Shown here piece after piece: positions 1 through 64,000 of a stretch of 64,000 nt of DNA. A program made the position numbers and the translations under genes. This stretch comes from Myxococcaceae bacterium JPH2 (lineage in GTDB: Bacteria; Myxococcota; Myxococcia; Myxococcales; Myxococcaceae): positions 1 to 64,000 of the forward strand of contig JAEMGR010000005.1 of assembly GCA_016458225.1 (NCBI GenBank), in the 5' to 3' direction. Position 1 is the first letter of the stretch. Each line of letters starts with the position of its first letter. The notes beneath the pieces were generated by a model, which was not told where the DNA came from, did not search any database, and saw only the letters and a list, made by a program, of their open reading frames with translations.

Positions 1-236
1 AGCGCGCCCGCGCCCGCTCCCGAGTTGTTGTAGGCATTGCCGCCGCGCGCGCCCACGGCCTTCACGTTCACCGCGTAGACGTTCGCGGGCACCGTGAAGC
101 TCTGGAGCCCACCCGTGTAGTTGAACGTCTGGGTTGTCTGCCCATGCGCGGAGCCCGACAGAAATCCCGTGGTGAGCACCGCCGATACCGCGAGGAACTT
201 CGATATTCCGAGCCTGACTGAATGCGTCTTGGACAT
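1..236 (-). CDS. Secreted glycine-rich protein, N-terminal part
   Basis: Only the first 78 codons are inside the window; the gene runs off the left edge. The product starts MSKTHSVRLG and has a signal peptide: a basic start, a hydrophobic stretch and a probable cleavage site near SAHGQ (residues 29-33). The mature part begins with a beta-rich segment of the type F-x-Y-T-G-x-x-Q-x-F-T-V-P-A, followed by V-G-A-R-G-G-N. That pattern is common at the start of secreted or surface Gly-rich repeat proteins, where it is followed by long Gly/Asn-rich stretches. The ATG at 236 is preceded by AGGAG about 8 bases upstream, which supports the start. A surface or matrix role is inferred only from the signal peptide and composition. 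No partner gene is visible. Confidence 0.75.
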   Translation of the reverse strand, partial: MSKTHSVRLGISKFLAVSAVLTTGFLSGSAHGQTTQTFNYTGGLQSFTVPANVYAVNVKAVGARGGNAYNNSGAGAGA

Positions 237-503
237 CGCGACCACTCCTGCCATGCGGGTTGTCGTGGCCGACACCGGCCACCGCGCAAGCCCATGAGCA
301 AGAGACACGCCACCATGTGTATTGAAGACAACACAGACACCGCGCCCGAGCCCCAGCCTGGGACTCGGCTCGCGTGCGTCTCCATGGGACACAGGTGCGT
401 CCTGGCAGGAAGCTGACGGGTCTACGGGAGCCCATGTCCAACCGGACTCACCGCGAGGAGGCGGGCCCCAGACGTGGCCCCGCCTCCCATGCACCGCCGA
501 GCG

Positions 504-1340
504 TCAGGAGGCCACAGCCTCGGCGGAGGGCTCGATTTGAGCCTCCGTGTTGGTCCACACGAAGGGAATTCCCGGCTGCCGGTAGTGCGTGGCGGGGATG
601 TCCTTCTCCAACTGCGCGTGCAACTCGGGGAGCTGCGACCAGTGCAGGCCATGCTTCGCATGGTGCGCCGTGTGGTAACCCAGGTTGCCCGTCAGCAGGT
701 TGTAGCCCTTGTGCAGGATGTTGAAGGACGCCTGCGTGTGCTCGGTCGCCTCCAGGCCCGTGTGATGGAAATACGTGGCCCACACCGTGACGAACAAAGA
801 CGCGCACATGGGCAGCAGGAACACCCAGAGCGCGTTGTACCAGTCATGCCAGAACAGCGCGCCGAGCAGCACCACCTGCAACGCGGCCATGCTCGTGAAG
901 ATGCGCAGGACGCGCGGGTGCTCCAGGCCCACCTTGAAGGCGCGCGGATACGCGACCAGCGCCGTGATGAACGAGTACTCCAGCTCGCCCATCGTGGTGC
1001 CGTCCTTGCGCTTCCAGCGGGACTCGTCCTTCTCCTGGTCCAGGTAGTTGCGGTGATGGCCCAGCACGTGGTGCAGGAACCACGCGTGGGACGTCACACC
1101 GGTCTGAAAGGCAAACACCACCTCGAGGATCCGATTCGGCAGGGCATGCCGGAACATCGGGACGTGCTGGTGGTGGTGGTTCCACGCGCTGATCCACCCC
1201 TTCGGAATCACCCACAGGGCGAGCCACAGGATGGGGAACCACCAGCTCCGCGCCTGGAGATAGACGGTCAGGTCCAACGCGAAGGCACAGAAGAACAGCA
1301 GGACAGGGATGCGGTCTCGGGGATGCCGGAACAAGGTCAT
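504..1340 (-). CDS. Membrane fatty-acid desaturase family protein
   Basis: A 278-residue integral membrane di-iron enzyme of the fatty-acid desaturase/hydroxylase superfamily. Three histidine clusters are visible in the expected order: NHHHQHVP near residue 60, HHVLGHH near residue 85, and YHTAHHAKHGLHW near residue 230. Hydrophobic segments between them would span the membrane. The family uses O2 and an electron donor to desaturate or hydroxylate acyl chains. Its ATG overlaps the stop of the upstream P450 (ATGA, positions 1337-1340), so it is translationally coupled and is the last gene of the lipoxygenase-P450-desaturase operon. It may supply the polyunsaturated acyl chain that a lipoxygenase needs, or modify the oxidised product; the sequence does not tell which. 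Confidence 0.85.
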   Translation of the reverse strand: MTLFRHPRDRIPVLLFFCAFALDLTVYLQARSWWFPILWLALWVIPKGWISAWNHHHQHVPMFRHALPNRILEVVFAFQTGVTSHAWFLHHVLGHHRNYLDQEKDESRWKRKDGTTMGELEYSFITALVAYPRAFKVGLEHPRVLRIFTSMAALQVVLLGALFWHDWYNALWVFLLPMCASLFVTVWATYFHHTGLEATEHTQASFNILHKGYNLLTGNLGYHTAHHAKHGLHWSQLPELHAQLEKDIPATHYRQPGIPFVWTNTEAQIEPSAEAVAS

Positions 1341-2761
1341 GCGGATTCCACTGCGGGGGTGTCGCCAGGGGGTTGGAGGGACTGCGGGGGCCGCTCCAAC
1401 AGTCTACCGGTGACGCCCTTGGGAAGAACGACCCCGAAGAAGAATCCCTCCTCGAACGGGGCCGTGGAGTCCACTTGCACCCTCGCACGCGCCGCGAGGG
1501 TCGCCAGCGCCGTCTGGAGATACACGACGGCGAAGGCCCCTCCCACGCACGCGCGCGGCCCACGCCCGAAGGGGAAGAAGTAGCCGCTCCCCAGCGGGTC
1601 CCTCGCCACGCCGCCGTCGAGCCACCGCTCGGGGACGAACTCCTCGGCGCGGACCCAATGCGTCGGGTCCCGGTGAAGGTGCTGGTTGGAGATCATGATC
1701 ATCGCGCCCGCCGGCAGCGTCACGCCCGCCAGCTTCGCGTCCGCCGCGGGCGTGCGGGTGAAGACCCGGACCGCGGGCAACAGGCGCATGGCCTCATAGG
1801 CGACCGCCTCCGCCCAGGGCGCCCGCCGGAGCGACTCGAAGGTCCACGGCCCCTCACCCAGCGCGGCGGCCTCGGCCGCGAGGCGGGCCTCCGCGGCGGG
1901 GAACTTCTGGAGCTGGTGGAACGCTCCCACCAGGGTCGTGCTCGAGGAGAAGACGCCGCCGTAGAAGAACGTCCCCAGCAGGTGCGCCAGCCGCTGCTCG
2001 GGCAGGTCCGGCATCTCGCGCAGCGTCCATGACAGCAGGTCCACCCCATGAGGGCGGGGCTTCGCCCGCGCGGCGCGGACCTTCTGGGCGAACAGGCCAT
2101 AGAACCGCTCGCGCGCCTGCTCGAAGCCCTTGGGCAGGGAGACGAAGCGCAAGGGCAGCTTCGCCTGGATGCGCGCGTCCGCGCCCTTCGCCATCAACAT
2201 GAAGTCGTCATAGGCCGAGTCGGGCAACGCCTCGCCCACCACCACGGTGGCGAAGGTGTCGAACGTCAGCCGCCGCAGCACGGGCGTGAGGTCCACCGGC
2301 CCCGCCGCGAACAAGCCCTCCACGGCCTGAGCGACAGTGGCCTGCATGGGCCCCACCTGCGCCGCCAGCCACGCGGGAGACCACGGCTGCTCCAGAGGGT
2401 CACCCCGGCGCTTCTCGGCCCAGTCCTCGCTCTGCTTCGCGATGAACATCGTGTCGTTCGTCACGGTGGGACGGACTTGATCGCTGATGGCGCCCTTCTC
2501 GAACTCCAAGCGGCGCGTCTCCATCACCTCTTCGATGAGCGCGGGGTCGTTGAGCACCACGCCCGGGCTGGCGCCCATCCAGATGAGCGTGACGCCGCCG
2601 TACTCACGGCCATAGCGCGCGCAGACGTCCCAGGGCGTGGCGCCGAGGAAATCCCCCAGCGTGCCGAGCACTCCGGGCGCGGGCCCGGGCAACGAAGCGA
2701 AGGCCTTGCGACGAGCGCCGAAGAACAGGTTGAACACGCCGCGAGAGAACAGGTTCGGCAA
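1337..2761 (-). CDS. Cytochrome P450 with atypical I-helix, paired with lipoxygenase
   Basis: A 474-residue P450. The haem loop FGRGPRACVG has the axial Cys, and the K-helix ExxR motif is EAMR. The I-helix, which normally carries A/G-G-x-D/E-T-T for O2 activation, here reads FFYGGVFSSST, so the acid-alcohol pair is missing. Loss of that pair is a hallmark of P450s that rearrange fatty-acid hydroperoxides without O2 (CYP74 allene oxide synthases and hydroperoxide lyases, where the same place reads like FNAFGG). Such an enzyme beside a lipoxygenase would convert its hydroperoxide product; this is inference. The haem loop itself is the ordinary type, without the CYP74 insertion. The start is TTG with GGAGG 4 bases upstream, only 17 bases after the lipoxygenase stop. 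It overlaps the desaturase by 4 bases. Confidence 0.88.
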   Translation of the reverse strand: MPNLFSRGVFNLFFGARRKAFASLPGPAPGVLGTLGDFLGATPWDVCARYGREYGGVTLIWMGASPGVVLNDPALIEEVMETRRLEFEKGAISDQVRPTVTNDTMFIAKQSEDWAEKRRGDPLEQPWSPAWLAAQVGPMQATVAQAVEGLFAAGPVDLTPVLRRLTFDTFATVVVGEALPDSAYDDFMLMAKGADARIQAKLPLRFVSLPKGFEQARERFYGLFAQKVRAARAKPRPHGVDLLSWTLREMPDLPEQRLAHLLGTFFYGGVFSSSTTLVGAFHQLQKFPAAEARLAAEAAALGEGPWTFESLRRAPWAEAVAYEAMRLLPAVRVFTRTPAADAKLAGVTLPAGAMIMISNQHLHRDPTHWVRAEEFVPERWLDGGVARDPLGSGYFFPFGRGPRACVGGAFAVVYLQTALATLAARARVQVDSTAPFEEGFFFGVVLPKGVTGRLLERPPQSLQPPGDTPAVESA

Positions 2762-2778
2762 GGCGCCTCCAGGGCGTC

Positions 2779-4806
2779 TCAGACAGTGATGCCGCAGGGA
2801 ATCCGGTCAGGCTGCAGGACGGTGTACGGCACATCGCGCTGGGCGTTGCGCACCTTCACGGCCTCGAGCTGGGCGCTCAAGCGCGCATGGAAGCGCTCGC
2901 GAATGGCGTGAAGCGCGGGCTCGTGGAAGTACTCCTCGTGCCAGCCTCCCGCGTGGAGCAGGTACTCCTCATCATCCCCGAAGCTGGAGAGCGCCCGGCC
3001 AATGGCCACCTGCCACAGCGTCTGGGATTTGGTGGGAATCATCGCGGCGATGTCCGCCGGCCCCAGCTTCCCCTTCTCACGCGGCGGCGCGCGGCGAAGG
3101 CACAGCGGGGCGTTGGGCACGAAGGCGTAGTGCTCGTACTGGAGATAGTTCACCGCGGCGTGCTGCACGCTCACCGAGAACAGGACGGTGGTGAGGATCT
3201 CCACCAGGTCCTCCACGCGGTGGAGCGTCGCACACGGCAACTTCTCCACGGGAAGGCCGTGCGCGGTGAGGTCCTCCCACCAGCGCTGCATCTCCCCATC
3301 GGCCACCAGGTCGGCGTCGGTCGCATAGAAGTGCCGCAGGACTCCGCCCACGTACTCCTCCAGCGCATCCCACAGCGGGAGCGACTCGTCGCGATAGGGA
3401 TAGTCCGGCAGCACGGAGGGCTCCAACACCCCGCGCCGAGCCAGGTCGCGGCGCGGCTGGTTGTCCCGCAGGGTCCAGCGCGCGAAGCCCTTCTTGCCCA
3501 ACTGGAGGTGCCCCTTGTCCGGGCCTCCCGTGGCGATGAAGTCGTCGAACACCGCGCCCTCGGCCAGCAGGCCCTTGCGCGCCCCGTCGTTGATGGCGAG
3601 CGTGTAGCGGAAGTGCCGGCGCAGCAGTTTGTAGACGGGATGCGGATCCGGCAGGTTGCGCATCGTCGCCAGGACGAAGGGCTCGGCAATGAAGTGGGTC
3701 CGCAGCGCGTGCGACACCATCTGGTGCGTGTTGCCCTCGCTGCACCGCACGTAGATTTTCGCGGCCAGCCAGTCGTACTCCCCATCGTTCGGCGTGAAGA
3801 CGGGGTCCTGCCTCGCGTCGCGTCCCAGCTGGATGGCGAGCGGTCTCAATCGCTGGCTGTCATCCAGGAACAACAGACACCGGGCAGCGGGCGCCCAGCG
3901 GCGCTCCTCCTCGCCCTCCTTCCCCACCTTCCGGAACATCGGGATGTCTTCGAGGATCTCGAAGTCGATCAAGAAGACGCGCTGGGCCTCGAACGCGCCC
4001 GCCAGCGTCAGCCCCGGGGACAAGAGCCCGCGGACCTCATGGTCCGTCAGCGGCATTCCCTCGGGAAGCGCGCGCATGAGCGTGACATGGATGGGATTGA
4101 TGCCCTGCACCGCTTGCCGCGCGAACTCGTGGTCGTCCTTCCAGCGGTGCGACAGCTGGGGCAGCTCGATGCCCTTGAAGAAGTCGAAGATGTCCACCAG
4201 CCCGTTCCACGCGCTCGCCAGCATGGGCAGATGCAACTGGATGGCGGCCAGTGTCTTGGCGATGACCACCTCGTAGCTGCCCTCGCGCAAGCCTCGGTAG
4301 AGCTCATCCTTCGGCAGCGGCCTCGCTTCGCTGATGTCGAGCGCGCCGGGCAGCCCTTGCGTGGCCTCGGGCGAACGCCAGACATACATCTGCTGCCGGA
4401 CCTGGAGTTGCTCCAGTCGCGCGGACGCCTCGCGCTCGCTGCGCGCGTGCTGCGGAAGTCTCGCCGTTCCTTCCAGGACCTCGGCGTGGGCACCACTCAG
4501 AATCCAGCGGAAGAAGGGGAAGTGCCATTGCCGCTCCCCCGAGGACACCTGGACCGTGTCGAGCAGCCAGTCCCCCGCCACGCCACCCGAGTTGCTCAGG
4601 CGCAGGAGCAGCAGCTCACCCACGTCGCGGTCCGTGACGGAGTAGACCTCCTCCGAACCGGCCTCGAAGTCATTGTGAAAGCGCCGGTCCAGGGCATGCG
4701 ACGCGCTCTCTCCCTCCGTCCCCACCAGGACGACGGAGATGGTCCCGTCCGTCCCCGCCCCCAACCGTGCGCTCGTGCGAATCGTGAGCTTGTACTCGAC
4801 AGTCAT
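2779..4806 (-). CDS. PLAT-domain lipoxygenase
   Basis: A 675-residue lipoxygenase that would insert O2 into polyunsaturated fatty acids to form hydroperoxides. The first ~115 residues look like a PLAT/LH2 beta-sandwich (MTVEYKLTIRTSARLG). The catalytic domain has the first two metal ligands in VSHALRTHFIAEPF (H-x4-H), then the helix with HAAVNYLQYEHYAFVPNAP, which gives the third His and the Asn. The chain ends IPCGITV, so the C-terminal metal ligand is Val instead of the usual Ile. The ATG at 4806 was chosen over a longer reading because GAGAGG precedes it and the PLAT domain starts there. It is the first gene of the operon with the P450 and desaturase. Lipoxygenases are rare in bacteria but known in myxobacteria. 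Confidence 0.93.
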   Translation of the reverse strand: MTVEYKLTIRTSARLGAGTDGTISVVLVGTEGESASHALDRRFHNDFEAGSEEVYSVTDRDVGELLLLRLSNSGGVAGDWLLDTVQVSSGERQWHFPFFRWILSGAHAEVLEGTARLPQHARSEREASARLEQLQVRQQMYVWRSPEATQGLPGALDISEARPLPKDELYRGLREGSYEVVIAKTLAAIQLHLPMLASAWNGLVDIFDFFKGIELPQLSHRWKDDHEFARQAVQGINPIHVTLMRALPEGMPLTDHEVRGLLSPGLTLAGAFEAQRVFLIDFEILEDIPMFRKVGKEGEEERRWAPAARCLLFLDDSQRLRPLAIQLGRDARQDPVFTPNDGEYDWLAAKIYVRCSEGNTHQMVSHALRTHFIAEPFVLATMRNLPDPHPVYKLLRRHFRYTLAINDGARKGLLAEGAVFDDFIATGGPDKGHLQLGKKGFARWTLRDNQPRRDLARRGVLEPSVLPDYPYRDESLPLWDALEEYVGGVLRHFYATDADLVADGEMQRWWEDLTAHGLPVEKLPCATLHRVEDLVEILTTVLFSVSVQHAAVNYLQYEHYAFVPNAPLCLRRAPPREKGKLGPADIAAMIPTKSQTLWQVAIGRALSSFGDDEEYLLHAGGWHEEYFHEPALHAIRERFHARLSAQLEAVKVRNAQRDVPYTVLQPDRIPCGITV

Positions 4807-4892
4807 GACCCTCTCGGCTTTCGCGGGCAGACCGTAGGACGCGACAAAAGTACCCGCAAATGAAGTCCCCCACCCTTTGGAATGCCTTGAAA

Positions 4893-4904
4893 GTACTGAA
4901 GTAC
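4893..4904. promoter_or_regulatory. Inverted repeat in divergent promoter region
   Basis: GTACT-GA-AGTAC is a perfect inverted repeat with 5-base arms in the 268-base gap between the lipoxygenase (minus) and the lipoprotein gene (plus), 87 bases upstream of the lipoxygenase ATG. The surrounding ~100 bases are clearly less GC-rich than the genes, as expected for a promoter. It could be an operator for the lipoxygenase operon. Nothing else in the gap is recognisable. Confidence 0.3.
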
Positions 4905-5074
4905 ACGCTCTCTTCGGCCTGTTGGGATGATCCGGAAGAAGGCAACGCCTGGAGCCCAAACCATCCCATGCGACAGGCGCGTCTCCCCGCGTCAATGCAT
5001 GACACGGCCACTCGCCGGCTTGAACTCCCGTGGGGCCCTCGATATCCCGCGCCGGTACTCAGGAGCGTCCCAAC

Positions 5075-6076
5075 GTGAAGCGAAGCCTGTCTGGATTGGT
5101 CGTCGCCCTCGCGCTCACCGCCTGCAAGGAAGAGCCGCGCGGGAAGATGGAGCCGATTGCCCGTCCCCCCACGCCCGCGGGTGCGCCGGCCGCTCCCGTG
5201 GCGAAGGCCGCAGCGGAGGTCCCCGCAGAGGGCTCCGTGCTGCTGCGCTGGAAGCTGGCCAAGGGCGACCCCCGGGTCTTCCGCCTGTCGCTCACGCCGG
5301 AAGCCGCCGCCGCCAGTGAGCCCGCCACGCCCCCCGCGCGCGCCGACAAGAAGAAGGGCCGCGACGCCAAGGCCAAGGCCGAGGCCCCCGAGCCCGCGCC
5401 GACGATGACGCCCACCGAGCTGACCTATCTGCTGGAGCGCACGAGCGGCGGGGACGCGCTGCTGCGAATCACTCCCGCGAGCGGCGCCCCAGACGAAGCC
5501 AGCCTGAGCGACCGCGGCTTCGTGCTGGAGGGACTCCAGGGCGCCACGCGCAACACCGCGACGCTGGTGCTGGAGCTGCCGCGTGACGCGGTCCGCGTGG
5601 GCGACACCTGGTCGCTGGCCACCGAGCTGGTGGTGCCCGACGTCTTCGGCCGCGACTTCCACCGCACCGCGAGCGAGCGCCACAACCGCGTGAAGCTGGC
5701 CGCCCTGACGCCCGCGGAGAACGGCGAGCAAGTGGCCGTCATCGAGTACGACCTGGGCGAGCAGCTCTCCGGCACCGTCCCTCCCGGCTACAAGCCGCCC
5801 GACGCGCGCCCCGGGGCCGACGAGGGCAAGAAGACCTCGGGCACGCAGGACGTGGCGGTGGACGTGAAGGTCACCGCGCGCGGCGAGTTCCTGGTGAAGG
5901 CCGGACACTGGCGCACGTGGGAGGGCACCTTCACCACCGTGACGAAGGGCCCCTCGCGCGCCGCCGTGCAGCTCCCCGCGGGCACGCAGAAGGTGCGCCT
6001 CAGCGCGATGGACGCCGCGCCCGCCGCGCCTTCCGCGCCCGCTACCCCGCCAGCGGCTCAGCCGGCCGCGCCGTAG
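5075..6076 (+). CDS. Predicted lipoprotein of unknown function
   Basis: A 333-residue protein that I do not recognise. The GTG start has AGGAG 9 bases upstream, and the product begins VKRSLSGLVVALALTAC: a short signal peptide with lipobox LTAC, so Cys17 is probably lipidated. The N-terminal third is Ala/Pro/Lys-rich and probably unstructured (a run near residues 85-110). The middle (about 110-315) alternates charged and hydrophobic residues like a beta-rich domain. The C-terminal ~20 residues are Ala/Pro repeats. It is transcribed away from the lipoxygenase operon and overlaps the ferrochelatase gene tail to tail by 35 bases. Confidence 0.8.
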   Translation: MKRSLSGLVVALALTACKEEPRGKMEPIARPPTPAGAPAAPVAKAAAEVPAEGSVLLRWKLAKGDPRVFRLSLTPEAAAASEPATPPARADKKKGRDAKAKAEAPEPAPTMTPTELTYLLERTSGGDALLRITPASGAPDEASLSDRGFVLEGLQGATRNTATLVLELPRDAVRVGDTWSLATELVVPDVFGRDFHRTASERHNRVKLAALTPAENGEQVAVIEYDLGEQLSGTVPPGYKPPDARPGADEGKKTSGTQDVAVDVKVTARGEFLVKAGHWRTWEGTFTTVTKGPSRAAVQLPAGTQKVRLSAMDAAPAAPSAPATPPAAQPAAP

Positions 6077-7112
6077 CGCCGTCCGACGCGCGCACCAACT
6101 GGACCACCGCGTCCACCCACGCCGGGTGGGCGTTGAGGGAGGGGACGAGCGTCAGCGACTCTCCTCCGGCCGCCACGAACTGCTCACGCGCGCGCAGGCC
6201 CACTTCCTCCAGCGTCTCCAGGCAGTCCGCCACGAACGCCGGGCACATCACCGCGAGCCGCTTCACGCCGCGCACGGCCAGCTCGGGCAGCACCTCGTCC
6301 GTGTAGGGCTTCACCCACGGCGTCCGCCCCAGCCGGGACTGGAACGACACGGTGTAGCCCTCCGGCTTCAGCCCGAGCCGCTCCGCCAACATGCGCGCCG
6401 TCGCGTAGCACTGCGCGCGGTAGCAGTGCCGGTTCACGTCGGTGAGCGTGTCGCAGCACTTCGACGAGGCGAGGCAGTGGCTCCCGGACGGGTCGCTCTT
6501 GCGCATGTGGCGCTCGGGCAGCCCGTGGAAGCTGAACAGCACATGGTCCGCGCGGGCCTCGGAGATGACCGGCCGCGCCACCGTGGCGAACGCATCGAGG
6601 AAGCCCGGCGCGTCGTAGAACGCGGGCACCGCGCGCACGTTGGGGACGTCCCAGCCCTCGGTCATCACCTCGTAGAGGCGCGCCAGCGAGGACGAGGACG
6701 ACGACGTGGCCTCCTGCGGGTACAGGGGCAGCACCGTGAAGTCCGTCACCCCCCGCGCGCGCAGCGACGCCACCGCGTCCGGCAGCGAGGGATTGCCATA
6801 GCGCATGGCGAGCGCCACCTCGTACTCGCCCTTCAGTTGCTCGGCCACCGCGGCGGTCAGCGCCTTGCTGTGCACGAGCAGCGGCGAGCCCTCCGGCATC
6901 CACACTTTGCGATAGGCCTCCGCGCTCTTGGCGGGGCGGAACGGCAGGATGAAGAGGTTGAGGAGCAACCAGCGGCCCACCGGGTGGATGTCCACCACGC
7001 GCGGGTCGCTCAAGAACTCGCGCAGGTAGCGCCGCACCGGCCCGGACTCGGGCGCGTCCGGCGTCCCCAGGTTGATGAGCAGGAGCCCCCGCTTCGCGCT
7101 TGGCATGGCCAT
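6042..7112 (-). CDS. hemH: Ferrochelatase with internal cysteine cluster
   Basis: A 356-residue ferrochelatase that inserts Fe2+ into protoporphyrin IX (or coproporphyrin) to make haem. The N-terminus GLLLINLGTPDAP, the FSFHGLPERH segment with the catalytic His, and FQSRLGRTPWVKPYT are all family signatures. Between them lies SHCLASSKCCDTLTD...HCYRAQC: five Cys within about 23 residues. Internal Cys clusters of this kind hold a [2Fe-2S] centre in ferrochelatases such as that of Myxococcus xanthus (from memory). Two in-frame ATGs lie six bases apart (7112 and 7106); the first is taken. It is last in the run terC-like > apaG > hemH, 12 bases after apaG. Confidence 0.96.
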   Translation of the reverse strand: MAMPSAKRGLLLINLGTPDAPESGPVRRYLREFLSDPRVVDIHPVGRWLLLNLFILPFRPAKSAEAYRKVWMPEGSPLLVHSKALTAAVAEQLKGEYEVALAMRYGNPSLPDAVASLRARGVTDFTVLPLYPQEATSSSSSSLARLYEVMTEGWDVPNVRAVPAFYDAPGFLDAFATVARPVISEARADHVLFSFHGLPERHMRKSDPSGSHCLASSKCCDTLTDVNRHCYRAQCYATARMLAERLGLKPEGYTVSFQSRLGRTPWVKPYTDEVLPELAVRGVKRLAVMCPAFVADCLETLEEVGLRAREQFVAAGGESLTLVPSLNAHPAWVDAVVQLVRASDGATARPAEPLAG

Positions 7113-7124
7113 GGAGCGCGGGCC

Positions 7125-7511
7125 TCAGTGCAGCGCGTTCGGCAGCGTGAGGGCGAACTCCGCGATGCGCGCATCGAAGTGCGTGCCATCCGGGCGCACC
7201 ATCGCGTAGGTGCCGCGCATGGTGCCGAACGGCGTGCGCAGCATCGCCCAGCTCGTGTACTCGAAGCGCTCGCCCGGCCCCAGCTTCGGCTGGCGCCCCA
7301 CCACTCCCTCGCCCTTCACCTCTTCGACCCGGCCCTCGGAATCAGTGATGACCCAGTGCCGGCTCTGGAGCTGCGCGGGTGCCTCACCCTCGTTCATGAT
7401 CTCCACCTTGTAGGTGAAGGCGAACTGGCCGGACTCGGGCGCGCTGCGCTCGGGCCAGAAGGCTGGCCGCACGGTGATGCGAATGCCGTCGGTGGTGGCG
7501 GAGGAAGACAT
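7125..7511 (-). CDS. apaG: ApaG domain protein
   Basis: A 128-residue protein, the usual ApaG length, with a fibronectin-III-like fold. Recognisable parts are the central NEGEAPAQLQSRHWVITD, then VEEVKGEGVVGRQPKLGPG and the C-terminal YTSWAMLRTPFGTMRGTY. ApaG of enteric bacteria is linked to ApaH and metal tolerance, and its biochemical role is still uncertain. A TTG at 7547 would add 12 residues (a Gly/Ala-rich stretch) without a clear ribosome site, so the ATG at 7511 is preferred; GGAG lies very close upstream of it. It sits between the TerC-like gene and hemH. Confidence 0.92.
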   Translation of the reverse strand: MSSSATTDGIRITVRPAFWPERSAPESGQFAFTYKVEIMNEGEAPAQLQSRHWVITDSEGRVEEVKGEGVVGRQPKLGPGERFEYTSWAMLRTPFGTMRGTYAMVRPDGTHFDARIAEFALTLPNALH

Positions 7512-7568
7512 GTCTCCACATTTGGCCGGCGCGCCGCCGAGACGCAAGGAAAAGACCCGCCCGGGGGC

Positions 7569-8561
7569 CTAGCTCTTCACGCGCTTCCGGTCCTGCTCGG
7601 CTTCCGTCGAAGACGTGGACTCCGGTGACGTGGACTCTGGCTCGGGAGGACGCGGCCAGATGAACGACGCCCCAATGGCCAGCGCCAGGGTGCCCGCGAT
7701 GACGCCCAGGGAGATGCCGGTGGAGACGTGGATGTCGAAGAACTCGATGAGCATCTTCACGCCCACGAAGGCGAGGATGACGCTCAGCGCCAGCTTCAGG
7801 TAGTGGAACCTGTCCATCAAGCTGGAGACCACGAAGAACAGCGAGCGCAGGCCCAGGATGGCGCAGACGTTGGACGAGTAGGCGATGAAGGCGTTGCCGC
7901 TCAAGCCCAGCACCGCGGGGATGGAGTCCACCGCGAACAGCAGGTCCGTGGCCTCCACCACCAGCAGCACGACGAACAGCGGCGTCACCTTGCGGCGGCC
8001 GTCCTCGGTGATGAAGAAGTGGCTGCCCTGCCCTTGGCTCGCCACGGGCAGCACGCGCCGCGCCACGCGCACCACCAGCCCCGCCTCGGGATCCGCCTCG
8101 TCGTCGTCATCCGAGACGAGCATCTTCACCGCGGTGAAGACCAGGAACGCGCCGAAGATGTAGAGGATCCAGTGGAAGCGCCGCACCAACTCCGTGCCCG
8201 CGATGATGAGGCAGGCGCGCATCACGAAGGCGCCAAGGATGCCCCAGAACAGCACGCGGTGCTGATGCTCGGGCGCCACGCGGAAGTAGCTGAAGACGAG
8301 CAGGAAGACGAAGAGGTTGTCGACGCTGAGCGCGTACTCGACCACGTAGGCCGTCAGCCACTGCGTGGCGTGGGTGCTCCCGGCGAAGTGCCAGATGCCG
8401 CCGGCGAACGCGAGGCTGAGGGACACCCAGACGAGCGTCCAGAGCCCCGCCTCCTTGGGCGTCACCACGTGTTCCTTGCGATGGAACAGCCCCAGGTCCA
8501 GGGCGAGCATCGCCAGGACGAAGACGTTGAAGCCCACCCAGATGGACAAAGGTGTTTGCAC
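7569..8561 (-). CDS. TerC/Alx family integral membrane protein
   Basis: A 330-residue membrane protein with about eight hydrophobic segments. The two family hallmarks are present: VEYALSVDNLFVFLLVF near residue 75 and DLLFAVDSIPAVLGLS near residue 210, both with acidic residues inside the membrane. A charged loop (SDDDDEADPEAG) lies between the halves. TerC/Alx proteins export Mn2+ or support metal loading of secreted proteins; tellurite resistance is the historical name. The C-terminal ~25 residues are hydrophilic and Ser/Glu-rich. It follows glgX by 93 bases on the same strand and precedes apaG by 57. Confidence 0.92.
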   Translation of the reverse strand: MQTPLSIWVGFNVFVLAMLALDLGLFHRKEHVVTPKEAGLWTLVWVSLSLAFAGGIWHFAGSTHATQWLTAYVVEYALSVDNLFVFLLVFSYFRVAPEHQHRVLFWGILGAFVMRACLIIAGTELVRRFHWILYIFGAFLVFTAVKMLVSDDDDEADPEAGLVVRVARRVLPVASQGQGSHFFITEDGRRKVTPLFVVLLVVEATDLLFAVDSIPAVLGLSGNAFIAYSSNVCAILGLRSLFFVVSSLMDRFHYLKLALSVILAFVGVKMLIEFFDIHVSTGISLGVIAGTLALAIGASFIWPRPPEPESTSPESTSSTEAEQDRKRVKS

Positions 8562-8654
8562 GTGCGTTTCCTGGCTCAGGACGAACCGGAGCGCACCCTA
8601 GTGGCGGGCGGCCCCCGGCGTCGACCCCTCCGTAACGCAGCGCGTGCCGGGTGG

Positions 8655-10795
<2,141 letters not shown>

Positions 10796-10799
<4 letters not shown>

Positions 10800-13700
10800 C
10801 CCGCGCTCCTCTCCGGCTCCAGCAGCACCACCGGGAACTCCGCGAGCAGCGGCGCGAGGGGCAGCACGCCGCCGCCCGACCCACGCTCGGGCCGCACCCG
10901 CCGCCCCGTGAAGACATTGCGGAACATCATGCCCGCATATGCCTCGGGAAGGTCCAGGAACGTGCCGTCGTGGGCTCCCGCCAGCCCGCCCGGCGACTCC
11001 AGCGCGGAGAGCGTGAAGCGCGGCGCACAGGCCACCACCACGCCCGCCGCGTGCTCCCGCGCGAAGGCCACCCCCGCCTGGGCCCGAGGACCGGCGAGGT
11101 CCAGCGCCCGGTAGCCCCCCGCACGAAAGAGCGCGGGCCACCGCTGGCGCAGGCGCAGTCCCTCGGCCAGGAGGTAGAGCTTCGCCCGGCCGTCATCCAG
11201 GTCCCGCGTGAGCTGCGCGCACACGCCAGGGCGGTCCACCTCCGCGGCGGCGTCCAGCTCCGCGAGCCACCGCGCCCGCAGCGCGAAGTCCACGGGCCGG
11301 CGGTTGTCGGGATCCACCAGCGACAGGTCCCACAACTCGGAGCCCTGATAGGTGTCCGCCACGCCGGGCGAGGCCAGCTTGAGCAGGAGCTGGCCGAGCG
11401 CGTTGTGTTGCCCCGCCCGTTCGATGCGGCGCTTGAAGGCCTCCACGTCTTCCAGGAAGGCCGTGCCACGCCGAGGGTCGAAGCACGCGTCCACGAAGCG
11501 CGCCATCGCTTCGTCATAGGCGCTGTCCGGGTTGGTCCACGAGGTGCGGACCTTGGCCTCCTTGATGGCCTTGCCCATGTACTCGCGCACGCGGCGCTGG
11601 AAGTCGTCGCGCTCCGGGCCCGCGAGCACCGACCCCATCGGCCAGGCGCCCACGACCGTCTGGAAGAAGAGGTACACGTCGTTGGGACTCGGCGCGGGCC
11701 CCGAGGGCAGCTCCTCGACGAAGCGGGCGGTGAGCCGGCCCCAGCGACGCACGCGCTTGCGCCACTCCTCGGGCAGCTCGGTGAGCACGTGGATGCGCGC
11801 GCGCACGTCCTCGCTGCGCTTGGTGTCGTGCGTGCTGGTGGTGAGCATGCTCGCCGGCCAGCGCTCCGCGCGCTCCTGGTTGCGCAGGTGGAAGGTGGTG
11901 GCCCGCACGCCAAAGCGCTCCGGCTCTCCACCCACCTCGTTGAGGCTCACCAGCCGGTTGTAGAGGTAGAAGACCGTGTCCTCCAGCCCCTTGGCCATGA
12001 CAGGCCCGGTGAGCTGTTGCAACTTCATGGCGAAACGCAGCATCCCCGCGCGCTCGGGCTCGGCCACGTGCTCCGGGTAGCGGCGCAGGAGGATGTCGCG
12101 CAGGAAGTCGAAGATGGAGGCGTTGGTGGTGGCGTTGCGCTCCTTGGCCCGCTGGATCGTCCACTCGATGTACTGCACGTCGCGCGCGTCCAGCTCGGGG
12201 CGCCAGCCGTCCACGTAGGTGCGATAGACGGGGAACAGCGCGATGAACTCGATGAGCGCGCGGCGCAGGCTGTTGAGCGTGAAGTCGCGCGTGCGGCGGT
12301 TCAGCTCGGAGATGCGATTGAGCTCGTGCGCGAGCACGTTGATCTCACTCGACATGGAGTCGCGCATGATGAGCCGCTTCTTCTCGTACACGAGCTCCGG
12401 GAAGTCCTGGCGTCCGCCGATGAAGCGCTCGTAGGTCTCCGTCAGGTGCGACTCCGCCGCGGGGTGGACGAAGAGGCCGCTCACCGCGTTGGCGAAGCGG
12501 TAGCCCGTGGTGCCGTGCACCGCCCACGACTCGGGGATGCGCTCGCGACCGCCTTGAATCTTCTCCACCGCGACGAACAACGACTTGCGCAGCGGGCTGT
12601 CGGGGTGCGCGGTCACCTCGGCGCGCCAGAGCTCGCGCAGCCGCGCCTCCACCTGCGGCCAGCGCGCATCGTCGGCGGTGCCTCGCGCCGAGAAGAGCGC
12701 GCGCGCCTTCTCCACGAAGAAGCCCTCTTGCAGGTCCAGGAAGTAGGCGGTGGGGTCGAACAGGCCGTCCGGATGGTCGATTCGCAGCCCGGTGACGCGG
12801 TCCTCGCCCAGCCACTGGAAGACGCGCTGGTGCGCCTCCAGGAAGACGTCCGGGTCCTCCATCCGGATGGCCGCCAGCCCGTTGATGTCGAAAAAGCGAC
12901 GGTAGTTGATCTCCTCTCCCGCCACGCGCCAGTGGGCGAGCCGGTAGCTGCACCGCGCGAGCACCGCGTCCAGCAGGTCGAACGAGCGCGGATTGCCCGG
13001 GCTCCCGTTGAACACATGGACGTTCTCCTCCACGTACTGCGCCAGCTCGGGGCTCGCCGTCACCACCGCGGCCAGCCTCCGCTTGATGACCTCCTTCTCG
13101 CGGTGCCGCTCGATGACCTTGGCGCGCTCCAGCTCGGTGCGCGGCGGGAGGTGCTCGATGGCGGTGAGGATGGAGAGCAGCTCCACGAGGGGAGGAGCGT
13201 CCGCGCCCAGCCGCGCCTCCAGCCGCTCCAGGCCCTGCCGGAGAATTCGCCCGTACTGACGCGGGGCCACCGGCAGGAGGTGGTCGTAGTAGTGGAGGAA
13301 GAACGCCCCGTCACGGAAGGACAGGCGCAGCTCGCCGCGCTCCAGGACGATGCCGTACTGGTCTCCGAGGATGGGCAGCAGCACCTTGTCGCGCAGCTCG
13401 TCCTTCACCGGCCGCCAGTCGATGTCGAACGTCCGCGCGTAGAGCGAGGCCGGTCCATTCTCCAGCACGTCGAACCACAGGCGGTTGTCCCGCTCGATGC
13501 CCATGTGGTTGGGCACCACGTCCAGCACCTGCCCCATGCCGTGCTGGCGCAGCGTGGCGCCGAGCGCGGCGTGGTGCTCCGCGGTGCCCACCTCCGGGTT
13601 GAGCTGCTGGTGGTCCACACAGTCGTACCCGTGGGGGCTGCCCGGTGTCGCCTTCAGGTAGGGCGACGCATACAGGTCACTGACCCCCAGGCGCGCCAGG

Positions 13701-13903
13701 TACGGCACCACCGCGCGGGCGTGCTGGAAGGTGAACCCCTGATGGAACTGGACGCGGTACGTGGACAGCGGCGGAGCGCGGCGTGACGCCAGCGCCTCCT
13801 GGACCCGCGCGTAGAGCCCCCTGGCCAAGGCCTCCACCGCCTCGGCGTGGCGCGCGCCTCCGGCGGATGGAGGCCCCTCCTCTTCCAGCCCGTCGAGCAA
13901 CAT
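10796..13903 (-). CDS. treY: Maltooligosyl trehalose synthase
   Basis: A 1035-residue GH13 enzyme that turns the reducing-end alpha-1,4 bond of maltooligosaccharides into the alpha,alpha-1,1 bond of trehalose. Signatures are QFHQGFTFQHARAVVPYL, DVVPNHMG, GLRIDHPDG with the nucleophile Asp, FVAVEKIQGG with the acid, and STHDTKRSEDVRARI near the C-terminal half. The partner TreZ, which releases trehalose, is not in the window. The start is uncertain: ATG 13903 gives a product beginning MLLDGLEEEG, while a GTG at 14026 with GAGGG upstream would add 41 Gly/Arg-rich residues that do not resemble the family. The length is somewhat above the usual 700-900, mostly from insertions in the helical regions. 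Confidence 0.93.
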
Positions 13904-14050
13904 GCGGCTGAGAGGTAGGGCCTGGGCACCGCGCCCGCCAGCCGCGCCGGCGGACTTCGACGTCCAGCCAACGCTCCAGGGGCCCGAGATGACTGCCGAC
14001 AAGCAGAGGGCCCGCCACGCATTCACGCGGGCGAGCCCTCAAGATACAGA

Positions 14051-14078
14051 AGCCGAAGCGACCCTCGCGGGTCCGGCT
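14051..14078 (-). terminator. Stem-loop after the SWIB gene
   Basis: AGCCG...GACCC-TCGC-GGGTC-CGGCT forms a two-part stem (5+5 bp with a one-sided 4-base bulge) starting 3 bases past the SWIB stop on the minus strand. It is followed by TCTGTATCTT, a weak T tract. It is likely a transcription terminator between the SWIB gene and treY. Confidence 0.5.
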
Positions 14079-14081
14079 AGA

Positions 14082-14402
14082 TCAGCTGAGCTGCTTGTTC
14101 ACCAGCGAGGTCATCTCGAACATGGTGACGTTCTTCTTGCCGCCGAAGATGGGCTTGAGCTTGTCGTCGGCGTTGATCTGACGCTTGTTCTTGGCGTCCT
14201 GCAGGCTGTTCTTCTTGATGTACGCCCACAGCTTCTTGACGACCTCGGTGCGAGGCAGCGGCTTGCTTCCGACAATCTCCGCCAGCGCGGCCGAAGGAGT
14301 CATCTCCTTCATGAACGACGCGTTGGGCTTGCGCGCGGCAGGCTTGGCGGGCTTCTTGGCAGCAGCGGTCGTCTTCTTCGCAGCAGCTTTCTTAGCGGCC
14401 AT
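14082..14402 (-). CDS. SWIB/MDM2-domain protein with Lys/Ala-rich tail
   Basis: A 106-residue protein. Residues 1-27 are a Lys/Ala/Pro-rich tail (MAAKKAAAKKTTAAAKKPAK) like the tails of histone H1 and bacterial histone-like proteins. Residues 30-105 form a SWIB domain: LAEIVGSKPLPRTEVVKKLW, AYIKKNSLQDAKNKRQI, then DDKLKPIFGGKKNVTMFEM. SWIB is a eukaryotic chromatin-remodelling (BAF60) fold, found in bacteria mainly in Chlamydiae and some others. The basic tail suggests DNA binding, so a nucleoid-associated role is plausible but inferred. GGAGGAG lies about 12 bases upstream of the ATG. It stands alone, divergent from the ether-lipid run. Confidence 0.92.
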   Translation of the reverse strand: MAAKKAAAKKTTAAAKKPAKPAARKPNASFMKEMTPSAALAEIVGSKPLPRTEVVKKLWAYIKKNSLQDAKNKRQINADDKLKPIFGGKKNVTMFEMTSLVNKQLS

Positions 14403-14712
14403 TCGTCTTCAGTCTCCTCCCCTCCGAAGGGGACGTTGCACGGCCTGCTTTCCTCATCAAGCGAGAGCCGATGGCGGCGTAGTAACACGGCCGAGCCCGA
14501 AAAACAGCCGTCTTCCGTGCTTTTTCCCTCGGAGAATGCTCCGCGCAACGCATTTCGGGCCGAAAACTCGGCCCGGGAGCGGGTTCTCCGACGGGATTTT
14601 GGCGCCTCGACGCAGGCGGAGCCGCCATTCCGGCCCCTGCGGGCGCGCTCCCTCGGGGAAATGGGCCCGCCGCCCAGTGGACGGGATGTGCTTTTTCGGA
14701 TGAAACAGCGCC
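14403..14712. other. Divergent intergenic region with a strong hairpin
   Basis: The 310 bases between the SWIB gene (minus) and the first epimerase (plus) hold no credible ORF. At 14556-14575 there is a near-perfect hairpin, CGGGCCG-AAAACT-CGGCCCG, in a stretch with several A/T runs. It has no T tract on either side, so it may be an operator or a 5'-leader structure instead of a terminator. The epimerase ATG at 14713 has no strong ribosome site. Confidence 0.4.
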
Positions 14713-15690
14713 ATGAACGCCCTCATCACCGGTGCCGGAGGCTTCCTGGGAACCTGGCTGGCGCGAGCGCTCGCCGCGCGCGGCGACACCGTGGCCTGTC
14801 TGCTGCGGCGCACCACGGACGCCTCGGGACTGGAGGGTATCCCTTACACGCGGGTGGAGGGGGACGTGACGGACCCAGCCTCCCTGGCCCGCGCGGTGGC
14901 CGGGCGGGACGTCGTCTTCCACCTGGCCGGCATCCGCCGCGCCGCCGCCCGCGACGAGTTCATGCGCGTCAACGCGGACGCCACGCGCCTGCTCTGCGAC
15001 GCCATGGTGGCCACCGGCACGCGTCCCCGGCTGGTGTTCTGCGGCTCCCTCGCCGCGCACGGGCCCTCCACCCCCAGCCGGCCCCACGTGGAGGAGGACC
15101 CCTTCCAGCCCTATGAGTGGTACGGCGAGAGCAAGGCCGAGGGCGAGCGCATCGCCTTCTCCTATGCGGACCGCCTGCCCGTGACGGCCACGCGCCCCCC
15201 TCGCATCCTCGGCCCCGGCGACAAGGAGAACCTCGCCTTCTTCAAGCTCGTGCAGCGCGGCATCCGGCTGGAGCTGACCGGGGGGCCCCGCCCGCTCACC
15301 ATGGTGGACGTGGAGGACGTGGTGGACCAGCTGTTGCTCCTCGGCGAGCGGCCCGAGGCGCTGGGCGAGGCCTTCTTCTGCGCGGGCCCCGAGGCCCTGT
15401 CGCTGGAGGAGGTGGAGGACCTGGGGGCCCAGGCGCTGGGCGTCACGCCGCGGACCGTGCGGATGAGCCCCGCGGTCCTCAAGGCCCTGGCCACGGCCGC
15501 GGACGGCATCACGCGGGTGACGGGGCGCAAGCTTCCCTTGAACCGCAAGCTGGCGCGTCAGCTCACGGCCCCCGCCTGGACGTGCTCCGGCGCCAAGGCC
15601 GAGCGCCTGCTCGGGTTTCGGCCTCGGCGCGATTTGGCGGACTCCATCCGCCGCAGCGCCGAGTGGTACCGCGCGCAGGGATGGCTGTAG
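14713..15690 (+). CDS. NAD-dependent epimerase/dehydratase (extended SDR)
   Basis: A 325-residue extended short-chain dehydrogenase. The Rossmann motif is TGAGGFLG at residues 6-13, the NAD-side DVTD and FHLAGI follow, and the catalytic Tyr/Lys pair is YGESK near residue 137. This class acts on nucleotide sugars, sterols or 3-hydroxy lipids; the substrate cannot be read from the sequence. It heads a plus-strand run with a HAD phosphatase, LarA-like protein, ElbD-type enzyme and another epimerase, so a role in lipid head-group or acyl processing is likely. It may be the gene called elbA in M. xanthus (assignment from memory of the locus order). It could also be independent, because 90 bases with a palindrome separate it from the next gene. 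Confidence 0.85.
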   Translation: MNALITGAGGFLGTWLARALAARGDTVACLLRRTTDASGLEGIPYTRVEGDVTDPASLARAVAGRDVVFHLAGIRRAAARDEFMRVNADATRLLCDAMVATGTRPRLVFCGSLAAHGPSTPSRPHVEEDPFQPYEWYGESKAEGERIAFSYADRLPVTATRPPRILGPGDKENLAFFKLVQRGIRLELTGGPRPLTMVDVEDVVDQLLLLGERPEALGEAFFCAGPEALSLEEVEDLGAQALGVTPRTVRMSPAVLKALATAADGITRVTGRKLPLNRKLARQLTAPAWTCSGAKAERLLGFRPRRDLADSIRRSAEWYRAQGWL

Positions 15691-15710
15691 TCCGAGTCGC
15701 CGTGGGGCAC

Positions 15711-15724
15711 CACGGGGCCCCGTG
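15711..15724. promoter_or_regulatory. 14-bp GC palindrome between epimerase and HAD genes
   Basis: CACGGGGCCCCGTG is a perfect palindrome 20 bases after the epimerase stop and 57 before the HAD start. It could end the first transcript or serve as an operator for the downstream operon. No T tract follows. Confidence 0.3.
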
Positions 15725-15780
15725 CCCTCCCGGCGTCGTTGACCTCACCCCCCCGGGGATGGGAGGAAGCCCGACGCCAC

Positions 15781-16458
15781 ATGCTCGCCAAAGTGCCCGC
15801 CAAAGCAGCTTTCTTCGATGTCGACGGGACGCTCGTCCGGACGAACGTCGTCCATGTCTACGCGTATTACGCGATGAACCGAGGTTCGCTGCGGGGCATC
15901 GCGGGCCGAACCCTGTCGACGGCGCTCAGTGCGCCGCTCTTCGGGGTGATGGACATGGTCAACCGCAAGGCGTTCAACGAGTTCTTCTACCGGTACTACG
16001 CCGGGTTGAGCGAGGACCGCCTTGTCACCATCGCCGAGGACATGTTCGAGGACGTCCTCAAGCCCGCCCTCTTCGAGCAGTCCCAGGACCTCATCGACGA
16101 GGCCCGTCGCAGCGGCTGCAAGGTGGTGCTCGTCACCGGAGCGCTGGACTTCACCATGCGCCCGCTGGCCCGCCACCTGGGCTGCGATGACGTCATCGCC
16201 AACAAGATGCAGTACGTGGGCGGCAAGGCCACCGGAAAGGTGATTCCGCCCATCATCGAAGGCGCCAACAAGGCCAACGCCATCCGCGCGTATTGCGAGC
16301 GAGAGGGCCTGGCCCTCAACAAGTGCCATGGCTACTCGGACAGCGCCTCCGACTACGCCATGCTCGCGGTGGTGGGTCGCCCCACCGCGGTGAATCCGGA
16401 CCTGCGGCTGCGCTCGCTCGCGCGCGCCTACAACTGGCCCATCCTGGACCTGAAGTAA
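15781..16458 (+). CDS. HAD-IB family phosphatase of the ether-lipid run
   Basis: A 225-residue HAD-superfamily (SerB-like, subclass IB) hydrolase. Motif I is FFDVDGTLV (nucleophile and acid Asp), motif II is LVTGAL, the Lys motif is around VGGKATGKV, and motif IV is GYSDSASDYAML. Subclass IB members dephosphorylate small molecules such as phosphoserine or lysophospholipid precursors, and several sit beside acyltransferases. Here it precedes a LarA-like gene and the ElbD-type enzyme by 26 bases, so it probably acts on a phospholipid or glycerophosphate intermediate. It corresponds in position to elbB of M. xanthus as I recall that locus. ATG 15781 is preferred because an upstream TTG (15739) adds only low-complexity residues; GGAGG lies 14 bases upstream. 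Confidence 0.85.
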   Translation: MLAKVPAKAAFFDVDGTLVRTNVVHVYAYYAMNRGSLRGIAGRTLSTALSAPLFGVMDMVNRKAFNEFFYRYYAGLSEDRLVTIAEDMFEDVLKPALFEQSQDLIDEARRSGCKVVLVTGALDFTMRPLARHLGCDDVIANKMQYVGGKATGKVIPPIIEGANKANAIRAYCEREGLALNKCHGYSDSASDYAMLAVVGRPTAVNPDLRLRSLARAYNWPILDLK

Positions 16459-16483
16459 CACCTCCCCCTTTCCCCCTCCATTC

Positions 16484-18094
16484 ATGCGCCCGCTCAAGAC
16501 GCTCCAGAAGCTGTACGACGAGGAAAGCCAGGTGGTCATCACGGAGAAGGGCAGCCCGCCTCGGGCGCTCTTCTACGGCGAAGGCTTCCTCCAGGAGGAT
16601 TTGCCCGTGGGAACGCGGGTCATCTTCCCGCGCCCGCCCATGGCCGGCGTGCCCAACGTGAAGGCCGCCATCCGCTGGGCCATCAACCACCCCGAGGGCA
16701 TGGAGCCGCTGCACGCGCTGCTCCGCCCGGGCATGCGCCTGACGTGCGTCATCGACGACATCAGCGTCCCCTTGCCCCCCATGGTCACCCCGGACGTGCG
16801 CCAGTCCATCCTCGAGGTGGTGCTGGAGCTGTGCGCGGACAGCGGCGTGGATGACGTGCACCTGGTCATCGCCAACGCGCTCCATCGCCGGATGACCGAG
16901 GGCGAGATGAAGCGCATGGTGGGCGACAAGATTTTCGACGCCTACTACCCGGACCGCTACTACAACCACGACGCCGAGGACCCGGACGGCATCACCGAGT
17001 TGGAGCGCACGTCGCACGGCGAGGTGGTGGCGGTGAACCGCCGCGTGGCGGAGAGCGACCTCATCGTCTACGTGAACGTGAACTTCGTGCCCATGAACGG
17101 CGGGCACAAGTCCATGGGCACCGGCGTGACGAACTACGCGTCGCTGCGGCACCACCACAACCCGAAGACCATTCGCGACTCCGACAGCTACATGGAGCCG
17201 AAGGCGAGCGCGCTGTACACGAAGAACTCGCGCATCGGGACGGTCATCGACCAGACGCTCAAGGTCTTCCACATCGAGACCACGCTGAACAACCGCATGT
17301 TCGGCTCGGCCACGGACTTCCTCGCCAAGCGCGAGGAGGACTACAGCGAGGCGGACCGGCTGAAGTTCCAGGCCCTGCGCTACACGCTGTCCAAGCTGCC
17401 GCGCGCGGCCGCGCGCAAGGTGCTCAGCGCCATCCCCGCGCCCTATGACGTGACGGGCGTGTTCGCGGGCGCCACCGAGCCCACCCACGCCAAGACGCTG
17501 GAGACGAGCTGGAAGCAGTACGTGGTGCCGGTGGAGGGACAGAGCGACATCGTCATCTTCCCCATCCCGTTCATCAGCCCGTACAGCGTCAACTCCATCC
17601 TCAACCCGCTGCTCGTGCAGGTGATGGGGCTGGGCTACTTCTACAACCTCAACCGCGGCGTGCCCCTCTTGAAGAAGGGCGGCGTGCTCATCCTCCTGCA
17701 CCCGGCCTACGACGAGTTCGACCCCGTGCAGCACCCCAGCTACATCGAGTTCTTCCACCGGCTGCTGCCGGAGACGCGGGACTCCATGAAGCTGGAGCAC
17801 AAGTACGAGAAGGAGTTCGCGGAGAACCCCAGCTACGTGCACCTGTACCGCAAGGGCAACGCCTACCACGGCGTGCACCCCTTCTACATGTGGTACTGGG
17901 GCGAGAACGGGCGCCAGCAGGCCGGCAAGGTCATTGTCGCGGGCGCGGAGAACAACCACGTCCCTGCCCTCATGGGCATGGACCGCACGGACACCCTCGC
18001 CGAGGCCATTGAAGAGGCCCGCGGCTTCATGGGTCGCTCGGCCACCATCAGCCTGCTGCGCATCGCGCCCACGGTGATGGTGGACGTGAAGTGA
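16484..18094 (+). CDS. LarA-like (DUF2088) protein of the ether-lipid run
   Basis: A 536-residue protein related to LarA, the nickel-pincer lactate racemase. The N-terminal domain has CVIDDISVPLPPM where LarA has D-x-T-R-P-x-P, then ANALHRRMTEGEMKRM (LarA: G-x-H-R-x-x-T) and NGGHKSMGTGVTNYASLRH, with a Lys at the place of the cofactor-linked Lys. The protein is about 100 residues longer than LarA, with extra C-terminal sequence. No LarB, LarC or LarE cofactor genes are nearby, so true racemase activity is unproven. It overlaps the next gene by 4 bases (GTGA) and so is part of the ElbD operon, where its role is unknown. Position corresponds to elbC as I recall. Confidence 0.83.
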   Translation: MRPLKTLQKLYDEESQVVITEKGSPPRALFYGEGFLQEDLPVGTRVIFPRPPMAGVPNVKAAIRWAINHPEGMEPLHALLRPGMRLTCVIDDISVPLPPMVTPDVRQSILEVVLELCADSGVDDVHLVIANALHRRMTEGEMKRMVGDKIFDAYYPDRYYNHDAEDPDGITELERTSHGEVVAVNRRVAESDLIVYVNVNFVPMNGGHKSMGTGVTNYASLRHHHNPKTIRDSDSYMEPKASALYTKNSRIGTVIDQTLKVFHIETTLNNRMFGSATDFLAKREEDYSEADRLKFQALRYTLSKLPRAAARKVLSAIPAPYDVTGVFAGATEPTHAKTLETSWKQYVVPVEGQSDIVIFPIPFISPYSVNSILNPLLVQVMGLGYFYNLNRGVPLLKKGGVLILLHPAYDEFDPVQHPSYIEFFHRLLPETRDSMKLEHKYEKEFAENPSYVHLYRKGNAYHGVHPFYMWYWGENGRQQAGKVIVAGAENNHVPALMGMDRTDTLAEAIEEARGFMGRSATISLLRIAPTVMVDVK

Positions 18095-21000
18095 GGGAGT
18101 CGCGCACGGTCATGGGCTCCCCCCTTCCCGAACTCAACGTCACCGAGGCGTTCACCGGCAAGCGGCTGGTGTTCGTGGGCACCACGGGCTTCGTGGGCAA
18201 GGTCACCTTGTCCATGCTCCTGTCCCACTACGGCCAGGTGCTCGACAAGGTCTACGTCCTCGTCCGCAAGGGCAGCGCCGCGTCCGCGGAGCGCCGCTTC
18301 TTCGACAAGGTGGCTCCCAGCGAGCCCTTCCAGCCGCTGCGCGACGCCCTGGGCGACGCGGGCGCCATGGAGTTCATCCGCGCCAAGTGCGAGGTCATCG
18401 ACGGTGACATCACCGACCCCTGGGTCGGCCTCACCGAGACGCAGGTGACGGAGCTGCACGGCAAGGTGCACGCCATCGTCAACTGCGCGGGCCTGGTGTC
18501 CTTCAACCCATCGTTGGAGGTGGGCCTCAACGTCAACACCCACGGCGTGAAGAACGCGGTGGAGCTGGCGCTCAAGTGGGCGGTGCCGCTCATCCACATG
18601 TCCACCGCCTTCGTGGCGGGCAACCGCGACGGGCTCGTCTTCGAGGACGAGGAAGTGCGCGGCTACTTCCCCAAGCGGGGCGAGCTGGACGGGCGCGACT
18701 TCAGCCTGGAGCAGGAGCTGGCGGACGCGGAGAAGATCGTCGCGCGGCTGCGTGAGCAGGCCGACGACCGCGCCCTCACGTCCACCTTCCGCAAGAAGGC
18801 GTTGGACCGCCTAGAGCAGGAAGGCCGCGACGCCACCGACGAGAAGACGCTGCGGCTGGCCGTGGGCCGCGAGCGCAAGCTGTGGCTGACGGGCGAGCTG
18901 GTGCGCGCCGGCATGGAGCGCGCGCAGCACTGGGGCTGGCCCAACACGTACACGTATACGAAGTCCCTGGGCGAGCAGGTGATGGCCGGCACGCCGGGCC
19001 TGCGCTACGCCATCGTGCGGCCCTCCATCGTGGAGAGCGCGGCGCACTTCCCCTTCCCCGGGTGGAACGAGGGCTTCACCACCTCCGCGCCGCTGGCCTT
19101 CGCGGGCATCAAGGGCCAGCGCGGCATCCCCGCTGGTGACCACACCATCCTGGACATCATCCCGGTGGACCAGGTGGCGGGCGCCACGTTGGGCATCACC
19201 GCGCACTCGCTCCAGGTGGAGGAGCGGCGCGTGTACCAGCTCGCCTCCGGCGACGTGAACCCGTTCTACGCGAGCCGCTCCGTGGAGCTGGTGGGCCTGT
19301 ACCGCCGCCGCTTCTACCGGAACAAGGAGACGGGCAACTCGCTGATGAACGCGCTGCGCGCGCGCATCGAGCCGCAGCCGGTGAGCAAGCAGGAGTTCCA
19401 GCTGCTCAGCGCGCCCATGATGGCCAAGGGCGCTCGCTTCCTGAAGAAGTCCATCGATGAGCTGCGCCCGACGTGGGGCGCGCCCACGGTGAACGCGCTC
19501 TTGGACAAGGCGAAGGTCGCCCTGGACGACGTGGAGGAGCAGGCCACCAGCCTCACGGGCCTCATCGACCTGTTCCTCCCCTTCCTGTGGGAGAACCGGT
19601 ACGTCTTCCGCTGCGACAACACCCGCTCCGTCTACGAGAACATGGTCGGCGCGGATCGCGCGCGGATTGGCTGGAGCCCGGACCGCATCGACTGGCGCGA
19701 GTACTTCCTCGGCACGCACCTGCCCGGCCTGGAGAAGTGGGTGTTCCCCGGCCTGGAGGACGAGCTGGAGAAGCGCACCGTCATCCACGCCCACCGCGAC
19801 CTCCTGGAGCTGTTCGAGGCCACGGTGCACGCGTACCGCCACCGCGTGGCGTTCCGCATGGCGGCGAACGAGAAGGAGGAGCGCTTCACCTTCGGCGAGG
19901 TGCACCGCTATGCGGCGCGCGTGGGCAGCTACCTGCTCGCCCATGGCGTGAAGCACGGCGACCGCGTGCTCTTGTTGTCGGAGAACCGGCCCGAGTGGGC
20001 CATCAGCTACTTCGGCATCCTGCGCGCGGGCGCCACCGTGGTGCCGGTGGATCCGGCCCTCACGGAGGCCGAGGTCGTCAACATCGCGAAGCGCGCGCAG
20101 GCGAAGCTCTGCCTCGTGTCCGAGCAGACGGCGGCGGACTTCCCCGGCCTGTTCGCGGCGCTGGGGGATGGCGTCGCGGTGGCGAGCCTCGCCGAGGCCA
20201 TGACGGGAGATCCGGCGCACCCGGATCGCATCGGGCCGGTGAAGAAGTCCGCGTCCGCGGATGACGTGGCCAGCATCATCTTCACGTCCGGCACCACGGG
20301 CACGCCCAAGGGCGTGATGCTCACGCACCGCAACTTCGCCTCGCTGGTGGCGAAGCTCGCGGGCCAGTTCAACGTGGGCGTGGGCGACGGCGTGCTGTCC
20401 GTGCTCCCGCTGCACCACACGTTCGAGTTCTCGGCGGGCCTCCTCACGCCGTTCTCGCGCGGCGCGGAAATCACGTACATCGACGAGCTGACGTCGGACC
20501 GGCTGGGCGAGGTGTTCGAGACCGGCCGCGTCACCGCGATGATTGGCGTGCCGGCGCTGTGGCAGCTCCTGCACCGGAAGATCACCCAGGAGATGGCCAG
20601 CCGCCCGCCCGTGGTGGAGCAGGCGCTCAAGGCGCTGATGGCGGCCAACGGGGAGCTGCGCAACCGCAGCTCGTTGAACCTGGGCAAGCTCTTGTTCTGG
20701 CCGGTGCACCGCAAGTTCGGCGGGCGCATGAAGGTGCTGGTGTCGGGCGGCTCGGCGCTGTCGGAGGAAGTGCACAAGGCCTTCCACGAGCTGGGCTTCA
20801 CGATGCGCGAGGGCTATGGCCTCACCGAGGCCGCGCCGGTGCTGTCCGTCTCCGAGCCCGGCAACAAGCGCACGCCCGGCAGCGTGGGCAAGCCGCTGTC
20901 CGGCATCGAGGTGAAGCTGCTCAACCCGGACACCGACGGCATTGGCGAAGTCCTGGCCAAGGGCCCCAACGTAATGGCGGGCTACTTCGGGGACCGCGAG

Positions 21001-22494
21001 GCCACCGAGGCCGTGGTGAAGGAAGGCTGGCTGCACACCGGTGACCTGGGCCGCCTGGATGACGACGGGCGCCTGTATCTGGTGGGCCGCGCCAAGGACG
21101 TCATCGTCGACGCCAACGGCAAGAACGTCTACCCGGACGAGTTGGAGGAGCTGTACCAGGAGCACACGCACATCAAGGAGCTGTCCATCGTGGGCCTGCC
21201 CGACGAGGCCGGCGGCGAGAAGGTGGCGTGCCTGTGCGTGCCGGACTACGGCGACCGTCCGCGCGAGGAAGTGCGGCGCGAGCTGGACGAGCACTTCCGC
21301 AAGGTGAGCGGCGGCATGCCGTTCCATCGCCGCGTGAAGGTGCTGCGCTTCTGGGACGGCGAGCTGCCCCGCACCTCCACGCGCAAGGTGAAGCGCAAGC
21401 TGGTGGTGGAGGAGCTGCAGCGGTTGGACCGCATGGCGGCCAGCGCTGGCAAGGCGCGCGAGAAGGCGCAGGCGGCGACGGGCGGCGTGGCGGACTGGCT
21501 GTTCCCGCTCATCGCCGAGGTCTGCCACAAGCCGGTGGGCGACGTGAGGCCGGACGCGCAGCTCATGGGCGACCTGGGCTTCGACTCGCTCATGCTCACG
21601 GAGCTGTCCGTGGCGCTGGAGGGCGCGGGCGTGCCGCTGCCCGCGGTGGAGGACCTCACCCAGGTGCAGACGGTGGAGGACCTGCGCAAGCTGGTGGTCA
21701 GCTCCGGCCGGCGCCCGGCCAAGGAAGTGCGCGCCAAGGACATCCGCCAGGAGAACGAGCGCGCGGAGGACGTGGAGATTCCCGTCCCCGAGGCCGTGGC
21801 CACGGTGGGCCGGCAGCTGCTCGCCTTCGGGCAGAAGGTGCTCTACGGCGGCGTGTTCGACGTGAAGGTGACGGGCAAGCCCTTCATCCCGCAGAACCGC
21901 AACTTCCTCGTCATCGCCAACCACGCCAGCCACCTGGACGCGGGGCTGGTGCGCGTGGTGCTCGGCGAGCAGGGCGAGCGCGTGGTGTCGCTGGCCGCGC
22001 GCGACTACTTCTTCGACACGCCCCTCAAGCGGGCGTGGTTCGAGAACTTCACCAACCTCATCCCCATGGACCGGCAGGGCTCGCTGCGCGAGTCGCTGCG
22101 CGTGGCGGGCGAGGCGCTGCGCCAGGGCTACAACGTCCTCATCTTCCCGGAGGGCACGCGCTCTCCCACGGGTGAGCTGCTCGAGTTCAAGCCCACCCTG
22201 GGCTACCTGGCGCTGACGTACGGCGTGGACGTGCTGCCGCTCTACATCAAGGGCTCGTACGAGGCCCTGCCCAAGGGCTCCATGTTCCCCAAGGCCAAGG
22301 AGCTGGAGGTCCACGTGGGGCCGGCGCTGGACCACGCGGGCCTGAAGGCGCGCACGCTGGGCATGGCGCGCTCGGAGGGCTACCGGTACGTGACGCGCAT
22401 CGCGGAAGAGGCGGTGCGGTCGCTGCGGGATGGCCGCGTGCTCAACCTGGAGCGAGTGGACTCGCGCCCGATGACGGAGGGACAGGACTCGTGA
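18091..22494 (+). CDS. elbD: Multifunctional ether-lipid enzyme: acyl reductase, acyl ligase, ACP, acyltransferase
   Basis: A 1467-residue fusion. Residues ~20-560 are a fatty acyl-CoA reductase (NAD motif GTTGFVGK near 28, catalytic YTYTK near 286, FAR C-terminal part after it). Residues ~580-1130 are an AMP-dependent acyl ligase (TSGTTGTPKG near 731, EGYGLTEAAP, GWLHTGDLGR). About 1145-1215 is an acyl carrier domain with the phosphopantetheine Ser in GFDSLM (1162-1167). About 1235-1450 is a PlsC-type acyltransferase with NHASHLD (1276) and FPEGTRS (1351). This domain set matches ElbD of Myxococcus xanthus, needed for ether lipids made during development. It would load, reduce and transfer an acyl chain to give alkyl glycerol lipids. 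GTG 18091 overlaps the LarA-like stop; ATG 18112 is an alternative. The next gene also overlaps by 4 bases. Confidence 0.93.
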   Translation: MRESRTVMGSPLPELNVTEAFTGKRLVFVGTTGFVGKVTLSMLLSHYGQVLDKVYVLVRKGSAASAERRFFDKVAPSEPFQPLRDALGDAGAMEFIRAKCEVIDGDITDPWVGLTETQVTELHGKVHAIVNCAGLVSFNPSLEVGLNVNTHGVKNAVELALKWAVPLIHMSTAFVAGNRDGLVFEDEEVRGYFPKRGELDGRDFSLEQELADAEKIVARLREQADDRALTSTFRKKALDRLEQEGRDATDEKTLRLAVGRERKLWLTGELVRAGMERAQHWGWPNTYTYTKSLGEQVMAGTPGLRYAIVRPSIVESAAHFPFPGWNEGFTTSAPLAFAGIKGQRGIPAGDHTILDIIPVDQVAGATLGITAHSLQVEERRVYQLASGDVNPFYASRSVELVGLYRRRFYRNKETGNSLMNALRARIEPQPVSKQEFQLLSAPMMAKGARFLKKSIDELRPTWGAPTVNALLDKAKVALDDVEEQATSLTGLIDLFLPFLWENRYVFRCDNTRSVYENMVGADRARIGWSPDRIDWREYFLGTHLPGLEKWVFPGLEDELEKRTVIHAHRDLLELFEATVHAYRHRVAFRMAANEKEERFTFGEVHRYAARVGSYLLAHGVKHGDRVLLLSENRPEWAISYFGILRAGATVVPVDPALTEAEVVNIAKRAQAKLCLVSEQTAADFPGLFAALGDGVAVASLAEAMTGDPAHPDRIGPVKKSASADDVASIIFTSGTTGTPKGVMLTHRNFASLVAKLAGQFNVGVGDGVLSVLPLHHTFEFSAGLLTPFSRGAEITYIDELTSDRLGEVFETGRVTAMIGVPALWQLLHRKITQEMASRPPVVEQALKALMAANGELRNRSSLNLGKLLFWPVHRKFGGRMKVLVSGGSALSEEVHKAFHELGFTMREGYGLTEAAPVLSVSEPGNKRTPGSVGKPLSGIEVKLLNPDTDGIGEVLAKGPNVMAGYFGDREATEAVVKEGWLHTGDLGRLDDDGRLYLVGRAKDVIVDANGKNVYPDELEELYQEHTHIKELSIVGLPDEAGGEKVACLCVPDYGDRPREEVRRELDEHFRKVSGGMPFHRRVKVLRFWDGELPRTSTRKVKRKLVVEELQRLDRMAASAGKAREKAQAATGGVADWLFPLIAEVCHKPVGDVRPDAQLMGDLGFDSLMLTELSVALEGAGVPLPAVEDLTQVQTVEDLRKLVVSSGRRPAKEVRAKDIRQENERAEDVEIPVPEAVATVGRQLLAFGQKVLYGGVFDVKVTGKPFIPQNRNFLVIANHASHLDAGLVRVVLGEQGERVVSLAARDYFFDTPLKRAWFENFTNLIPMDRQGSLRESLRVAGEALRQGYNVLIFPEGTRSPTGELLEFKPTLGYLALTYGVDVLPLYIKGSYEALPKGSMFPKAKELEVHVGPALDHAGLKARTLGMARSEGYRYVTRIAEEAVRSLRDGRVLNLERVDSRPMTEGQDS

Positions 22495-23519
22495 AGCTGC
22501 TGGTAACGGGAGGCACGGGGTTCCTGGGCGTTCATCTGGTGCCCAGGCTGGTGGCCGCGGGACATCAGGTGCGGCTCATCGGGCGCACGCGGCCGACAGG
22601 CCCGGCGTTCGCGGGCACGGAGTTCGTCCAGGGCGACTTGAAGGACCGAGACGCCGTGCGCCGCGCGCTGGCCGGCGTGGAGGGCGTCTATCACCTGGCG
22701 GGGCTCGTCTCCTTCCAGGCCAAGGACGCGCGCAAGATGTTCGAGCTGCACGTGGACTGCACGCGCGAGCTCTTGCGCGACGTGCGCGAGGCGGGCATCC
22801 AGCGCGTCATCCTCGGCTCCACCTCCGGCACCATCGCGGTGTCCGAGGACGAGTGCGTGCGCAACGAGGAGGACGACTACCCCATCACCGTGGTGGCGCG
22901 GTGGCCGTACTACCTCTCGAAAATCTACGAGGAGAAGCTCGCGCTGGAGTACTGCCGCAAGCACTCCATCCCGTTGGTGGTGCTCAACCCGAGCCTGCTG
23001 ATGGGGCCGGGGGATGACCGGCTGTCCTCCACGTGGACGGTGGTGAAGTTCCTCAACCGCGAGATTCCGGCCATGCCGGGCGGCGGCATCTCCTTCGTGG
23101 ATGTGCGCGACGCGGCCGAGGGCTTCGTCGCCGCGCTCACCCAGGGCGAGGTGTACGGCCGCCACCTGATGGGCGTGAACATGACGATGGCGGACTTCTT
23201 CCACCGGCTGGAGCGCCTCACGGGCGTGGCCGCGCCCCGGCTGAAGCTGCCCTCGGTGGTCAACGTGCTGGGCGGCCAGCTCCTGGAGCAGTGGGCGAAG
23301 CTGCGCGGCGCGAAGCCCACGTTGGATCCGCAGGAGATTGAGATCGGCGAGCACTGGTTCTACCTGGACGCCGCCAAGGCCGAGCGCGAGCTGGGCTTCC
23401 GAGCGCGCGACACGCACGAGACGCTGCTCGACACCGTCCAGTACATCTACGGGAAGATGCCGCCGCAGAGCCTGCCGGGCACCAAGGGCCGGCTGGGCGA
23501 CCTGCGCGACGGCACCTGA
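22491..23519 (+). CDS. NAD-dependent epimerase/dehydratase of the ether-lipid operon
   Basis: A 342-residue extended SDR. The coenzyme motif is TGGTGFLG (residues 6-13), followed by VYHLAGLVSF. The catalytic Tyr/Lys is in PYYLSKIYEE near residue 141. Such proteins include dihydroflavonol reductase, hopanoid- and sterol-related HpnA, and 3-beta-hydroxysteroid dehydrogenase types; HpnA-like lipid-linked members are the best guess. GTG start overlapping the elbD stop (GTGA) shows translational coupling. It probably handles a keto or aldehyde intermediate made by the reductase domain of the enzyme before it. Position corresponds to elbE of M. xanthus as I recall. Confidence 0.87.
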   Translation: MKLLVTGGTGFLGVHLVPRLVAAGHQVRLIGRTRPTGPAFAGTEFVQGDLKDRDAVRRALAGVEGVYHLAGLVSFQAKDARKMFELHVDCTRELLRDVREAGIQRVILGSTSGTIAVSEDECVRNEEDDYPITVVARWPYYLSKIYEEKLALEYCRKHSIPLVVLNPSLLMGPGDDRLSSTWTVVKFLNREIPAMPGGGISFVDVRDAAEGFVAALTQGEVYGRHLMGVNMTMADFFHRLERLTGVAAPRLKLPSVVNVLGGQLLEQWAKLRGAKPTLDPQEIEIGEHWFYLDAAKAERELGFRARDTHETLLDTVQYIYGKMPPQSLPGTKGRLGDLRDGT

Positions 23520-23523
23520 GCCG

Positions 23524-23685
23524 CTACGGCGACCACCGGCGGGCCGCTTCCACCAGACGGCCCGCCGTGGGGTTGTGCTCGCGCTGGCTCCAGGCCCACG
23601 CGGCGCCCAGGAACGCCACGCCCAGCACGACGAGCAGCAGCCGCGCCATCACCGAGGGGCCTGCGCTCGACGCGGCCACGCTCAC
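23524..23685 (-). CDS. Single-span membrane microprotein coupled to the diguanylate cyclase
   Basis: A 53-residue protein that I do not recognise. Its GTG start overlaps the stop of the FHA-GGDEF gene (GTGA, 23682-23685), the usual sign of coupled translation. The product has about 12 polar residues, then MARLLLVVLGVAFLGAAWAW, a clear transmembrane helix, and a basic tail with HNPTAGRLVEAARRW. An internal ATG at the start of the helix would give a 41-residue version. It may tether or regulate the cyclase at the membrane; that is inference from the overlap alone. Most gene finders would miss it because of its size. Confidence 0.55.
   Translation of the reverse strand: MSVAASSAGPSVMARLLLVVLGVAFLGAAWAWSQREHNPTAGRLVEAARRWSP
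23537..23567. terminator. 10-bp perfect hairpin after the ether-lipid operon
   Basis: CGGCGGGCCG at 23537-23546 pairs perfectly with CGGCCCGCCG at 23558-23567 across an 11-base loop. It lies 18 bases after the last ether-lipid gene and inside the 3' end of the opposite-strand microprotein gene. A T tract is absent. It probably ends the plus-strand operon. Confidence 0.5.
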
Positions 23686-24560
23686 CCCACCACCCGGTTG
23701 CGGCCCGACTTCTTGGCCTTGTACAGGTTGGTGTCCGCCACCTTGATGAACGGCGTGGGCTCGTTCATGTCGCCGGACATCTCCGCGATGCCGATGGAGA
23801 TGGTGACGGGGATCTCCTTGTCCTCGAAGATGAAGACCTTCTCCTCCACGAGGCGGCGGATCTTCTCCGCGAACAGGCGCGCCTTGTCCGGCCCGTCCTC
23901 GGGCATCACCACCGCGAACTCCTCGCCGCCGTAGCGCGCGAAGCACTGCTCGCGGCGCACCAGTCGCTTGATGGACTGGGCCATCTCGCGCAGCACGTAG
24001 TCCCCGGCCAGGTGCCCGTGGACGTCGTTGATGTGCTTGAAGTGGTCGATGTCGAACATCATCAACGACAGCGTGCGCTGGTACCGGTGCGAGCGGCCCA
24101 TCTCCCGCTCCAGGTACTCCAGGAAGTAGCGCTTGTTGTTGATGCCCGTGAGGCCGTCCGCGATGGTCAGCGTGTAGATGGTCTCGTGGTACTGGGTCTC
24201 GATGTTGTCGCCATCGAGGAACTTGAAGATGGAGCCCCCCACCTTGATGAGGTCGCCACTGCGCAACGGGTGGGCTTGCAACACCTCCTGATCATTCAGG
24301 TAGGTGCCGTTGGTGGAGCCCAGGTCCTCCACGAACATCCGCCCCCCGCGGCCCAGGATGCGGGCGTGGCGGCGGGACACGTTGTCCAGCTCCACCACGA
24401 TGTTGTTTTGTTGGTCTCGGCCAATCGTGAACTCGGCGTCCTCCAGGACGTACTTCTTCCCGAGTTCCGGTCCGTGGATCTGCACGAGGCAGCTGTCGGT
24501 GCGCTCACTGGGAACACCGAGGCTGCTGATCTTGGTGACTCGCGTTTGGTCGCCAGACAT
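23682..24560 (-). CDS. FHA-GGDEF diguanylate cyclase
   Basis: A 292-residue protein. Residues ~25-120 form an FHA phosphothreonine-binding domain (FTIGRDQQNNIVV, SRRHARI, DLGSTNGTYLN). Residues ~130-292 form a GGDEF domain with the active signature RYGGEEF and the metal/substrate segment FDIDHFKHINDVHGH. It should make cyclic-di-GMP from two GTP. The product-inhibition I-site (RxxD, five residues before GGEEF) reads RREQ, so feedback inhibition is probably lost. FHA input suggests control by a Ser/Thr kinase, which myxobacteria have in large numbers. ATG 24560 (MSGDQTRVTK) is preferred over 24599. Its stop overlaps the membrane microprotein start. Confidence 0.93.
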   Translation of the reverse strand: MSGDQTRVTKISSLGVPSERTDSCLVQIHGPELGKKYVLEDAEFTIGRDQQNNIVVELDNVSRRHARILGRGGRMFVEDLGSTNGTYLNDQEVLQAHPLRSGDLIKVGGSIFKFLDGDNIETQYHETIYTLTIADGLTGINNKRYFLEYLEREMGRSHRYQRTLSLMMFDIDHFKHINDVHGHLAGDYVLREMAQSIKRLVRREQCFARYGGEEFAVVMPEDGPDKARLFAEKIRRLVEEKVFIFEDKEIPVTISIGIAEMSGDMNEPTPFIKVADTNLYKAKKSGRNRVVG

Positions 24561-24744
24561 CGGCCGGCACGCTACCACGGGTGTGTCCAGGGAAGCCATG
24601 CAAGCCCGGCGCGCCTCTCATGCCTTCCTCCTCCCACATGGGTAGGGCCCACGCGGGGTCGCGGTTGGACACTCAACGAAGGTCGCCAGGGAAGCGGGCG
24701 TGCCTGTTGTCGCCCGAAAGCGCGCGGGTAACGTGCCCGCCCCT

Positions 24745-25974
24745 ATGTCCAAGCAGCTGGCCATGATTCTGGCGGGGGGCGCGGGCACGCGCCTGGAGCC
24801 CCTCACCCGCGAACGCGCGAAGCCGGCCGTCCCATTCGGAGGGCGCTACCGCATCATCGACTTCGTCCTCTCCAACTTCGCCAACTCCGGCGTGTACCGG
24901 ATGAAGGTGTTGACGCAGTACAAGAGCGACTCGCTCAACAACCACCTGTCTCGCGCGTGGCGGATGACGGCCTTCCTCGGACATTACGTGGAGGCGGTGC
25001 CGGCGCAGATGCGGACGGGGCTGGATTGGTACAAGGGCAGCGCCGACGCCATCTATCAGAACCTCAACATCATCACGGACGAGGAGCCGGACGTCATCTT
25101 CGTCTTCGGCGCGGACCATGTGTACCGCATGGACATGCGCCAGATGCTCGACTTCCACCTGGCCAAGAAGGCCGCGTGCACGGTGGCCGCCATCCCCGTG
25201 CCCATCGAGCAAGGCAGCGAGTTCGGCATCATCGACGTGGGCCCGGACGGCCGCATGCGCCAGTTCCTGGAGAAGCCCCGCACGCCGCCGCCCATGCCGG
25301 GCAACCCGAAGATGTGCCTGGCCTCCATGGGCAACTACCTCTTCACCACGGAGGTGCTGGTGCAGGAGGTGGTGCGCGACGCCGCGGACGAGTCGAGCGC
25401 GCACGACTTCGGCAAGTCCATCATCAGCGAGCTGTACAAGCGCGCGCCCGTCTACGTGTATGACTTCGCGCAGAACGAGGTGCCAGGGCAGGAAGCCAAG
25501 GAGCGCGGCTACTGGCGCGACGTGGGGAACATCGACGTCTACTTCCAGTCCAACATGGACCTGGTGGAGGTGGACCCCATCTTCAACCTCTACAACGACC
25601 GCTGGCCCATCCACACGCAGTCCCACAACTATCCGCCCGCGAAGTTCGTGTTCGCGGACCGCGCCAACAAGCGCGTGGGCCACGCCATGGACTCGCTGGT
25701 GGCGGAGGGCTGCATCATCTCCGGCGGCGAGGTGAACCGCTCGGTGCTGTCCCCCAAGGTGCGCGTCAATTCCTACTCGGAGGTGGAGGACAGCATCCTC
25801 TTCGAGAACGTCACCATCGGGCGGCGCTGCCGCATCCGCCGGGCCATCATCGACAAGAACGTGGAGATTCCGCCGGGGATGACCATTGGCTACGACCTCG
25901 CGGAGGACAAGCGGCGCTTCCACGTCACACCGGGCGGCGTGGTCGTCATCCCCAAGGGCATGAAGGTGGCCTGA
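24745..25974 (+). CDS. glgC: Glucose-1-phosphate adenylyltransferase
   Basis: A 409-residue ADP-glucose pyrophosphorylase that makes ADP-glucose from ATP and glucose-1-phosphate, the committed step of bacterial glycogen synthesis. Signatures: [13 protein letters not shown] at the N-terminus, [41 protein letters not shown] with LEKP, and [15 protein letters not shown]. The C-terminal left-handed beta-helix domain has [16 protein letters not shown] and the hexapeptide-like [17 protein letters not shown] 24745 starts directly at the conserved N-terminus. It works in the same pathway as glgX and treY at 8.6-13.9 kb but is not linked to them. Confidence 0.96.
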
Positions 25975-25982
25975 GGCGCGCC

Positions 25983-26528
25983 GTGGGCACGTCGCGAATC
26001 CACCTGAGGCTGGCGCGCGAGGAGGACCGACGCGCGCTGTGGCGCATCCACACCCGAGCCGTGGTGCTCCGGTGCCGGGATGCCTACTCCCCTCAGGAAG
26101 TGAGCACCTGGGTGGGGCAGCTCAAGCCCGAGGGCTACCTGCTCCCGTCAGGTCACCGCACGGTGCTGGTGGCGGAGCGCGGCGAGCAGCCCGTGGGCTT
26201 CGGCCAGCTCGACGTCGTCTCCGGAGAGTTGGAAGCGCTGTACGTCACCCCGGAGGAGACGGGGCGCGGCGTGGGCACCTTGCTCTTGGGCTCACTGGAG
26301 CGGACGGCGTGGCTCGCGGGCGTGTCCGAGCTGCGCCTGGACGCGAGCCTCAACGCGGAGGGCTTCTACCAACACCGAGGCTACACGGCGCTGTGCGCGG
26401 CGCGGCGGGTGCTCACCGCCGAGGTGCGGCTGGCGTGCGTGCGGATGCACAAGCCTCGGCCTCGTGCCTCGCTCGCGCAGGAGGCGCGCGCGACAGTGCC
26501 GCGCGCGCCCGAGACGAGCCTCAGGTGA
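25983..26528 (+). CDS. GNAT family N-acetyltransferase
   Basis: A 181-residue acetyltransferase. The acetyl-CoA-binding segment is VTPEETGRGVGTLLLGSLER (R/Q-x-x-G-x-G/A), preceded by the beta strand LEALYV, and the end of the domain is FYQHRGYTALCAA. Substrate unknown. The GTG start is 8 bases after the glgC stop, so the two may share a transcript, but no functional link is evident. The C-terminal ~30 residues are Arg/Pro/Ala-rich and outside the domain. It overlaps the following opposite-strand gene by 8 bases. Confidence 0.85.
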   Translation: MGTSRIHLRLAREEDRRALWRIHTRAVVLRCRDAYSPQEVSTWVGQLKPEGYLLPSGHRTVLVAERGEQPVGFGQLDVVSGELEALYVTPEETGRGVGTLLLGSLERTAWLAGVSELRLDASLNAEGFYQHRGYTALCAARRVLTAEVRLACVRMHKPRPRASLAQEARATVPRAPETSLR

Positions 26529-26979
26529 AGCAGGCCTTCACGTCGTTCTTGTTCAGCACGACGATGGCCCAGATGCCCGGGATGAGCCCCAGACAGGTGC
26601 AGGGCCCACAGCACGGAAGGCACGCGACGATGGCGGACGCCATCGCGAGCCCGTAGCTCTGAAGGTTCTTCATCTTCAGGGCCCCGAAGAAGACGAACGC
26701 GTTGAGCCCCGCCCAGAAGCCCACCGAGAGCAGTTGGAGTCCCTTTCCGAGAATGGCGCGAAGCACGCGCTCGGCCTCCGGCGTCATGTTGGGCGAGTTG
26801 CGGATGATGTCATCCACCTGGGCGGGATTCGTGGGATGCAGCAACGTCGTCAGTGCCCAGAGGATGGTGAGGCCCGAGAGCACCATGAGCAGGATGGCGG
26901 GGATGGCCACCGCGTTGCTCGCATCCAGGCGCGACGGCCCCATCTCAGGATCCACGGCCCCCCCGAAGTTGTCCGTCAT
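26521..26979 (-). CDS. Small membrane protein of unknown function
   Basis: A 152-residue protein that I do not recognise. ATG 26979 has an excellent GGAGG 5 bases upstream. Three hydrophobic helices are visible: AIPAILLMVLSGLTILWALT (about residues 24-45), LLSVGFWAGLNAFVFFGALK (about 85-107), and the last from IVACLPCCGPCTCLGLIPGIW to IVVL. The last begins with four Cys in CCGPCTC-like order, which could bind a metal or form disulphides. Between helices 1 and 2 lies a soluble stretch with NPAQVDDIIRN. The architecture resembles the small DUF4190-like membrane proteins. It is convergent with the GNAT gene. Confidence 0.75.
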   Translation of the reverse strand: MTDNFGGAVDPEMGPSRLDASNAVAIPAILLMVLSGLTILWALTTLLHPTNPAQVDDIIRNSPNMTPEAERVLRAILGKGLQLLSVGFWAGLNAFVFFGALKMKNLQSYGLAMASAIVACLPCCGPCTCLGLIPGIWAIVVLNKNDVKACFT

Positions 26980-27095
26980 GCGTCCTCCGCTGCATCCAGT
27001 GCAGGCACGCGTCGGACGAGAAGCGTCCGAGCGGCGCGCCATTCAAGATCGCGAAGGTGGGGACGCGCCAAGCAAATAGACGCGTCCCCAGGACT

Positions 27096-28520
27096 TCAGG
27101 CCTTGAACGTCAGCAGTGGCCGCAGCCGAGCCACCTCGCCCACGATGTCCGCCTCGACCTGCGAGGCGACCACCGGGCCAATGGGCTTGTACGCGGCGGG
27201 GGCCTCCTCCACGCGGCGCTCGGCGCGCAGCGAGATGCAGTCCACGCCCGTGAGGCCCAAGGCCGTCTCACTGTGGTCCGCCCCACCCCGCGCCATCTCG
27301 AAGCGCGAGCGCGCTCGGCCCGCTCCGTGCGACGCGGACTCGAGTGCCTGGGCATTGCCCCGCCCCACCATGAGGTAGGACGTCGCGCCCATGGAGCCCG
27401 GGATGATGACGGGCTGCTCCAGCCCCGCCGGGCACGCGCCCTTGCGCGCCAGCCAGCCTCCCTCGTGCGGCAACGTGAGGTTGTGAGGCACGTCATAGAC
27501 GAGCGGTGCCTCCACCTCGCCGAACAGCTCGCGCAGCGTCTGGCGCAGCAGCTCGGCCAGGAGCAGGCGGTTGAGGAACGCGTAGTTGGCGGCGGTGGCC
27601 TCGGCCGTCAGGTACGCGGCCACCTGCGCCTCGTCCGCGAGCGGGAGGATGCCGCTGTCCGGCAAGGGCACTCCCGTGGGCCACGCGCGGCGCGCACGCT
27701 CCTGCCACGCGATGCCCACGTGGCGGCCCACGTCGCGGCTGCCCGAGTGGATCATGAACGCGAGCTGTCCCTCGCGAACACCCCACCGCCACGCGCGCAC
27801 GCGGTCGTCCACGGCTTCCACGCGCTGGACCTCCACGAAGTGATTGCCCCCGCCCACCGTGGCGAGGCCCGCGTCGCGAACGATGCCCTCACGCGTGAGC
27901 GCCTCGGGTGCCCACGCGGGGTCACCACGCAGCGCGCCACCCAGGTGGACGCGCGCCAGCTCCTCGTCGAGCTGTGAGAGGTCCGCTCGACTCGCGCACC
28001 CCAGTGGCGTGTCCAGCGTCTCCACGAGCCAGCCCGGGAGCCCCTCGCGCAGGAGCGCCTCGGAGGCACGCGAGGACATGGCCACGTCCCGCGTCCCGAA
28101 GAAGTAGTGCCCCTTCATGCGCTCCACGAACGCGTCGCGCTTCGAGAGGAAGTCCTCCACGGAGACGTCCGCGACGTGCAGTCGCATGCCGCAGTTGATG
28201 TCGGTGCCCACCGCGCCCGGTACCACCAGCCCGCGCGTGTGCAGCACGGAGCCGATGGCCACGCCCGAGTCTCCGGGATGGAAGTCGGGTGTAGCGCGCA
28301 CGCGCAGCACTTCGCCCCCGCCGGGATGCTTGAGGGCAGCGAGCTGCGCGAGTTGCTTGAAGGCCTTGCCCTCGACGGGCAGGTCAGGAGGAAGAAGCAC
28401 CTCGGCGGGAGGCGCGTGCGCATCGCCGAGAAGACGGACGGAATAGAGGTGACCGTCATAGGTCACCTCGAGCCCCTCGCGGGCGAGCGCCCGGAGAAGC
28501 CGACGGAGATTCGGCTGCAT
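27096..28520 (-). CDS. rtcB: RtcB family RNA ligase
   Basis: A 474-residue RtcB protein, which joins 2',3'-cyclic-phosphate (3'-phosphate) RNA ends to 5'-OH ends with GTP and Mn2+. The Mn ligands and active site are visible: DINCGMR (Asp and Cys), GGGNHFVEV (His), HSGSRDVGR (His), VYDVPHN (His), and SHGAGR with the guanylylated His. The conserved PGSMGATSYLMVG and AAYKPIGPVV are also present. The length is typical of bacterial RtcB. In enteric bacteria rtcB is in an operon with Ro60 (rsr) and Y RNA genes; here it stands alone, 17 kb from a Ro60-like/Y RNA locus. No RtcR regulator, RtcA cyclase or archease is visible in the window. Confidence 0.95.
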   Translation of the reverse strand: MQPNLRRLLRALAREGLEVTYDGHLYSVRLLGDAHAPPAEVLLPPDLPVEGKAFKQLAQLAALKHPGGGEVLRVRATPDFHPGDSGVAIGSVLHTRGLVVPGAVGTDINCGMRLHVADVSVEDFLSKRDAFVERMKGHYFFGTRDVAMSSRASEALLREGLPGWLVETLDTPLGCASRADLSQLDEELARVHLGGALRGDPAWAPEALTREGIVRDAGLATVGGGNHFVEVQRVEAVDDRVRAWRWGVREGQLAFMIHSGSRDVGRHVGIAWQERARRAWPTGVPLPDSGILPLADEAQVAAYLTAEATAANYAFLNRLLLAELLRQTLRELFGEVEAPLVYDVPHNLTLPHEGGWLARKGACPAGLEQPVIIPGSMGATSYLMVGRGNAQALESASHGAGRARSRFEMARGGADHSETALGLTGVDCISLRAERRVEEAPAAYKPIGPVVASQVEADIVGEVARLRPLLTFKA

Positions 28521-28654
28521 GACCCTGCTCAGGATTGACCCCGATGCCCGCGGACGGGCTTCGGGGGGACGTGGCGAATGAGAAGGAGGACCTCGGGTCA
28601 GCAGCCGCGGTCGCCGGACGGCGCGAGGCCGTCGTCGGCGCGCAGGGACGCAGC

Positions 28655-29527
28655 TCAGTCAGGAGTCTGACGCGAGGGCTTCGTCCACGGAGCACCCAGC
28701 AGCTCCCGGTAGGAGGGCGGCTGCCCACCCTGGAGGTCGTGCACGCCGTAGCGTCGCCCCAGCTCGGCGCCGATGAGCGTCTGGCCCGAGAGCGTCATTC
28801 GCGCCGGGTCCCGGAACAGCGCGTGGATGACGCGGCCCGAGTACATCGGCGACTCGGGACGAAGCTCGGGAGGGAACGCGTGCGGATTGTCCTCCACGAG
28901 CCGCGCATAGCGCTCCGTCGCGACGAGCCCCGGCCACAGCGACACCGCCACCACGTCATGCGGGCGCAGTTCGACGGCCATGTCCGCCGCCATCTTGTCC
29001 AACCCAGCCTTGCCCGCGCCGTAGGCCGGCCCATACAGGTAATTCACCGAGCCATACGCGGACACATTCACGATGAGCCCACCGCGTTGGCGAACCATGA
29101 AGGGCGCCGCGAGCGCGCTGGCCACGTAGTGAGAGCGCAGCCCCACGTCGAGCAGCGCCAAGACCTCGAGCGACTTCTCCCAGAAGGGCTCGGGCGAGAA
29201 GAGAGACTCAGGCAAGGCCGTGGCGTTGTTCACCAGGATGTCGAGCCGACCGGACTCCTCCCCCACCCGCGCGAACAGCGCGCGAACCTGGGCGTCGTCG
29301 GCGTGGTCGCAGCCCACGGCGATGCCCCGCCCTCCCGCGGCGGTGACCGCATCGGCGGTCTCTTGGAGGGTTCCGCGGAGCGAGGCGCCTCCCGTGTGGC
29401 GCAGGCGCCCCGTGACATAGACCGTAGCCCCCTCGGCTCCGAGCGCGAGGGCCACGCCCTTCCCGATTCCTCGACTGGCTCCCGTGACGACCGCGACGAG
29501 GGCTTCCGACGATGCGTGTGCGTTCAT
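28655..29527 (-). CDS. SDR oxidoreductase divergent from HxlR regulator
   Basis: A 290-residue classical short-chain dehydrogenase. The NAD(P) motif is TGASRGIG, and the structural motif is LVNNAT. The active site is VSAYGSVNYLYGPAYGAGKA, with Ser, Tyr and Lys in the right spacing. It resembles DHRS1-type SDRs because of the longer loop after the second strand. Substrate unknown. ATG 29527 gives MNAHASSEAL; a GTG at 29545 would add six residues. It shares a 58-base divergent promoter region with an HxlR-family regulator, which suggests it is that regulator's target and acts on a reactive or toxic small molecule. Confidence 0.87.
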   Translation of the reverse strand: MNAHASSEALVAVVTGASRGIGKGVALALGAEGATVYVTGRLRHTGGASLRGTLQETADAVTAAGGRGIAVGCDHADDAQVRALFARVGEESGRLDILVNNATALPESLFSPEPFWEKSLEVLALLDVGLRSHYVASALAAPFMVRQRGGLIVNVSAYGSVNYLYGPAYGAGKAGLDKMAADMAVELRPHDVVAVSLWPGLVATERYARLVEDNPHAFPPELRPESPMYSGRVIHALFRDPARMTLSGQTLIGAELGRRYGVHDLQGGQPPSYRELLGAPWTKPSRQTPD

Positions 29528-29540
29528 CCCCAGGGTGTCG

Positions 29541-29552
29541 CGCACGCGTGCG
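29541..29552. promoter_or_regulatory. 12-bp perfect palindrome, SDR/HxlR intergenic
   Basis: CGCACGCGTGCG lies between the SDR gene and the divergent HxlR gene, 13 bases upstream of the SDR ATG. It could bind the HxlR homodimer and block SDR transcription or translation. Confidence 0.35.
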
Positions 29553-29570
29553 GTGCCGGGGAAGCAGGCA

Positions 29571-29583
29571 CGTTAAAGTAACG
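29571..29583. promoter_or_regulatory. Inverted repeat just upstream of HxlR start
   Basis: CGTTA-AAG-TAACG is a perfect inverted repeat 2 bases before the HxlR ATG and is the only AT-rich stretch in the gap. It is a good candidate operator for autoregulation by the winged-helix dimer. No ribosome site is visible between it and the ATG, so the HxlR message may be leaderless. Confidence 0.4.
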
Positions 29584-29585
29584 GC

Positions 29586-29987
29586 ATGCCCGCGGTGTTC
29601 AAGAACCTCGCGCCGCCCGAGCAGGCGTGCCCGGTCAACCTGCTGATGTCGCTGCTGGGTGGCCCATGGACCATGTACATCCTCTGGACGCTGCTCGATG
29701 AAGGCCCTCAGCGCTTCGGCGCGCTGAAGCGCCGAGTCTCGGGCATCTCCGCGCGCGTGCTGACCGAGCGGCTGCGGAGGCTGGAGGCAGAGGGCTTCGT
29801 GCACCGCCTCGTGGAGGACGTCGTCCCTCCCGAGGTGACGTACGCCCCCACCGAGCGACTGCACCGACTGCGCGACGCCATCGCCCGCCTGCGCGAAGTC
29901 GCCACCGAGTGGCACGCGGACTCGGGCCGCCCCCGCCGTCACGCGCCCCGGCTCACACCACGGGAGACAGCCCCCCGTCCACGTTGA
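29586..29987 (+). CDS. HxlR family winged-helix transcriptional regulator
   Basis: A 133-residue regulator. It begins with the family's cysteine-containing segment (PEQACPVNLLMSLLGGPWTM), followed by the winged helix: ILWTLLDEGPQRFGALKRR, then GISARVLTERLRRLEAEGFV as recognition helix, and VPPEVTYAPTERL as the wing. HxlR/YodB-type proteins sense electrophiles such as formaldehyde, quinones or diamide, often through the N-terminal Cys. It is divergent from an SDR gene, its likely target, with two palindromes in the gap. The C-terminal ~25 residues are Arg/Pro-rich and overlap the next gene tail to tail by 35 bases. Confidence 0.93.
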   Translation: MPAVFKNLAPPEQACPVNLLMSLLGGPWTMYILWTLLDEGPQRFGALKRRVSGISARVLTERLRRLEAEGFVHRLVEDVVPPEVTYAPTERLHRLRDAIARLREVATEWHADSGRPRRHAPRLTPRETAPRPR

Positions 29988-30732
29988 GCGCCACACCGCT
30001 GATGTAGCTGGCCCGCGCGGACAGCAGGAAGGCCACCACGTCCGCGAACTCCTCCGAGCGCCCGAGCCGCCCCAACGGCACGCCCGCCTCGCGCGCCTTC
30101 TCCGTGCCGAACACCGCGAGGGGCTGACCCGCCTTCTGCGCGCGTCGCTCCCACTGCGCGCTGGCGATCATCCCCACCAGCACCGCGTTCACGCGAACGC
30201 CCTGCGCGCCCAGCTCCTTGGACAGCACCTTGGTCAACGACATGCCCGCCGCGCGAGTGACCGACGACGGCGCGCTGTGCTGGCCGGGCGCCTTCGCCTT
30301 GATGGACAGCACGTTGACGATGGCCCCGCCACCCGCGGCTTCCAGATGAGGAAGGACCGCGCGCGCGGCGCGGCTCGCACCGAACAGCTTGAGCTGGAGA
30401 TCCGCCTCCCACTCCGCGTCGCTCACCGCCACGAAGGGCTTCGCTTCGGCCGTCCCCGCGTTGTTCACCAGACCGTCCACGCGGCCCCAGCGCGCGTGCG
30501 CGGCGTCCACGAAGCGCGCGAGGTCCTCGGCGCGCGACACATCTGCGGGGACCGCCAGCACGTCTCCGCCCTCGGCGCGCAGCGCGGCGGCCGTGGCCTC
30601 CAGCCGCTCGACACCTCGGGCACAGAGCGCCACCTTCGCGCCCTCTTGGACGAGCCGGCGGGCCGTCGCCGCGCCCAGCCCGTCCGAGCCACCCGTCACC
30701 AACACGACTCGACCGCTCAGCTCCAGGTCCAT
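29953..30732 (-). CDS. SDR-fold protein with altered catalytic residues
   Basis: A 259-residue SDR-fold protein. The coenzyme motif TGGSDGLG and LVNNAG are intact. The active site normally reads S...Y-x-x-x-K; here the segment is VLSIKAKAPGQHSAPSSVTR, with Ser at the Tyr place and Arg at the Lys place. The same changes are known in a 3-ketoacyl-ACP-reductase-like SDR subgroup (as I recall, BKR_like_SDR_like). It may bind NAD(P)H and a ligand without normal redox catalysis, or use other residues. The start ATG has GGAGG 8 bases upstream. No operon partner is clear; adenosine deaminase follows upstream on the same strand 84 bases away. Confidence 0.88.
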   Translation of the reverse strand: MDLELSGRVVLVTGGSDGLGAATARRLVQEGAKVALCARGVERLEATAAALRAEGGDVLAVPADVSRAEDLARFVDAAHARWGRVDGLVNNAGTAEAKPFVAVSDAEWEADLQLKLFGASRAARAVLPHLEAAGGGAIVNVLSIKAKAPGQHSAPSSVTRAAGMSLTKVLSKELGAQGVRVNAVLVGMIASAQWERRAQKAGQPLAVFGTEKAREAGVPLGRLGRSEEFADVVAFLLSARASYISGVALNVDGGLSPVV

Positions 30733-30816
30733 CTCGTGTCCCTCCCGGCGGGGCCGGGGTGCGCGCTCCAGAACGAAGCGCCCCACCCGGCCCGACTGGG
30801 CGAACACGCTAGGGCA

Positions 30817-31977
30817 TCACGCCGGCTGCTTCACGGACTTCGGGCGCTTCTCGAAGGCGGCCAACGTCGCGGCAATCTCCTGGTTCACCATCCGGAGCAT
30901 GTCCTGCTTCTCTCGGAACGGGAGGAACGCGCTCTTGAAGCCGGAGACGATGATGGTGGCCAGGTCCTCCAGCGACAGGCCCAGCGACTTGTGCGCGACC
31001 CACAGCTCCTTCGTCACCGTGGTGTCGGTGATGAGGCGGTTGTCCGTGTTGATGGTCACCCGCAGGCCGTAGTCGAAATAGAACTTCAGCGGGTGCGCAT
31101 CCAGGCTCGGCACGGTGCCGGTCTGCACGTTGGAGGTGGGGCACACCTCCATGGGGATGCGGTGGTCGTTCACGTAGTTGAGCAGGTCCCCGTCCTCACG
31201 CAGCCGCGTGCCATGGCCAATGCGGTGCGCGCCCAGCGAGTGGATGGCCTGGGAGATGGACTCGGGCCCGTAGGCCTCGCCAGCGTGCGCCGTGCAATTG
31301 ACGTTGTTCTTGAGGATGAGGCGGAAGGCGTCCAGGTGGTCCTTCGCGGGGAAGCTCGCCTCGGCGCCCGCGAGGTCGAAGCCGATGACGCCGCGGTTCT
31401 TGTACGCCACCGCCAGCTCCGCCAGCCGCATGGACGTCTGCGGATTGATGTGGCGGATGCCGCAGACGATGACGCCGCACTTGATGCCCGTCTCCTTCTT
31501 CGCCTGGCGCAGACCCTCCAGCACGGAGTCGATGACGGTGGTCATCTTCAGGCCCTTCTGCAGGTGCAGCGCGGGCGAGTAGCGGACCTCCAGCCAACGG
31601 ACGTTCTCGGCCGCCGCGTCCACCGCCAGCTCATAGGCCGCGCGGTACAGCGCATCGGCGGTCTGGAGCACCGACAGCGTCACGTCGAACGCGACAAGGT
31701 ACTCCTCCAGGCTCTTGCACACCTGGCCCATGTGGATGGCGCGCGCGAGGCTGTCCTCGGTGTCCGCGGGCAGCCGGACCTTCTGCTGCTCGGCCAGCTC
31801 CAGGATGGTCTTCAGGCGCATGGACCCGTCGAGGTGACAGTGCAGGTCCGTCTTGGGCAGCGCGTGCAGCAGCTCCTCGGTCACCGCCAGCGTGGGGGGC
31901 GGGGTGATGTCGGTCCGCCGGGCCGAGGAGGGGATGCCGGTGGCGTTGGGGATGTCGTCGTCGCGAATGGTGGGCAT
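30817..31977 (-). CDS. add: Adenosine deaminase
   Basis: A 386-residue amidohydrolase that turns adenosine (or deoxyadenosine) into inosine. Zinc ligands and catalytic residues: DLHCHLDGS at the start of the barrel, TAHAGE with His and the catalytic Glu, HRIGHGTRL with His, and NTDNR with the last Asp. The CPTSN motif is also present. The first ~45 residues are polar and precede the barrel. ATG 31977 has GGAAGG upstream. It is divergent from a beta-propeller lipoprotein gene with only 35 bases between the starts, so the promoters overlap. Confidence 0.95.
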   Translation of the reverse strand: MPTIRDDDIPNATGIPSSARRTDITPPPTLAVTEELLHALPKTDLHCHLDGSMRLKTILELAEQQKVRLPADTEDSLARAIHMGQVCKSLEEYLVAFDVTLSVLQTADALYRAAYELAVDAAAENVRWLEVRYSPALHLQKGLKMTTVIDSVLEGLRQAKKETGIKCGVIVCGIRHINPQTSMRLAELAVAYKNRGVIGFDLAGAEASFPAKDHLDAFRLILKNNVNCTAHAGEAYGPESISQAIHSLGAHRIGHGTRLREDGDLLNYVNDHRIPMEVCPTSNVQTGTVPSLDAHPLKFYFDYGLRVTINTDNRLITDTTVTKELWVAHKSLGLSLEDLATIIVSGFKSAFLPFREKQDMLRMVNQEIAATLAAFEKRPKSVKQPA

Positions 31978-32012
31978 GGTCGAAGTTCCTTCCTTGCGCC
32001 ATCCTCCAAACC

Positions 32013-33098
32013 ATGTCGCCCCGCGTCTGTCCATGCACACCCCGGCACTTCGCGCTGGCCCTGACGCTGGCCGTCATGGCCTGCCACGAGCCCGCGGAGC
32101 CGGTCTTTCGGGCCTCCACCGATGCCTCCGCCCGCGCCGGGCTCCTTTCCCTGGAGGACGGCGTCCTCGCCGCCAACGAGGCCGGCGCCGTGATCCGCCT
32201 GGACCGGGCGGGCGCCGTGCGCTGGCGGGTGGCCCTGGGGCGGGAGGTGGCGGCCCGTCCGGTCCTCGCCGGAGACAATGTCATCGTGGGAACGGTCGGT
32301 GGAGACGTGGTGAAGCTGGCCCTCTCGGACGGCGCGGAGCGCTGGCGACTCACTGGGGAGCCCCCCGTCCTCACGGCCCCGGTGACGGACGAGGCAGGAA
32401 GCACCGTGTATCTGGTCGCCCCGGACGGCGCCGTACGGGCACTCTCCGTGGAGACAGGGCAGGTCCGCTGGCGGCTTCCAGCCCCCAAGGCCGAGGAGGC
32501 CAGACTGGCCCCCGCGCGTGGACCTCCCGCGCCGGTGATGGCCGAGGGACTGCTCCTCCTCGCGCTCGGCGACGCGGGCCTCGTGGCCGTGTCTGCCCAA
32601 GACGGCGCGGTCCGATGGAAGCAGCCCCTCACCGGGGTCCTGGGGTTGGAGGTGGAGCGCGGCGGGCTCTTCGCGGGCACCCGCTCCGGGCGGGTGGTGG
32701 CGCTGTCGCTCCGAGACGGAAGCACGCGCTGGAATCAGCAAGTGGCGGAGACGCTCACCGGCCCACCGACGCGACTCCTGGGCACGGTCTGGGTGGGCGC
32801 GGGCCCGGCGCAGCTCGTGGGACTCGCACCCGCGGACGGTCACGAGGTGGCGAGGGTGACGCTGCCCGCGCCCCTCGTCACGCAGGTGGGCACGGCGTTC
32901 GGGACGCTGCTGCTGGTGCCCACGAACGAACGCGAAGGACGGCTCGTCGTGCTCAAGGCCCCCGCGTGGGACGTGGCGCTCAGCCTTCGCACGGACACGT
33001 CGCTGCGAACGCGCCCCGTGGTGCAAGGCGCGCAAGTGTTCCAACTCGGACAGGATGGGCGCGTGCTGTCCTGGAAGCTGCGCGTGCCCGAGCCGTGA
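32013..33098 (+). CDS. PQQ-like beta-propeller lipoprotein (BamB-like)
   Basis: A 361-residue protein with a signal peptide ending in a lipobox-like VMAC (Cys24). The rest is a series of PQQ-type repeats, each with the pattern G-x-V-x-A-L-x-x-x-D-G-x-x-x-W. Clear examples end DGAERWRLT, ETGQVRWRLP, QDGAVRWKQP and RDGSTRWNQQ. These would form a seven- or eight-bladed propeller. BamB, the closest well-known family, is part of the outer-membrane protein assembly machine, but propellers of this type also serve as periplasmic scaffolds. No bam genes are next to it. It could be in one transcript with the FAD enzyme 55 bases downstream. Confidence 0.85.
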   Translation: MSPRVCPCTPRHFALALTLAVMACHEPAEPVFRASTDASARAGLLSLEDGVLAANEAGAVIRLDRAGAVRWRVALGREVAARPVLAGDNVIVGTVGGDVVKLALSDGAERWRLTGEPPVLTAPVTDEAGSTVYLVAPDGAVRALSVETGQVRWRLPAPKAEEARLAPARGPPAPVMAEGLLLLALGDAGLVAVSAQDGAVRWKQPLTGVLGLEVERGGLFAGTRSGRVVALSLRDGSTRWNQQVAETLTGPPTRLLGTVWVGAGPAQLVGLAPADGHEVARVTLPAPLVTQVGTAFGTLLLVPTNEREGRLVVLKAPAWDVALSLRTDTSLRTRPVVQGAQVFQLGQDGRVLSWKLRVPEP

Positions 33099-33153
33099 CC
33101 CCACCTCACCCCCGTGGGATGGTGCCGAGCACACGCACGCAGGGGGCGCGAAC

Positions 33154-34386
33154 ATGACCACCGAGACGCAAGAGACCCGGTGCTGCATCGTGGGTGGAGG
33201 CCCCGCCGGGATGATGCTGGGCCTGCTGCTCGCGCGCGCGGGCGTTGACGTGGTGGTGCTGGAGAAGCACGCGGACTTCCTCCGCGACTTCCGGGGCGAC
33301 ACCATCCATCCCTCCACGCTGGAGTTGATGCACGAACTGGGTTGGCTCGAGGAGTTCCTCGCCCTGCCCCATCAACAGGCCACCAGCCTGCGCTTCCAGA
33401 GCGGTTCGCACGACATCGTGGTCGGCGACTTCACGCACCTGCCCACGCACGCGCGCTTCATCGCCTTCATGCCGCAGTGGGACTTCTTGAACTTCCTCGC
33501 GCGCAAGGCCGCGGCGTACCCGGGCTTTCACCTGCGCCTGCGCGCGGAGGCCACCGAACTCGTGCGACAGGGTGACGCCGTCGTCGGCGTGCGCGCCACC
33601 ACGCCATCAGGCCCACTGGAGGTTCGCGCGGACCTCGTCGTCGCGGCGGATGGCCGAGGCTCGAAAGTGCGCGAGCAGGCCGGCATGTCCGTGGAGGAAC
33701 TGGGCGCCCCGATGGACGTCCTGTGGTTCCGCGTCTCGCGCCGACCGAGCGACCCCGTCGACCCCTCGGGTCGCTTCGAGGGCGGGCAGTTCTTCATCCT
33801 GATCAATCGCACGGACCAGTGGCAGTGCGGCCGGGTCATCGCGAAGGGCTCGGCCGAGCAGCTCCGCGCGCGCGGCCTGGAGCCATTCCGTGCAGAACTC
33901 GCGCGGCTCGCCCCCTTCCTCGCGGACCGCGTGGGCGAGATTCGGACCTGGGACGACGTGAAGCTGCTCACGGTCCAGGTGAACCGGCTGTCCACGTGGT
34001 ACCAGCCAGGGCTGCTGTGCATCGGGGATGCGGCCCATGCCATGTCTCCCGTGGGCGGAGTGGGCGTCAACCTCGCGGTGCAAGACGCGGTCGCCACCGC
34101 GAACCTGCTCGCGACGCCACTGCGCGAACGCACCGTGCGCGTGGAGCATCTGCGTCAGGTCCAGCTCCGCCGAGAACTCCCCGCGCGGCTCACACAGCGC
34201 GCCCAGGTCCTCATTCAAGACCGAGTCATCGGCCCGGTATTGAAAGGCGAGGCCACGGGCAAACTGCCCTGGCCTCTGTGGCTGCTGAGCCATATTCCCC
34301 TGCTGCGGCGCGTGCCCGCCCGGCTCGTCGGCATGGGCGTCCGCCCCGAGCACATCCACACGCCTGCCTTGGAGCAGCATCGATGA
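33154..34386 (+). CDS. FAD-dependent aromatic-type monooxygenase
   Basis: A 410-residue flavoprotein of the group A monooxygenase family (PHBH/UbiH-like). The FAD motifs are CCIVGGGPAGMMLG at the N-terminus, VVAADGRGSKVRE near residue 160, and CIGDAAHAMSPVGGVGVNLA near residue 290. Such enzymes use NAD(P)H and O2 to hydroxylate or epoxidise aromatic or polyketide compounds, or to reduce double bonds. ATG 33154 has AGGGGG upstream. It overlaps the double-GNAT gene by 4 bases, and a P450 follows, so this three-gene set may modify a natural product. Confidence 0.9.
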   Translation: MTTETQETRCCIVGGGPAGMMLGLLLARAGVDVVVLEKHADFLRDFRGDTIHPSTLELMHELGWLEEFLALPHQQATSLRFQSGSHDIVVGDFTHLPTHARFIAFMPQWDFLNFLARKAAAYPGFHLRLRAEATELVRQGDAVVGVRATTPSGPLEVRADLVVAADGRGSKVREQAGMSVEELGAPMDVLWFRVSRRPSDPVDPSGRFEGGQFFILINRTDQWQCGRVIAKGSAEQLRARGLEPFRAELARLAPFLADRVGEIRTWDDVKLLTVQVNRLSTWYQPGLLCIGDAAHAMSPVGGVGVNLAVQDAVATANLLATPLRERTVRVEHLRQVQLRRELPARLTQRAQVLIQDRVIGPVLKGEATGKLPWPLWLLSHIPLLRRVPARLVGMGVRPEHIHTPALEQHR

Positions 34387-35222
34387 CGCTGACAACCCAC
34401 GACGCGGGCTCACTGGCCCTGGCCCCTCTCGCGGCGCTGTTCGAAGCATCCTTCGAGGGCTACCTCATCCCCATCCGCGTCACTCCGGCGCAGCTCGCGA
34501 CGCGGGTGCGCAGCGAGCAGATCGACCTGGCGCGGAGCCTCATCGTGACGCGGGATGGAACACCGCAAGGACTCTGCCTCCTGGCCCGCAGGGGAGACAC
34601 CGCACGCGTGGCCGCCATGGGGCTCGTGCGCGAGGCGCGTGGCACGGGGATGGGACGCGCGCTGATGGACGCGGCCATCACCGCCGCCCGGGCGTGGGGC
34701 GCCGAGCGACTGCGGCTGGAGGTCTTCGAGCGCAACGAGGCCGCACGCCGGCTGTACGAACGCGCGGGCTTCCAGGTCATGCGTCGCCTCGCGGGCTGGG
34801 AGCGCCCCCCTCGGCCTGCTGAGTCCACGATGCCGCTGACAGCGATGCACGCGGGGCAGCTCGCACGCGCGATGTGCGCGGAGCCGGAGCGAAAGTGGCC
34901 CTGGCAGATCACCCCCGAAAGTCTCATCTCCGCGAGCGAGACGCTGGTGTCCTACGCACTCGGCACGCCCGCCCAGGCCTGGGCCATGGTGGACGCGAGC
35001 GCACCGGAGACGGTGTCGCTGCGCATGCTCTTCGTGAGCCCCGAAGCCCGTCGCCGCGGGTTGGGTCGGCGCCTGGTGGATGCACTCCAAGCACGCCACC
35101 CAGGGCGGCGGCTCTTCGTTCCGCCGTTGGTCCCCGAGGACTTCGCCCTCTCGGTCCTCCCGCGCCTCGGCTTCACGCGCACGGGGTTGGACCAACTGGA
35201 GATGGAGCGACGGCTCACATAA
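34383..35222 (+). CDS. Tandem two-domain GNAT acetyltransferase
   Basis: A 279-residue protein with two GNAT domains. Domain 1 (about 1-145) has the acetyl-CoA loop REARGTGMGRALMDAA and the end FERNEAARRLYERAGF. Domain 2 (about 150-279) has PEARRRGLGRRLVDALQ, but its second half is shorter and ends PRLGFTRTGLDQLEMER. The two are only weakly alike, so this looks like an old duplication with one domain possibly structural. The ATG overlaps the FAD-enzyme stop (ATGA), which couples the two. Substrate unknown. Confidence 0.87.
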   Translation: MTLTTHDAGSLALAPLAALFEASFEGYLIPIRVTPAQLATRVRSEQIDLARSLIVTRDGTPQGLCLLARRGDTARVAAMGLVREARGTGMGRALMDAAITAARAWGAERLRLEVFERNEAARRLYERAGFQVMRRLAGWERPPRPAESTMPLTAMHAGQLARAMCAEPERKWPWQITPESLISASETLVSYALGTPAQAWAMVDASAPETVSLRMLFVSPEARRRGLGRRLVDALQARHPGRRLFVPPLVPEDFALSVLPRLGFTRTGLDQLEMERRLT

Positions 35223-35293
35223 GCAATCGTGCGCGGGCGCACCGGGTGGCCCTGGCTCCCGGGCAACCCCGAGGCGGAGGATGGGTCTCCATC

Positions 35294-36683
35294 ATGTCCA
35301 CCGCCTCCGCCCACGCTCCCGTCGCGTCCGTTGCTCCTCCTCCGCCCGGGCCCCGCACGGAGCCCCTGCTCGGCAACATGCGCGCGCTGCGGCGAGCACC
35401 GCTGGACTACTTCCTCGCTCAGGTGCGCGAGCATGGCGACGTGGTGCGCTTCTGGCTGGGCCCCAAGCCCGTCACGCTGGTGGCCCATCCAGACGGCGTG
35501 CGCCACGTCCTCCAGGACCACGTGCGCAACTACAACAAGCAGACCCGCGGCTTCGCCGTGGTGCGCGAGTTGCTCGGCCAGGGCTTGCTGACCAGCGAGG
35601 GGGACTTCTGGCTGCGGCAGCGTCGGCTCGCGCAGCCCGCGTTCCATCGACAGCGGCTGGCCAGCTTCGCGCGAACCATGGTGGAGGCCGCGGAGGAGCT
35701 GGCCACGCGGCTCGACGCGCGGTGCGCGCAAGGGGCCCCCTTCGACGTGGCGGAGGAGTTCAACCACCTGACCTTGAGCGTCACCAGCCGCACGCTCTTC
35801 GGGGCGGACATCGGCGCCTCGGTCTCGCGAGACATCGGCGAGGCCCTCGCGCGGGTGCAAGATTTCGCCAACGCGAGGCTCACGCAGCTGCTGCCCCTTC
35901 CCCGCGCCCTGCCGCTGCCCTCGCACCTGCGCATGCGGCGGGACCTCGACATGCTCGATCGCGTCGTGCGCGAACTCATCGAGCGCCGTCGCGCGGACAC
36001 GGGGGCGCACCACGACCTGCTCGCCATGCTCATGGAAGCGCGCGACGAGGACACCGGCGAGCGCATGAGCGACACGCAGCTGCGCGACGAGGTGATGACC
36101 CTGATGGTCGCGGGCCATGAGACGACCGCCAGCGCGCTGTCCTGGACGCTGGTGCTGCTGTCTCGGCACCCCGACGTCCGCCGCCGACTGGAGGCCGAGC
36201 TGGCCCAGATGCTCCAGGGACGCAGCCCCACGGTCGAGGATCTCCCCAAGCTCGCGCTCACCCGCCGCGTCATCGACGAGTCGATGCGCCTGTATCCTCC
36301 TGCGTGGATCAGCTCGCGCGCAGCCATCCAGGACGACGTGATTGGCGGCTACCACATCCCTGCGGGCAGCTTCGTGCTCGTCAGCCCGTGGGTGACGCAC
36401 CGGCATCCCCGCCTCTGGGAGAACCCGGAGGGCTTCGACCCGGACCGCTTCCTGCCCGAGCAGGAGCGCGAGCGGCCTCGGTTCACCTACTTCCCGTTCG
36501 GAGGTGGGCCGCGCCAGTGCATCGGCAACCAGTTCTCGCTGATGGAGATGGTGCTCGTGCTGGCCACGCTGGTGCCGAGGCTGAAGCTGGACCTCGCCCC
36601 GGGCCACCCGTTCGCGCCCGCGCCGGCCATCACCCTGCGCCCGAGGCCGGGCGTGTGGGTGACGGCCTCGCGCCCGCGCGCCG

Positions 36684-36712
<29 letters not shown>
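35294..36712 (+). CDS. Cytochrome P450 (canonical)
   Basis: A 472-residue P450 with all standard motifs: I-helix AGHETTASAL, ExxR in DESMRLYPP, and haem loop FPFGGGPRQCIG. It starts with a Pro-rich stretch (VAPPPPGPRTEPLLGN) typical of the soluble CYP102-like fatty-acid hydroxylase class, which also has RLYPPAW in the K-helix region. It would use a separate ferredoxin or flavodoxin reductase, since no reductase domain is fused. ATG 35294 follows the double-GNAT gene by 71 bases. It probably hydroxylates an acyl chain or a natural product. It overlaps the helicase gene tail to tail by 29 bases. Confidence 0.93.
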
Positions 36713-39017
<2,305 letters not shown>

Positions 39018-39127
39018 GGGGAGCCCTTGCTTCTAACGTCTTTCCCTGTCGGGTGGGCGGCCTTCCAGCACGGCCCCCCACCTGCCGGGCCGCCAGGTGT
39101 CCGGAACGGCTATAACGAAACAGGCCC

Positions 39128-39598
39128 ATGTCCGACGCCCCGTCCCGCCCCTCCCAGGCACAGCTCGACCGCTACGCCGAGCTCTTCAACCAGAGCGCCA
39201 CCCTGAATCACTTCGGCGCCACCCTCTCCTTCCCCGAAGGCGCCAAGGTCGTGGTGACGCTCCCCCGCATTCGCCCCGAGCACCGCGGCGGACTGGGCGG
39301 CAACGCCGTCAACGGCGGCATCCTCGCGGCCCTCTTCGACCTCGCCATCGGCTGCACCCCCGCCTTGCGAGACCCCACCCGGCGCTGCGCCACCATGCAG
39401 CTCTCCATGAGCTTCGAGCGCCCCGTCCACGGCGACACCCTCCGCGTGGAGGCGACGGTCGATCACGGCAGTCTCTCGACCCTCTTCGCCACGGCCCGCG
39501 TCCTCGACAGCGAGAACCGCGAGTGCGCCCGCTGCCAGGGCATCGTCCGGGTCTCCTCCGCCCCTTGGGCCTCCGGCGAGAGCCCCGCCATCAACTGA
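39128..39598 (+). CDS. PaaI-type hotdog thioesterase
   Basis: A 156-residue hotdog-fold protein of the PaaI/YigI group, which hydrolyses acyl-CoA or aryl-CoA thioesters. The central helix region GGLGGNAVNGGILAALFDLA matches the family's HGG...A-x-x-D pattern, although the usual His is replaced by Asn (AVNGG). The strand segment QLSMSFERPVHGDTLRVEA and the C-terminal AR-V-LDSENRECA fit the hotdog fold. The substrate is unknown. It stands alone between the helicase and a sigma-factor operon. Confidence 0.88.
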   Translation: MSDAPSRPSQAQLDRYAELFNQSATLNHFGATLSFPEGAKVVVTLPRIRPEHRGGLGGNAVNGGILAALFDLAIGCTPALRDPTRRCATMQLSMSFERPVHGDTLRVEATVDHGSLSTLFATARVLDSENRECARCQGIVRVSSAPWASGESPAIN

Positions 39599-39721
39599 CA
39601 TCCACCCACTCCAAACGACATCTCGCACGCCTTCGCCGATATGGCTCCCCACGACGCACGTTCAGAGGGCACCGGAGCGCAGGCAGGCTCCGGAGACCCA
39701 TCTGACCGACGGGAAGACGGC

Positions 39722-40363
39722 ATGAGTGCAGCCGTGCAGGGCCTGCGGATGACGGCGGTTCGTGTGCGCGAGGAAACCGAGGAGTCCGCCGAGGCACCGC
39801 GTCGGGAAGACGAACTCCTGGCAAAGCGTGCGTTGGCGGGAGAGCGAGCGGCGTGGGATGCGCTCATCGCGCGCCATGACCGTCGGGTCATGGTATCGCT
39901 GTTGTCCAAGGGCGTTCGGGCAGACCGGGCGCGAGAGCTGGTCCAGGAGACCTGGGCGCGGCTCATCCTGCAACAGCAGCGTGGCCTGCTGACGGAGCTC
40001 CGCCTGCCGAACCTCGCGCTCACCCAAGCCACATTCCTGGCCGCGGATGACGCCCGCCGGACGCGGCGCGAGTCGCTCAGCGGCTCGGTGGATGAGCTGG
40101 CCGAGCGACAACACCCGGTGGACCCCGCCGCCTCCGCCGAGAAGAGATTGCTGTCCGAGGAGCAGTTGTCCCGGGCCCATGCGGCGCTCGCCGAGATGTC
40201 CCCGAGCGCCCGGAACGTGTTTCTCCTGGCCTGTGATGGCCAGGAACTACCCCATGCCGAAGTCGCGGCGCGCGTCGGGTTGTCGACCCAGCGAGTGCGG
40301 CAGATCCTGTGCGAGGTGCGCAAGCGGTTGCGCGCCGCGCTCGAGGAGGAGACCCATGCTTAA
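39722..40363 (+). CDS. ECF-type sigma factor
   Basis: A 213-residue sigma-70 family factor with regions 2 and 4 only. Region 2 (about 45-115) includes AWDALIARHDRRVMVSLL and RARELVQETWARLI. Region 4 (about 155-210) is ALAEMSPSARNVFLLACDG, followed by the helix-turn-helix HAEVAARVGLSTQRVRQIL. The first ~35 residues are an extra polar extension. ATG 39722 (MSAAVQG) is chosen because GGGAAG precedes it; an upstream start would add another 27 residues. It overlaps the anti-sigma gene by 8 bases, so they form a sigma/anti-sigma unit that probably autoregulates. Confidence 0.9.
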   Translation: MSAAVQGLRMTAVRVREETEESAEAPRREDELLAKRALAGERAAWDALIARHDRRVMVSLLSKGVRADRARELVQETWARLILQQQRGLLTELRLPNLALTQATFLAADDARRTRRESLSGSVDELAERQHPVDPAASAEKRLLSEEQLSRAHAALAEMSPSARNVFLLACDGQELPHAEVAARVGLSTQRVRQILCEVRKRLRAALEEETHA

Positions 40364-40907
40364 GGCTCACCTCACCCGCGACGACGCGGAGCAATACATC
40401 CTCGGGGCGCTGGCCCCCGAGAAGGCCGCCGCGCTCGAGGCCCACACGGTGGAGTGCGAGCCGTGCGCGCTGCTGCTGCAGGAGGAGGCCCTGCTGGAGG
40501 AGCAGACCCGCGAGATCGCCGCGACGTTCGCCCCGCGCGAGCACCGGGTCCTCCGCCCCGCAGCGTGGGGAGGACGGCGCATGGCAGCCGGAGCGGTGAG
40601 CGCCCTTCTGGCGGCCGCGGCATCGCTGGCGCTCGTGGTGCATCGAGGCGGCACGACACCCACGAGCCTGCCGCCCAGCGCCCACGCCAGCGCGGGCCCC
40701 GTGGTGGAGTTCGACGAAGGCGCGGAGATCCCGCGCGTCGTCATGGTGGCCTGCCCCGACCTGGCGACGGAGGCCGAGTGCACCGAGTCGGCGGTCGCCC
40801 GAGGACTGCTCGTGCTGTCCCCTGGTGGGGTGGCCGAGGTTCCTCGTTACGAGGGCCACAGTGGCTTCCCCACTGGCGCGCTCCCTTCGGGGCCTGCGTC
40901 CCTGTGA
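40356..40907 (+). CDS. Membrane anti-sigma factor with zinc finger
   Basis: A 183-residue protein. The N-terminal part has the ZAS motif H-x3-C-x2-C in AHTVECEPC (residues 29-37), with the expected upstream helix DDAEQYILGALAPEKAAALE. One transmembrane helix lies near residues 75-93 (AAGAVSALLAAAASLALVV), and the rest is periplasmic, with two Cys (VACPDLATEAECTES). The ATG lies inside the end of the sigma gene, which is the normal arrangement for an anti-sigma that holds its sigma at the membrane. The periplasmic Cys pair could sense redox or envelope stress. Confidence 0.9.
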   Translation: MLKAHLTRDDAEQYILGALAPEKAAALEAHTVECEPCALLLQEEALLEEQTREIAATFAPREHRVLRPAAWGGRRMAAGAVSALLAAAASLALVVHRGGTTPTSLPPSAHASAGPVVEFDEGAEIPRVVMVACPDLATEAECTESAVARGLLVLSPGGVAEVPRYEGHSGFPTGALPSGPASL

Positions 40908-42115
40908 GCGCACGCGTGATGACCTTCTTCAAGAGCTGTCGTCCGCTGCTGCTCGCCCTGCTGGCCACGACCGCCGCCGTGGCGAGCGCGGAGCCGACCG
41001 TGCCCGCCGCCGCGTCCCAGAAGCCCAAGCTCCCGGTGGGCTGGTACGTGACGGAGAGCGCCCCGCAGCACTACGAGGCCAGCGTCGAGACCTCCAACCC
41101 CTGCGAAGGCGCGCGCAGCGCGGTGCTGCGCTCGCGCACGAGGGACGCCAACGGCTACGGCACGTTCATGCAGGCCTTCGGCGCGCAGGACTTCCGAGGC
41201 AAGCGCCTGCGCTTCTCCGCCAACATGCGCGTGAGCGACCTTCAGGGCTGGGCGGGCTTGTGGATGCGCGTGGAGGGCGCGGATCCCCGACTACCCCTCG
41301 CCTTCGACAACATGCAGTCGCGCGCGCTGGTGGGGACGACCCGCTGCAAGCGCTTCGACGTGGTGCTGGACGTGCCTCAGGAGGCGACCACCGTCATGGC
41401 GGGCCTCATCATGAGCGGCACGGGTGAGGCGTGGCTGGACGGCGTGCGGTTCGACACGGTGGACGCCTCGGTGCCGGTGACGGACCTGCTCGCGTCCCGT
41501 CCCGTGCTCCCTCCGGCGCCCAAGGGGATGGAGGCCGAGCCCGTCGTGTCGAAGTACGACATGGTCGCGCTGGGGCGCGTGGGCGACATCTGGTTCAACC
41601 ACGGCCGCGTCAACGGTCACCCGACCTACATCCGACAATCCACCGGCACCTGGCAGACCCCGAGCGGAGAAGAGCTGTTCGAGCACGGCATCGAGGTGAA
41701 CGGGACGCTGGGCCAGCGCGACGTCAAGGTGAAGGTCACCTCGGGCGGCCCCGTCACCACCATCAAGGGGACCTGGGGCCCGGACGACGTCTTCATCGAG
41801 TTCAGCGCGAAGAAGCTCACCATGCAGTGGGGCATCTACACGCGCGAGTTGGTGCGAGACCTGGAGACCCCTTCCGGCGCGCAGTGCAATCGCTACCTCA
41901 CCATCGAGGGCCCTCGCGAGACGGACGAGATCGAGTTGTGCGGTGCGACCCTGGGGACGCGGCCACCCTTGACCCAGTTGGTGGCCGCCTTCCTCGAAAA
42001 TGGCTTCCGCCCCATCGCCCGCAACAACTCGCTGCCCGTGCCCCTGCCGCCCATCGACCGGCGGACCAACGTCCAGTCATCCGAGCGGTCCGGCACTCAG
42101 CGCATGTCGCAGTGA
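40904..42115 (+). CDS. Secreted protein of the sigma/anti-sigma operon
   Basis: A protein of about 403 residues with a signal peptide (VMTFFKSCRPLLLALLATTA, cut near ASAEP). Residues ~35-190 form a beta-sandwich segment with WAGLWMRVEG, LAFDNMQSRALVGT and LDVPQEATTVMAGLIMSGTG. This pattern recurs at the end of transcription regulators and secreted hydrolases and is probably ligand-binding. The second half contains GRVGDIWFNHGRVNGHPTYI and Cys residues likely to be disulphide-bonded. A GTG at 40904 overlaps the anti-sigma stop (GTGA); the ATG at 40919 is an equally good start. Operon membership suggests a product or sensor of the envelope response. Confidence 0.75.
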   Translation: MSARVMTFFKSCRPLLLALLATTAAVASAEPTVPAAASQKPKLPVGWYVTESAPQHYEASVETSNPCEGARSAVLRSRTRDANGYGTFMQAFGAQDFRGKRLRFSANMRVSDLQGWAGLWMRVEGADPRLPLAFDNMQSRALVGTTRCKRFDVVLDVPQEATTVMAGLIMSGTGEAWLDGVRFDTVDASVPVTDLLASRPVLPPAPKGMEAEPVVSKYDMVALGRVGDIWFNHGRVNGHPTYIRQSTGTWQTPSGEELFEHGIEVNGTLGQRDVKVKVTSGGPVTTIKGTWGPDDVFIEFSAKKLTMQWGIYTRELVRDLETPSGAQCNRYLTIEGPRETDEIELCGATLGTRPPLTQLVAAFLENGFRPIARNNSLPVPLPPIDRRTNVQSSERSGTQRMSQ

Positions 42116-42119
42116 CAGC

Positions 42120-42143
42120 GGCCCGGCCCCCTCTTCCCGGGCC
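42120..42143. terminator. Bidirectional terminator hairpin
   Basis: GGCCCGG (42120-42126) pairs perfectly with CCGGGCC (42137-42143) across a 10-base pyrimidine loop. It sits in the 34 bases between two convergent operons, where a shared terminator is expected. There is no T tract. Confidence 0.55.
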
Positions 42144-42149
42144 CCGGCA

Positions 42150-43340
42150 CTAGAAAGCGAAGTCCCGCTCCAGCGTCTCGCCTCCCGCCTGCACCGTGAG
42201 GTGAGCGGAGTGGGCGCCCGTGGCGGAGGCCGTCGTCAGGTCGAAGGACATGCCCTCGGGCCCCTGCACGGGCTTGAGTGAGGGGCGGCCCGGAGACAGG
42301 AACACCGCGGCCGTCACCGCGCGCGCGCCCAGAGGCTGCACGAGGAGCCGAACCCGCTGACGCTCCCGCACCAGCACCACGCGGAAGTCACGCCGCTCAT
42401 CCAACACCTCGCGGTGCTCCGGATGACGCGCGGCCATGGGACGAGGCGTGGCCGGAGTCCGCGACGTGCGCGCTCCCGGCATGGCGGGGAGACCTTCCTC
42501 CTCCAGAGACAGGGCCTCCTCGATGGCCACGTCACCTTCATCCAGCGCCAGCACGGCCTGGGCACACTCGCCGCACTGGGCCGTATGCGCATCCACCCGG
42601 GCGCGCTCCTCGGCGCTCATCATGCCCAGGTCGAAGCGCCAGAGTTCTTCTTCAGTCAGGTGATACCGCGGGGGCGCATCCACCAGCGCGGTGTCTTCGA
42701 TGTCCGCTCGGCACTGCGCGCAATCCCTCACATGCGCCGAAGCGTCCTGCGCCTTTCCCGCCCACAGGGCCACCAGGTCGTCGCACTCGGCACGCCCGGA
42801 ATACCACCAGGCACGGGCGCGCTCCGCGGAGTCCAGGAGGTCACGCTCCTGCCGACGCTGCGGATTGAGGGGAATGAACCAGCGGGCTCGCGCCTGCAGC
42901 GCGGAATCCAGATTCGCCAGGGCGGCCAGGAAGCGCTCGCGATGCTGGGCGCTCTCACCTTGCAAGGCACCGTGGAGAGACTCCCAGGTGGCCAGCGCGT
43001 GGGCTGTCGACGCCGCGCGGTCTCGAGCGGCCAGGCCTTCCAGCGAGGAGGCGCGCCACAGCTCCGCCTCATCTCCCCCGTCCCCCAGCGCCACTTCCAT
43101 CGCCTCCTCGGCGGCCCGCAGGAGCGCGGTCTGAAGCGCCTGCGGTTTCTGCTCGTGGAGCCAGGCCTCGACTTGAGAGCGGCCCAGGCGCCTCAGGGCA
43201 GCCTCCACGCCCTCCGTGCCGAGCACCGTCGAGCGCCGGAGAACCTCTCCCGCTGCCTCGAGCACCTCCCCCACGGAGGTAGACCCCGAAGCCAGACGCG
43301 CGCGCCTGGCCTGGTACCGAGTGAGCGCCTCGTCGCTCAT
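42150..43340 (-). CDS. Soluble protein with two zinc-finger (ZAS) motifs
   Basis: A 396-residue protein without a transmembrane helix. Two anti-sigma zinc fingers are visible: HVRDCAQC near residue 205 and HTAQCGECAQ near residue 252, both H-x3-C-x2-C. The first ~190 residues are helical, with Trp/Arg-rich segments. The last ~100 residues look beta-rich (RDFRVVLVRERQRVRLLVQP). It follows an ECF sigma gene by 43 bases on the same strand and is its probable cytosolic anti-sigma. Two fingers in one soluble chain are unusual; most zinc-finger anti-sigmas have one and are membrane-bound. Confidence 0.82.
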   Translation of the reverse strand: MSDEALTRYQARRARLASGSTSVGEVLEAAGEVLRRSTVLGTEGVEAALRRLGRSQVEAWLHEQKPQALQTALLRAAEEAMEVALGDGGDEAELWRASSLEGLAARDRAASTAHALATWESLHGALQGESAQHRERFLAALANLDSALQARARWFIPLNPQRRQERDLLDSAERARAWWYSGRAECDDLVALWAGKAQDASAHVRDCAQCRADIEDTALVDAPPRYHLTEEELWRFDLGMMSAEERARVDAHTAQCGECAQAVLALDEGDVAIEEALSLEEEGLPAMPGARTSRTPATPRPMAARHPEHREVLDERRDFRVVLVRERQRVRLLVQPLGARAVTAAVFLSPGRPSLKPVQGPEGMSFDLTTASATGAHSAHLTVQAGGETLERDFAF

Positions 43341-43383
43341 GACGACAGCCCTCCGGCGCCTCGTGATTTGAATTCACGCATGC

Positions 43384-44142
43384 TCATGCTTCCTCCTCGG
43401 GGCTCGCTTCGCCCTGCAGCTCGAGCAGGTACAGCCGCAGATAGGCCTGCGCTCGACTGACGCGCTTGTAGGAGTTGACCACGGTGATGTTCAGGCGACG
43501 TGCGCATTCCTCGTGATCCTCCACGTCCTCGTGGTGATAAAGCTCCCATGCTCCAGCCTCCTTTGGGTGTTCCTGCTGGAGCCGCGCGTACGCGGCCCAG
43601 TAAAGCTCCTGAGCTTCGGCGCGCTCGTCCCGGCGCTTCGAGCCCTCCACCGCGCGGGCGATCTCCGCGGGAGACTCCTCCATCGCGTCGTCCGGATTGA
43701 CGGGCGCGTGCGCGAGGTCCTCCCGGTTCCGCCGGTAGAAGTCGATGGCCACGTGCTTGACGATGCGCAGGAAGAACGTCTTCGGCGACGCGCTCTTGCC
43801 GGGCATCTGCTCAGACACGCCACGGAACTGATCCAAGCCGCGGGCGATGAACTTCCCCACCGCGTCCTGGAAGAGCTCATCCGCATCCGCGGGTGAGCCC
43901 CGGCCATAACTCGCCTGAATCTTGCTGACGACGTACCGCGAAGGACGGGCCCACCGCGCGCACAGCGCTCCGAGCGGGCCACTGAACGGCTCACCCGAGT
44001 TGCGGCGGCGGGTCACCTCCGCGAACAATTCCTCATCCGAGAGCTGCTCGTACACCGGAAGGACCTGGGAGCTGCCCCAGGAGCCTTGCTCCCAGGGGGT
44101 TGGATTACGGGGATGTGGCGCGGCAACGTACCACGTTGGCAT
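43384..44142 (-). CDS. Sigma-70 family (ECF-like) sigma factor
   Basis: A 252-residue sigma factor. Region 2 spans about 70-150 with SPADADELFQDAVGKFIARG and TFFLRIVKHVAIDFYRRNRE. Region 4 is about 180-240, with ECARRLNITVVNSYKRVSRA as the helix-turn-helix. The first ~60 residues (MPTWYVAAPHPRNPTPWEQG...) are an extra segment. The length is above normal ECF size (about 180-200). ATG 44142 has GGAGG 11 bases upstream and starts a sensible sequence, while any longer reading is a different, low-complexity stretch. It pairs with the double zinc-finger protein downstream. Confidence 0.87.
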   Translation of the reverse strand: MPTWYVAAPHPRNPTPWEQGSWGSSQVLPVYEQLSDEELFAEVTRRRNSGEPFSGPLGALCARWARPSRYVVSKIQASYGRGSPADADELFQDAVGKFIARGLDQFRGVSEQMPGKSASPKTFFLRIVKHVAIDFYRRNREDLAHAPVNPDDAMEESPAEIARAVEGSKRRDERAEAQELYWAAYARLQQEHPKEAGAWELYHHEDVEDHEECARRLNITVVNSYKRVSRAQAYLRLYLLELQGEASPEEEA

Positions 44143-44481
44143 CCTCAGGCAGCCTCCGATGAAGCGAGGGCACCCGCGACCCGGACGACCGGACAATCGG
44201 GGCACCGTGAAGGGGCCCGACGCAAGGACGATGGGTTCCTGACAGTCGAACGTCCCGGGCAAGAGCCCCAGCGGAAAAAGCCCCCCTGTCAGGCAATCCA
44301 CCGCTCGCCGTCCCTCGCCGCAACGCTTTCGAGCGCCCGGCCGAGCAGGCCCCACAAGCTGTGGTTCAACTCCACGCATGTGCCTCTGGCACGTGTCCGC
44401 CGGCGGTCCGGCACTGAATTTTGGATTCAGACCCACGGCCTGCTCACTCGGGTGCTCACTTTCCTTTCGGAGTCCCCCGTC
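44143..44481. other. Divergent intergenic region
   Basis: These 339 bases separate the sigma gene (minus) from the phosphatase gene (plus) and must hold both promoters. I see no credible ORF, tRNA or repeat. The stretch near 44400-44480 is the least GC-rich part and leads to the phosphatase ATG. No -24/-12 (sigma-54) or clear ECF consensus could be picked out by eye. Confidence 0.4.
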
Positions 44482-45189
44482 ATGTCCGCGCGTACCATTG
44501 TCATTGGCGACCTCCACGGCTGCTACCACGAGGCCTTGGAGCTGCTCGCCAAGGTCGGCGCGACGCAGAGCGACCGCGTCATCTTCGCGGGCGACCTCGT
44601 GGACCGTGGGCCTCAGCAGCGCGAGTGCGTGGAGCTGGCCATGCAGCACGAGGCCATCCTCGGCAACCACGAAGAGAAGCACCTCCAGCAGCGACACCGC
44701 GCCGACGAGAAGCTGCTGCCCGACCACCTGGAGACGCGCCGCGCGCTAGAGCCCCGTCACTTCGATTGGCTGGAGCGACTGCCGCACTATCTCCGGCTAC
44801 CCGAGCACAACGCCGTCGTGGTGCACGCGGGCATGATGCCCGGCATCCCCGTGGAGGCACAGGACCCGTATCACCTGCTGCATGCACAGTGCATCCAGCC
44901 ACCCTCCAAGAAGAGCTACTGGCCCTCCAAGGCCCCCGAAACCGCGACCTTCTGGACGAACCACTGGCGCGGACCGGAGCGGATCATCTTCGGCCACACG
45001 GTGTTCGACCGACCGCTTGTCACCGAGCACGCGGTGGGAATCGACACGGGCTGCGTCTACGGGCGCTCGCTGACCGCGGTGGTGCTGCCGTCCTGGGAGC
45101 TGGTCTCCGTGCCTGCTCGGGACACGTACCGGGGTGGCAAGTCCGTCGCGAGAATCCCCGTGCACGGCGACGTGTGCGCCTTCTCCTAG
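44482..45189 (+). CDS. PPP-family metallophosphatase (ApaH/PrpE-like)
   Basis: A 235-residue calcineurin-like phosphatase of the PPP family. The metal-binding motifs are VIGDLHGCYHEALELL (GDxHG), FAGDLVDRGPQQ (GDxVDRG) and ILGNHEEKH (GNHE), then VVVHAGMMPG and IIFGHTVFDRPL with the last His residues. Relatives are the diadenosine tetraphosphatase ApaH, PrpE, and protein Ser/Thr phosphatases; ApaH also removes NpnN caps from RNA. It ends 47 bases before the Y RNA gene on the same strand. A part in RNA-end metabolism with the Y RNA/Ro locus is possible but only suggested by position. Confidence 0.92.
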   Translation: MSARTIVIGDLHGCYHEALELLAKVGATQSDRVIFAGDLVDRGPQQRECVELAMQHEAILGNHEEKHLQQRHRADEKLLPDHLETRRALEPRHFDWLERLPHYLRLPEHNAVVVHAGMMPGIPVEAQDPYHLLHAQCIQPPSKKSYWPSKAPETATFWTNHWRGPERIIFGHTVFDRPLVTEHAVGIDTGCVYGRSLTAVVLPSWELVSVPARDTYRGGKSVARIPVHGDVCAFS

Positions 45190-45236
45190 GTCCTTCGGCG
45201 TCTTCTCATTTCTGCGTCTTCAGTTTCCTCGACTTC

Positions 45237-45370
45237 GCGCCCGGCCGCTGAGGCCCCACAAGCACCCATTCATCCAGTTGTCGCGGGTTCGAATCCCGCC
45301 GGGGCCACTTCGTGGCCTCGTAGCTCAGCCTGGTAGAGCGCTGGCAAAAATGGCTTCAGCACTCGGGCGC
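45237..45370 (+). ncRNA. Y RNA (YrlA-type) with circularly permuted tRNA domain
   Basis: A 134-nt RNA with a clear fold. The ends close with GCGCCCG (45237-45243) to CGGGCGC (45364-45370), then a 3x3 internal loop, then GCTGAGGCC (45247-45255) to GGCTTCAGC (45352-45360), one G-U. After a large loop a tRNA-like module follows: CCAG/CTGG (45274-45277 with 45341-45344) in place of the anticodon stem. Next come a 5-nt variable loop, the T arm GCGGG-TTCGAAT-CCCGC (45283-45299), acceptor strand CGGGGCC (45300-45306), loop ACTTCGT, acceptor strand GGCCTCG (45314-45320), and the D arm GCTC-AGCCTGGTA-GAGC (45323-45339). This is a tRNA opened at its anticodon and closed at its acceptor end, the design of bacterial YrlA RNAs, which bind Ro60. 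TTTT follows at 45374, as in a terminator. A Ro60-like gene starts 26 bases downstream. Confidence 0.88.
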
Positions 45371-45395
45371 ACCTTTTCCCCGGAGGGGGACTCCC

Positions 45396-47159
45396 ATGAC
45401 CACGACCCAGAACCCGACGTCCCTGCCGGAGGCGCATCGTGGCCCCGCCGAGCGCTTGCTCGAGCTGGTCCTCGGTGGCTCGGCGCACCTGTGGCACAAC
45501 CGGCCGGGCCTCAACGTGTCCGGCACCTGGTATGCGGCCGCGCATGCCACCCCGCAGCAGCGCGCACGCGGCCGGCCCGTGGCGCCGGGCTTGTTCGCGC
45601 CCGCGGCGGTGAACCTCTACCGACAGCTCCTCGACATCTATCGGCTCAACGCCGAGCTGATGGCGCACTTCGCCTCCTACGCGTTGACGCAGACCGACTG
45701 GCGCGACCTCAAGGTCGCCACGTGCGCGCTCATGCTCGTGCAGGAGCACGCAGGTCAGCCCGTGCGCGGGGACCAGGGGGAGATCGCCTTCCATGACGAC
45801 GACTGGCGCGCCATCGGCGAGGCCATGGTGCTGCACTACGAGCGCAAGTCCCTGCGCATGCTGACGCCCAAGTCGGTGCTGCGCGTGGCCGAGCTGCTCG
45901 AGCACCCGGAGATCGCCCAGCTCAACCGGGCCGCGGGCTTTGGTGATCCGGCGTCCCGCAAGGCGCCGCTGGGTCGCTGGAAGCGCGTGGCCACCCGGTG
46001 GCTCGCGGCGCGCGAGTCGAACCTGCCCATGCTCCAAGGGCTGGTGAAGGCGGGCTACAAGGAGACGCTGAAGAAGCTGGCGCGCAAGGCGGGCTACAAG
46101 CCGTCCTCGCCGACCTTCTTCGAGGTGCTCGGGTGGAAGCAGAAGCAGTCCTCCGGGGGTCACCGCGCGGTGGGCCTGGAAGGGCTGCGCCTGGTGAAGC
46201 GTGAGCGCTTCGATGGCCTCAGCGAGGCGGAGATCTGCGAGTGGATCAGCCTGGAGCGGCTCTCCTACAAGGACGTCGTGGGGCGCTTGCCGAAGGACGT
46301 GGGACTGACGCCGGCCATCCTGGCGGCGGTGCTCCCGTCCCTCTCGGATCGCGACCTGCGCATGATGACGCCCACGCTGGAGGAGCTGGGGCTGTTGGAG
46401 GACTCCGCCGTGAAGGCGCGGTGGGAGAAGGCCGTGGCCACGGCGACGGATCAGCGTGCGCTCAACATCGCGAAGAACGTGCGTGGGCAGGCCCTGCGCC
46501 AGAAGCTGGAGGAGGCGAGCGACAACGCCGCGCGGCAGGCAGTGGCCGAGGCGACGGCGGAGACAGACGTGCGAGTCATGTTCCTCGTCGACAAGTCGGG
46601 GTCCATGGAAGGCGCCATCGAGCAGTCGAAGGAGGCGCTCGCGCGAATCCTCGCGGGCTTCCCCTTGGACAAGCTGCACGTGGCGGCGTTCGACACGATG
46701 GGCACATTGCTCAAGCCCAAGGCGGCCAACCGCGCGGCGGTCCAGCACATGTTGGGCAGCCTGAGGGCATCCGGCGGCACGGTGCATGGCGCCGCGGTGC
46801 ACGCGCTGCACCGCGACGGCGTGAGGGTTCCCACCGAGGCGCGGCTCGTCGTCATCGTGGTGGGAGACGAGGCGGGCGAGGCGGGCGATCAGTTCGCTCG
46901 GGCGTTCCGGGACTGCGGCTACACCGTGTCCGCCCTGGCGCTGATGGTGAGTGTGGTGGGAGCGCGAGGCAACACGGTGCGCACGTGCGCCACGCAGCTT
47001 CGCGTGCCGTTCAGTGAGGTGCAGGTGGAGCAGTTCGCGGATCCGTACCAGGTTCCGCGGGTGCTCAAGGCGTTGCTGGACGCGCCCGCTGCCACGGGAG
47101 TCAGCCAGTCCGGCTGGGTCGAGCGTGTCATGCGGACCCCGTTGTTGAAGGTGGCCTGA
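45396..47159 (+). CDS. Ro60/TROVE-like protein: helical repeats plus vWA domain
   Basis: A 587-residue protein with the two-part build of Ro60 (Rsr). Residues ~20-380 are almost all helical, as in the HEAT-repeat ring of the TROVE domain (VATCALMLVQEHAG, KSVLRVAELLEHPE, MLQGLVKAGYKETLKKLARK). Residues ~395-570 are a von Willebrand A domain with the MIDAS motif FLVDKSGSM (DxSxS) near 398. Ro60 binds Y RNA on its outer surface and threads RNA ends through its ring; in bacteria it works with PNPase, and the Y RNA is encoded beside it. The sequence is diverged from classical Ro60, so the call rests on architecture plus the adjacent Y RNA gene. GGAGGGGG precedes the ATG. Confidence 0.85.
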   Translation: MTTTQNPTSLPEAHRGPAERLLELVLGGSAHLWHNRPGLNVSGTWYAAAHATPQQRARGRPVAPGLFAPAAVNLYRQLLDIYRLNAELMAHFASYALTQTDWRDLKVATCALMLVQEHAGQPVRGDQGEIAFHDDDWRAIGEAMVLHYERKSLRMLTPKSVLRVAELLEHPEIAQLNRAAGFGDPASRKAPLGRWKRVATRWLAARESNLPMLQGLVKAGYKETLKKLARKAGYKPSSPTFFEVLGWKQKQSSGGHRAVGLEGLRLVKRERFDGLSEAEICEWISLERLSYKDVVGRLPKDVGLTPAILAAVLPSLSDRDLRMMTPTLEELGLLEDSAVKARWEKAVATATDQRALNIAKNVRGQALRQKLEEASDNAARQAVAEATAETDVRVMFLVDKSGSMEGAIEQSKEALARILAGFPLDKLHVAAFDTMGTLLKPKAANRAAVQHMLGSLRASGGTVHGAAVHALHRDGVRVPTEARLVVIVVGDEAGEAGDQFARAFRDCGYTVSALALMVSVVGARGNTVRTCATQLRVPFSEVQVEQFADPYQVPRVLKALLDAPAATGVSQSGWVERVMRTPLLKVA

Positions 47160-47187
47160 GGTCGTCAGGCCTCACTCGGAGGCGGAC

Positions 47188-48174
47188 GTGGACTACCGGA
47201 AGTTTCTCGGAAAGGCGCAGTCGATGGTGCTGCCGTATTGCGGCGGCGGGACCGTCGATGCGCCTTCACGCCGCCTCCGCGTCACCACTCCGGTCCAACC
47301 GGGCTGGTGGCGCTTCGAGGTGCAGGGGCGCCATGCGACCGCGCGAGAGGTGGCCGAGCCGGAGGGCTTGGACTCATGTCCGCGCGTCCGAGGACACCTC
47401 TGGGGAACGCGCCTCGTGCGCGACGGCGCGGTCGCGGAGCGCCTGGAGCTGATGCCGGAGGAGGAGCCGCCCCGCTTGTCGTGGGTCGTCGCCCGTCGCT
47501 GGCATGGCGGCACGCTCCTGTTCGATAGCCTGGAGTTCGAGAGCGAAGCAGAGGACGGCGCGCGGCGGGCCCTGGAGGAAGGACGAACCCTGGCCGGAGC
47601 CAAGGGCGTCAGCGCGTCCCTTCGCGCGGCCTTCGGCTATGCCGTCGTCGACGCAGTGGCGCGGACGCAAGGCATTCACTTCGCGCCGGCGGAAGTGCGC
47701 GGCAAGGTCCTCGCCATCTCGGAAGGAGGACGCACCGAGGCCGAGGCCGTTCTCTCGCGGCTGATCACCGAACGCGAGGTCCATCAACGCGCCCTGGCTC
47801 AGCGAGAAGCCGCGCGCGAGCAAGCAGCACGCGCACAGACACAGCCGCTCCACGCACGACCAGCCACGCGCCCTCAAGGACGAAGCTCACGTGTCGAGGC
47901 GGAGGGCCACCCGTCTGAGCGCGTGGAGCGCGCGCTGGAGAGCGCGGGCGCGCGGCTCTATGCCCAGCGCCGGCTGAGCAACGGGCTGCTCGAAGTGACC
48001 TATGGCTTCATGGACGAGCGCTTCGTCTCCGTGGTGGACGCCCAGACGCTTCAAGTACGAGACGCCGGGGTCTGCCTCGCGGGCGCGGATGACCGGGTGA
48101 CGTTGGAGAGCCTGCCCTCGGTCATTCGCGAGGCCATCGAGTCGGACGTGCTGGTCATCACCCGACACGCCTGA
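47188..48174 (+). CDS. Unknown protein of the Ro60-like operon
   Basis: A 328-residue protein that I do not recognise. The GTG start has GGAGG 5 bases upstream and lies 28 bases after the Ro60-like stop. The N-terminal ~110 residues look beta-rich, with WWRFEVQGR, CPRVRGHLWGTRLVRDG and WVVARRWHGGTLLFDS. Residues ~120-215 are helical, ending in a Gln/Arg/Ala-rich coiled-coil-like stretch (HQRALAQREAAREQAARAQ). Residues ~250-328 form a second compact part with RRLSNGLLEVTYGFMDERF. The co-transcription suggests it helps Ro60, for example as an RNA- or protein-binding adaptor, but nothing in it proves this. Confidence 0.8.
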   Translation: MDYRKFLGKAQSMVLPYCGGGTVDAPSRRLRVTTPVQPGWWRFEVQGRHATAREVAEPEGLDSCPRVRGHLWGTRLVRDGAVAERLELMPEEEPPRLSWVVARRWHGGTLLFDSLEFESEAEDGARRALEEGRTLAGAKGVSASLRAAFGYAVVDAVARTQGIHFAPAEVRGKVLAISEGGRTEAEAVLSRLITEREVHQRALAQREAAREQAARAQTQPLHARPATRPQGRSSRVEAEGHPSERVERALESAGARLYAQRRLSNGLLEVTYGFMDERFVSVVDAQTLQVRDAGVCLAGADDRVTLESLPSVIREAIESDVLVITRHA

Positions 48175-48193
48175 CCCCGACAGGAGTCACGTC

Positions 48194-48562
48194 ATGCCCC
48201 ACGCCACCTTGCGCGAAGTCTGTGCCCTCATCGGGCGAGGGGGTGGGGTGCTCTGGAGCGATGCGTCCGACAGCCCCATCCTGCTGCCGGACTCCCGCGC
48301 GCGCTGGGAGGCCATCTGGCGCCTTCGCGAGGAGCTGGAGGAGATCGCCCACAGTCATCCCGTGGGACCTCGGGGGTTCTCCCACGAGGACGAGACGACG
48401 ATGCGCGCGCTCACCGAGGCGCTCGGGCGCGCCGTGCGCTTCTCGGTAGTCGCCCCCGACGGCATGGTGGCGCGCATCGGGAGCGAGGACGTACACCTCA
48501 CCGCGGAGCCCGAGTGGGCCGCGTGGTTGCGCCGCGCCTCGGGCATGCACGAGGCGCCGTAA
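48194..48562 (+). CDS. Small JAMM/MPN-motif protein of the Ro60-like operon
   Basis: A 122-residue protein with a complete JAMM signature: HSHPVGPRGFSHED (H-x-H-x7-S-x2-D, residues ~53-66), and an N-terminal EVCALIGRGGGV (Glu8) that fits the E-x-C-x-L-x-G start of JAB/MPN metalloproteases. In that family the two His and the Asp bind Zn2+, and Glu activates water, cleaving isopeptide or C-terminal ubiquitin-like bonds, or Cys/other conjugates. It starts 19 bases after the previous gene, so it is the third gene of the Ro60-like operon. No ubiquitin-like or E1/E2 gene is visible in the window. The motif match is by eye. Confidence 0.78.
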   Translation: MPHATLREVCALIGRGGGVLWSDASDSPILLPDSRARWEAIWRLREELEEIAHSHPVGPRGFSHEDETTMRALTEALGRAVRFSVVAPDGMVARIGSEDVHLTAEPEWAAWLRRASGMHEAP

Positions 48563-48570
48563 CGCCAGCG

Positions 48571-48828
48571 TCAGCCGCCGAGCAGCCGGTTCACGAGCGC
48601 GACGTAGTCCTTCTTCGCGGTGTCTCGCGGCAGGCTCTTGCGCTGGGCCCACGCGTCGTACTTCGCGCGCCCCTTGATATCCAGCATCCCGGGACGCTTG
48701 CCCTGCACATCCCCCTCCGTGGCCTGCTTGAAGAGGGAGTACAGGGCCAGCAACTGCTCGGTGGAAGGCTGGCTGGGAAGCGTCTTCACGCGCTCCTGCG
48801 CGGAGCGGAAATCATCGTCGAGGGCCAT
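48571..48828 (-). CDS. Acyl-CoA-binding protein
   Basis: An 85-residue four-helix ACBP, the normal size. Family signature: FRSAQERVKTLPSQPSTEQL, then LYSLFKQATEGDVQGKRPG and GRAKYDAWAQRKSLPRDTAK. It binds long-chain acyl-CoA in the cytosol and hands it to enzymes. ATG 48828 has AGGAG upstream. ACBPs are common in eukaryotes but rare in bacteria. They recur in myxobacteria, which use much acyl-CoA in lipid-body and ether-lipid metabolism. It is convergent with the JAMM gene, 8 bases apart, and divergent from the FemAB-like genes. Confidence 0.95.
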   Translation of the reverse strand: MALDDDFRSAQERVKTLPSQPSTEQLLALYSLFKQATEGDVQGKRPGMLDIKGRAKYDAWAQRKSLPRDTAKKDYVALVNRLLGG

Positions 48829-49050
48829 GGCGTCTCCTGGTTCGCACGACCATAGCAACGCGCGGACACGACGCGGGTAGCGCGCCCCCCGCCGCTCCAC
48901 GTTCCATCCCAGATACGGACAGGGCCGCGGGCAAAGCAACGCCCGACCCGCACGTTCCGTATCGGTTTCGCGGGGAGTTTCATGTCATGGAGCAACCTTC
49001 CAGGACATGGATTTTCCACGAATGTCAGAGCAGATTGCTTTGTCTAGCGA

Positions 49051-49066
49051 CTCACGAGATTGTGAG
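49051..49066 (+). promoter_or_regulatory. Hairpin over the ribosome site of the first FemAB-like gene
   Basis: CTCAC-GAGATT-GTGAG forms a 5-bp hairpin ending 6 bases before the ATG at 49073, so it overlaps the only Shine-Dalgarno-like bases (TGAGA). The leader from about 48950 to 49072 is near 50% GC, far below the genes. The structure may lower or control translation of the operon. Confidence 0.3.
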
Positions 49067-49072
49067 AATTCC

Positions 49073-50893
49073 ATGATTCTTTACGACGAGAGCAACCTCT
49101 CCCAGCTCTCCTGGCCCGACACCTCCGAGGGGCGATTCGCGCGGGACTTCCTCTCCCCGCTGCTGCGCCAAGGCACCTCGGCCTACGTCTCGGACCGCAC
49201 CACCCTGCGCCTGGTGCAGGTGGATGACCTGGTCCTCCCGCTGGCCATCAACGACTCCGAGTACGACAACTCAGCCCTCTTCTCGACCTTCTCGCGATAC
49301 ATCACGTTGCAGTTGTCCGCGGTCACCGCCGAGGCGTGGGGACCGTTCCGCGCGTGGCTCGTGCGCGGCGTGATGAAGACGCTGGGGCTGCTGCTCAAGG
49401 CCTCGAAGATCGACCGGTGCGTCTACGTGGACCACTGGCTGATGCTGCGCAACCTCGGCGTGACGCTGTCCGCCGAGCAGGTGCGGCGGCTCTCGGACTT
49501 CCTGGCGTCACGCTTCCCCAAGCACGCCATCGTCTTCCAGGCCGTGAATCCGGCCACCCACGCGCCGCTGCTGAACACCTTGAAGGACCAGGGCTACGAC
49601 TTCGTCTACGCGGCCCACACGCGCATGCTCGTGCCCTACAAGGCCGAGGTCAGCCGGCAGGTGCGCGAGAACCGCCGACGCGACGCGCGGCTGCTCGAGG
49701 CCGCGGGCTATCAGCTCGTGGATGGCCGGAAGATGCCGGACTGCGCGCCGAGACTCGTCGAGCTGTACCGCGCGCTGAACGGCGAGAAGTACTCGACGAA
49801 CCTGCAGTTCTCGACCGAGTTCTTCGACACCACGCTGCGCGAGGGGATCCTCGAGTACCGGCTCGCGGTGAAGGACGGGCGCATCGATGGCTTCTACAGC
49901 TTCATGGTCAGCCACGACGTCGTCTCCTCGCCGGGCTTTGGCTACGACCTGAGCCTCCCGCAGGACCTCGGGCTGTATCGCGGGCTCGTGTATCACCTGA
50001 TGCAAGAGGCGGTGGATCGCGGGCTGACCATCGAGCTGGGCGCGGGCGCGGATCAATTCAAGAGCTTGCGCGGCGACAAGGGCGTGCCCCGCTACAGCGC
50101 GGTGTACCTGCGTCACCTCCCAGAGTGGCGCAAGGCCGGATGGAGGCTGCTCCAGCGCTTCGCCAACGGCGGCCTGCTGCCCGCCTCCAAGGGATACCTG
50201 GGCGGAATCGAAGGCGAGCCGCCCGTGGGCTTCGACGGCATGCCCGACACGTTCTCGCCCCCCATGCCCATGGGCCCGCGCGAGGCGGCGACGGCGCTGC
50301 GGCAGGAGTTGGACCTGCTGGAGCGAGGACTCGACGAGACGGCCGGACTCGAAGGCGAAGCGCTGGCGCGGAGCCTCACGCCGCTCGCGGACAAGCTCCA
50401 CAACTGGCCCCAGCCCACGCTGCGTGTCCTCGAGCTGCGCGAGAAGCTGGCGAAGCGGGAGCAGGAAGCTCGGCGCAAGGACTCCGCGCGCCCGAAGGCC
50501 GAGCAGCCCGCGGCCTCGGAGCAGGCACAGCAGCTCCTCGACGCCGCCACACGCATGGGGGAGACCGCCCTCGTGGCGCGACACCTGGGTGACGCTTCCG
50601 CCCAGCACCTGCGCGCGGTCGTGGAGTGTCTGCGACAGGCCCCAGGTCCCACCGCGGTGGTCCTCACCGCGTGTCGAGGCGAGAAGGTGGTGCTCGTCAC
50701 CGCCGCGACACAAGCACTGCTCGCGCGCGGCGTGGATGCCAGCCAGCTCATGGCGCAGGTCGCGCCCTCGGTGGGCGGCAAGGGTGGAGGTTCACCCGAC
50801 GTCGCCTGGGGCGGAGGCTCACGCCCCGATGGCATTGACGCTGCGCTCAGCGCCGCTCGCGATTACCTCCAGGCGAGTCTTGGCAGTCATTGA
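49073..50893 (+). CDS. FemAB/GNAT-like acyltransferase with C-Ala (DHHA1-type) domain, copy 1
   Basis: A 606-residue protein of unusual make-up. Residues ~90-400 resemble the FemAB/BioF2 double-GNAT fold (QVRENRRRDARLLEAAGY, then ELYRALNGEKYSTN and GADQFKSLRGDKGVPRY). About 420-500 is a helical linker. The last ~110 residues match the end of alanyl-tRNA synthetase, the C-Ala/DHHA1 domain, with APSVGGKGGGSPDVAWGGG (from residue ~563) in place of AlaRS G-G-x-G-G-G-R-x-x-x-A. C-Ala grips the tRNA elbow, and FemAB enzymes transfer amino acids from aminoacyl-tRNA. The fusion therefore suggests a tRNA-dependent aminoacyl transferase; this is inference. ATG 49073 aligns with the paralogue start; ATGs at 49007 and 49022 lie in low-GC leader. 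Confidence 0.82.
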   Translation: MILYDESNLSQLSWPDTSEGRFARDFLSPLLRQGTSAYVSDRTTLRLVQVDDLVLPLAINDSEYDNSALFSTFSRYITLQLSAVTAEAWGPFRAWLVRGVMKTLGLLLKASKIDRCVYVDHWLMLRNLGVTLSAEQVRRLSDFLASRFPKHAIVFQAVNPATHAPLLNTLKDQGYDFVYAAHTRMLVPYKAEVSRQVRENRRRDARLLEAAGYQLVDGRKMPDCAPRLVELYRALNGEKYSTNLQFSTEFFDTTLREGILEYRLAVKDGRIDGFYSFMVSHDVVSSPGFGYDLSLPQDLGLYRGLVYHLMQEAVDRGLTIELGAGADQFKSLRGDKGVPRYSAVYLRHLPEWRKAGWRLLQRFANGGLLPASKGYLGGIEGEPPVGFDGMPDTFSPPMPMGPREAATALRQELDLLERGLDETAGLEGEALARSLTPLADKLHNWPQPTLRVLELREKLAKREQEARRKDSARPKAEQPAASEQAQQLLDAATRMGETALVARHLGDASAQHLRAVVECLRQAPGPTAVVLTACRGEKVVLVTAATQALLARGVDASQLMAQVAPSVGGKGGGSPDVAWGGGSRPDGIDAALSAARDYLQASLGSH

Positions 50894-50925
50894 ATTCCGT
50901 GTCGCGTCACCGGACTCACCCGACC

Positions 50926-52749
50926 ATGCACCTCTACGACGAGACCCAGATCGAGGCGGCCCCTTGGCCAGACACCGAGGAAGGCCGACAGGCGAGAAGC
51001 TTCCTCGTGCCGCTGTTCCAACAGGGCCCTCAAGCCTTCTTCGAAGACAAGGCCAGCATGCGATTGCTGGCCATGGATGACCTGTGCATCCCGCTGTCCG
51101 TCACCGAATCGCCACACGACAACTCGTATTTCTTCTCGATGTTCGCGCGCTACATCACCAGCCAGCGCGCCGCCATCAAGACAGGCAATTGGAGCCCCGT
51201 CGCCGGCTTCGTCGCCAGCAGCGCGCTGTGGGGCGTGGGGTCTCTGCTCAAGGCCGCGCAGATCGACAAATGCGTGCAGGTCGACAACTGGCCCACCATG
51301 CGCAACATGGGCGCGGCCCTGGACGCGGACCAGGTGAAGCGCCTCACCGAGTTTCTCGTGTCGCGCTTTCCGCACCACGCGATTGTCTTTCCCGCGCTGA
51401 ATCCCGCCACGCACTCCCCGCTGCTCAACCACTTGAAGGGGCACGGCTACGAGTTCGCGTACATGACGCATACGCGAATGCTGCTGCCCTTCGGGTTGGA
51501 GCTGAGCCGACGCGCCTTTGAGAACCGTCGCCGCGACGGCCGCATCGTGGAGACCACCGACTACTCGCTCGTCGAAGGGAAGGATGTTCCGGGCTGCGCC
51601 CCTCGGCTCGCCGAGCTGTACCGGATGCTGAATCGGGAGAAGTACACGACCAACCCACCCATCACGACCGCGTTCTTCGAGGCGGCGCTGCGTTCGGACA
51701 AGTACCGCATCCGCCTGCTCGTGAAGGACGGGCGTGTCGACATGTTCTACGGCGTCACCATCAAGGACGACGTCGTCAACTGCGCGCTCTCTGGCTACGA
51801 CATCACGCTGCCGCAGGAGTTGGGGCTGTATCGCATGCTCAACAACCTCCTGATGATGGAGGCCCTCGACCGCGGGCTCGCCATCGAGACAGGCGGCGGC
51901 GCGGATCAGTTCAAGACGCTGCGCGGCGACCGGCCTCTTCCTCGCTACAACGCGGTGTACCTGAAGCACCTCTCCGCCCGCCGCAGGGGCGGATGGAGGC
52001 TGGTGCAGCGACTGGCCAATGAGTCCCTCCTGAACGTGAGCCGCGCCCGGCTCAAGCAGGTGGACGGAGACGAGAATGTCGCCGGCTTCGACGGCATCCC
52101 CGAGACCTTCGCGCCCCCGTTCCTGAGTCCGCGCGAGTCTGTCCAGCTGCTGCGTCAGGAGTTGGACGCGCTGGAGAAGGCGCTCGACGAGGCCGCCGCG
52201 CTGGAGGGACTGGAGCGCGTCCACCGGCTCTCCGAACTGTCGAAGCGCCTGGAGAACGAGCAACTCCCCCGCGCCCGGGTCGCGGAGCTTCGCCAGCGCT
52301 GCGAGTCGCTCGCGTCGGCGATGCAGAAAGACAAGCGCGCGCGAAAGTCCGCGGGGCGAGCGCAGCGCGCGGAACAGGCGCGTCAACTCCTGGAGCAGGC
52401 TTCGAAGCTGGGCGACACCACGCTCGTCGCGAAGCACCTGGGCGAGGCCCCGCTGCATCACCTGCGCACGTTGGCGGAGCTGCTGCGCAAGTCGGCTCCA
52501 AACGCCGCGGTCGTCCTCGCGGCGACCCAGGGCTCCACCGTCGCGCTCGTCACGGCCGCGACTCGGGACCTCATCGAGCGCGGAGTGAACGCGGGCATCC
52601 TGCTCGCACAGGCCGCGCCCTCGGTGGGCGGCACGGGCGAGGGAAGCCCTGAGATTGCGTGGGCAGAGGGGCCTCGACCGGAGGGCATCGCGGCGGCGCT
52701 GGACGCCACCCACGCCTTCCTCCAGGCCCGGCTGAACCCTCCGACCTGA
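50926..52749 (+). CDS. FemAB/GNAT-like acyltransferase with C-Ala domain, copy 2
   Basis: A 607-residue paralogue of the gene before it, collinear over the whole length: MHLYDETQIEAAPWPDTEEG against MILYDESNLSQLSWPDTSEG. The FemAB-like core has ELSRRAFENRRRDGRIVETT, ELYRMLNREKYTTNPPITTA and GADQFKTLRGDRPLPRY. The C-terminal C-Ala-like domain reads APSVGGTGEGSPEIAWAEG, so one of the conserved glycines of copy 1 and of AlaRS has become Glu. The pair may have different tRNA or amino-acid substrates. It starts 32 bases after copy 1 and is followed by the NRPS gene 73 bases later. Function is inferred from fold resemblance only. Confidence 0.82.
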   Translation: MHLYDETQIEAAPWPDTEEGRQARSFLVPLFQQGPQAFFEDKASMRLLAMDDLCIPLSVTESPHDNSYFFSMFARYITSQRAAIKTGNWSPVAGFVASSALWGVGSLLKAAQIDKCVQVDNWPTMRNMGAALDADQVKRLTEFLVSRFPHHAIVFPALNPATHSPLLNHLKGHGYEFAYMTHTRMLLPFGLELSRRAFENRRRDGRIVETTDYSLVEGKDVPGCAPRLAELYRMLNREKYTTNPPITTAFFEAALRSDKYRIRLLVKDGRVDMFYGVTIKDDVVNCALSGYDITLPQELGLYRMLNNLLMMEALDRGLAIETGGGADQFKTLRGDRPLPRYNAVYLKHLSARRRGGWRLVQRLANESLLNVSRARLKQVDGDENVAGFDGIPETFAPPFLSPRESVQLLRQELDALEKALDEAAALEGLERVHRLSELSKRLENEQLPRARVAELRQRCESLASAMQKDKRARKSAGRAQRAEQARQLLEQASKLGDTTLVAKHLGEAPLHHLRTLAELLRKSAPNAAVVLAATQGSTVALVTAATRDLIERGVNAGILLAQAAPSVGGTGEGSPEIAWAEGPRPEGIAAALDATHAFLQARLNPPT

Positions 52750-52822
52750 CAGCTCCACCCCATCCTTCAACCCGCGACAGAGCCGCTGGCTGCGCCGGCT
52801 CTGCAGAGAGGTGTGTTCCACG

Positions 52823-60156
<7,334 letters not shown>

Positions 60157-60160
<4 letters not shown>

Positions 60161-61545
60161 CGGCGGCATCGACCTCCGGCACGCGCGGCATCACCCACCC
60201 CTCGAGCGTCTTCTTCATCACCTGGGCGGGGCTCGCGGTGTCGTGGTTCGGCTCGGGGCTGATGAGCTTCGCCATCGGCACCGTCGTCTACCAGCGCACG
60301 GGCTCCATCACCGAGTACTCCCTCTTCAGCTTCTTCTACTTCGTGCCCCTGGCGCTCGTATCCCCCATCGCCGGAGCACTGGTCGACCGGTGGGACCGGC
60401 GCAGCGCCATCCTGTTGAGCGACGTGGGCGCGGGGCTCTCCTCCGCGCTCATCTGGGCGATGCTCGTGGCCAGCGACGCGGGGCACTGGAAGTTGGAGAC
60501 CTGGCACTTCTACGTCCTCATCGCGCTGAGTTCCGCCTTCGTCGCCCTGCACGGCCCGGCGTATTACGCGACGACGTCGCTGCTCGTTCCGAAGAACCAG
60601 CTCGGCCGCGCGAACGGCCTCATCGAGCTGGCGTTCGGCGCCGGGCAGATCCTCTCGCCCATCGTCGCGGGCTCGTTGGTAGGGCGCATCGGGTTGAAGG
60701 GCATCGTGTTCATGGACGTGATGTCCTTCGCGTTCTCCATCGCCACCCTGCTCATCGTCCGCCTGCCTCGGCCTCCCCCGCTCGCTTCGGATCAGGTCGG
60801 TACGCACAGCCTCCGACGTGACATCGGCGAGGGCTGGCACTTCATCCGGCAGCGGCGCGGCCTGTTCCAGCTCGTGGTGTTCGTCCTCTTCCTCAACCTC
60901 AACGTGGGGATGGTCGCCTCGCTCATCACGCCGCTCGTGCTGGCCTTCTCCGACGTCTCGACCTTGGGTCGCGTCATGTCCTTCTCCGGCCTGGGCATGG
61001 TCGCGGGTGGAATCGCCATGAGCGTGTGGGGAGGCCCCAAGCGCCGCATCCACGGCATCCTGGGCTTCTACCTGTTGTCTTCGTTCGTGCTGCTCGCCGC
61101 CGCCATGCCGCCCACGGCGGTCGTCATCGCGACCGCGGCGTTCTTCTATCTGTCCTGCTCGCCCATCATCGTGGGGTGCCTGTCCTCGCTCTGGCAGAGC
61201 AAGGTGCCGCCCGCGCTCCAGGGGCGCGTGTTCTCTGTCCGGCGGATGATCAGCCTCAGCGCGCCGCCTCTCGCCGCGCTGCTGGGAGGCCCCATCGCGG
61301 ACAAGCTGTTCGAGCCCTGGCTCGCGCCCACGGGCTTGCTGGCGAACAGCGTGGGGCGGGTGATTGGCACCGGCCCCGGCCGTGGCATCGCCCTGCTCTT
61401 CCTGTTGATGAGTCTGGGGATGATGGTGCAGAGCGTGCTGTCGTACCTGTCGCCGCACATCCGGAACCTCGAGGACGAACTCCCCGATGCCCTCCCGGAG
61501 ACGGTGAGCGAGGCGACACCCGCGCAGGTGACGCCAGCCGCTTGA
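60157..61545 (+). CDS. MFS exporter of the NRPS operon
   Basis: A 462-residue major facilitator, about 10-12 membrane helices. The start VSWFGSGLMSFAIGTVVYQ and the loop 2-3 motif GALVDRWDRRSAIL fit the MFS_3/EntS-like drug and siderophore exporters. The second half has FSGLGMVAGGIAMSVWGGPK. The C-terminal ~30 residues are soluble. The GTG start overlaps the NRPS stop (GTGA), so it is translated with the synthetase and probably exports the peptide. An EntS-like exporter with a Ser-activating NRPS recalls siderophore systems, but no catechol or iron-uptake gene is present. Confidence 0.92.
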
Positions 61546-61554
61546 GGTCGCGAC

Positions 61555-62067
61555 TCAGACCTCGCGCTGCCACAGGTGGCGCAGGTCCTCAGGGAGCTGG
61601 GCCATCACGTCCTCGGCCTCGCCTTCGCTGATTTGATGTCGCAGCGAGTCCAGCACTGCGCGGACCACGGGCTCCACCGCATCAGGATTCAGGGCGAGAT
61701 CCTCCCCCACCCAGCGCAGCATCTCTTCGCGACCGAACTTCGCCGGACGCGCCTCGCCCTCATGGCGCTCGCAGCGATGGAGCAACTCCGTCAGGCGGCG
61801 CGGGAGCTGCGCCTCCAGGTCGCTCGCCTCTTCGCTGTAGATGCGCTGTTCGAGCGCGCACAACACGGACACCGCCGCCTGCTGGGCCACGCTGGGGGAC
61901 ATGCCACCGCGCTCGCACAAGCGCTTGAGGAAGGCGGCGTACGTCTGGCTCGACCGCATCTGACTGCGACGCGCTCGGCGCTCCTCCAGAGTCGGCTCGC
62001 GCCGCGTCTCCGTGCGCTCCTCGCCCGATTCGATGTCCGGACGTGAATCCTCGCGATGGTCGGCCAT
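61555..62067 (-). CDS. DUF2267 family protein
   Basis: A 170-residue protein. The first ~40 residues are polar, Arg/Glu-rich and disordered-looking. The rest is the helical DUF2267 domain: AAVSVLCALEQRIYSEEASD, then LEAQLPRRLTELL, and the repeat near the end, ISEGEAEDVMAQLPEDLRHLW. This repeated S/E-G-E-A-x-D-V/L-x-A-Q-L-P-x-x-L pattern is characteristic. Function unknown; members are often found in stress-related bacterial loci. AGGAG lies 9 bases upstream of the ATG. It is convergent with the MFS gene, 9 bases apart. Confidence 0.9.
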   Translation of the reverse strand: MADHREDSRPDIESGEERTETRREPTLEERRARRSQMRSSQTYAAFLKRLCERGGMSPSVAQQAAVSVLCALEQRIYSEEASDLEAQLPRRLTELLHRCERHEGEARPAKFGREEMLRWVGEDLALNPDAVEPVVRAVLDSLRHQISEGEAEDVMAQLPEDLRHLWQREV

Positions 62068-62172
62068 GGAATCCGCTCCTGTGTTTGCCCTCTGTGGGCA
62101 TCAGGTTGCCCATGGCCTCCCCCGAGGGCACGTCGGGCCGAGCCGCCCGCCAGGCCCTCGGAGTCCCGCCCG

Positions 62173-64000
62173 CTACGCGGCCACGCGCACGTACGTTTCG
62201 TAGAGCGCACCGAAGAAGAAGCTCCCGAAGCGAGCCACCGCCGCCAACCGCTGCGACGTGTCCCGCGCGTTCGTCACGCGCAGGGTGGTGAGCTGGCGGG
62301 CGAACTCCTCCGCCGTGAGCCGCAGATAGCCCTTACCGATGCAAGGCGCCGAGGGCCCTTCGCCGCGATGAAGCGTGACGAACAGCGTCGTGGTGTCCGA
62401 CCACAGGTCGAGGCCCGGGTCGTCGTGCACGTCCTTGAAGCCCTGGAGGTAGTAGCGCGCGCCCGCCTCGGACTGCAGATGCAGCAGGTACACCATGCGC
62501 CGTCCGCCGGGCTGCGCATCCTCGCGCGTCATCAATTGCAGCTCGCCGCCCGTCACCATGAGCGGACGGGAGTCCAGGCCCGGAGCGCTGACGGTGCCCG
62601 CGAGTCGCAATGCGTGGCGCGGCTCGCGCAACGTCGCGTCCAGGTCGTCGGTGCGCACCGTGAGGATGAACCGGAACGGCGCCGCGTCCGAGCGCTCGGG
62701 GTCTCCCGCCTCGCGGTAGTCCGCGGAGATGGCTGGAGACACATAGCCGTGCATGGTCTCCGTGAACTGCACGCCCACGGGCAGGACCCTCGCCGGTGCC
62801 GGGGCCTCGGCCAGCGGCGTGTAGTCGATGTGCCAGCCATTGCGCCGAGCCATCAGCGCGCACGCGCGCTCAGCGACCGCGGAGATGGTGAGCAGCGGAT
62901 TCGTCCCCAACGCGCGGGGAATCACCGAGCCGTCGCACACATAGAGCCCCTCGTGGACGCCGACACCGGAGTCGCCGGAGAACAAGCGCCCCTCGTGGTC
63001 CACCACGCCCTCTTCCGCGCGGTCCGCCATCACGCAGCCGCCCAGCGGATGGGTGCACAACAGCTCATTGCCAGTCAGCTTGGACCAGAGCGGATAGCGC
63101 ACGAACGTCCCACCGAGCGCCTCCGTGGCGCGCCGCAGCCGCTCGTCCACGCGCGTGAAGACAGGCTGCTCGCCCACGCGCGGCCAGTGCACACGAACCT
63201 TGTCTCCCTCCAAACGCAGCTCGCCCGAGCCGTCATCGTGCGACATGACCAACAACGTCTGCGTGTTCTCCACCGCGCCGTGGTCCGCGCCGCGAACCAG
63301 GCTGTCCACCTGGCGCAGCCGCTCCTTCACCCAGTCCACCATGCCGCTGTCGGTGTCCTCGCCCACCAGCGCGGCCACTCCCGCGAGCAGCCCAGGCATG
63401 AGCGACGCGAACGCACCGGGGATGACGCCATCCTCGATGACCATCCCGTCTTCCTGCCGCACCGTGTCCCGCTGGTCGATGATGCCCGCGATGCAAGGGC
63501 CCACGGGCTCGCGCGTCGAGGGGTCGCGCGCGCCATGCCCCACGGCGTGCACGCGCTCGTCGAGGTTGTAGCCAAACCCCATCACGTCGCCGTTCGCGCT
63601 GAAGTGCTGCCCCAGGCGCTTGGACATGCCCAGGCCCAGCGCATGGGAGCGCAGGAGGATCTCCGCCGTGCCCATGGTCCCCGCCGAGAGGACCACCCGG
63701 TCCGCGGTGAGCGACAGGTCCGGCGCGCCGAACTTCTCTCGCCCCGCATTCAAGGGGCGGTAGTAGATGCGCCAGCGCTCGCCATCCCGCGCGACGTAGC
63801 GGACCGCCACCTCGGTGAAGATGCGAGCCCCGTGGCGCTGAGCGTCCGGGAGATAGTTCATCAACACCGTGTTCTTCGCGCCGGTGTTGCAGCCCGTCGA
63901 GCAGTCCCCGCACAGGTTGCACGCGGCCTGCCTCACGCCCGCGGGATTCACTCCCTCCTCGAAGGTCACGGCCAGGGGCGGACGCACGAGCCGGCCGCCC
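62173..64000 (-). CDS. GMC/cholesterol-oxidase-like oxidoreductase, 5' end outside window
   Basis: At least 608 residues; the gene enters from the right edge, so the N-terminal FAD-binding glycine motif is outside. The visible part has AACNLCGDCSTGCNTGAKNT (C-x2-C-x2-C-x3-C), seen in large bacterial GMC members related to cholesterol oxidase, then VVLSAGTMGTAEILLRSHAL, CTHPLGGCVMAD near the active-site His, and the C-terminal FAD motif DGSVIPRALGTNPLLTIS. About 220 residues after that motif form an additional beta-rich domain (MHGYVSPAISADYREAG and on), which is longer than in simple GMC oxidases. It probably oxidises a lipid or sterol alcohol. No partner is visible. Confidence 0.88.
   Translation of the reverse strand, partial: GGRLVRPPLAVTFEEGVNPAGVRQAACNLCGDCSTGCNTGAKNTVLMNYLPDAQRHGARIFTEVAVRYVARDGERWRIYYRPLNAGREKFGAPDLSLTADRVVLSAGTMGTAEILLRSHALGLGMSKRLGQHFSANGDVMGFGYNLDERVHAVGHGARDPSTREPVGPCIAGIIDQRDTVRQEDGMVIEDGVIPGAFASLMPGLLAGVAALVGEDTDSGMVDWVKERLRQVDSLVRGADHGAVENTQTLLVMSHDDGSGELRLEGDKVRVHWPRVGEQPVFTRVDERLRRATEALGGTFVRYPLWSKLTGNELLCTHPLGGCVMADRAEEGVVDHEGRLFSGDSGVGVHEGLYVCDGSVIPRALGTNPLLTISAVAERACALMARRNGWHIDYTPLAEAPAPARVLPVGVQFTETMHGYVSPAISADYREAGDPERSDAAPFRFILTVRTDDLDATLREPRHALRLAGTVSAPGLDSRPLMVTGGELQLMTREDAQPGGRRMVYLLHLQSEAGARYYLQGFKDVHDDPGLDLWSDTTTLFVTLHRGEGPSAPCIGKGYLRLTAEEFARQLTTLRVTNARDTSQRLAAVARFGSFFFGALYETYVRVAA

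Follow-up and report, generated by a model that had tools for sequence, protein, structure and literature searches.

A circularly permuted tRNA module in a Y RNA beside a Ro60-like gene of a myxobacterium, and related RNAs in phage loci

Transfer RNA genes in which the 3´ half precedes the 5´ half are found in algae and archaea, where they are matured to working tRNAs with an anticodon and CCA. The two halves of a tRNA are also swapped in bacterial Y RNAs. The closest described RNA is YrlA (Rfam RF02553), in which a permuted tRNA elbow is carried on a stem and the gene lies beside that of Ro60; the structure of the Salmonella RNA (6CU1; Wang et al., 2018, cited in PMC11472068) superposes on tRNAs in circularly permuted order (PMC11472068). 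Binding to Ro60 and PNPase as well as dihydrouridine and pseudouridine have been reported for YrlA (PMC8394870). Other bacterial Y RNAs are described as holding Rsr by the stem and PNPase by the tRNA-like part, giving rise to a degradation machine (PMC8394870, PMC7790460). A phage Ro60-like protein is mentioned in PMC7765460, where YrlA is said to be present in several phages.

An RNA of this type, here called Y RNA 2, is found in the window, the stretch of 64,000 nucleotides of Myxococcaceae DNA that was analysed (Table 1). A sequence-only reading had described at this place a complete tRNA body in permuted order, and all the parts that it named are present at its coordinates and in its order. 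The outer stems A and B have 7 and 9 bp, the acceptor strands form 7 of 7 pairs, and the loop that joins them, ACTTCGT, could add two closing pairs. Like the algal and archaeal permuted tRNAs, Y RNA 2 has the 3´ half first; unlike them, it has no anticodon and no CCA. The anticodon hairpin is absent from the sequence and CCA does not follow the discriminator base; a working tRNA, which the earlier reading had rejected, is very improbable. More generally, the order 5´ half before 3´ half, the anticodon and the CCA or free 3´ end by which a tRNA gene is recognized are not found in Y RNA 2. The expectation that a tRNA finder would pass over it proved correct, as ARAGORN reported nothing in the 64-kb window; an Rfam scan of the window gave no family at its gathering score.

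In a permissive search of 301 nt, the YrlA model aligned to Y RNA 2 at 49.1 bits (E = 2.7e-10), as against a gathering score of 69 bits. The match spans positions 45275–45343, corresponding to positions 23–85 of the 114 in the model, which is the permuted tRNA module. Thus, the T arm, closed acceptor and D arm of YrlA are present in permuted order, and the proposed likeness to the YrlA mimic holds for this module, while the gathering score is missed and the outer stem is unlike that of YrlA. Because the outer stem and the ACAMGC motif differ from RF02553, we class Y RNA 2 as YrlA-like rather than as YrlA. The RF02553 cut-off may be strict in this order of bacteria, since two YrlA loci beside TROVE matches in the same order, at 65.9 and 65.1 bits, are also below 69. 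A permuted tRNA mimic beside Ro60 is already known from YrlA, and Y RNA 2 is a diverged member of this class.

The minimum free energy fold of the 134 nt has -66.2 kcal/mol (z = -3.86; 1 of 200 shuffles equally good) and contains the T arm, the acceptor and both outer stems. In this fold the D-arm region is paired otherwise and the anticodon-stem remnant is missing, and the structure in Table 1, with a comparative energy of -58.0 kcal/mol, was therefore rested on comparison. Downstream of the RNA, TTTT at 45374–45377 may aid termination; a consensus scan for promoter and terminator found none for Y RNA 2, and this TTTT was not called.

Table 1. Features of the Y RNA and Ro60-like locus (positions in the window)
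Feature	Position	Strand	Basis
Y RNA 1: same Ro stem, permuted T arm, acceptor and D-like arm, and a complete anticodon-type hairpin	44333..44455	+	
Y RNA 1, anticodon-type arm CTGAA-TTTTGGA-TTCAG	44414..44430	+	
Calcineurin-like metallophosphoesterase, between both Y RNAs	44482..45189	+	Pfam PF00149
Y RNA 2: Ro stem around a circularly permuted tRNA without anticodon arm	45237..45370	+	comparison, YrlA and R1 models
Outer stem A, 5´ strand (partner 45364-45370)	45237..45243	+	
Outer stem B, 5´ strand (partner 45352-45360), covarying in relatives	45247..45255	+	
ACAAGC motif (ACAMGC is the selection anchor; A, C, A, G, C invariant in A4)	45258..45263	+	
Anticodon-stem remnant, 5´ strand CCAG (partner 45341-45344)	45274..45277	+	
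T arm GCGGG-TTCGAAT-CCCGC, loop TTCGAAT	45283..45299	+	
Acceptor stem, strands 45300-45306 and 45314-45320, 7-base loop between	45300..45320	+	
D arm, GG in loop	45323..45339	+	
Anticodon-stem remnant, 3´ strand CTGG	45341..45344	+	
Outer stem B, 3´ strand, running into conserved CACTCGG	45352..45360	+	
Outer stem A, 3´ strand, followed by ACC and TTTT	45364..45370	+	
Ro60-like protein, 587 aa, helical-repeat ring (predicted) and VWA domain with DKSGSM	45396..47159	+	
Conserved neighbour of the Ro60-like gene, 328 aa, weak OB-fold hints at N terminus	47188..48174	+	
JAB-domain-like protein, third conserved gene of the module, below Pfam cut-off	48194..48562	+	

The sequence-only reading was right that the Y RNA is real and saw only one of the two in the window. 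Y RNA 1 scores 72.7 bits with the covariance model R1 described below, outside the training set of which Y RNA 2 (105.7 bits) is part. A third and weaker Y-like RNA (E = 6.7e-5) lies on another contig of the source genome (G000:C2:23192-23308, L188); its outer stems of 7 and 8 pairs are all paired and its insert differs. An inverted repeat is seen upstream of Y RNA 1 at 44233–44297 (GGGTTCCTGACAG at 44233, CTGTCAGGCAA at 44286), and similar TTCCTGAC/GTCAGGAA motifs are found upstream in several relatives, including where the Y RNA is absent there; this repeat is possibly an operator.

The Ro60-like gene starts 25 bases downstream of Y RNA 2. VWA-type Pfam models match its product. The TROVE profile (PF05731) gave no match to it at E <= 10 and none in the seven phage and bacterial relatives scanned, i.e. 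0 of 8 family members, in scans in which few matches with E above about 0.1 pass the HMMER filters. A structure predicted by AlphaFold2 from 24 sequences (pLDDT 80, pTM 0.51) has as its top Foldseek matches 9nfa (E = 5.3e-9), 1yvp (Xenopus Ro), 9kop and the Deinococcus Rsr 2nvo (E = 6.8e-7), at 11–15% identity to these four and 11–16% to Ro60 entries. A second aligner superposed 427 residues on 2nvo (Z = 14.6, 4.9 A) and 426 on 9kop (Z = 14.9); single VWA domains reach Z = 15.2 and cover only that domain. As in Rsr and Ro60, a ring and VWA fold of about 430 residues is thus predicted together with the MIDAS-like DKSGSM (motif DxSGS), which is invariant in 17 of 17 aligned proteins. The Ro60-like neighbour named by the sequence-only reading is upheld by the predicted fold with both aligners and not by the TROVE profile, and the model supports the assignment of the product to a strongly diverged Ro60-family ring protein. 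The product is 98% identical to a protein of Citreicoccus inhibens, which places the source genome in or close to that genus. At E <= 0.001 the canonical TROVE profile finds only 2 of 145 genomes of the order, the source genome not among them; a looser limit adds G091.

The neighbourhood differs from those described for Rsr and Ro60 in that the conserved neighbours are the 328-aa protein and the JAB-like protein, found together with the Ro60-like gene in 20 of 24 related loci compared. A fold search with the 328-aa protein gave no convincing match (best Foldseek E = 0.02, to exosome subunits; best Z = 5.2), and the JAB-like protein hints at a ubiquitin-like link. The rsr-yrlBA-rtcBA RNA repair operon of Salmonella likewise brings two Y RNAs and a Ro60 homologue together, as far as it is described in PMC7790460, whereas in the window the gene order is another and an ApaH/Pnkp-like phosphoesterase gene lies between the Y RNAs. 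The latter gene starts at ATG 44482, an alternative GTG at 44452 falling within Y RNA 1, and its NCBIfam matches (ApaH-type E = 5.7e-27, Pnkp E = 1.8e-22, PrpE E = 9.2e-22) are all below curated cut-offs. It is present in only 4 of the 24 loci, which weakens a reading as RNA repair. Two large open frames of similar length, at 49007–50893 and 50890–52749, adjoin each other further downstream. At the end of the first is a DHHA1 domain, which is known from alanyl-tRNA synthetase.

The Ro60-like protein is encoded in 75 of 145 genomes of the order (E <= 1e-20). A constant RNA part recurs upstream of its gene and consists of stem A with the consensus GCGCCCG/CGGGCGC, an internal loop GCCG/CACT, stem B and then ACAMGC; a scan for the stem up to 1.5 kb upstream gave 1 false match in 516,957 shuffled bases. 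From this material 97 distinct RNAs were chosen by the anchors ACAMGC and ACTCGG only, with no pairing filter, such that the conservation of these two motifs in the set is partly by construction. Fourteen or fifteen of the 15 outer-stem pairs are formed in 84 of the 97, and stem B covaries. The outer-stem score is low in five, four of which (Y1 of L026, L028, L029 and L030) are one base off register and were returned to the Y1 alignment.

Covariation in relatives had been named by the sequence-only reading as the check on its proposal, and it is strong, stem B included. In alignment A4, comprising 39 Y2-type RNAs with Y RNA 2 among them, 97.6% of cells are paired (30–49% in slid controls), two-sided changes are seen in 21 of 36 pairs, and the observed values are reached by 0 of 500 shuffles. 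The T arm, acceptor and D arm all have compensating changes; the helix of the anticodon arm, missing in the YrlA-like rows (8–9 gaps per pair), has 92.1% of cells paired. A4 holds 39 of the 43 RNAs on a Y2 list that omitted linear and tRNA-less forms, the hard-to-align rows from L053 (4211-4345, 4408-4541) and L107 (921-1035, 400-549) having been left out; with R1 the two L053 RNAs score 94.8 and 103.8 bits. Alignment A3, with 44 RNAs of the Y1 kind, has 93.4% of cells paired and two-sided changes in 15 of 37 pairs. Here, further pair types are reached by 25 of 500 shuffles and the other four measures by none of 500; the anticodon-type stem is 98.6% paired. As far as the compared sequences tell, these RNAs are built from a constant part, comprising the two covarying outer stems, GCCG/CACT and ACAMGC, and a variable tRNA-derived module on top.

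The covariance model R1 was made from A4 and run over the 145 genomes with stricter filters. At E <= 1e-8, a limit set after inspection of the table and among related genomes that do not amount to 145 independent trials, a match is found in 74 of the 75 genomes with the Ro60-like protein and in none of the 70 without. Training sequences, or sequences identical to them, come from 34 of the 74; the other 40 contributed none. The exception, G134, is an estimated 85% complete and has a best E of 3.3e-4. At E <= 0.001, 99 of 145 genomes match, some of them without the protein; the best match in a protein-free genome, at 7.9e-6, is near the floor set by tandem tRNAs, which can imitate the permuted order and reach up to 49.8 bits with R1 inside a phage tRNA array. 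The YrlA model was rejected as the sole detector, as its matches in 64 of 145 genomes are accompanied by matches in 6 of 14 controls, including E. coli and B. subtilis, which are probably tandem tRNAs. No Y RNA was found in 21 of 115 regions upstream of the gene, where copies of one genome count separately; at least three genomes of this kind (G047, G132, G135) have Y RNAs elsewhere. More Y RNAs distant from the Ro60-like gene are seen in L176–L185, with two in tandem in L176 and L178. One record titled Comamonas sp. KCTC 72670 (BNCN01000002.1, L061) contains a myxobacterial locus of this family, identical upstream to that of G107; its name or the culture is probably wrong.

Four kinds of insert are found on one constant stem, which sets the family apart from YrlA: its relatives of Y RNA 2 may carry a full anticodon-type arm at the junction with the variable region, a linear tRNA or no tRNA, and the RF02553 consensus structure has no anticodon hairpin. 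In the YrlA-like kind (a), seen in Y RNA 2, its close relative in L003 and RNAs of L104, L105 and L107, a shortened anticodon stem connects the Ro stem with the elbow, and this anticodon stem is kept by compensation in six RNAs (CCAG/CTGG, CTCG/CGAG, CTTG/CGAG, CACG/CGTG, CGTC/GACG). Kind (b) is a permuted cloverleaf that has a complete anticodon-type arm and is attached to the Ro stem by its variable region; Y1, many Y2 of Myxococcus and the RNA of L121, whose protein is 43% identical, belong here, and one L107 RNA appears to have a long variable arm as well. In Myxococcus and its kin Y2 often has the anticodon-type arm. A linear tRNA within the Ro stem, joined at the acceptor, makes up kind (c), found in L055, L056 and as the third RNA of L053. 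Kind (d) has no tRNA and is seen in Archangium (L046, L048, L099), in L039 and in the RNA that comes first in each of L053 and L055. Kinds b, c and d occur side by side in L053, where seven Y RNAs stand in a row at 3787–4930. A script sorted 92 RNAs into permuted modules, of which 50 had a perfect anticodon-type hairpin, 24 one of four pairs and 10 none, and into 6 without T arm and 2 linear; these counts are approximate, with misparses found by eye, namely Y2 of L001 and L003 and the second RNA of L104, all YrlA-like, the third RNA of L053, which is linear, and its second, with a mismatched T arm.

Relatives of the protein with 35–42% identity are found in 33 IMG/VR loci (search with alignment A2), 18 of them on contigs of >200 kb; from size and neighbours, the loci are taken as belonging to giant phages. 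The fetched flanks of 23 of the 33 contain tRNA genes, with 132 matches at the gathering score; L156/L167 and L164/L165 have identical tRNA coordinates, look like near copies and are counted doubly in this figure. The Ro60-like gene of the named virus Rctr197k is flanked by some 30 annotated tRNAs in a row. Six of the 132 matches are 131–141 nt long and are tRNAs with an insert in the variable region. Long variable arms are a feature of class II tRNAs; the arm in the phage RNAs is likewise an extra arm in the variable region, but of about 48–65 nt, with an ACAMGC end and a resemblance to the Ro stem of Y RNAs.

A scan for such a Ro-arm hairpin with a T arm after it gave 14 phage matches in seven loci and 0 matches in 5x shuffles of one strand; with the T-arm condition removed, chance matches occur (6 in 497,196 shuffled bases at score 12). 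A match in L155 was dropped as lying within coding sequence and one at L169:7822 as cut by the locus end, which leaves 12 in six of the 33 loci (L147, L152, L157, L166, L168, L169). In all 12 an upstream 5´ half pairs 7 of 7 with the acceptor strand, the best of about 32 positions, and the Ro arm lies between the anticodon arm and the T arm. These 12 RNAs are linear tRNAs with a Ro-type arm as variable arm. Eight myxobacterial matches of the same scan were set aside as chance or as Y RNAs nearby. A simple permuted-tRNA finder, too, was discarded for phage tRNA arrays, as its 30 matches were accompanied by 3 in a plain array of six tRNAs; what is said here of phages is based on the Ro-arm scan and R1. 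Permuted Y RNAs occur in phage loci too, two in L169 (74.4 and 69.8 bits) and one in L171 (54.8 bits), the last only 5 bits above the floor for tRNA pairs but with the outer stem and ACAAGC. Related RNAs, linear or permuted, are thus found in 7 of 33 phage loci; in the other 26 and in Rctr197k, R1 gave at most 42.5 bits and plain tRNA pairs only, and the surroundings of the Ro60-like gene of Rctr197k, although they include the tRNA array, yielded neither a Ro arm nor a Y RNA. Since the anticodon loops are often irregular, several not being of 7 nt and, by eye, about 3 of 12 combining a length of 7 nt with T33, the phage Ro-arm tRNAs are probably mostly mimics rather than decoding tRNAs. At about 2040–2160 in L164 and L165, ACAAGC, a D-loop-like stretch, an anticodon-type arm, a T arm and an acceptor hairpin follow each other, which may represent a permuted tRNA whose opening lies in the D arm.

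The observations are best explained by Y RNA 2 being the RNA partner of a diverged Ro60-like ring, with a permuted tRNA module that would gate or tether and a circular order shared with the phage tRNAs; we assign this reading as a whole a probability of about 0.75. The identity of Y RNA 2 as a Y RNA is well supported and very likely. The constant stem would be bound by the ring, and the module would fold as a tRNA elbow and present the complex of ring and RNA to a tRNA-binding partner, e.g. the exonuclease PNPase; alternatively, the module may gate the ring. This mechanism, drawn by analogy, is offered tentatively, at somewhat less than an even chance. The setting is likely RNA surveillance or the protection of tRNAs under attack.

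The phage tRNAs and the anticodon-bearing Y RNAs have one circular order in common: acceptor, D arm, anticodon arm, Ro arm, T arm and acceptor again. In the phage form the opening lies at the acceptor; in the Y form the acceptor is closed and the opening lies at the tip of the Ro arm. It is likely that both are one RNA circle opened at two places, such that permutation would amount to joining the acceptor ends and opening the Ro arm at its tip. As the phage relatives would represent the same circle opened at the acceptor, the permuted form most likely arose by way of tandemly repeated Ro-arm tRNAs; where two such tRNAs are adjacent, as in L168 and L152, transcription from one arm to the next would give the Y order. 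One intriguing, if rather doubtful, possibility combines these elements. In it, tRNAs would have grown a Ro60-binding arm in the variable region, tandem copies would have given the permuted form, the TROVE-negative Ro60 of phages would hold tRNAs or mimics with differing loops as shields or baits against tRNA-cleaving enzymes, and Y RNA 2 would later have lost its anticodon arm. Of this scheme, the architecture common to Y RNAs and phage tRNAs is observed; direction and function are conjecture.

Several simpler accounts of the tRNA-like module fare poorly. Tandem tRNAs mimic the pattern, and Y RNA 2 might be an artefact of two adjacent tRNA genes or a pair of tRNA pseudogenes; yet its acceptor strands form 7 of 7 pairs and covary, the module is framed by two outer stems whose loops are conserved, and across genomes the RNA goes with the Ro60-like gene. 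The covariation and the coupling to the protein together refute this account. The intact acceptor, T and D arms in permuted order would fit a permuted gene for a functional tRNA, with RNase P and RNase Z cutting the acceptor loop during maturation; given that Y RNA 2 has no anticodon, that its acceptor strand and discriminator base are not immediately followed by CCA, and that the halves would be held together solely via the Ro stem, such a gene is very improbable. A reading as vestige, in which tRNA genes captured next to the Ro stem would have left the tRNA-like part behind and only that stem would matter, gains something from the Archangium-type Y RNAs without the module and from the wide differences between modules among species. 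It is disfavoured, and we consider it improbable, because a remnant would decay, whereas the T arm, acceptor and D arm have compensating changes and the Y1 anticodon-type stem is almost fully paired.

A role as decoy, in which tRNA baits or substitutes held by Ro60 absorb or resist tRNA-cleaving enzymes such as the anticodon nucleases of phages or competitors, is the main rival. It would be a special case of the preferred reading, with a ring that displays bait and tethers no nuclease and with anticodon-type loops that track the attackers. A role of this kind for YrlA is suggested in PMC7790460, phage tRNAs are reported to overcome tRNA-cleaving defences (PMC11555353), and the phage Ro60-like gene is often found beside tRNA arrays. 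The anticodon-type arm of the Y1 kind also fits: it has 5 bp and, in 39 of 44 sequences, a 7-nt loop, of which 29 are distinct, with pyrimidine 32 in 28, T33 in 25 and purine 37 in 25 of these 29, and with positions 34–36 free and the most variable. However, T33 is present in only 3 of 10 distinct 7-nt loops of Y2 in Myxococcus and its kin and, by eye, in only about 3 of 12 among the phage forms, an anticodon arm is altogether lacking in Y RNA 2, and PADLOC assigned 0 families to five proteins of the neighbourhood. Furthermore, the loop at the acceptor tip of the Y1 kind varies as much as the anticodon loop, and for this reason loop variability alone is not read as a sign of an arms race. We regard the decoy role as unlikely.

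With the partner of the Ro60-like ring as the preferred reading, the family supplies natural intermediates, namely linear Ro-arm tRNAs, permuted cloverleaves with an anticodon-type arm, YrlA-like RNAs and tRNA-less RNAs, which sometimes co-occur in one locus or one phage and suggest how such RNAs arose. Among the open-access papers that ranked searches listed, none that was seen describes the anticodon-bearing, linear or phage Ro-arm forms. A Ro60 lineage that escapes the standard profiles used here comes to light as well. For annotators, a caution follows from the linear tRNAs within the Ro stem: ARAGORN calls them tRNA-Met(CAU) in L055, tRNA-Arg(GCG) in L056 and tRNA-Ser(CGA) in L053, and the Rfam tRNA model gives 50.3 bits in L055 and 61.2 bits in L053 (L056 lying outside that scan). 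These labels are an annotation trap, as the modules belong to Y RNAs; the L053 "tRNA-Ser" has no long variable arm and lies inside a Ro stem. At 4273–4467 in the same locus, the tRNA model fuses halves of two adjacent Y RNAs into one long false tRNA.
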